Of a DNA stretch of 35,600 nucleotides, positions 1 through 35,600 are shown in pieces. The number at the start of each line of letters is the position of its first letter. Position 1 is the stretch's first letter. Under the pieces are notes generated by a model. The model was not told where the DNA came from. It searched no databases and worked only from the letters and a program-made list of their open reading frames with translations. The translations under genes and the position numbers were made by a program. Location of the stretch: assembly GCA_029553375.1 (NCBI GenBank), contig JAKPCH010000037.1, positions 1 through 35,600 on the forward strand, written 5' to 3'. Source of the DNA: Deltaproteobacteria bacterium. GTDB taxonomy: Bacteria > Desulfobacterota > Syntrophia > Syntrophales > UBA8958.

Positions 1-272
1 GGGAAAATATTTTCTTACCCATCGAGATCATTGATCTTATTTTTACGCCTCCCCTACCGTGACCCCCCCTCGAACCCCCGAAATCAACCCCCCGGGCGAT
101 AGATCGTTAAAACCCCTGAACGAAACGTACAGGACCCCACCTTGGGGGACGGCACGAACAAAGGTCTATGACCGCCGGGGACGTCGTGTTAAGGAAGAAA
201 AGGAACGGACCGGGCAGGGGGGACGGGCCTCAGGGCGGGCCGCCCCGGCGCCGCGGTGAAGGGAGGTCTTTC
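1..272. other. Intergenic leader region at left edge
   Basis: No convincing gene. The first 55 bases are much more AT-rich than the rest of the window, as expected for a promoter region, and hold an AAAATATTTT palindrome (4-13) and a dyad AGATCA/TGATCT (25-30 and 32-37) separated by one base and followed by a T-rich run. A small hairpin CCCCA/TGGGG lies at 135-147. I could not place a -35/-10 pair with confidence, so the promoter of the following hydrolase is only inferred to be here. Confidence 0.35.
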
Positions 273-1166
273 ATGAAGGCGAATCTTAGGGAGGGTTACA
301 TCGCCGGGCCCGGCGGACGCCTCTGGTACGGGGTCTGCGGCGAGGGGGGGGTGGGGACGCCCCTCCTCGTCGTCCACGGCGGCCCGGGGTTCCTCTCCAT
401 GACGGAGACCTACGCCGACCTCGCCGGCGAGCGCAGGGTCTATTTCTACGACCAGCTGGGAGGCGGGCGGTCCGACCGGGCCGCCGATCCCTCCCGCTAC
501 TGCGTGGACGGGTTCGTGGCGGAGCTCGCCGCCGTGCGGGAGGCCCTCTCCCTGAAGGAGGTCTTTCTCCTCGGCTTCTCGTGGGGGGCGGCCCTCGTCT
601 GTTCCTACCTCCTCGCCCACCGGCCGCCGGGGGTGAAGGGTCTCATCCTCTCGGGACCCCTTTTGAGCACGCCCCTGTGGGAGCGGGACCAGCGGCGCCT
701 CGTCGGGCGTCTGCCCGCCTCCCTTAAAGAGGTGATCAGGACGGCCGAGGAGACGGGCGACTTCGGCGAGGCCTACGAGGGGGCCATGATGTCTTTCTAC
801 CGCCGCCACCTCTGCCTCCTCGACCCCTGGCCGCCGGCCCTGGAGGAGGCCTTCGGCCGCCTCTCCCTCGAGGTCTACAACGCCCTCTGGGGGCCCAGCG
901 AGTTTACCTGCACGGGGACCCTGAAAAACCTGGACCTCACGGACCGCCTCCACCTCATCGGGGAACCCGTCCTGTTGACCTGCGGCGACCGGGACGAGGC
1001 GGATCCCCGGACGGTCAAGGAGTTCCAGCTCGCCTTCCCGAACGCGGACATGGCCGTCCTGCCCCGGGCCTCCCACTTCCACCACCTCGAGCAACCCGGG
1101 ATTTACAAGGCCCTCCTGAGGGGGTTCATGAACGCGATCGAGGAGGGGTCAGTCGAAGAAGACTGA
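273..1166 (+). CDS. Alpha/beta hydrolase, proline iminopeptidase-like (S33 family)
   Basis: A 297-residue alpha/beta hydrolase. The HGGPG oxyanion-hole motif is at 35-39, the DQLGGGRSD segment typical of proline iminopeptidases at 60-68, and the nucleophile elbow GFSWGA at 101-106 with Ser103. The likely acid is Asp241 (GDRDE) and the base His268 (ASHFHHLE), completing the triad. There is no signal peptide, so it should be cytoplasmic. The family removes N-terminal proline or other residues from peptides, but many relatives cleave other amides or esters, so the substrate is open. The ATG at 273 is chosen because GGGAGG lies just upstream and the region before it reads as Arg/Gly-rich non-coding sequence. 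Its 3' end overlaps the convergent PagL-like gene by 18 bases. Confidence 0.85.
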   Translation: MKANLREGYIAGPGGRLWYGVCGEGGVGTPLLVVHGGPGFLSMTETYADLAGERRVYFYDQLGGGRSDRAADPSRYCVDGFVAELAAVREALSLKEVFLLGFSWGAALVCSYLLAHRPPGVKGLILSGPLLSTPLWERDQRRLVGRLPASLKEVIRTAEETGDFGEAYEGAMMSFYRRHLCLLDPWPPALEEAFGRLSLEVYNALWGPSEFTCTGTLKNLDLTDRLHLIGEPVLLTCGDRDEADPRTVKEFQLAFPNADMAVLPRASHFHHLEQPGIYKALLRGFMNAIEEGSVEED

Positions 1167-1790
1167 ATACCCCGCCACGATGAAGTGGCAGTCGATACCA
1201 CCGTTGGGCACGATGATGTCGGCGTTGGAGAGATGACGGAAACGGTACCCCACGTTGAGGGCCCCCTTCTTCTTCGGCAGGGCGAAATAGAAACCGCCGC
1301 CCAGGACGTCGGAGAAAAGGAAGCCCTGGGCCTGCTTTTCCGTGACCACGGAGATGTAGTGGGGCCCGACGCTCCCCATGAGGAAGAGGGACCATCCTTC
1401 CCCCAAGGGGTAGACGTACCGGAGGCCGAAACCCACACCGGCCTCGAAATTGGCCTCGGGGCTCGTGACGACGTTGAACTGGGGTTCGGCGAAGACCAGG
1501 AGACGGCCGGCGTGTCTCTTCAGGGCCGGGAGATACCTCCCGAGGTCCACGCCCAGATTGACCATCATCAAAACGGGCCGATAGTGTCCCTCGGGGAGGG
1601 ACCCGGTGCCGGCGCCGAAGAGGAAGGACGTCTCCGAAAAGAATCCTGCGGTTCGACCCCCCGGCCCCGCGTCGGCCGGGAAGGGGATGGCAATTACCAG
1701 GATCAGGAGCAGGACCGACGCCAGAACCCTCACGGCGGTGCGCCGCGGCCCCGGCGACGAACCCGGCGGCCGGGAAGGGACCCGCCTCAT
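1149..1790 (-). CDS. pagL: PagL-like lipid A 3-O-deacylase (outer membrane)
   Basis: A 213-residue protein with a basic N-terminus and hydrophobic core at about 20-38, consistent with a signal peptide, followed by alternating beta-strand sequence that fits an eight-stranded outer-membrane barrel ending in aromatic residues (FFD). The signature GYRFRHLSNA at 181-190 matches the PagL family, whose catalytic His and Ser form an HxS pair (here His186 and Ser188). PagL removes the 3-O-acyl chain of lipid A at the outer leaflet. At the spacing of the third catalytic residue (Glu in Pseudomonas PagL) this protein has Asp200, in PNGGID. The start ATG is preceded by a purine-rich stretch. The gene lies 98 bases downstream of the HDOD gene on the same strand and converges on the hydrolase gene. 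Family assignment is fairly sure; activity is inferred. Confidence 0.8.
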   Translation of the reverse strand: MRRVPSRPPGSSPGPRRTAVRVLASVLLLILVIAIPFPADAGPGGRTAGFFSETSFLFGAGTGSLPEGHYRPVLMMVNLGVDLGRYLPALKRHAGRLLVFAEPQFNVVTSPEANFEAGVGFGLRYVYPLGEGWSLFLMGSVGPHYISVVTEKQAQGFLFSDVLGGGFYFALPKKKGALNVGYRFRHLSNADIIVPNGGIDCHFIVAGYSVFFD

Positions 1791-1833
1791 CTACGGTTTC
1801 CCCCCGCCTTCTTTTCCGCACGGCCCCCGCAAG

Positions 1834-1849
1834 GTGATGCCAACATCAC
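1834..1849 (-). other. Hairpin in the HDOD-pagL intergenic gap
   Basis: GTGATG/CATCAC form a perfect six-base-pair stem with a four-base loop (CCAA) in the 98-base gap. It could be an operator, a weak terminator for the HDOD gene or a leader structure for the PagL-like gene. No T-run follows on either strand. Confidence 0.3.
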
Positions 1850-1888
1850 GGTAAAGACCCCCTCTGGAATCCCGCACCCTATACGCAT

Positions 1889-2725
1889 TTACCCCGGGGG
1901 TGTCAAGACCAGGAGGTGATCAGAAAGCCCCGCGGCTCGGAACTGTTCGACTATCATCTCCGCCAGGGAGAAGCCCCCTTCTTCGTCCCGCGGGGGTGCC
2001 GTGGCGACGAGCCTGCCGTGGGAGCGGCGGAAGGAGGCCTCGACGGTGTCATGGGCCAGATGGACGACCCCCGCCGTGGTGAGGTGGCGGTGACCCAGGA
2101 CGAGACCTTCCTCCAGGAGGATTTCCTTCAGATAGGGGGGCAGGGAGAACCTCTCCAGGAAGGCCACCCCCACGTGGGGATGGAGGTAATCTACAACAGG
2201 GTCGGAGAGCTCCGTTTCCTCGATCAGGCCCTCTTCCCGGCGGTACAGCCTTCCATAGAGCAAGATCAGGATCCGGCCGATCTCCACGAGGAGGCCGCCG
2301 AGCTCGACCTTACTGATCACGTCTTCACGCCAGGAAAGGCACCCGGCCAGGACGCCGCCCACCACGGAAGTGGCGAAGGAACGGGCGAAGACCGTCTCCA
2401 CCTCGTGATCCCTCCGCGCCAGCCTCTTTAGGGCCAGGATGACGATATAGACCTTCGTCCGGTCCGTGCCGAGGCGGACGACGGCATCGTAGAAATTGTG
2501 CACCTGCCCGTGCTTGAGACTGCCGAAATAGACGGACTCGGCGATCGCCAACAGGTGCGAGAGGATGTCGGGGCCGATGTGCCCCTTGAGGGCCTCGATC
2601 TGGCGGCTGTCCGCATCGGGGTCGTCCAGTTCGACCAGGACGTCGGGGCTGAAACCCAAGGCGGTCCGAGTGAGCATTACCTCACCGATCCTCGCGACGA
2701 TGAAACGTTCCCGATCGGAAAGCAT
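1889..2725 (-). CDS. HDOD domain protein
   Basis: A 278-residue protein. Residues about 45-200 follow the HDOD pattern: a helical region with YDAVVRLGTDRT (79-90), then a GLLVEIG segment (144-150) where true HD phosphohydrolases have GLLHDIG. The metal-binding His-Asp pair is therefore absent, as is normal for HDOD proteins, which act as signalling or scaffold modules rather than enzymes. No receiver, GGDEF or other output domain is attached, and no signal peptide is seen. The start ATG has only a weak purine-rich stretch upstream. It sits between the tRNA-Arg gene and the PagL-like gene on the same strand and may be co-transcribed with the latter. Function beyond probable signalling cannot be given. 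Confidence 0.7.
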   Translation of the reverse strand: MLSDRERFIVARIGEVMLTRTALGFSPDVLVELDDPDADSRQIEALKGHIGPDILSHLLAIAESVYFGSLKHGQVHNFYDAVVRLGTDRTKVYIVILALKRLARRDHEVETVFARSFATSVVGGVLAGCLSWREDVISKVELGGLLVEIGRILILLYGRLYRREEGLIEETELSDPVVDYLHPHVGVAFLERFSLPPYLKEILLEEGLVLGHRHLTTAGVVHLAHDTVEASFRRSHGRLVATAPPRDEEGGFSLAEMIVEQFRAAGLSDHLLVLTPPG

Positions 2726-2814
2726 CGTCTCTCAGTGCCCCATGAGGGCCCACCATCCCCCGGGATGGGCCGGATTGCCGGTGCCTGACGGGCGGAAGAC
2801 CGCCATGATATCTG

Positions 2815-2891
2815 TGGTGCCCCCGGCGCGATTCGAACGCGCGGCACCCGGATTAGGAATCCGGTGCTCTATCCTGCTGAGCTACGGGGGC
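2815..2891 (-). tRNA. tRNA-Arg, anticodon CCT
   Basis: Read on the minus strand this folds into a full cloverleaf: acceptor GCCCCCG/CGGGGGC, D arm starting TAGCTC, anticodon stem CCGGA/TCCGG around loop TTCCTAA, a short variable loop, T stem GCGCG/CGCGC with loop TTCGAAT, discriminator A and an encoded CCA end. The anticodon CCT (complement at 2855-2857) reads AGG, an arginine codon. Length is 77 bases including CCA. Confidence 0.97.
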
Positions 2892-2900
2892 GTGAAACAG

Positions 2901-2929
2901 GCTCTAACACGCCCCCGGCGGGGAGTCAA
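2901..2929 (-). promoter_or_regulatory. Probable sigma-70 promoter of tRNA-Arg
   Basis: On the minus strand TTGACT (2929-2924) is followed after exactly 17 bases by TAGAGC (2906-2901), and the mature tRNA begins 10 bases further on. The -35 element is strong, the -10 element moderate, and the spacer very GC-rich. Confidence 0.5.
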
Positions 2930-2989
2930 CAGGATTGTCGGGGACGGGGCCGTCGATCCGCCGGCGGGCGGTCTTTTCCGGCAAAGTCG

Positions 2990-5593
2990 TCAGGCACCGA
3001 GGCCGGCGGCGCACAAGACCCTCCGTGTCACCACGTCCGACAGGAGCCGCAGGCCGTCGGCGGCCGTGTCGTAGACGCCCACCACGCCCTCGTACTGGAC
3101 GTCCCGGGGTGAGAGGTCCTTGAGGAGGTTGGGGTGCCTCTTCAGCCAGGAGGCGTTGAAGACGACCCCCTCCCGTTCGGGATAGACGGCGAGGTAGAAG
3201 ATGTCCATCTCCACCAGGTCCTGGAAGAAGTGGGACCCGAAGGACAGATCGGGGATGAGGCTCCCGTCGCGGTAGGCGATCTCACCGATGACGGCCACCC
3301 GGCTGATCTCGGCGAAGGTGACGGGCACGCCCATGGCGGGGGTGGTGGTCCCCCAGCGACCGGGCCCCAGCAGGAGGGTAGGCTGGGCCTCCCGACCAGC
3401 GATCATTCGGTTGAGGCGGCCGATGACGCGGGCCACGTCGTATTTCTCCGAGAGGGTCAGGGAGGCGTAACCCCGGGGGTCGACATAGATCACCCGGGAG
3501 ATGGGCAAGGAAACGCTCCCCCCCATGAAGTTCCCCTCCTGACTGAGGAGGAGATCCTCCCCGGGGACCCGGGCGGGGACGGCGACCTGGGCCGTCTTGC
3601 CCTTCGTCTGGAAGGGGCGGCACTGGAGGAGGTTGATCTGAAGACAACCGTCGCTGTTGAAGTTGCCCGTGAACTCGATATCCACCGGGTAGTCGTAAAC
3701 CGCCTCGAGGGCCTTGAGCATGGCCGACATGGCGCGGGGGAAATCGGTGCGCGAGAGAAACTCGTCGAAGGTGAGGATCCAGTGGTTATCACCGTCCCGA
3801 CCGCGGGCCCTCATCCGTTCCCGGGCCTCCAGGTCGGGGACGGCGAAGAGCTCCAGGTTCGCCGCCGCCCCCTCGGCGGCGAGCTGCCCCAGGGGAAGGG
3901 ACTGGAAGCGGTTTTCCCCCAGGTCCAGGCAATCCACCTCGTGCTGGGAGTAGCGCCGGGCATCCTCGAGGCCGGAATGGGGTTTCACGAGGGGGGCGTC
4001 GAGGGCGACGATGCGGGGGTAGTCGTTCTCCACGCGGTTCACCGCCCTGGTGCCGAGACCGTAAACGAGGCGGAGCATGCCCGCCCTGGGGTCCAACTCC
4101 GGGTTCCAGACGAAGGTATTGTAGGAGAGACCGACGCCGGCGATGTCGGGGAAGAAGTAGCGCCCCCGATAGGAACCGGAGACGCGCTGGACCAGGAGGG
4201 CCATCTGTTCGTCCTGCCGGTCGAGGCCCCGCTCGAGGCGGTAGGTCAGGGCGTCCTCGTTCATGGTGCTCGCGAAGACCCGGCGGACGTAATCGGCGAA
4301 GACCTCGTAGCGCTCCTGGGGTGACCCCTGGTTGGCGCAGAAGAAACTCGCGTACTTCCCGGCGAAGGCGTTGCCGAAGGCGTCCTCGAGGAGGCTGCTG
4401 GAGCGGACGATGATGGGGGACTGGCCGAAGTACTCCAGCATGAGGAGAAACTGTTCCTTGATCTCTTCGGGAAAGGTGCCGACGAGCATCTTCTCCCTCA
4501 GTTCCGCCGCGGCCTCGAAATACCCGTCCCGGGTCTTGTGGGTCATCAGGAGGCGCCACCACCCGTTCTCCACGATATAGGCGTAAAAGACATCGGAGCC
4601 TATGTAGTATGAGTCGTGATGCTCGAGCTTCCCGGCCCAGTCCCACGACTTGTCCTGTCGCAGGATGTTGCGGGCCAGGAGCATGCCCACGGACTTGCCC
4701 CCGATGAACCCCGTCCCGATGAGGCGGTCCTTGATCTCCAGGAGGTCCTCAAGGTTGAAGTAGTCCCGCGCCAGGGCCAGCATCCTCTTTTCCCGGCCGA
4801 TGAGGATGCGGGAGAGGGTATCCACCATCTCTTTCTTCCGGGCCTCCCCCTCGGGGGAGTCGTCAGGGAGGAGATCCCTTGCCTCCAGGAAGATGCGGTC
4901 CCAGTAGTCCAGGTGACGCTCGGCGTTGACGGTGCTCTTGTGGGCCAAAAAGGAGAAGAGGTTCGTGGCGTCCACGCTGCTCAGGACGGGGGAACTGTCG
5001 TCCCCCTCCAGGATGTGGGGGAGGAACATGGTGGGGGAGTAGCGGTTCCAGACCTTCAAGGGGTGGACGCAGATTCGGCCCTGGTAGTTGTAGATGTCCA
5101 GAAGGACCTGGGTCGTCTCCCGGATCCGGGCCACCGTCTTGAAGGAGTGACGTCCCCGCAGGAGGGCGAAATAGGCGACGGTGTTGAGCTCGAAGAGATA
5201 GGGGCAGGTGATGACGAAGAAATTACCGATCATCAGGTCCGTGGCCCAGGCCAGGAGGAGGTCGGAGAGGGAGTCGAAGACGTAAAAGACATCCCGTCCC
5301 TCCTGACGGACGATGTTGTGGACCTGGGTGGAGAAGGACTCGAAACCCCTCTCGGCGTTGAGGCGGTAGGTCACGACGCCCCCCTCCCCCGCCAGGAGGG
5401 GGGGGTGGTGGGCGAAACGCATATAGACGACCCGCCGCCCCTTGGCGAGGGCGGCGCGGACGAAGGGCCCCACGAAGAAACGGTAATCCTCCATGTCGTC
5501 CACCTGCAGGACGACGTTGTCGCCCGTCTGCAGGGAACCGATGATCTTGTCCAATCCCTTGAGACCGGAAGTGACGGGTGAGTAAACGAGCAT
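2990..5593 (-). CDS. PEP/pyruvate-binding (PPDK_N) protein with KaiC/RadA-like N-terminal domain
   Basis: An 867-residue protein. Residues 1 to about 215 resemble the RecA-fold of KaiC/RadA proteins (SGLKGLDKIIGSLQTGDNVV at 9-28; a Walker B-like VFYVFDSLSDLLL at 102-114), but the P-loop position reads VDDMEDYRF and has no GKT/S, so ATP binding there is doubtful. From about 285 the sequence is the ATP-grasp/PEP-pyruvate-binding domain of pyruvate phosphate dikinase and PEP synthase, with GGKSVG at 298-303 and the conserved IVRSSSLLEDAFGNAFAGKY at 395-414. The swivelling phosphohistidine domain and the TIM-barrel PEP domain of true dikinases are missing, so it is unlikely to be a complete PEP synthase. 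ATG at 5593 has GGGAGG upstream. It is divergent from the sigma-54 activator. A phosphotransfer or regulatory role is possible but unproven. Confidence 0.75.
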   Translation of the reverse strand: MLVYSPVTSGLKGLDKIIGSLQTGDNVVLQVDDMEDYRFFVGPFVRAALAKGRRVVYMRFAHHPPLLAGEGGVVTYRLNAERGFESFSTQVHNIVRQEGRDVFYVFDSLSDLLLAWATDLMIGNFFVITCPYLFELNTVAYFALLRGRHSFKTVARIRETTQVLLDIYNYQGRICVHPLKVWNRYSPTMFLPHILEGDDSSPVLSSVDATNLFSFLAHKSTVNAERHLDYWDRIFLEARDLLPDDSPEGEARKKEMVDTLSRILIGREKRMLALARDYFNLEDLLEIKDRLIGTGFIGGKSVGMLLARNILRQDKSWDWAGKLEHHDSYYIGSDVFYAYIVENGWWRLLMTHKTRDGYFEAAAELREKMLVGTFPEEIKEQFLLMLEYFGQSPIIVRSSSLLEDAFGNAFAGKYASFFCANQGSPQERYEVFADYVRRVFASTMNEDALTYRLERGLDRQDEQMALLVQRVSGSYRGRYFFPDIAGVGLSYNTFVWNPELDPRAGMLRLVYGLGTRAVNRVENDYPRIVALDAPLVKPHSGLEDARRYSQHEVDCLDLGENRFQSLPLGQLAAEGAAANLELFAVPDLEARERMRARGRDGDNHWILTFDEFLSRTDFPRAMSAMLKALEAVYDYPVDIEFTGNFNSDGCLQINLLQCRPFQTKGKTAQVAVPARVPGEDLLLSQEGNFMGGSVSLPISRVIYVDPRGYASLTLSEKYDVARVIGRLNRMIAGREAQPTLLLGPGRWGTTTPAMGVPVTFAEISRVAVIGEIAYRDGSLIPDLSFGSHFFQDLVEMDIFYLAVYPEREGVVFNASWLKRHPNLLKDLSPRDVQYEGVVGVYDTAADGLRLLSDVVTRRVLCAAGLGA

Positions 5594-5643
5594 CGACCTG
5601 CCTCCCTGACGGATAATCTTCCTCGTTCCTTACAACATTTATA

Positions 5644-5653
5644 CCAACGTTGG
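5644..5653. promoter_or_regulatory. Palindrome CCAACGTTGG, possible operator
   Basis: A perfect ten-base palindrome in the 231-base divergent region between the PEP-binding gene and the activator gene. On the minus strand it lies just downstream of the inferred promoter of the PEP-binding gene, where a repressor would block early elongation. The bound protein is unknown. Confidence 0.35.
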
Positions 5654-5663
5654 GAAGTCAACG

Positions 5664-5692
5664 ATGGTACATTTTTGGCTTCTTGGTAACAA
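5664..5692 (-). promoter_or_regulatory. Possible sigma-70 promoter of the PEP-binding gene
   Basis: On the minus strand TTGTTA (5692-5687) and TACCAT (5669-5664) are separated by 17 bases, each matching four of six consensus bases. A second -10-like TATAAAT lies further downstream on this strand (5644-5638) but has no -35 at a proper distance. Confidence 0.3.
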
Positions 5693-5694
5693 AG

Positions 5695-5717
5695 ATACGT
5701 TTTTGTAGAAATACGTT
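5695..5717. promoter_or_regulatory. Direct repeats ATACGTT overlapping the activator promoter
   Basis: ATACGTT occurs at 5695-5701 and again at 5711-5717, 16 bases apart start to start. The second copy overlaps the -35 hexamer of the activator gene's promoter, the position expected for a repressor or a -35-contacting activator. It could also be chance. Confidence 0.3.
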
Positions 5718-5744
5718 GACGGGACGGCGAGATCCGTCTATAGG
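5716..5744 (+). promoter_or_regulatory. Sigma-70-type promoter of the sigma-54 activator gene
   Basis: TTGACG (5716-5721, five of six consensus bases) and TATAGG (5739-5744, four of six) are separated by exactly 17 bases. Transcription would begin near 5751, giving about 75 bases of leader before the ATG at 5825. An ATG at 5753 would be almost leaderless from this promoter. Confidence 0.55.
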
Positions 5745-5824
5745 GGGATCCGATGGCATCGACACGGCGGGCCCTGCCCCATCGCTATCGCTTGAGCGCG
5801 GGGCCCCGGCGGCGCGGGTGGTTC

Positions 5825-7357
5825 ATGAGCGTTCATACCTACGAAGAACTGGCGGCCCTCCACGCCATCGCCAAGATCCTCGCCCAGCCCTGGGAGCTGA
5901 GGGACCAGCTCGAGGGCGTCCTGGGAGAGATGAGCCGGCGCCTGGGGATGCAGCGGGGGATGATCGCCCTCCTGGACCGGGACAGCGGTGAGGCCTGGCT
6001 GGAGGTGGCCCACGGGGTCAACATCGACGGCCGTGAGATCACCTACCGGCCGGGGGAGGGCATCACGGGGAAGGTGGCCCAGACGGGTCGCCCCGTCGCC
6101 ATCCCCAACCTCGGGAAAGAGGAGTTCTTCCTCGACCGCACGGGGGCGCGCCGCGCCTTGAACCGCGATGAACTTTCCTTCCTCTGCGTCCCCATCACCT
6201 ACGAGGACCGGGTGGTGGGGATCCTCTCCGCCGACAAATGGCACAAAAATGTAAAGAGCCTCGACGGAGAACTCCTCATCATGTCCGCCGTGGCGGAACT
6301 CATCGCCAAGGCGGTCCACATCCTCGCCCTGGAGGAAGAGAACCGGCGCCTGAGGCACCTCGTGAACCAGGGGAAGTCCCCCTCAGCGAGCATCATCGGC
6401 CATTCCAAGGCCATGCAGGAGGTCTTCGGCCTCATCCGCCACGTGGCCGACTCGGGCACGACGGTCCTCATCGTCGGGGAGACGGGGACGGGCAAGGAGC
6501 TCGTCGCCCGGGCGATCCACGAGAACAGCCCCCGTCGTAAGGGGCCCCTGATCCAGGTGAACTGCGCCGCCCTCCCCGACACCCTCATCGAGAGCGAGCT
6601 CTTCGGCTTCGAGAAGGGGGCCTTCACGGGGGCCGTCCAAAGGCACCGGGGCCGTTTCGAGGAGGCCCACGGGGGTACCATCTTCCTCGACGAGGTGTCG
6701 GAGCTCTCCGCCGCCGCCCAAGCCAAGCTCCTGCGGGTCCTCCAGGAGAGGCAGTTCCAACCCCTGGGCTCCTCCCGCCTCGTCAAGACGGACGTGCGGG
6801 TCATCGGGGCGACGAACCGCCCCCTCGAAGAGGCCATCGCCGCCGGCCGCTTCCGCAGCGACCTCTACTACCGCCTGAGCGTCTTTCCCATCTACCTCCC
6901 CCCCCTGCGGGAACGGGGTAACGACATCATCCTCCTGGCGGATCACTTCCTTCTCAAGTATGCGAAGGAACTGGGAAAACCGGTGAAAAAGATCTCTCCG
7001 GCCGTCATCGAGGCCTTTCTCTCCCACCCCTGGCCGGGCAACGTCAGGGAGCTGGAAAACTGCATGGAGCGGGCCGTCCTGCTGGCGGACAGCGACACGG
7101 TGGAAACGAGCCACCTCCCCCCCTCCCTCCAGACGCGGGGCCGCGAGGAGGAGGGCAAGGAGGGGGGCCTCTTGAGCACCGTCGTCAAGGCCCAGGAACG
7201 CTCCCTCATCATCGACGCCCTCCGGGAGGCCCGGGGCAACCAGAGCGAGGCGGCCCGCATCCTGGGCACGACCAAGAGGATCATCCAGTACAGGATCAAG
7301 AAGATGGGCATCGACGCCGCCGCCTTCAAGGCCCCGAAAGACCGCCACCCCGCCTGA
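5825..7357 (+). CDS. Sigma-54-dependent transcriptional activator, NifA-like (GAF, AAA+, Fis-type HTH)
   Basis: A 510-residue enhancer-binding protein. Residues about 5-170 form a GAF sensor domain ([20 protein letters not shown] near 76-95, typical of NifA/FhlA-like sensors). The AAA+ domain follows, with Walker A GETGTGKE at 218-225, the sigma-54-contacting GAFTGA at 265-270 and Walker B GGTIFLDE at 283-290. A Fis-type helix-turn-helix ([22 protein letters not shown]) ends the protein. It should use ATP to remodel sigma-54 RNA polymerase. I choose the ATG at 5825 because it begins directly before the GAF domain and lies behind a good promoter; an in-frame ATG at 5753 adds 24 Arg-rich residues and has AGGGGG upstream, so it cannot be excluded. 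The NifA-type interdomain cysteine pair is not seen. The next gene downstream carries a sigma-54 promoter, making nitrogen control its likely job. Confidence 0.88.
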
Positions 7358-7373
7358 CGCTTACACCCACATT

Positions 7374-7404
7374 TTTGTTCCGTTGTCACAGGCAAAAGAA
7401 CAAA
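7374..7404. promoter_or_regulatory. Dyad TTTGTTC/GAACAAA, candidate activator-binding site
   Basis: TTTGTTC (7374-7380) and its exact reverse complement GAACAAA (7398-7404) are separated by 17 bases, with a second small palindrome ACAAATTTGT at 7400-7409. The dyad lies roughly 140-170 bases upstream of the -24 element, the usual place for an enhancer of a sigma-54 promoter. It does not match the NifA consensus TGT-N10-ACA or the NtrC consensus. Confidence 0.4.
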
Positions 7405-7449
7405 TTTGTGCCTCCTCTGGACACGACCGTGACGGACCACACCCCGAAA

Positions 7450-7470
7450 AAGACCAGTCCCCGGGGTCTT
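7450..7470. terminator. Possible terminator hairpin after the activator gene
   Basis: AAGACC (7450-7455) pairs with GGTCTT (7465-7470) around a nine-base loop, preceded by an A-run and followed by CCTTAG rather than a clean T-run. It lies 93 bases after the activator's stop codon. Weak as an intrinsic terminator; it may be incidental. Confidence 0.3.
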
Positions 7471-7539
7471 CCTTAGTCAGGACGGGCCTTGCGCCCACCT
7501 TTCCGAGGGGCGGGAGGCAACTGGGACAAACCTGTACCT

Positions 7540-7557
7540 TTGGCATCCTCTTCGCAT
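7540..7557 (+). promoter_or_regulatory. Sigma-54 (-24/-12) promoter of the glutamine operon
   Basis: TTGGCATCCTCTTCGCAT has the invariant GG (7542-7543) and GC (7554-7555) exactly ten bases apart, with TGGCA at -24 and TCGCA in place of TTGCA at -12. Transcription would begin near 7566, about 47 bases before the first start codon. The gene immediately upstream encodes a sigma-54 activator, which supports the call. Confidence 0.65.
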
Positions 7558-7569
7558 TACCCCTTTGGC

Positions 7570-7587
7570 CACCGTGTCGGCACGGTG
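7570..7587 (+). other. Stem-loop in the leader of the glutamine operon
   Basis: CACCGTG (7570-7576) and CACGGTG (7581-7587) form a perfect seven-base-pair stem capped by TCGG. It sits between the sigma-54 start site and the Shine-Dalgarno AAGGAGG (7602-7608), so it would be at the very 5' end of the transcript, where it could stabilise the mRNA or serve as a protein-binding site. Confidence 0.45.
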
Positions 7588-7612
7588 CCGAAAACTCCCG
7601 CAAGGAGGTCCT

Positions 7613-8728
7613 ATGTGTCGTCTTTTTGCCGTCACGAGCCGGGAGCCCCTCTCCCCCATGGTGGCCGTGCGCGCCCTCGACGTGATGAAGGAGGGTCATG
7701 ACGGTTCGGGGATGGGTCTTTTCCTGACGGACCTGGGGGGACCGTTCGAGCGTTTCCGGGGGGCCCCCATCCTCTCGGGGATCTTCTCCCACGAGGGGAT
7801 CCGCACCCTGGACCGCTACATGATGGAGCTCGACTTCATGGTCAAGTACAAGTTCTCCCTCCGGCCCACCAAGAGGCCGCCGGAGGGCACCCCCAAACGG
7901 GACAACTACCTGATCCGGGTCTACGACTACCCGCCGGAGTGGCTCTCCCTCTCGAAGGAGGAGATCGAGCACCGCCTCATGGTGACCCGCCTGGAGCTGC
8001 GCCGCATGGGGGAGAAGGACGACTCCATGATCGTCTTCAGCTTCTGGCCGGACGTCATCATGATCAAGGAGGTGGGGGACCCCATGGAGCTGGCCGAATA
8101 CCTCGGCCTGGACAACGAGGAGCTCCAGGCCCGGGTCATCCTTGCCCAGGGACGACAGAACACCAACTACGACATCGACATCTACGCCTGCCACCCCTTC
8201 TTTATCCAGGGCTACGCCACCATGACGAACGGTGAGAACACGGCCTTCGTCCCCATCCGCGAATACCTCACCTCCCGGGGCTTCGCGGGTTACATGGGTT
8301 ACCATTCCGACTCCGAGGTCTTCACCCACATCCTCCACTTCGCCCACCGTCACCTCGGCCTCGGCATCGAGATGTACAAACACATCCTGACCCCCCTCAA
8401 AGACGAGGAACTCGAGCGGCACCCCGACGGGAGGCGTCTGAGGGCCGTCAAACAGGCCTGCCGCCCCCTCATCATCGACGGCCCCAACTGCGTCATCGGC
8501 TGCCTCCCCGACCACACCCTCTTCATGGTCCAGGACAGCAAGAAACTCCGTCCCGGCGTCGTGGGGGGGGCGCCGGGGATGTTCGCCTTCTCGTCGGAGA
8601 TGTGCGGTCTCGACGCGGCCATCCCCGTCCGCAACAAGAGCGAGGACTTTCAACCCATGAAATACGACACCGTCATGGTCCCACCGGAACGCCAGGAGGT
8701 GATGAGATGGAATCAGTGGGAAAGATGA
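7613..8728 (+). CDS. Glutamate synthase, glutamine amidotransferase subunit (class II GATase)
   Basis: A 371-residue stand-alone glutaminase domain of glutamate synthase. It begins MCRLFAVTS; removal of Met exposes Cys2, the N-terminal nucleophile of class II amidotransferases. GHDGSGMG (28-35) follows as in this family. It releases ammonia from glutamine for transfer to 2-oxoglutarate on the FMN subunit encoded next. In classic bacterial GltB this domain is fused to the synthase core; here it is separate, as in archaeal-type glutamate synthases. The start is fixed by AAGGAGG at 7602-7608 and by the requirement for Cys at position 2. It is the first gene behind the sigma-54 promoter, and its 3' end overlaps the next gene by 22 bases. 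Confidence 0.9.
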   Translation: MCRLFAVTSREPLSPMVAVRALDVMKEGHDGSGMGLFLTDLGGPFERFRGAPILSGIFSHEGIRTLDRYMMELDFMVKYKFSLRPTKRPPEGTPKRDNYLIRVYDYPPEWLSLSKEEIEHRLMVTRLELRRMGEKDDSMIVFSFWPDVIMIKEVGDPMELAEYLGLDNEELQARVILAQGRQNTNYDIDIYACHPFFIQGYATMTNGENTAFVPIREYLTSRGFAGYMGYHSDSEVFTHILHFAHRHLGLGIEMYKHILTPLKDEELERHPDGRRLRAVKQACRPLIIDGPNCVIGCLPDHTLFMVQDSKKLRPGVVGGAPGMFAFSSEMCGLDAAIPVRNKSEDFQPMKYDTVMVPPERQEVMRWNQWER

Positions 8729-10341
8729 CCCCCTCCTCCCTGAGCGCCAGCGACCTCCCCTGGCGGGTCTTATGGGATAAGGAGCGATGCACCCTCTGCG
8801 GGCGGTGCACCGCCGTCTGCCCCGTCCAGGCCATCGAGCTGGGGGTGCACCGTCAGCGCCTCTTCCAGGCCCCTCTGGGGCTGACGCAGAGACCTACAAA
8901 CATCGTAAAAGTTTATCACGGCATCGACCAGAAGACCGACCCCGCCCACGCCTGCGTCGGTTGCGCCATGTGCGATTACGTATGCCCCAACGGGGCCATC
9001 CACCCCGTCCGCAGCGACCAGGTCGACAAGCTCCGCTTCCACGTCAACCAGAACGGGGAACCCCGCCGCCGCGGCGGCCGCCGCAACGACCCCCGGAGTA
9101 TCCTCGACGAGATCAAGTTCATCCGCATTTCCATGCTCACCGACCCGGCCCTCGACGCGGGGCGCCATGACTTCGAACTCCGCACCCTCCTGGGGAGGGT
9201 CCTGCCCGCCGAGGAGATGGTGAAGTCCATGCGGGACAACGGCTGGATACCCCCCGTGAGGGAGATCTATCCCCTCGTCATCGGGAGCATGTCCTTCGGT
9301 GCCCTGTCACCCACCATGTGGGAGGGGATCCAGATGGGGGTGGCCTACCTCAACGAGGAGCTGGGGATGCCCGTCCGGGTCTGCACCGGCGAGGGGGGTT
9401 GCCCGCCCCGCCTCCTCAGGTCCCGCTTCCTGAAGTACGTCATCCTCCAGATAGCGAGCGGCTATTTCGGCTGGGACGAGATCATCCACGCCCTCCCGGA
9501 GATGAAGGAGGACCCCTGCGCCGTGGAGATCAAGTACGGCCAGGGCGCCAAGCCGGGCGACGGGGGGCTCCTCATGTGGTACAAGGTCAACCGCCTCATC
9601 GCCGCCATCCGCGGCGTGCCTCCGGGGGTCAGCCTCCCCAGCCCCCCCACCCACCAGACCAAGTACTCCATCGAGGAGTCGGTGGCGAAGATGATCCAGT
9701 CCATGGCCATGGCCTGGGGCTTCCGGGTGCCCGTCTATCCCAAGATCTCCGCCACGAGCACCACCCTGGCGGTCCTCAACAACCTGGCCCGCAACCCCTA
9801 CGCCGCGGCCCTGGCCGTCGACGGCGAGGACGGGGGGACGGGGGCGGCCTACAACGTCTCCATGAACCACATGGGCCACCCCATCGCCAGCAACATCCGG
9901 GACGCCTACCTGAACCTCGTCAAGATCGGGAAACAGAACGAGATCCCCCTCTTCGCCGGCGGCGGGGTGGGGAAGAACGGCAACCTCGCCGCCAACGCCG
10001 CGGCCCTTATCATGCTCGGGGCCAGCGGGATCCAGATCGGCAAGTACGTCATGCAGGCCGCCGCGGGCTGCCTGGGGGGCGAGAACGACCGCTGCAACAT
10101 CTGCAACATCGGCCTCTGCCCCAAGGGTATCACCTCCCAGGACCCCCGTCTCTACCGCCGCCTCGACCCCGAGGCGGTGGCGGAGCGCCTAGTCGACGTC
10201 TACCGGTCCTTCGACACGGAACTGAAGAAGATCCTGGCGCCCCTGGGAAGATCGACCTCCCTCCCCATCGGCATGTCCGACGCCCTGGGGATCAGCGACG
10301 GTGCGGCGGCGGCCCGCCTCCAGATCCGCCACGTCATTTAG
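8707..10341 (+). CDS. Glutamate synthase, FMN-binding core subunit with N-terminal ferredoxin domain
   Basis: A 544-residue subunit. The N-terminus carries two [4Fe-4S] motifs, CTLCGRCTAVCP (Cys28, 31, 34, 38) and CVGCAMCDYVCP (Cys83, 86, 89, 93). The remainder is the glutamate synthase FMN/2-oxoglutarate domain, with GEDGGTGAA near 371-379 and a late cysteine cluster CNICNIGLCPKGI near 463-475 that fits an iron-sulfur site of this family. It would reduce 2-iminoglutarate to glutamate using electrons delivered through its ferredoxin domain. ATG at 8707 is preceded by CAGGAGGTGA; an ATG at 8725 overlapping the previous stop is less likely. The subunit lacks both the amidotransferase and the GXGXG domains, which are encoded by the flanking genes. 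Confidence 0.9.
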   Translation: MESVGKMTPSSLSASDLPWRVLWDKERCTLCGRCTAVCPVQAIELGVHRQRLFQAPLGLTQRPTNIVKVYHGIDQKTDPAHACVGCAMCDYVCPNGAIHPVRSDQVDKLRFHVNQNGEPRRRGGRRNDPRSILDEIKFIRISMLTDPALDAGRHDFELRTLLGRVLPAEEMVKSMRDNGWIPPVREIYPLVIGSMSFGALSPTMWEGIQMGVAYLNEELGMPVRVCTGEGGCPPRLLRSRFLKYVILQIASGYFGWDEIIHALPEMKEDPCAVEIKYGQGAKPGDGGLLMWYKVNRLIAAIRGVPPGVSLPSPPTHQTKYSIEESVAKMIQSMAMAWGFRVPVYPKISATSTTLAVLNNLARNPYAAALAVDGEDGGTGAAYNVSMNHMGHPIASNIRDAYLNLVKIGKQNEIPLFAGGGVGKNGNLAANAAALIMLGASGIQIGKYVMQAAAGCLGGENDRCNICNIGLCPKGITSQDPRLYRRLDPEAVAERLVDVYRSFDTELKKILAPLGRSTSLPIGMSDALGISDGAAAARLQIRHVI

Positions 10342-10351
10342 GAGGCCAATT

Positions 10352-12685
10352 ATGCTGTACCGACCGACCATCATCATCTCCGGCATGAAAGACGGCCGCC
10401 GCGTCTCCTCCCGGGAGCTGGAGGCGGCCCTCCAGGAAGCCGTGGCGGCTGGCCACCGCTGCATCGAGGTCCATGCCTACGGCCAGCACGGTATCGGCGG
10501 CCGCCTCTGGAAGGCGGGGGAAGAGGAGGTCCTCATCAGGGTCCTGGGCTCTTCCGGTCAGCGGGTGGGGTCCATGGCCTTCCCCAACACCACCATCGAC
10601 GTCTTCGGGCCCGCCTCGGACGACGTGGGATGGCTGAACGCCGGGGCGACGATCATCGTCCGGGGACACGCCACCAACGGCGTGGCCAACGCCATGGCCC
10701 AGGGGAAGATCTACGTCGCCGGCGACATCGGGGCCCGGGGGATGACCATGACGAAACACAACCCCCGTTTCGCCCCCCCCGAGCTCTGGGTCCTGGGGAG
10801 CGTGGGTGATTCCTTCGCCGAGTTCATGGCGGGGGGGACGGCCGTTATCTGCGGCCACGAGACCCCCCGCCGGGAAAACATCCTGGGCTACCGGCCCTGC
10901 GTGGGGATGGTGGGGGGGAAGATCTTCTTCCGCGGCCCCCTCTCCGGCTACAGTGAAGACGACGCGCGGCTCGTTCCCCTCGACGGCGAGGACTGGCTGT
11001 GGCTGAGGGAAAACATGGCCCTTTTTCTGAAGACCATCGGCCGGATGGAGCTCTACCCCGTCCTCACCGCCGACCCCACGGCCTGGCGGATCCTCGCGGC
11101 CCGCAAACCCTTCGAGAAGACGGGCAGGAGGGGCCGGGGCATGGCCGCGTTCCGGACGGAGGTCTGGGAGAAGGAGCTCGGCCGGGGCGGATTGATCGGC
11201 GACCTGACGGACATCCCCCGGGGGGTCATCGATGTCCTCCCCACGGGCGACCTCCGCCGTTTCGTCCCTTCCTGGGAGAACGGGAAGCACCTCGCCCCCT
11301 GCCAGGCGGCCTGTCCCACGGGGATGCCCGTCCGCACCCGTTGGCGCCTCATCCGTGAGGGCAAGACCAAAGAGGCCCTGGAGCTGGCCCTGAACTACAC
11401 CCCCTTCCCCGCCACGGTCTGCGGCCATCTCTGCCCCAACCTCTGTCTCTCCCAGTGCACCCGGCAGGCCGCCCAGCTGCCCCCCCTCGACATGGCCGCC
11501 CTGGGGCGGGCCGCCCTGGAGGCCGAAGCGCCCTCCCCCGCCCCTCCTTCGGGCCGAACCGTGGCCGTCATCGGCGCCGGGCCGGCGGGACTTTCCGTGG
11601 CCTGGCAGCTATGGCTCCGGGGTCACGAGCCCGTCCTCTACGAGGCGAGGGAAGAATTGGGGGGCAAGATCACCGCCGCCATCCCGAGGAGCCGCATCCC
11701 CGACGCGGTCGTGGACCAGGAACTCCGGCGTGTCCGGGAGAGGATCCGCCGCGTCGTCACGGGCCGGGCCATGACGAGGGAAGACTTCCGGCGCCTCGAG
11801 GGGGAACACGACGTCGTCGTCATCGCCGTGGGGGCCCGGAAGGGCAGGAAGATCCCCGTGCCGGGCCACGAGCGGGCCGTGACGGCCATGGAATTCCTCA
11901 CGGCGAGCAAAGCGAAAGAGGCCTCCGTGGGCAAGAGGGTGGTGATCATCGGCGCCGGCAACGTCGGCTGTGACGCCGCCGCCGAGGCGGCCCGCCTCGG
12001 GGCGGAGGAGATAACCCTCATCGACATCCAGGAGCCGGCATCCTTCGGCGCGGAGAGACGCCACGCCGAGGCCGTCGGGGCCCGCTTCCTGTGGCCGCGG
12101 GTCACCAAGGCCGTCACGGAGGAGGGAGTGGTCCTGGCCGACGGCGAGGTCATCGCCGCCGACACGGTGATCATGGCCGTGGGCGATGCCCCGGAGATCG
12201 ATTTCCTCCCCGAAGACATCGAGAAGAAGGGGGGATTCCTCGTCGTCGACGAGAACTTCCGGACCTCGAACCCCCGGGTCTTCGCCATCGGCGACGCCGT
12301 GCGCCTCGGGCTCCTCACGGAGGCCATCGGCGCGGGGAGGATCGCCGCCCGGGCCATCGACGATCTCCTGAGGGGAAGGAACGATACCTACGACAACCTT
12401 CCCCCGGTGGACAAGGGTCGGATACGTCTGGCCTACTACGATCCCTATGTCTCGACGTCGGGCGACCTTACGGCCTGCGCCGGCCAATGCGCCTCCTGCG
12501 GCGAGTGCCGTGACTGCGGCCTCTGCGAGACCCTCTGTCCCCAGAGGGCCATCTCCCGCCTCGACGTCCCCGAGGGTGGATACGCCTATGTGGTCGATGA
12601 GGAGAAGTGCATCGGTTGCGGTTTCTGTGCCGCCGCCTGCCCCTGCGGGATCTGGGAGATGAGGGAGAACACGCCGCTGGAATAA
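10352..12685 (+). CDS. Fusion: glutamate synthase GXGXG domain + GltD-like FAD/NAD(P) oxidoreductase + ferredoxin tail
   Basis: A 777-residue fusion. Residues 1 to about 230 are the GXGXG beta-helix domain normally at the C-terminus of GltB. From about 310 the protein is a glutamate synthase small subunit: cysteines 317, 321, 357, 361, 365 and 369 mark its N-terminal iron-sulfur region, VIGAGPAG (406-413) binds FAD and GAGNVG (near 534-539) binds NAD(P)H. A C-terminal tail has two cysteine-rich [4Fe-4S] motifs, near 709-730 and 753-764 (CIGCGFCAAACP). It would pass electrons from NAD(P)H, or from a ferredoxin, to the FMN core subunit. ATG at 10352 follows TAGGAGG; the gap to the preceding gene is 10 bases. 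The fusion itself is clear from one uninterrupted frame; electron donor and direction are inference. Confidence 0.88.
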   Translation: MLYRPTIIISGMKDGRRVSSRELEAALQEAVAAGHRCIEVHAYGQHGIGGRLWKAGEEEVLIRVLGSSGQRVGSMAFPNTTIDVFGPASDDVGWLNAGATIIVRGHATNGVANAMAQGKIYVAGDIGARGMTMTKHNPRFAPPELWVLGSVGDSFAEFMAGGTAVICGHETPRRENILGYRPCVGMVGGKIFFRGPLSGYSEDDARLVPLDGEDWLWLRENMALFLKTIGRMELYPVLTADPTAWRILAARKPFEKTGRRGRGMAAFRTEVWEKELGRGGLIGDLTDIPRGVIDVLPTGDLRRFVPSWENGKHLAPCQAACPTGMPVRTRWRLIREGKTKEALELALNYTPFPATVCGHLCPNLCLSQCTRQAAQLPPLDMAALGRAALEAEAPSPAPPSGRTVAVIGAGPAGLSVAWQLWLRGHEPVLYEAREELGGKITAAIPRSRIPDAVVDQELRRVRERIRRVVTGRAMTREDFRRLEGEHDVVVIAVGARKGRKIPVPGHERAVTAMEFLTASKAKEASVGKRVVIIGAGNVGCDAAAEAARLGAEEITLIDIQEPASFGAERRHAEAVGARFLWPRVTKAVTEEGVVLADGEVIAADTVIMAVGDAPEIDFLPEDIEKKGGFLVVDENFRTSNPRVFAIGDAVRLGLLTEAIGAGRIAARAIDDLLRGRNDTYDNLPPVDKGRIRLAYYDPYVSTSGDLTACAGQCASCGECRDCGLCETLCPQRAISRLDVPEGGYAYVVDEEKCIGCGFCAAACPCGIWEMRENTPLE

Positions 12686-12689
12686 TAAA

Positions 12690-12716
12690 GGGGGCGAGGG
12701 CCCAAGGCCGGCCCCC
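12690..12716 (+). other. Intercistronic GC-rich hairpin before glnN
   Basis: GGGGGC (12690-12695) pairs with GCCCCC (12711-12716), with an inner GGCC/GGCC stem (12699-12702 and 12706-12709) around a three-base loop. No T-run follows, so it is more likely an mRNA processing or stability element, or a partial attenuator, than a full terminator. Confidence 0.4.
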
Positions 12717-12760
12717 AAACGATGGGAGAGGACATTATTCAACAAGTCATGGGAGGATAC

Positions 12761-14935
12761 ATGAAGAAGAAGGAAAAGATCGTCGCGGCGGAGCGCGAAT
12801 ACCGGGTCGGACGGGACAAGACGGTGCCCGTCTCCGATTATTACGGCGAGGACACCTTCAACCTCAAGGTCATGAGGGTGAAACTGCCGAAAGAGACCTA
12901 TAACAAGATCCTGGATGCCGTCCACGACAACGCCGTCCTCGATCTCGAAACGGCCGACATCGTGGCCCAGACCATGAAGGAATGGGCCATCGCCAAGGGG
13001 GCGACCCACTTCGCCCACTGGTTCCAGCCCATGACGGGTTCGACGGCGGAGAAACACGACGCCTTCATCGATCCCGTAAGACCCGGTGAGGTCATCGAAC
13101 GCTTCTCGGGGAAACAGCTCGTCCAGGGCGAACCGGACGCCTCGAGTTTCCCCAGCGGCGGCATAAGGGCCACCTTCGAGGCCCGGGGTTACACGGCCTG
13201 GGACATCTCCTCCCCCGCCTTCATCAGGAGAAACGGCATCGCCACGACCCTCTGCATCCCCTCCGCCTTCATCTCCTACAACGGCGAGGCCCTGGACAAG
13301 AAAACGCCCCTCTTGAGATCCAACAAGGCCGTGAGCGAGGCGGCGGTGAGGATCCTGAATCTCCTGGGAAACCGGGAGGTCAAGGGGGTCTATTCCACCC
13401 TCGGCCCCGAACAGGAGTACTTCCTTATCGACAAGGACTACTACTACAAACGTCAGGACCTCGTCCTCTGCGGGCGGGCCCTCGTGGGGGCGCCCCCCGC
13501 CAAGGGACAGGAACTGGAGGACCAGTACTTCGGCAGCATCAAGGAGAGGATCTCTTCCTATATGCACGACGTGGAGGAGGAGCTCTTCAAGCTGGGGATC
13601 CCCGCCAAGACCCGGCACAACGAGGTGGCCCCGAGCCAGTACGAGCTCGCCCCCGTCTTTGAGGAGGCCAACCTCGCCGTCGATCACAACCAGATCGTCA
13701 TGGACACCCTCAAGGCCGTGGCCCGGCGCCACCACCTGGCCTGCCTCCTCCATGAAAAGCCCTTCGCCGGGATCAACGGCTCGGGCAAGCACCTCAACTG
13801 GTCCCTCTCGGACAATCGGGGTAACAACCTCCTCAACCCCGGCACCACCCCCCAGGGCAACATCCAGTTCCTCGTCTTCCTCATCGCCACCGTCCGGGCC
13901 GTCATGAGACACGCCGACATCCTGAGGGCCTCCGTGGCCTCCTACGGGAACGACCACCGCCTCGGGGCCAACGAGGCGCCTCCCGCCATCATCTCCGTTT
14001 TCCTCGGGGAGCACCTCACCCGGATCCTCGAGGACATCGAGAGGGGCCGCGTGACGAAGGCCACGGACCACTCCATCATCGACCTCGGCGTCTCCACCCT
14101 CCCCATCCTCAGCAAGGACAACACGGACCGCAACCGGACGTCCCCCTTCGCCTTCACGGGTAACAAGTTCGAATTCCGCGCCGTTGGTTCCTCCCAGTCC
14201 ATCTCCTTCCCGGCGACGGTCATCAACACCATCGTTGCCGAGAGCCTCGATGACCTCGCCGGCAAGATCAAGGCCTCCCTGAAGGGCAAAGGGGTCAACC
14301 AGGCCGTCTTGGACGTCTTGAAGAAGGAGATCCGGGAGATCAAGCCTATCCTCTTCAACGGCGACAACTACAGCCCCGCCTGGGAGAAGGAGGCGACGAG
14401 ACGGGGCCTCCCCAACGCCAAGACGACGCCGGAGGCCCTCCCCGCCCTGGTGACGGAAAAGGCCCTCGCCCTCTTCGAGAGGTACCGCGTCCTGTCCCCA
14501 GTGGAGCTAAAGTCGCGCTACACCATCTACCTCGAACGCTACATCAAGGACCTGGAGATCGAGGCCAAGTGTCTCCACAACCTCTGCATGGAACACGTCA
14601 TCCCCGCCGCCACGGCCTACCAGGCGACCCTCGCCACGGCCCTGACCAGGACGCGGGAGGCCCTGGGCAAGGGGGTGGATCTCCGTGTCCAGGAGACGCT
14701 CCTCAGGGACATCGTGGAGCTCGTCGGCAGGATCTACCACAAGGATCGCGACATCATGGACGCCCTGAAGAAGGCGGAGGGCCACGGGGACGAGCAAGAG
14801 CGGGCCGGGACCCTCTACCGGGAGGAGAAACTCCGGATGAACGAACTGAGGGACTGCGTGGACGCCCTGGAATCCCTCGTGGACGACGAGGTCTGGCCCC
14901 TGCCCGCCTTCTGGGAGATGTTGTTTATCAACTGA
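12761..14935 (+). CDS. glnN: Glutamine synthetase type III
   Basis: A 724-residue type III glutamine synthetase; the length is typical of GlnN and far above type I (about 470). Recognisable segments include THFAHWFQPMTGSTAEKHDAF near 98, GPEQEYFLID (metal-binding Glu), KTRHNEVAPSQYELAP, HEKPFAGINGSGKHLNWSL and the ATP/glutamate-site region NRTSPFAFTGNKFEFRAVGS. It condenses glutamate and ammonia with ATP hydrolysis in the cytoplasm. ATG at 12761 is chosen because GGGAGG lies four bases upstream; in-frame ATGs at 12722 and 12749 have poorer ribosome sites. No type I-like adenylylation loop is expected in this family. It is placed between glutamate synthase and carbamoyl phosphate synthase genes, giving a complete GS/GOGAT cycle. 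Confidence 0.95.
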   Translation: MKKKEKIVAAEREYRVGRDKTVPVSDYYGEDTFNLKVMRVKLPKETYNKILDAVHDNAVLDLETADIVAQTMKEWAIAKGATHFAHWFQPMTGSTAEKHDAFIDPVRPGEVIERFSGKQLVQGEPDASSFPSGGIRATFEARGYTAWDISSPAFIRRNGIATTLCIPSAFISYNGEALDKKTPLLRSNKAVSEAAVRILNLLGNREVKGVYSTLGPEQEYFLIDKDYYYKRQDLVLCGRALVGAPPAKGQELEDQYFGSIKERISSYMHDVEEELFKLGIPAKTRHNEVAPSQYELAPVFEEANLAVDHNQIVMDTLKAVARRHHLACLLHEKPFAGINGSGKHLNWSLSDNRGNNLLNPGTTPQGNIQFLVFLIATVRAVMRHADILRASVASYGNDHRLGANEAPPAIISVFLGEHLTRILEDIERGRVTKATDHSIIDLGVSTLPILSKDNTDRNRTSPFAFTGNKFEFRAVGSSQSISFPATVINTIVAESLDDLAGKIKASLKGKGVNQAVLDVLKKEIREIKPILFNGDNYSPAWEKEATRRGLPNAKTTPEALPALVTEKALALFERYRVLSPVELKSRYTIYLERYIKDLEIEAKCLHNLCMEHVIPAATAYQATLATALTRTREALGKGVDLRVQETLLRDIVELVGRIYHKDRDIMDALKKAEGHGDEQERAGTLYREEKLRMNELRDCVDALESLVDDEVWPLPAFWEMLFIN

Positions 14936-14937
14936 AG

Positions 14938-14969
14938 ATGGGGTAAGGTGAAGACCCCATAAATGGGGT
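14938..14969 (+). promoter_or_regulatory. Mutually exclusive hairpins upstream of carA
   Basis: Three segments, ATGGGGT (14938-14944), ACCCCAT (14954-14960) and ATGGGGT (14963-14969), overlap so that the middle one can pair with either neighbour: seven pairs with the first around a nine-base loop, or six with the last around TAAA. The glnN stop codon ends at 14935, so terminating ribosomes would cover the first segment. The layout resembles an attenuator or translational switch but no T-run follows. Confidence 0.45.
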
Positions 14970-14998
14970 GAATATCCGGTTTCGGGGGTGTTTAAGTC

Positions 14999-16159
14999 TT
15001 GCCGATCCTGAAGAGAAAAAGGACCGCCTTGGTCGTCCTCGAAGACGGGAGTGTCTTCCAGGGCCACGCCTTCGCCGGGGGAGGCGAGGCCCTGGGGGAG
15101 GTCGTCTTCAACACGGCCATGAGCGGCTACCAGGAGGTCCTGACGGATCCCTCCTACAAGGGGCAGATCGTCACCATGACCTACCCCATGATGGGCAACT
15201 ACGGCATCAACGAGGATGACATGGAGTCCCTCGGGATCCACCTGGAAGGCTTCCTCTGCCGTGAATATCACCCGACCCCCAGCAATTGGCGCTCGAGGCG
15301 GACCCTGGGGTCCTTCCTCGAGGATCACGGCAAGATCGGTGTGGAGGGCCTCGACACCCGGGCCCTGACGCGGCGCATCCGCACCGCCGGCGCCATGAGG
15401 GGCATCGTCTCCACGGATGTCCTCGACGTTGCGGTCCTCCTTTCCAAGGTCCGGGCCTACCCCGGTCTCGTCGGGAGAGACCTGGTCCGGGAGGTCACCT
15501 GCCGCGCCCCCTACCGCTGGCGGGGCGACCGTCCCTCGCATATCGCCGAGGCGCAGGAAAACGGGGGCCGCCCGCGGGCGGCCGTTTTGGATTGCGGGGT
15601 GAAATTCAACATCTTGAGGATGCTCGAGGCGCGGGGCTGCTCCGTCTTCGTCTTCCCCGCCGCGGCGGGGAGGGAAGAGATCCTCTCCTGCCGTCCCGAC
15701 GGCCTGCTCCTCTCCAACGGACCCGGCGATCCCGCCGCCCTGACCCATATCGCGGCGACGGTCCGTTCACTCCTGGGAGAACTCCCCATCTTCGGCATCT
15801 GCCTGGGGCACCAGCTCCTGGGCATGGCCGTGGGGGGAAGGACGGCGAAGCTGAAATTCGGTCACCACGGCGTCAACCAGCCCGTCAAGAACCTCCTGTC
15901 GGGACGCGTCGAGATCTCTTCCCAGAACCACGGCTTTGTCGTGGAGGCCGCCTCCGTCGAGGGGGGGAGGGCCACCCACCTCAACCTCAACGACGGCACC
16001 TCCGAGGGCTTCTTTTACCCCGATCTCAAGGCCTTCAGCGTCCAGTACCACCCCGAGGCGGCGCCGGGCCCCCATGACGCCGCCTATCTCTTCGACCTCT
16101 TCGTCGCCCTCATGAGGAACGAGGCCTCCCTCGACGGGTGGGTAAAAGGCGGGGGCTGA
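14999..16159 (+). CDS. carA: Carbamoyl phosphate synthase small (glutaminase) subunit
   Basis: A 386-residue CarA. The N-terminal domain begins [15 protein letters not shown] as usual; the class I amidotransferase domain has GICLGHQ with Cys268 as nucleophile and the His351/Glu353 pair in QYHPEA. It hydrolyses glutamine and channels ammonia to CarB. The start is TTG at 14999: an in-frame TAA at 14993-14995 leaves no other upstream start, and the next Met would delete the conserved N-terminus. GGGGGTG lies upstream as a weak ribosome site. It is one base away from carB. Placement after glnN links glutamine production directly to its use. Confidence 0.95.
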
Positions 16160-16160
16160 G

Positions 16161-20785
<4,625 letters not shown>

Positions 20786-20794
20786 CCCGCCCCG

Positions 20795-20814
20795 GGGCCA
20801 CTTCCCGTTGGCCC
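20795..20814 (+). terminator. Possible terminator after purF
   Basis: GGGCCA (20795-20800) and TGGCCC (20809-20814) form a perfect stem with an eight-base loop. A-rich and then T-rich sequence follows (GTTTGGTTTATTATT from 20824), but the T-run is broken and 10 bases late, so termination efficiency is uncertain. Confidence 0.4.
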
Positions 20815-20837
20815 AAAACTCCCGTTTGGTTTATTAT
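20808..20837 (+). promoter_or_regulatory. Possible sigma-70 promoter of the cysteine hydrolase-ppcA pair
   Basis: TTGGCC (20808-20813) and TATTAT (20832-20837, five of six consensus bases) are 18 bases apart, ending 30 bases before the cysteine hydrolase start. The -35 overlaps the 3' arm of the purF hairpin. Confidence 0.4.
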
Positions 20838-20867
20838 TAGGCCAGGTTAAAGACGAGAGGAAAAGGT

Positions 20868-21554
20868 ATGGCCGAAACATTACGGGACAGCGATTTTTAC
20901 ACCCGTCCGCACCTGGACATCTCGGCCCTCGTCACCGTCGACCTCCAGAACGACTTCGCCCTCCCCGGGGGATCGGCCTTCGTCCCCGGCACCCCCGAGA
21001 TCGTCCCCAACGCGGCGCGCCTTGTAGAGGCCTACCGTCGGCGCCGCCTTCCCGTTGTCCATATCGTCCGCCTCTACCTCCCCGACGGGTCGAATGTGGA
21101 CAACTGCCGACGGTTCCTCGTCGAGGGGGGGAAGGCGATCGTCCGCCCGGGAAGCGACGGGGCCGAGATCGTCGACGCCCTCAAACCCTCCCCCTCGGTT
21201 CGCCTTCACGGGCCCACCCTCCTGGCGGGGGACCTTCAACACCTGGGCGAGGCCGAGGCGGTGATCTACAAGCCCCGCTGGGGGGCCTTCTACCGGACAC
21301 GCCTGGAAGAACACCTCCGTTCCCTCGGGATCGACACCATCGTCGTGGCGGGCTGCAACTATCCGAACTGCCCTCGCGCCACCGTCTACGAGGCAAGCGA
21401 ACGTGACTTCCGTCTGGTCCTCGCCGCGGACGCCGTCTCGGGCCTCTACGAACGGGGGCGGGAAGAGATGGCAAAGATAGGGGTGAGCTTGTGGACGACG
21501 GACGAGATCATCGCGGCCCTTGCCCGCATTCCTCCAAAGGAGAAGAACCAATGA
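20868..21554 (+). CDS. Cysteine hydrolase, isochorismatase-like family
   Basis: A 228-residue member of the isochorismatase-like superfamily. The Asp-Lys-Cys catalytic set is visible: Asp25 in VTVDLQNDF, Lys135 in YKPRWGAF and Cys163 in VVAGCNYPNCPR, with a second cysteine at 168. The presence of the Cys nucleophile points to an amidohydrolase such as a nicotinamidase, ureidoacrylate or N-carbamoyl amidohydrolase rather than a true isochorismatase, but the substrate cannot be read from sequence. It lacks a signal peptide. The ATG follows AGAGGAAAAGG. Its stop overlaps the start of the PEP carboxylase gene (ATGA), so the two are co-translated. A nitrogen-salvage role would suit the neighbourhood but is inference. 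Confidence 0.82.
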   Translation: MAETLRDSDFYTRPHLDISALVTVDLQNDFALPGGSAFVPGTPEIVPNAARLVEAYRRRRLPVVHIVRLYLPDGSNVDNCRRFLVEGGKAIVRPGSDGAEIVDALKPSPSVRLHGPTLLAGDLQHLGEAEAVIYKPRWGAFYRTRLEEHLRSLGIDTIVVAGCNYPNCPRATVYEASERDFRLVLAADAVSGLYERGREEMAKIGVSLWTTDEIIAALARIPPKEKNQ

Positions 21555-23014
21555 ATCCGGCGATCCCCCGCTGCATGAGCACCCAGCACCCCGATAACGT
21601 GACGGTGCCTTTCTTCGCCTCCTCCCCCATCCTCGCCGGCGAGGACGAGATCCGGGAGGCCTTCTACGCCTTCTCCCACCTGGGGTGCGACGAACAGATG
21701 TGGGATGTGGAGGGGAAAGACATAGACGCCCATGTCATCAGAAAGTTCCTCACCTTCTACCCCGATTACTTCTCCACAACGGTCCTCGGCCGGGACGTGC
21801 GGGTCACCCTGAGGGTCCCCAACCCCCTCTGCGAGAAGGCCGAGGCAAAAATCCTCCTCGAGACCCTCGAGAGCATCCCGCGCTCTACGGATACGGCACG
21901 CCTTTTCTACGGCACGGACGTCGTCCCCATCTTCGAGGTCATCATGCCCATGACGATGTCGGTCGAGTGTATCAACCGCGTCTACCGGTACTATCTCCAC
22001 CACATATCGGCGAGGCAGGACGTCCGCCTCCAGGAGGACGACATCACCATCAAGGAGTGGGTCGGCGACTTCAGCCCCGCCCGCATCGACGTGATCCCCC
22101 TCATTGAGGACGTGCCCACCATGCTGCGGTCGGCCGAAATCGTCGCCGAATACCTGGCCGACAAGGAGATAAGGGATCAGCGGGTCTTTCTGGCCCGTTC
22201 CGACACGGCGATGAACTACGGCTGCATCGCGGCGGCCCTGGCGAACAAGATCGCCCTCGCCCGCCTCGATGAACTGGCCCGGCGCACAGGGGTCCGCATC
22301 CACCCCATCCTCGGTATGGGCTCGGCACCCTTCCGGGGCGGCCTGACCCCACAGACGGTCATCAGGACGGGGGCCGAGTATCCGAGCGTGGTGACCTTCA
22401 CTATCCAGTCGGCCTTCAAGTTCGACTACCCCGTCGAGGAGGTCAGAGGGGCCTGCCACTACCTCAAGACCAGGGAGATCAAAGGGGCGTCACCAATCGA
22501 CGCCCCCCGGGCCCTGGAGATCTTGGAACGATACAGCGACCGTTACCGGAAGGTCGTCGTTTCCCTGGCGCCCCTCATCAACCTGGCGGCCAAGTACGTC
22601 CCCCCGCGGCGGGCGCGCAAGCTCCACATCGGCCTCTTCGGCTACGCCCGGGGCCTCGACGGCGTCTCCCTCCCCCGGGCCATTTCCTTCACCTGCGCCC
22701 TCTACTCCCTCGGCCTGCCCCCGGAGCTGATCGGCCTCGACAGCCTCACGGACGAGGACCTGTCCTTCATCCGCGACTGCTACCCGTCATTCGAGGCGAA
22801 ACTGGCCCAGGCCCTCGCCTTTGCCGACCTGGAATGCCCCCTCATGGGTGATTCCCTGCGTCGGGCCATCGAGAGGATCGCCCCGCCCTTTGAAGCCGAC
22901 GAGGAACATATCCGGCTCTCCCGCCATATCCGTGCCTCCCTCGACAAGGGCAACACGGCCTTGACGGAGGATCTCGTCCTCCGGGCGGCACGGATCCGCC
23001 GCTTCCTGGGCTAG
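21551..23014 (+). CDS. ppcA: Phosphoenolpyruvate carboxylase, archaeal type
   Basis: A 487-residue PEP carboxylase of the short archaeal type (about 490-520 residues; the usual bacterial enzyme is near 900). It starts with the family hallmark IPRCMSTQHPDNV, and LGMGSAPFRGGLTP is also characteristic. It carboxylates PEP to oxaloacetate, refilling the TCA cycle and providing carbon for aspartate and glutamate. The ATG at 21551 is preceded by AAGGAG and overlaps the upstream stop by four bases. At the 3' end the stop interlocks with that of the convergent helicase gene in the single tetramer CTAG (23011-23014). I see no allosteric tail or frame damage. Confidence 0.93.
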   Translation: MNPAIPRCMSTQHPDNVTVPFFASSPILAGEDEIREAFYAFSHLGCDEQMWDVEGKDIDAHVIRKFLTFYPDYFSTTVLGRDVRVTLRVPNPLCEKAEAKILLETLESIPRSTDTARLFYGTDVVPIFEVIMPMTMSVECINRVYRYYLHHISARQDVRLQEDDITIKEWVGDFSPARIDVIPLIEDVPTMLRSAEIVAEYLADKEIRDQRVFLARSDTAMNYGCIAAALANKIALARLDELARRTGVRIHPILGMGSAPFRGGLTPQTVIRTGAEYPSVVTFTIQSAFKFDYPVEEVRGACHYLKTREIKGASPIDAPRALEILERYSDRYRKVVVSLAPLINLAAKYVPPRRARKLHIGLFGYARGLDGVSLPRAISFTCALYSLGLPPELIGLDSLTDEDLSFIRDCYPSFEAKLAQALAFADLECPLMGDSLRRAIERIAPPFEADEEHIRLSRHIRASLDKGNTALTEDLVLRAARIRRFLG

Positions 23015-24702
23015 GGGCTTCCGGTCAGGCCGTCCCGGCCGTGGTCGTCGAGGATCTTAAGGATCCGCTCCACGTTGAAGACCCGTCGGGCCCGGCGCGT
23101 CAGGCAGAGGGCCTCCAGACCGATGAAGGAGCGGCCCTCGTATTCCATGTCCCCCACGTACAGGGGCTTGACGACCCGCCGGGACATCTCGTCCCGGGCC
23201 TTCAGGTAGACGATGGCCACCTCCTCGCCCCGGCGGGCGGCCTCCTTCAGACGGCGGATCTTGTCTTCCAGGGTCCAGTCCTCCCGGGCGAGGCGGTACT
23301 TGAGGTCGGTCAGGAAGCGGGCGACCCGCCAATCCGTTTTGATGTGATGGCGACGCAGGGGCCTCTTGAGAACCAGCCCCTCCAGGGAGGTGCAGCGTGA
23401 GAGGGCGACGTACATCTGTCCGGGGGCGAAGGTCCCCCGGCCGACGTCGATGATCACCCGGTCGAAGGTCTTGCCCTGGCTCTTGTGGATCGTGACGGCG
23501 AAGGCGAGGCGCAGGGGGTACTGGGTGAAAGAGCCGATCGCCTCGGAGGCCAGGTCGTTGCCCTTGAGAAAGAACCGGTAGATTTCCCAGGTGTGGGGTG
23601 GGATCTCCACCTTTTTCCCGTCCTCGAGGACGGCGGCGACGAGGGTTCTGCCTTCGGGGTCCTTGGGGAACCCCGTCACCTTCCCGATGGTCCCGTTGAC
23701 CCAGCGCCGCTCGGGGTCGTTGTTCAGCAGCATGACCTGGGCCCCTTTCTTCAGGCAGAGCTCCGGGGCCGTCGGCAGGTATTCACGCCCGAACTCCCCC
23801 GTGATCACGCCCCGGAAACGACGCCTCCTGCCGGGCAGGGCCTCGAGACGCCCGTCGTTGATGGCGTCGGCGAGATCGTTGGTCGCCGTCAGGTGGATGA
23901 AGCCGTCGTCGTGACCCGCGAAGTCCGGGTCGCAGCGGGTGTTGAGGTGGTCGAGGTCTTCCATTGTCACCGTCCCGTTGCGGACGGCATTGAGGAGGCG
24001 GACGAAACCGGCGTCCCTCTGCCTATAGACCTTCTCGAGTTCCACGAAGGCCATGTCCAATCCCTCCATGACCTCGGCGCTGAAGAAATAGGGCGTCGCG
24101 TAACGGTCCCGGAAGACGGGCCTCGTCTCGGCGGTGACGACGGGGGGAAGCTGGTAGAGGTCGCCGATGAAGATCATCTGGACTCCCCCGAAGGGTCTCG
24201 ACCCATCGGGGCCGTTGAGGCGCAGGAACCTGTCCACGCAGTCCAGGAGGTCCGCCCGGACCATGGAGACCTCGTCGATGACCACCGTCCGCAGGCGACG
24301 GTAGAGGCGGCGGGCCTCGCCCGTGACGGGCTCCACGATGGAGGCGGGGGTCACGTCGGGGGGAAACCGGAAGAAGGAATGGATAGTCTGCCCCCGGACG
24401 TTGAGGGCCGCCACCCCCGTGGGGGCCAAGACGACGATGGGCTTGCGGGTCTGACTCCGGAAATGGTCCAGGAGAGTCGATTTACCCGTCCCCGCCCGGC
24501 CCGTGACGAAGACGTGACGATCCGTCCCCTCCATGACCTCCAAGGCGGCCAGAAAGGCGGGATTGAGCTCTATGGCCGGGGTGTCCACGACCCTACCCGA
24601 CATCACCACGCCGGGGTCCGTCGGCGCCGGCCCCGGCCCTGCCGGAATAGATCGGGACATGAGGAAGAAATCATCATGGCCTCTTTTCCCTCTACCTTCC
24701 AT
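23011..24702 (-). CDS. PIF1-like DNA helicase with C-terminal WYL domain
   Basis: A 563-residue superfamily 1B helicase. Walker A GRAGTGKS is at 68-75, VLAPTGVAAL at 91-100, Walker B VIDEVS at 141-146, and GDLYQLPPV soon after; motif VI-like YVALSRCTSLEGL is near 420, all typical of PIF1/RecD2. Residues about 493-553 match the WYL domain pattern (VAIVYLKARDEM, KPLYV, a second beta pair, then RRVFNVERI). PIF1-WYL fusions are known, one having been characterised from Thermotoga elfii, where WYL acts as a single-strand DNA-binding module. The start is ATG at 24702, overlapping the upstream stop as TGATG; GTG at 24705 is an alternative. It is coupled to a MocA-like gene, with no obvious functional link. 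Confidence 0.87.
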   Translation of the reverse strand: MEGRGKRGHDDFFLMSRSIPAGPGPAPTDPGVVMSGRVVDTPAIELNPAFLAALEVMEGTDRHVFVTGRAGTGKSTLLDHFRSQTRKPIVVLAPTGVAALNVRGQTIHSFFRFPPDVTPASIVEPVTGEARRLYRRLRTVVIDEVSMVRADLLDCVDRFLRLNGPDGSRPFGGVQMIFIGDLYQLPPVVTAETRPVFRDRYATPYFFSAEVMEGLDMAFVELEKVYRQRDAGFVRLLNAVRNGTVTMEDLDHLNTRCDPDFAGHDDGFIHLTATNDLADAINDGRLEALPGRRRRFRGVITGEFGREYLPTAPELCLKKGAQVMLLNNDPERRWVNGTIGKVTGFPKDPEGRTLVAAVLEDGKKVEIPPHTWEIYRFFLKGNDLASEAIGSFTQYPLRLAFAVTIHKSQGKTFDRVIIDVGRGTFAPGQMYVALSRCTSLEGLVLKRPLRRHHIKTDWRVARFLTDLKYRLAREDWTLEDKIRRLKEAARRGEEVAIVYLKARDEMSRRVVKPLYVGDMEYEGRSFIGLEALCLTRRARRVFNVERILKILDDHGRDGLTGSP

Positions 24703-25310
24703 CACATAGGCGGCGGGAGGCGCCGCGTCAACTTATAGTAGTCCCCTGCCGTGTCCGCGTCCATGACGCAATGGGGGTCTTTCACCTCCACCGCCGTCGT
24801 CAGGCCCCGGTAGAGGGCGAGGAGCCCCCTGAGTCCCCCCGACCCCCCATACCGCAAGATCGAGGGGACCAGGGCGGTGGAGATGAGAGGGGGATGGCCG
24901 AAGCGCCCGGCGTAAACGGGCCGGCACACGCACGTGGGGAAGCGGTGGAAGGCGGCCAGGAGTTCCTCCAGGGTCTCAGGGGCGACAAGGGGGATGTCGA
25001 CGGGGAGGACGAAGAAGGCCCTGCCGCGCGGACCGAGATGGCGGACCCCCACCTGGATCGAGGAAAACATCCCCGCCTCGTAAGTCTCGTTGACGACGCG
25101 ACGAACCCCGTGCCGATCGAGGACCCCACTGAGGCGGTGGGCTTCATGGCCCACCACGACCAGGATGTCCCAGATGCCGACCCCCTGGAAGAGGCCGATG
25201 ATCCTCTCGATGAAGGTCTCGCCTCCCAGGGGCATAAGGGCCTTGAAGTCCCCCATGCGGGACGATCTGCCGGCGCAGGGTATGAGGGCCGAAAACTCCG
25301 GGTCCTTCAC
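24702..25310 (-). CDS. MobA/MocA-like nucleotidyltransferase
   Basis: A 202-residue NTP transferase. The nucleotide-binding signature CAGRSSRMGDFKALMPLGG is at 12-30, with VDIP (104-107) as the metal-binding acidic segment and GRFGHPPLIS later, as in MocA (molybdenum cofactor cytidylyltransferase). It probably attaches CMP to molybdopterin for the hydroxylase encoded divergently 119 bases away, since that family often uses molybdopterin cytosine dinucleotide. The start codon is GTG at 25310 with GGGTGAG just upstream. Related enzymes act on other small phospho-substrates, so the cofactor role rests on context. The stop overlaps the start of the PIF1-WYL helicase gene. Confidence 0.8.
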   Translation of the reverse strand: MKDPEFSALIPCAGRSSRMGDFKALMPLGGETFIERIIGLFQGVGIWDILVVVGHEAHRLSGVLDRHGVRRVVNETYEAGMFSSIQVGVRHLGPRGRAFFVLPVDIPLVAPETLEELLAAFHRFPTCVCRPVYAGRFGHPPLISTALVPSILRYGGSGGLRGLLALYRGLTTAVEVKDPHCVMDADTAGDYYKLTRRLPPPM

Positions 25311-25374
25311 CTCACCCTTCCTCCGCGTAAAATGCCTGTTGAACCACCCTTGAAGCCATGTTAAGAGGGCCTGT

Positions 25375-25399
25375 GGGGACCTTTATCACAAAGCCCCCC
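25375..25399 (+). other. Hairpin in the mocA-hydroxylase divergent region
   Basis: GGGG (25375-25378) and CTTT (25381-25384) pair with AAAG (25390-25393) and CCCC (25395-25398) around loop ATCAC, ending about 30 bases before the hydroxylase large-subunit start. The 119-base divergent region shows no clear -35/-10 pair. It could be an operator or mRNA leader structure. Confidence 0.3.
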
Positions 25400-25429
25400 T
25401 AAAAACATCCCCGTGAGGCAACGACGGCC

Positions 25430-27709
25430 ATGAAGTCCCTCATCCCTGAAATCGGCACCTCCCTGCCCCGGGCGGACGGTGCGGCCAAGGCGAGGGGTGC
25501 GGAACGTTACGCCGCGGATCACTACGGCGACGGCCTCCTGTGGGCGGGCGTCAAACGGGCCGGCATACCCCACGGCCGTATCCGAGGCCTCGACGTCGGC
25601 CGGGCCCGGGCCCTCGAGGGCGTCGTGGCCGTCCTCACGGGCCGGGACGTCCCTGGCACCAATCGCCAGGGGATCGTCCACAAGGATCAACCCGTCCTAT
25701 GCGACGACAAGGTCCGCCACTGCGGCGACCCTGTCGCCCTCGTCGTGGCCGAAAGCCGGGAGGTCCTGAAAGAGGCCCTGGGTCTAATCCAGGTCGACAT
25801 CGAGGCCCTGCCGGGTGTCTTCGCCATCGACGACGCCCTTCGCCCCGGGGCACCTCTGGTCCACGAGGGACGGGAAGGCGGCAACGTCCTGATCGCGGCG
25901 ACGGTCGCCGCCGGAGACCTCGAGGGTGCCCTCGGCGAGTGCGACGTCGTCATCGAGGAGACCTTCGAGGTCCCCGTCGTGGCCCACGCCTTTTTGGAGA
26001 CGGAAAACGGTGTCGCCTGGCAGGAACCCGACGGGAGGATCGTCCTGGTCGTCTCCACCCAGGCCCCCTTCCGCGACCGCTTCGAAATCGGCCATGCCCT
26101 CGGCATCCCCGTGGATAAACTCCGCGTCGTCAGTCCCTTTCTCGGCGGGGGCTTCGGGGGCAAGGACGGCGCCACCGTCCAGTGCCTCCTCGCCCTGGCG
26201 GCGATGAGGGCGGGGGGACGGCGCGTCAAGATGTGGTGGGACCGCGAGGAGAGCATGGCGGCGGGTTACAAGCGTCATGCCGTGCGCATGGTCTACCGTC
26301 TCGGCGCAAAGGCGGACGGGACGCTCCACGCCCTTGTCTGCCGCGTCTATTACGACACGGGGGCCTACGCCCACCTGGGGGGAGAGGTCATGGCCCTGGG
26401 CATGGAGCACGCCGCCGGCCCCTACCGGATCCCCCACACCCTCGTCGAAGGCTTATGCGTTTACACCAACAACCCCATCGCCGGAGCCATGCGCGCCTTC
26501 GGCGTCGCCCAGGTCAGCTTCGCCTTCGAGGGGATGATGGAACGCCTGGCGAAGAGGCTGGGCGTCGATCCCCTCTCCCTGAGGTTGAAAAACGCCCTGC
26601 GACGCGGGGACAAAAACGGGGCGGGTGTGACCATGACCAATTCCACGGGGATCGTCCCGTGCCTGGAGGCCGTCGGCCGCCATCCCCTCTGGAGGGGGAG
26701 GGAAGAATGGACGGCCGCGGCGGGTCCCTTCAAGAAGAGGGGTGTCGGCGTCGCCGCCGTCTGGAACGCCATGGGCTACGGACGGGGGTTGCCCGATTCG
26801 GCCATCGCCAAGGTGGAGCTGGCCCAGGACGGCAGGATCCGCACCTACTGCGGCGTCTCGGACATGGGCCAGGGTAACGCCACGGCCTTCATTCAGATCT
26901 CGGGAAACATCCTCTCCCAGCCCGTCGAATCCATCGACCTCGTCATGCCCGACACGGACCGGACCCTGCCCTCCGGCTCCTCGGCGGCCAGCCGCACCAC
27001 CTACACCTACGGCAACGCCCTGATCAGGGCCTGCGAAGAGCTCAGGAGGAGGATCATCGGTCGCGCGGCCCTCATCCTCTTCGCCGATACCGTCGAGGAC
27101 CTGGAGCTCCTCCCGGGCCGGGTGAGACACCTCAAGACGGGTAAGGAGGTCCCCCTGACGCTCCTCGCCTCCCTGATGCCGCCGGAAGACCGGGTCTGCA
27201 TCAGCCAGTTCATCATGCCCGTCTCCCGCGACGGCCTGGATACGGGCAAGGCCTTCGTCATCGGCTTTCCCCACCTCCTCTTCTCCTATGCCGCCCACCT
27301 GGCGGCCGTCGAGGTCGACGAACTCACGGGGGCCCTGGAGGTCAAGGCCTATTTCGCCGCCACGGAGGCCGGGCGGGTGATAAATCCCCAGTCTTTTGAA
27401 CAACAGGTGGAGGGGGCCATCGCCCAGGGTATAGGCTACGCCCTCCACGAGGAGATCGGCCTCCATCGGGGCCGCATCGTCAATCCCGATCTCGCCACCT
27501 ATATCATCCCCACGGCCGAGGACATCCCGGACATAACCTCCCTGGTTGTGGAAACCTTCGAGACCTCTGGGCCTTTCGGGATGAAGGGTGTGGGCGAGGT
27601 CTGCATCAACGGCCCCCTGCCGGCCATCGCCGGGGCCCTCGCCGCCGCCTGCGGTGTCTGGATGAACAGGGCGCCCCTGACGGCCCCGAGGATCCTGGCG
27701 GCCCTTTAG
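25430..27709 (+). CDS. Molybdenum hydroxylase large (molybdopterin-binding) subunit, xanthine dehydrogenase family
   Basis: A 759-residue large subunit of the xanthine dehydrogenase/aldehyde oxidase family. The N-terminal a/b-hammerhead domain is followed by molybdopterin-binding segments GGGFGGK (about 239-245), AMRAFGVAQ and DMGQGNAT. The C-terminal KGVGEVCINGPLP contains Glu723, at the position of the catalytic Glu that activates the Mo-bound hydroxyl. The enzyme hydroxylates an aromatic N-heterocycle or aldehyde with water as oxygen source. The substrate is not readable; purines are possible. The start ATG has only a weak GTGAGG upstream. It heads an operon with the [2Fe-2S] and FAD subunits. 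No XdhC/CoxI maturation factor is present in the window. Confidence 0.9.
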   Translation: MKSLIPEIGTSLPRADGAAKARGAERYAADHYGDGLLWAGVKRAGIPHGRIRGLDVGRARALEGVVAVLTGRDVPGTNRQGIVHKDQPVLCDDKVRHCGDPVALVVAESREVLKEALGLIQVDIEALPGVFAIDDALRPGAPLVHEGREGGNVLIAATVAAGDLEGALGECDVVIEETFEVPVVAHAFLETENGVAWQEPDGRIVLVVSTQAPFRDRFEIGHALGIPVDKLRVVSPFLGGGFGGKDGATVQCLLALAAMRAGGRRVKMWWDREESMAAGYKRHAVRMVYRLGAKADGTLHALVCRVYYDTGAYAHLGGEVMALGMEHAAGPYRIPHTLVEGLCVYTNNPIAGAMRAFGVAQVSFAFEGMMERLAKRLGVDPLSLRLKNALRRGDKNGAGVTMTNSTGIVPCLEAVGRHPLWRGREEWTAAAGPFKKRGVGVAAVWNAMGYGRGLPDSAIAKVELAQDGRIRTYCGVSDMGQGNATAFIQISGNILSQPVESIDLVMPDTDRTLPSGSSAASRTTYTYGNALIRACEELRRRIIGRAALILFADTVEDLELLPGRVRHLKTGKEVPLTLLASLMPPEDRVCISQFIMPVSRDGLDTGKAFVIGFPHLLFSYAAHLAAVEVDELTGALEVKAYFAATEAGRVINPQSFEQQVEGAIAQGIGYALHEEIGLHRGRIVNPDLATYIIPTAEDIPDITSLVVETFETSGPFGMKGVGEVCINGPLPAIAGALAAACGVWMNRAPLTAPRILAAL

Positions 27710-27741
27710 GCCCCAGGGGAGGAAAAGGGGGAGGCGGGCTC

Positions 27742-28212
27742 ATGAGGATCACCTTCGTCCTGAACGGAGAGGAAAGACACGTGGAATGCCTGCCGGACCG
27801 GCGGGTCGTGGACCTCCTGAGGGAGGACTTCGGCCTCACGGGGACCAAGGAGGCCTGCGGCACGGGGGAATGCGGCGCCTGCACGATCCTGGTGGACGGC
27901 GAGACGAGGCTCTCCTGCCTCATGCTGGCGGCCCAGCTCGAGGGGCGGTCCGTCACGACCATCGAGGGCCTCGGTGCCGAGGGATGCCTTCACCCCCTCC
28001 AGGAGGCCTTCGTCCAATGCGGCGCCGTCCAATGCGGTTACTGCTCCCCCGGGATGATCCTGACGGCGCTGGCCCTCATCAAGGAAAACCCGGCCCCGAC
28101 GCGGGAAGAGATCCGGAAGGCCCTCTCGGGAAACCTCTGTCGCTGCACGGGATACCAGAAGATCGTGGACGCCGTGGAGGAGGCGGCTCGGGTGACGAGG
28201 GGGGGGCAATGA
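27742..28212 (+). CDS. Molybdenum hydroxylase [2Fe-2S] subunit
   Basis: A 156-residue small subunit. The plant-type ferredoxin cluster is bound by Cys39, 44, 47 and 59 (CGTGECGACTIL and SCLML). The second cluster, typical of this family, is bound by Cys98, 101, 133 and 135 (QCGYCSPGM and NLCRCTGY). It relays electrons from the Mo site to FAD. The ATG follows a GGGGGAGG run and lies 32 bases after the large-subunit stop; its own stop overlaps the FAD-subunit start (ATGA). Length and cysteine spacing are normal for CoxS/XdhC-type small subunits. Confidence 0.95.
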   Translation: MRITFVLNGEERHVECLPDRRVVDLLREDFGLTGTKEACGTGECGACTILVDGETRLSCLMLAAQLEGRSVTTIEGLGAEGCLHPLQEAFVQCGAVQCGYCSPGMILTALALIKENPAPTREEIRKALSGNLCRCTGYQKIVDAVEEAARVTRGGQ

Positions 28213-29042
28213 CGGACGTCCTTGCGCCGAAGACCCTGGAGGAACTGTGGTCGTTTTTGGAGAACGAACCGGAAGGTAAGGTCTACGCCGGGGGCACGGA
28301 TCTCCTCGTCTGGAGGCGGGCCCGGGGCGGGCACCATGGGCCCCTGATCTGCCTGGAGAGGATCGACGAGTTAAAGGGTGTCCGGGAGGAGCCCGGCGGC
28401 CTCTGGATCGGTGCGGCCACGACCCACCGTCGCCTCCTCGACGACCCCCGGATCCGCGACGGGTTCCCCGTCCTGGCCCAGGCCTTGGCGGTGTTGGGGT
28501 CCCCCCCGGTCCGCAACATGGGGACCATCGGCGGTAACATCTGCACGGCCTCCCCCGCCGGCGACACACTCCCGCCCCTCTACGTCCTCGGCGCCGAGGT
28601 TCTTCTCCTCTTCCGCGGCGGGGAGCGCGCCGTCCCCGTTGCCTCCTTCATCAAGGGGCCGGGTCTGACGGCGCTGGAGAGGGGCGAGATCGTCTCGGGG
28701 GTCAGGATCAGGTACCCGGCGGGATTCAACCGCCACCACTTCGAAAAGGTGGGCCAGCGTAAGGCCCTGGCCATCGCCGTGGCCAGCCTGGCCGCCCTGA
28801 TGGCCGTCTCGGCATCCGGTGAGATCGAGGCGGTCCGCCTCGCCTGGGGTAGTGTCGGTCCCACGGTGGTCACCTCCCCCGAGGTCGAGGCGGCCCTGAC
28901 GGGCAGGCCCCTGTGTCTGGCCACCCTCCGGGAGGCGGCGGCCCTGGCCCGGGAGGTCTGCCGTCCCATCGACGACCTGAGGGCGACGGCGGCCTATAGG
29001 CGCCAGGTGGCCGGGAACCTCTTGCTGCGCCTCGGGATTTGA
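28209..29042 (+). CDS. Molybdenum hydroxylase FAD-binding subunit
   Basis: A 277-residue medium subunit of the CoxM/XdhB type. The FAD-binding motifs are AGGTDLL (27-33) and NMGTIGGNICTASPAGD (103-119). A C-terminal CO-dehydrogenase-flavoprotein domain follows, with KVGQRKALAIA in the middle. It takes electrons from the [2Fe-2S] subunit and passes them to NAD or another acceptor. The ATG overlaps the previous stop by four bases. The subunit order large-small-medium is one of several found in this family. The chain is slightly short but has all expected motifs. Confidence 0.92.
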   Translation: MTDVLAPKTLEELWSFLENEPEGKVYAGGTDLLVWRRARGGHHGPLICLERIDELKGVREEPGGLWIGAATTHRRLLDDPRIRDGFPVLAQALAVLGSPPVRNMGTIGGNICTASPAGDTLPPLYVLGAEVLLLFRGGERAVPVASFIKGPGLTALERGEIVSGVRIRYPAGFNRHHFEKVGQRKALAIAVASLAALMAVSASGEIEAVRLAWGSVGPTVVTSPEVEAALTGRPLCLATLREAAALAREVCRPIDDLRATAAYRRQVAGNLLLRLGI

Positions 29043-29054
29043 GGAGACCACTTG

Positions 29055-30377
29055 ATGGAGATGGGAAAGAGAACCATCAGCCTCCGCCTCACCGCCGAGG
29101 CTGGGTACGTCCGCGTCGTGGTGCCCTTCGTGGCCGCATCGGCGGGTGTCTTCGGCCTGGGGGCCGAGGAGGTGGAGAGGCTGGAACTGGCCGCCGAGGA
29201 GATCTTCATGTACCTGGCCGCCTCGGCCTGTCCGGGCGGCGAGGTGGTCGTCGAGTGCACCGACGGCGTCTATTACGCGGAGGCCGCCTTCCGCCTCCCC
29301 GTCGGGAGGTTGAATCTCCGGGGCCTCAACATCGCCCCCGCCGCACCCCCGAACCTCGAGGGGCATCTGGATCTCTCCGAGATGGGCCTCCTCATCGCCT
29401 CCCGTTCCGTCGACCGCCTCAACCTGACCGTGGAGGCGACCGAAGGGATCAAGCTGACCGTCGTCAAGGAGAAGACCTACCCCCGCATGGGGGAACCGCC
29501 GCCCCTCCCCTCTACGGAGGGCGAGATCGCCGTGACGACCCCCGACGCGGAGCGGATCAAAGATTTCGCCGTCCTGGCGGCGGACCAGTACAAAGAGGAC
29601 GAGCGTCCCCCCTGCCTCGACTTCCCCGGTAAGGTCGTGGACATGATCGCCAGCGGCGATTACCAGTGTCTCGTCGCCGCCGCCCCCCGGGGGGGCTTGG
29701 TGGGCGGTCTCCTTTTCCACTACCCGACGGAGAAGATCGTCGAGTGTCACGGTCCCTACCTTTTCCCCCGGGGGCAGGAGGGACCGGCGGGGAAGGCGCT
29801 CCTCGAGGCCTGCATCGGCCGCGTGGCCCGCGGCAAGGCCCTGGGGATCATCACCTCCTCGCCGCTCCCCCAGGCCCTGGAGGGGGATTTCGAGACCCTC
29901 GGCGGACTCACCTATTACGGCGAGGACGAAACGATCTCCACCGTCACCTACCGTTACCGTCACCTCCACGAGGACCCGGGCGCCGAGGTCTGGACCCACC
30001 AGGACCTGAGGGGGTTTCTCGAAGAGACCTACGGGCGCCTCTATCTCGCCCGGGAGATCAGGCTCATCCGGGACGCCCGGGAGACCCGCGCGGGGTTTTC
30101 CCTCTTCGCGGCGGACGTCGTCCCCGGCCGTCGCGAGGTCACCCTCCGACCCCTCCTGCCCGGGGGGGATTGGGAGGACAACGTGGGGAGACACATGAGG
30201 TTTCTGCTCCAGGAGGGCTTCCGCAACATCTTTTTCGCCCTCGATACGGGCTTCCCCTGGCACGCCGAGGCGATACCCGTTCTTGCCGCCTTCGGTTTCC
30301 GGCCCGGGATCGTCTTGCCCTTCGCCGGCCGTTCGGACATCGTCGTCTTCCAGTACCATGAACCCCCCGGATCTTGA
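29055..30377 (+). CDS. RsbW-like ATPase domain fused to a GNAT-like domain, unrecognised family
   Basis: A 440-residue protein I cannot name. Residues 1 to about 141 resemble RsbW/anti-sigma-type histidine-kinase-like ATPases: a helix ELAAEEIFMYL (44-54) at the N-box position and DLSEMGLLIASRSVDRLNL (106-124) at the G-box position, then TVVKEK. The N-box lacks the usual Asn, so ATP binding is uncertain. The rest (about 155-435) looks like a GNAT acyltransferase fold, with GLVGGLLF, GPYLFP and GKALLEACIGRVARGK in typical order, perhaps two lobes. There are no signal peptide or membrane segments. The ATG at 29055 has GAGGAG upstream; TTG at 29052 is an alternative. It follows the FAD subunit by 12 bases and overlaps hisC by 20 bases, so it belongs to the molybdenum hydroxylase transcript. 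Confidence 0.6.
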   Translation: MEMGKRTISLRLTAEAGYVRVVVPFVAASAGVFGLGAEEVERLELAAEEIFMYLAASACPGGEVVVECTDGVYYAEAAFRLPVGRLNLRGLNIAPAAPPNLEGHLDLSEMGLLIASRSVDRLNLTVEATEGIKLTVVKEKTYPRMGEPPPLPSTEGEIAVTTPDAERIKDFAVLAADQYKEDERPPCLDFPGKVVDMIASGDYQCLVAAAPRGGLVGGLLFHYPTEKIVECHGPYLFPRGQEGPAGKALLEACIGRVARGKALGIITSSPLPQALEGDFETLGGLTYYGEDETISTVTYRYRHLHEDPGAEVWTHQDLRGFLEETYGRLYLAREIRLIRDARETRAGFSLFAADVVPGRREVTLRPLLPGGDWEDNVGRHMRFLLQEGFRNIFFALDTGFPWHAEAIPVLAAFGFRPGIVLPFAGRSDIVVFQYHEPPGS

Positions 30378-31467
30378 CCGCCTCGTCCCGGCCTACGTCC
30401 GGGAATTCGAACCCTACATACCGAGCAAGCCCGACCCGGAGCTCATGAAGCTCTACGGCTGCAAGCGCCTCTGGCGCCTCAACAACAACGAGAACCCCCT
30501 GGGGCCACCGGCGGCGGCCCAGGAGGTGATCCGCCGCTTCCCGACGCCCCGGGGCGCCGTTTACCCGAGCGGTGATTCCTACTACCTGCGCCACAAAATC
30601 GCCGCCGTCCAGGGCATCGACCCCGACCAGATCATCGTGGGCAACGGCGCCAACGAGGTGATTAGCTTTGTCATCAAGGCCTTCTGCGAACAGGGGGACA
30701 ATATCATCACGGCCGACAAGACCTTCGCCGTCTACGAATGGGTGGCGACCTTCTCCGGCATCGAGGCGCGCCTCGTCCCCCTGAAGGGGAACACCTTCGA
30801 CGACGAGGGGATGCTGGCGGCGATCGACGGCCGGACAAAGGTCCTCTTCGTCTGCAACCCCAACAACCCCACGGGGACCTACTGGTCACGGGACCGGTTC
30901 AGGCGTTTTCTCGATCTCGTGGACGGGCGGCAGATCGTCGTGATCGACGAGGCCTACTTCGAATTCGTCGAGAAAGACGACTTCCCCGACGGTATGAACC
31001 TGATGAGGTCCTATCCCAACGTCGTCGTCTTTCGGACTTTCTCCAAAATGTACGGCCTGGCGGGGCTGAGGATCGGATACCTGGCGGGGAGCCGGGAGGT
31101 CGTCGACATGATCCGCCGGACGTGTATCGTCTACTCCGTCAACGCCGTCGCCCAGGAGGCGGCCTTGGCCTGCTTGGAAGACGACACAGGCCACATCGAA
31201 CGGACACGGGCGCTGGTGCGGACGGCGAGGGAGTTCGTCCGCGGGGAGATGGAGAGACTCGGCCTGGGCGTCATAGCCAACGAGGGTAACTTCCTGATCG
31301 TGAGGCTCCCCGGCAGCGACACCCTGGCCTACCGGAAACTGATGCGGGAGGGGGTTATGATCAGGCCGATGACGGGTTTCCGCTTCCCCAACCACATCCG
31401 GGTCACCCTGGCGGGGATGGAGGCCATGGAGGCCTTCGCGGCGGCCCTGAAGAAGACCCTCTCTTGA
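30358..31467 (+). CDS. hisC: Histidinol-phosphate aminotransferase-like enzyme
   Basis: A 369-residue class I/II PLP aminotransferase. The N-terminal RLNNNENPLGPP (40-51) is the HisC signature, NPNNPTGTYW binds the cofactor phosphate region and Lys230 in FRTFSKMYGLAGLRIGY is the Schiff-base lysine. HisC converts imidazole acetol phosphate to histidinol phosphate with glutamate as amino donor; some paralogues act on aromatic amino acids, and CobD-like decarboxylases are related. No other histidine genes are in the window, so the physiological role is less sure than the family. ATG at 30358 lies inside the end of the upstream gene (20-base overlap) with no strong ribosome site, suggesting translational coupling. 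Confidence 0.85.
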   Translation: MNPPDLDRLVPAYVREFEPYIPSKPDPELMKLYGCKRLWRLNNNENPLGPPAAAQEVIRRFPTPRGAVYPSGDSYYLRHKIAAVQGIDPDQIIVGNGANEVISFVIKAFCEQGDNIITADKTFAVYEWVATFSGIEARLVPLKGNTFDDEGMLAAIDGRTKVLFVCNPNNPTGTYWSRDRFRRFLDLVDGRQIVVIDEAYFEFVEKDDFPDGMNLMRSYPNVVVFRTFSKMYGLAGLRIGYLAGSREVVDMIRRTCIVYSVNAVAQEAALACLEDDTGHIERTRALVRTAREFVRGEMERLGLGVIANEGNFLIVRLPGSDTLAYRKLMREGVMIRPMTGFRFPNHIRVTLAGMEAMEAFAAALKKTLS

Positions 31468-31515
31468 ATACCAGTTATACAATAACAATTTTTCAAAAAA
31501 TCCTCCGAAAAGGCA

Positions 31516-32874
31516 ATGTTCGGAAGCAAGCATTATGTCCTTCGATTTTTGACCCCGCCGAGGATCTTCGTCCTCAGCTTCGCCGGTTTCATCATGATCG
31601 GCTCCCTCTTCCTGTGGCTCCCCTTCGCCGCCACGAGGGACATACCCTTCATAGACGCCCTCTTCATGTCGACGTCGGCCGTCTGCGTCACCGGTCTCGC
31701 CACGCTGGACATCGGGACGACCTTTTCCAGGGCCGGTCAGATCGTCCTCATCGTCCTTTTTCAGCTGGGCGGCCTGGGGATCATCACCTTTTCGGCCTTT
31801 CTCTTCGGCATCATGAGGCGCGGGATCTCCTTCAAGGGTCGGGAGATAGTCCAGACCACCTTGCTCCCCAAACCGCGGCGGGATTTCTTCCTGATCCTCA
31901 AGGTGGCCGTCCTGTACACCCTCGTCATCGAGTCCGCGGGCGCCGTCCTGCTTTTTCTCCGTTTCTCCACGGATTTCCCGCCGGGTCAGGCCCTCTACTT
32001 CGCCGTCTTCCATGCCCTATCGGCCTTCAACAACTGCGGGTTGAGCCTTTTCGCGGACAGTTTCATACGTTACCGGGGGGATGTCCTTCTTAACGTCACC
32101 ATCATGAGCCTTATCATCCTCGGCGGGATTGGGTTCGTGGTGCAATACGAGATCTTACGGCGCCTCAAGGACGGCAGATCCCGCATCTCCCTCCACAGCC
32201 GTATCGTCATCTTGACCACGGCGTTCTTGATCCTCGGCGGCGCGGTCTTCTTCTGGGTCTTCGAGGGGAATCACACCCTCCAGGGGCTGCCCTTCCAGAC
32301 CAAGGCCCTCGTGTCCCTATTCCAGTCCGTCACGACCCGCACGGCGGGTTTCAGCACCGTAGACATCGCCAACCTCACCAATGCGACGATCATGATCATG
32401 ATGGTCCTCATGTTCATCGGCGGGTCACCGGGATCCACGGCGGGAGGCATCAAGACGACGAGCTTCGCCCTGTTGATACTGACGATCTGGAACCGCTGGC
32501 GGGGCCGGGAGACCGTATCCGTCGGCAACCGCACGATCCCTAACGAATTGATCAGCCGCACCCTGATCATCACCCTGCTTTCCATGAGCTTCATCCTGAT
32601 CGCCGTGGCCGTGATCATGACGGCCGGGCACCTCGGGTCGGGGGCCATGGAACGTCAAAAGTTTGTGGAATACACCTTCGAGACCATCTCGGCCTTCGGC
32701 ACCGTGGGCCTCTCCATGGGGGCGACGGAGAGGTTGAACGACCTCCAGAAATTGACGATCATCCTGACGATGTTCACGGGAAGGGTGGGGCCCTTGACGC
32801 TCGCCTTCGCCCTCTCCCTGCGGGAAGGAAAGAAATCGTTGATTTACGCGGAAGAGACGGTCATGGTCGGATAA
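31516..32874 (+). CDS. ktrB: Potassium uptake channel subunit KtrB/TrkH family
   Basis: A 452-residue integral membrane protein with about ten hydrophobic segments arranged as four M1-P-M2 repeats. The four filter loops are visible: TSAVCVTGL, LSAFNNCGLSL, TTRTAGFST and ISAFGTVGLSM, each with the conserved glycine. It imports potassium (often with sodium) when gated by the KtrA ring. The length matches KtrB rather than the longer TrkH. The ATG has AAAAGG upstream. An AT-rich 48-base gap precedes it, with a -10-like TACAAT at 31478-31483 but no clear -35, so it may have its own weak promoter or be read through from hisC. ktrA follows after 12 bases. Confidence 0.93.
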   Translation: MFGSKHYVLRFLTPPRIFVLSFAGFIMIGSLFLWLPFAATRDIPFIDALFMSTSAVCVTGLATLDIGTTFSRAGQIVLIVLFQLGGLGIITFSAFLFGIMRRGISFKGREIVQTTLLPKPRRDFFLILKVAVLYTLVIESAGAVLLFLRFSTDFPPGQALYFAVFHALSAFNNCGLSLFADSFIRYRGDVLLNVTIMSLIILGGIGFVVQYEILRRLKDGRSRISLHSRIVILTTAFLILGGAVFFWVFEGNHTLQGLPFQTKALVSLFQSVTTRTAGFSTVDIANLTNATIMIMMVLMFIGGSPGSTAGGIKTTSFALLILTIWNRWRGRETVSVGNRTIPNELISRTLIITLLSMSFILIAVAVIMTAGHLGSGAMERQKFVEYTFETISAFGTVGLSMGATERLNDLQKLTIILTMFTGRVGPLTLAFALSLREGKKSLIYAEETVMVG

Positions 32875-32886
32875 GGAGAAAGAACC

Positions 32887-33537
32887 GTGAAAAAGAGGGT
32901 AGTCGTGGTCGGTCTGGGCATCTTCGGCATCAACCTCGTGCGGAATCTCTTTGAGAGCGGCGTCGAGGTCATCGCCGTCGACAAGCTTAAAGAACCCGTC
33001 CAGCAAGTGCGGGACTGGGCCACCAAGGCGATCGTCGCCGACGGGACGGACCCGGAGGTCATGGAAGCCATCGGCCTGGGCGAGGACGACGTCGTCGTGG
33101 TCTCCTTCGGGGACGACCTCGCGGCCAGCACCCTCATCACCCTCCACCTCGTCAAGATGAAGGTGAAGGAGATCATCGTCAAGGCCACCTGCGAGGACCA
33201 CAAGATGATCCTCGAAAAAGTGGGCGCCACGGAGGTCATCATCCCCGAAAAGATCGTGGCCGAAAAGATCGCCAAGGGCATCGTCTCGCCCAACGTCCTG
33301 GATTACATACCCCTGTCCGAGGAATACATGATCGGCGAGATCGCGCCGCCTGCCGAATTTACGGGCAAATCCATCGGGGAGCTTCAACTGCGGAATCGCT
33401 ATCACCTGGAGGTCATCGCCGTCCGCGACACCCTCACCGACAAGATCCGGATGATCCCGCCGGCCCAATTCATCATCAAGGACAGCGACGTCCTCGTCGT
33501 CATCGGCCGGGAAAATGATATCGAGCAGCTGAAGTGA
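32887..33537 (+). CDS. ktrA: Potassium uptake regulatory subunit KtrA/TrkA family (RCK)
   Basis: A 216-residue cytoplasmic RCK protein. The Rossmann fold starts with GLGIFG (Gly9, Gly11, Gly14) and the ribose-binding acidic residue Asp32 (AVDK), so it binds NAD(H), ATP or ADP. A linker and an RCK_C domain follow from about 140 (EEYMIGEIAPPAEFTGKSIG). It forms the gating ring below KtrB. The start is GTG at 32887 preceded by AAGGAG. Length is that of KtrA (about 220), half of the duplicated TrkA, which agrees with the KtrB partner. Confidence 0.94.
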   Translation: MKKRVVVVGLGIFGINLVRNLFESGVEVIAVDKLKEPVQQVRDWATKAIVADGTDPEVMEAIGLGEDDVVVVSFGDDLAASTLITLHLVKMKVKEIIVKATCEDHKMILEKVGATEVIIPEKIVAEKIAKGIVSPNVLDYIPLSEEYMIGEIAPPAEFTGKSIGELQLRNRYHLEVIAVRDTLTDKIRMIPPAQFIIKDSDVLVVIGRENDIEQLK

Positions 33538-33559
33538 CCCGGAAAGACGACCGGGTCGC
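33534..33559. terminator. Probable bidirectional terminator between ktrA and the dehydrogenase gene
   Basis: GACCCGG (33536-33542) and CCGGGTC (33551-33557) form a perfect seven-base-pair stem with an eight-base loop, extendable by a T-G wobble and a G-C pair. It overlaps the ktrA stop codon and ends just before the stop of the convergent dehydrogenase gene. There is no clean T-run on either side. Confidence 0.45.
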
Positions 33560-33565
33560 CGTCGC

Positions 33566-34525
33566 CTACGGCACCTTCCAGATGAAATCGCCGTGACGCA
33601 AGAAGTGGTCTATCTGACGGACGGTCAGTTCGCCCTTCCTTCGGAGGGCCTCCGCGGTATTGAAGGCGTTGTGGGGTGTCAAGAGGACGTTGGGGTAGGA
33701 CAACAGCCTCTCGACGACGGCGGTCCCCTTATCCCCCCGTCGGCCTGCCCTTAGGGACACGGCCAGTTCCTCCTCGTCCTCGAACACGTCCAGGCCGAGA
33801 CCGCCCAGATGCCCCTCCCGAAGGAGTCTCTCGAGGTCCGCGAGGGGAGAGTGCTCACCCCGGGCCACATTAACGAAGACCAACCCCCGCCTGGCCTTTT
33901 TGAGGAGGTGATAGTCGAAATAACCCCCGTTGTCGGCCGTGAGGTTCATGGCGCAGACGACGGCCTCGGCCCACCGGATCCCCTCCTCCTTCCCCACGTA
34001 TTCCACCCCCGCCTTATCCGGCACGATATCGACGCCGCGGACGACAAAACCCATGGCGGAGGCGATCCTGGCGACCTCCACCCCGATCCTGCCCACACCG
34101 ACGACGAGAAGCCTCCGCCCCTCCCATTCCCCGCCCGTCATGCCGTCCCGCTGGAAGGTGGGGAAATGACGGATCTGGAGGGGCAACCTCTTGAAGAGGG
34201 CCACCAGGAGCGTCACGGCGTGTTCGGCGACGGCCCGCGTGGCGTACTCCTCGAGGTAACCCAGGGGCAGGGGTCGGGAGATACGCCCCCGGAACCTCAG
34301 GAGGTGGTCGTAGCCCGTCGATCGGCTGAGGATGCCGTCGAGGGACCCGGCCCAGGCGGGGGGGACGACGGACTGGGTCCGGATGCAGACGAGGCGCGCG
34401 GGCGGACGGGTATGGCCCGCCTCTTGGACGGTCCTGTCCGTCATCCCCCAAGAAAAACGCGTGCCTAACAGGTCCCGCAGGACCTCGGCCTCCTCCGCAA
34501 AGACCTCGTAGAAATAGACTTCCAA
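33566..34525 (-). CDS. D-2-hydroxyacid dehydrogenase-family NAD-binding oxidoreductase
   Basis: A 319-residue member of the D-isomer-specific 2-hydroxyacid dehydrogenase family. The nucleotide-binding GVGRIG is at 143-148 with acidic Asp166 after the second strand, indicating NAD preference. The catalytic set is present: Arg222 (NVARGE), Glu249 (DVFEDEEE) and His285 (LTPHNAFNT). Members reduce 2-keto acids such as pyruvate, glyoxylate or phosphonopyruvate; the substrate is not clear. The start is TTG at 34525, supported by AAGGGGAAGAA directly upstream and because the next Met would remove the first beta strand (MEVYFYEVFAEE). It converges on ktrA across a hairpin, and a 207-base gap separates it from the formimidoyltransferase upstream on the same strand. 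Confidence 0.87.
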   Translation of the reverse strand: MEVYFYEVFAEEAEVLRDLLGTRFSWGMTDRTVQEAGHTRPPARLVCIRTQSVVPPAWAGSLDGILSRSTGYDHLLRFRGRISRPLPLGYLEEYATRAVAEHAVTLLVALFKRLPLQIRHFPTFQRDGMTGGEWEGRRLLVVGVGRIGVEVARIASAMGFVVRGVDIVPDKAGVEYVGKEEGIRWAEAVVCAMNLTADNGGYFDYHLLKKARRGLVFVNVARGEHSPLADLERLLREGHLGGLGLDVFEDEEELAVSLRAGRRGDKGTAVVERLLSYPNVLLTPHNAFNTAEALRRKGELTVRQIDHFLRHGDFIWKVP

Positions 34526-34732
34526 TTCTTCCCCTTACCTGTTTCCGGACCCTCCCGGAGGGGGTGACGGAGGCCAGACATAGGTTATCTATACGATTTC
34601 ATTGCGAAATCAGCGACATTGAAAAAATTCCTGTCGCGTCGGGACCGTCGCCGGCGGTGTTTCCCCCGGCCCCTTCCCCCGGGGTGGGCGCGACGACGAA
34701 ACAAGGAAACACGGTATCACCCCTCACAGGGA
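34526..34732. other. Intergenic region with dyads upstream of the dehydrogenase gene
   Basis: About 207 bases without a gene. An AT-rich part (34580-34630) holds a dyad GATTTC/GAAATC (34595-34600 and 34606-34611, loop ATTGC) and, on the minus strand, a -10-like TATAGAT just beyond it, so a promoter for the dehydrogenase is likely here although no good -35 is visible. A GC-rich part (34640-34700) next to the formimidoyltransferase end contains C- and G-runs that could act as a terminator. Confidence 0.35.
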
Positions 34733-35600
34733 TTACGTCCTAAACAACATATCCAGGTGGTACTCGATGGTCCGCCGGGGAGAAAAGCCCCCCGCCAGGC
34801 GTATCCCCCGGGCCGTTTCCCCGTCGAGGGCCGCCGCTGGCGCGAGTCCCACGAGCTCCGACTCGAGGACCTCGACCCCCCCGTCCCGCGCCGCCGTCTC
34901 TACGTGCAGAAAGACCTTCCGGAGGGGGGCCAGTCTGTGGTCCGTGATGTTCATGGAGACCTGGGCCAAGCGGCGGCTCTCCAGAAAGAGGCCCAGGGCC
35001 TGGACACCCTTCATGCCGCCCCCCGTCTCCCTTATGGAGCGGGCGATGGCCCTCGCCAGAGCCAGGTCGGGGGAGGCGAGATTGACGTTGAAGGCGATGA
35101 GGGGCCCCCGGGCCCCGACGGCGGCGGCGCCGCATCGTTCGTGGCAGAAGGCGGGGCCCACGTCCGGCCGCCACCCTCCCTCGACCATCCGGCGCGCCAG
35201 GCCCTCGATGCCGCCCCGGCGCAGGTCGGCCAGCCTCACCCTCTCCCGGCGGCGCGCCGCCTCACCGTAGAAGAAGACGGGCACTCCGAAGCGCCGGGCG
35301 AAGCGGGCGCCGAAGCCCTCGGCCGCCGCCACGGCGTCGGCCATGGAGGCCCCGGCCAGGGGCACGAAGGGGACCACGTCCAGGGCCCCGATGCGCGGGT
35401 GGACCCCGTCGTGACAGGAGAGGTCGAGGAGTTCCACCACCGTCGCGGCGGCCGCCAGGGCGGCCTCCACGACGGCCTCCGGCCGGCCGAGGAAGGTGAA
35501 GACGCTGCGGTTGTGGTCGTAATCGCTGTGGACGTCGGCGAGGACGACGCCGGGGACGGACTTGACGGCGCCGGCCACGGCGCCGATCTTACGCGGGTCC
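34733..35600 (-). CDS. Glutamate formimidoyltransferase, N-terminus cut by window edge
   Basis: At least 288 residues of a glutamate formimidoyltransferase (about 300 in full, the N-terminal half of FTCD). Recognisable blocks are SVPGVVLADVHSDYDHNRSV, the near-invariant HPRIGALDVVPFVP containing a conserved His, YGEAARR, and FNVNLASPDLALARAIA. It moves the formimino group of formiminoglutamate to tetrahydrofolate in histidine breakdown; anaerobes also use related reactions in purine fermentation. The frame stays open to the last base of the window and residues encoded beyond the GTG at 35578 (DPRKIGAVAGAVKSVPG) align with the usual N-terminus, so the true start lies outside. No cyclodeaminase domain is attached at the C-terminal end. 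Confidence 0.9.
   Translation of the reverse strand, partial: DPRKIGAVAGAVKSVPGVVLADVHSDYDHNRSVFTFLGRPEAVVEAALAAAATVVELLDLSCHDGVHPRIGALDVVPFVPLAGASMADAVAAAEGFGARFARRFGVPVFFYGEAARRRERVRLADLRRGGIEGLARRMVEGGWRPDVGPAFCHERCGAAAVGARGPLIAFNVNLASPDLALARAIARSIRETGGGMKGVQALGLFLESRRLAQVSMNITDHRLAPLRKVFLHVETAARDGGVEVLESELVGLAPAAALDGETARGIRLAGGFSPRRTIEYHLDMLFRT

Follow-up and report, generated by a model that had tools for sequence, protein, structure and literature searches.

We found that the gap upstream of a glutamate synthase operon in this Syntrophales genome holds a regulatory switch, at which a NifA/AnfA-like activator would very likely bind twin palindromes and drive an ammonium-assimilation regulon from a sigma-54 promoter. 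Binding is assigned by association, most likely to the activator encoded directly upstream. The intergenic switch is real, conserved and functionally coherent, and was partly foreseen in a first-pass annotation of the window (the whole 35,600-nt stretch of DNA analysed). The gap between the activator stop (7357) and the first glutamate synthase ATG (7613) spans 255 bases and contains both the -24/-12 element and the dyad of that annotation, among the following features:

7367..7380, unstranded: distal predicted activator site UAS1, CCACATTTTTGTTC, core ACATTTTTGT at 7369-7378 (motif scan and conservation)
7374..7404, unstranded: dyad of the first-pass annotation, TTTGTTC-N17-GAACAAA, formed by the inward-facing halves of UAS1 and UAS2 (complementarity across the sites not kept in relatives)
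7398..7411, unstranded: proximal predicted activator site UAS2, GAACAAATTTGTGC, core ACAAATTTGT at 7400-7409 (motif scan and conservation)
7541..7556, + strand: sigma-54 promoter (-24/-12), TGGCATCCTCTTCGCA (pattern scan; element in 41 of 42 activator-adjacent loci)
7564..7593, + strand: stable hairpin where the operon mRNA is predicted to begin (fold z -2.3; inverted repeat I2)

The -24/-12 element had been described as having exact GG-N10-GC spacing and lying 58 bases before the first glutamate synthase start codon, and the letters bear this out: GG occupies 7542-7543 and GC 7554-7555, separated by N10, with the GC ending 58 bases 5' of the ATG at 7613. The pattern TGGCAYNNNNNTNGCW matched only here in the 35.6 kb, against 0.08 matches expected by chance. 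The GG-N10-GC at 7541-7556 stands in a TGGCAC-N5-TTGC context that is one base off TTGC, and its -12 half (TCGC) counts against the best explanation. The genome encodes rpoN, and no sigma-70 promoter was found at 5500-7700. Based on the position of the element, the transcript start is predicted at about 7566-7568. The 7560-7612 region folds at approximately -21 kcal/mol (z -2.3), forming a hairpin just 5' of the ribosome-binding site. The genes downstream were:

7613..8728, + strand: glutamate synthase glutaminase-type subunit (starts MCRLF; no Pfam or NCBIfam match)
8602..10341 (ORF as listed), + strand: glutamate synthase FMN-domain subunit with ferredoxin domain (Glu_synthase, Fer4)
10301..12685, + strand: fusion of GXGXG and NAD(P)H-dependent small subunit of glutamate synthase (GXGXG, Pyr_redox_2)
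12722..14935, + strand: type III glutamine synthetase (GSIII_N)
14999..20785, + strand: carA, carB and a class II amidotransferase/phosphoribosyltransferase-type gene (Pfam)

The glutaminase-type identity of the first product was deduced from its Cys2 start and its neighbours, and the true start of the FMN-domain subunit is probably further 3' than 8602. The carA, carB and amidotransferase-type genes, on the same strand, are a probable continuation of the glutamate synthase operon.

Upstream of the gap, two features concern the activator:

5669..5706, unstranded: two degenerate site copies before the activator gene, ACATTTTTGG at 5669 and ACGTTTTTGT at 5697, 28 bp apart
5825..7357, + strand: activator gene, encoding a NifA/AnfA-like one-component enhancer-binding protein (Pfam GAF, Sigma54_activat, HTH_8)

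Pfam domains and the motif itself confirmed the earlier description of this gene as encoding a GAF-AAA+-Fis activator with an intact GAFTGA loop, and the combination of an AAA+ domain carrying GAFTGA with a C-terminal, Fis-type HTH is that of bacterial enhancer-binding proteins. The reading frame is open from 5753, but alignments with orthologs set in only at residue 25, which makes the ATG at 5825 the most likely start. A GAF domain in place of a receiver and a score below the TIGR01818 cut-off set the protein apart from NtrC. Its best PDB match was 9qq6, a full-length structure annotated as a Nif-specific regulatory protein, and its best NCBIfam match was the NifA model (TIGR01817). The latter match, together with the AnfA/VnfA-like AC-N6-GT sites in the gap, would suit a true NifA or AnfA/VnfA for nitrogenase genes that stands at this locus incidentally. 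We consider that very unlikely: the TIGR01817 score (486.5 bits) is below the cut-off (528.85), the protein falls in a supported clade (100/99) apart from the NifA branch of the tree, and the nifH model had no match above cut-off in the genome. The NifA site TGT-N10-ACA had no match in the window either, and the earlier statement that the upstream site is of neither NifA nor NtrC type was upheld. Moreover, with only one Cys in residues 1-185, the protein does not have the conserved Cys set of AnfA/VnfA.

The degenerate copies at 5669-5706 suggest possible autoregulation of the activator gene. Among relatives, an exact site preceded the activator gene itself at 19 of 41 loci (0.5 in shuffles). 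The divergently transcribed gene (2990-5593, - strand) encodes a PPDK_N domain of the phosphoenolpyruvate/pyruvate dikinase type, and in several other genomes, too, a relative of this gene lies next to the activator.

We assessed whether the operator was the long dyad originally noted or a pair of shorter units. The dyad is letter-perfect (TTTGTTC at 7374-7380, N17, GAACAAA at 7398-7404) and is the sole match in the window, even when three mismatches are allowed. However, the corresponding gaps of relatives repeatedly show a shorter palindrome, ACA-W4-TGT, usually twice and with starts 29 or 31 bp apart (31 bp between UAS1 and UAS2). Both sites share the consensus GWACA-WWWW-TGTTC (AC-N6-GT with flanks), and the inner halves of neighbouring sites therefore resemble one long dyad. 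Across 27 pairs from relatives, a mean of only 0.31 of the inner flank bases were complementary between the sites, which indicates that the long dyad is a by-product of two tandem palindromes. The N17 dyad was thus rejected as a single operator unit, exact as its letters are, in favour of the recurring ACA-W4-TGT units and their 29- or 31-bp spacing. The dyad could also be read at the RNA level, as a hairpin in the activator mRNA or a transcription terminator, given that the 7374-7404 stretch folds as RNA in the window (z -3.6). That reading is extremely improbable, as cross-site complementarity is near chance level in relatives whereas each palindrome and the spacing are kept, no T-run follows the dyad, and the same pairs stand before amtB, GSIII and gdhA.

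The twin palindromes and the promoter were conserved together with the activator, the outcome foreseen by the scan of relatives that the first-pass annotation had proposed. Named relatives in the scan were Syntrophus, Smithella, other Syntrophales, Syntrophobacteraceae and Desulfobacterales, and the comparison covered 42 loci with the activator directly upstream and 30 loci where the same gene family stands without it. At activator-adjacent loci, the sigma-54 element was present in 41 of 42 (0.28 in dinucleotide shuffles), at least one exact ACA-W4-TGT palindrome in 38 of 42 (0.38 in dinucleotide shuffles), and two palindromes spaced by precisely 29 or 31 bp in 27 of 42 (0 in shuffles). The strict pair was absent from the other 15, some of which keep one exact site. 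Without an upstream activator, the sigma-54 element occurred at only 3 of 30 loci (Fisher p 2e-15 against 41 of 42, a value that overstates independence because the species are related, although the loci nonetheless span many genera). The distance from pair to promoter was mostly 86-152 bp across loci and 151.5 bp in the window, and the earlier reading of the dyad as an enhancer site was supported.

Sites of this kind are rare in the window's genome. A loosened pair (ACA-N4-TGT-N18..22-ACA-N4-TGT) occurred once in 2.4 Mb, at 7369-7409, and the single core ACA-W4-TGT occurred eight times, versus two for a reversed control. Two of the eight are UAS1 and UAS2, one precedes amtB-glnK-glnA, one lies in the activator ORF (6243), three are inside other ORFs, and one is in a hairpin after an ntrC-like gene. 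The site before amtB, which is followed in order by amtB, a PII gene (glnK) and glnA, is accompanied by a -24/-12-like GG-N10-GC element (CGGCACCTTCCTTGCT) and, at a distance of exactly 31 bp on its upstream side, by a half-site. The activator therefore probably also controls amtB-glnK-glnA in this genome, a prediction from site placement. Among 60 relatives, extra pairs were found before amtB (about ten loci), before glnA next to the activator (L072), and before GSIII (L082, L083), gdhA (L085) and a glutamate synthase gene (L091), most of them accompanied by a sigma-54 element; the reversed control pattern had no match in these relatives. Hence, of the proposal that a dedicated nitrogen regulator acts here, the dedicated activator was upheld, but its confinement to the glutamate synthase operon was not, given the third site before amtB-glnK-glnA. 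No protein of the genome scored above the ntrC model (TIGR01818) cut-off, and the absence of ntrC and nifH above cut-offs fits a takeover of the NtrC role by this activator.

A different regulator might bind the palindromes, with the neighbouring activator only sharing the locus. About a dozen other sigma-54 activators are encoded in the window's genome, and some Desulfobacterales that lack the activator next door still have the palindromes ahead of their glutamate synthase genes. We nevertheless regard this as unlikely, because the site accompanies the activator to other positions (next to glnA in genome G035, between glnA and amtB at locus L219), sites also precede activator genes, and genomes without an adjacent activator gene still encode a homolog elsewhere. 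In the Desulfobacterales concerned, these homologs are 48-50% identical, and one palindrome precedes each of their genes; wherever the scan resolved the loop, it showed GAFTGA or GSFTGA. Three of the Desulfobacterales loci that keep the 31-bp pair without an adjacent activator also have a sigma-54-like element (L153, L170, L175). At four others (L168, L171, L174, L177), the 31-bp pair abuts the GltB1 start codon and leaves no room for a sigma-54 promoter. This counts against the proposed mechanism and suggests that the pair works differently in some members of the order.

In family f6 (L062 3148-3363 and L061, in genomes G033 and G047), the activator gene and the glutamate synthase operon are separated by a short ORF for a stand-alone HTH protein of Fis type. 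This protein resembles the activator's own C-terminus, and no sigma-54 element was found at the two f6 loci. An HTH-only partner protein was rejected for the window's locus, such an ORF being confined to family f6.

Taken together, we propose that the GAF-AAA+-Fis protein would bind the two palindromes (GWACA-WWWW-TGTTC) as dimers. As the sites are three DNA turns apart, the two dimers would sit on the same face of the DNA and may help to form the active AAA+ ring. Looping over approximately 150 bp would then allow the ring to open the sigma-54 polymerase complex at 7541-7556, and the opened promoter would drive the glutamate synthase, GSIII and carbamoyl-phosphate synthase operon. The same activator would very probably drive amtB-glnK-glnA in the window's genome, and may drive its own gene in some relatives. 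The inducing signal is presumably nitrogen shortage, perhaps sensed through the GAF domain (e.g., 2-oxoglutarate) or PII, a guess from NifA biology.

The operator and activator vary a known scheme and are not a new kind of system. AnfA binds TAC-N6-GTA and VnfA GT(T/A)C-N6-GTAC, normally with two dyads per promoter. In R. capsulatus, a 266-bp gap separating the activator gene from its sigma-54 target holds sites of this type, and VnfA uses two motifs of similar spacing (PMC7294313, PMC9542535). The window likewise has two AC-N6-GT dyads at the promoter (CAC-ATTTTT-GTT and AAC-AAATTT-GTG, 31 bp apart), placed in the 255-bp gap between activator and target. However, its sites have W for the strict T/A outer bases and an AT-rich centre, the pair keeps a fixed 29- or 31-bp spacing, and the activator lacks the conserved cysteines; the targets of AnfA/VnfA are nitrogenase genes, whereas no nifH-type gene scored above cut-off here. 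With NifA, the activator shares the GAF-AAA+-Fis architecture, but it differs in its sub-cut-off score, its separate clade, and the lack of both TGT-N10-ACA in the window and a nitrogenase (nifH) match above cut-off. With NtrC, which has this task in most bacteria that have been studied well, it would share sigma-54 activation of glnA, glnK-amtB and glutamate synthase, but it has no receiver domain and a different site, in a genome without an NtrC above the model cut-off. A survey of sigma-54 regulation reported a limited presence of NtrB/NtrC in Thermodesulfobacteriota (PMC12316311).

A similar target set has been predicted for DVU1949 of Desulfovibrio vulgaris, likewise a GAFTGA-bearing one-component activator of sigma-54 promoters (Kazakov et al. 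2015, PMC4641369). Nine operons under the label of nitrogen metabolism and transport were assigned to it by prediction, together with its own gene, and in Desulfovibrionales its gene lies with DVU1952 and iorAB, with no conserved sigma-54 promoter nearby (PMC4641369). By contrast, the window's activator directly precedes the glutamate synthase operon. Its candidate sites stand before glt and amtB-glnK-glnA. The locus tags of the DVU1949 targets are presumably amt/PII, glutamine synthetase and glutamate synthase genes; on that basis these sites, and the pairs of relatives before amtB, glnA, GSIII and gdhA, match DVU1949-type targets. Presumed Desulfovibrio-like genomes encode 42-46% homologs of the activator, two of them beside amtB with TCTACATTTTTGTRYA. 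Two such genomes (G232, G142) also carry a more distant GAF-AAA+-Fis homolog (43%), at loci L221 and L224, where a palindrome pair spaced 30 bp adjoins a urea/amide-type periplasmic binding protein gene; here an operator of the same type may serve another nitrogen source. The earlier suggestion of a possibly undescribed regulator was weakened by the precedent of AnfA and VnfA for a paired AC-N6-GT operator and by the similar targets predicted for DVU1949. In literature on nitrogen regulation in Syntrophus or Geobacter, we found no description of this regulator.

Control of ammonium uptake without a canonical NtrC in Syntrophales and related anaerobes was not described in the literature searched. 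We tentatively suggest, as a scenario somewhat short of even likelihood, that a one-component activator from the NifA/AnfA lineage, acting at twin sites of AnfA type, took over from NtrBC the role of master regulator in ammonium assimilation across Syntrophales, and probably in more of the Desulfobacterota, and that in some Desulfobacterales the 31-bp pair moved onto the glutamate synthase start, where it may act independently of sigma-54 (e.g., as a repressor site). The short, countable operator with its fixed spacing makes the regulon testable across dozens of genomes, and ties the housekeeping assimilation of nitrogen to an operator geometry known from alternative-nitrogenase activators.
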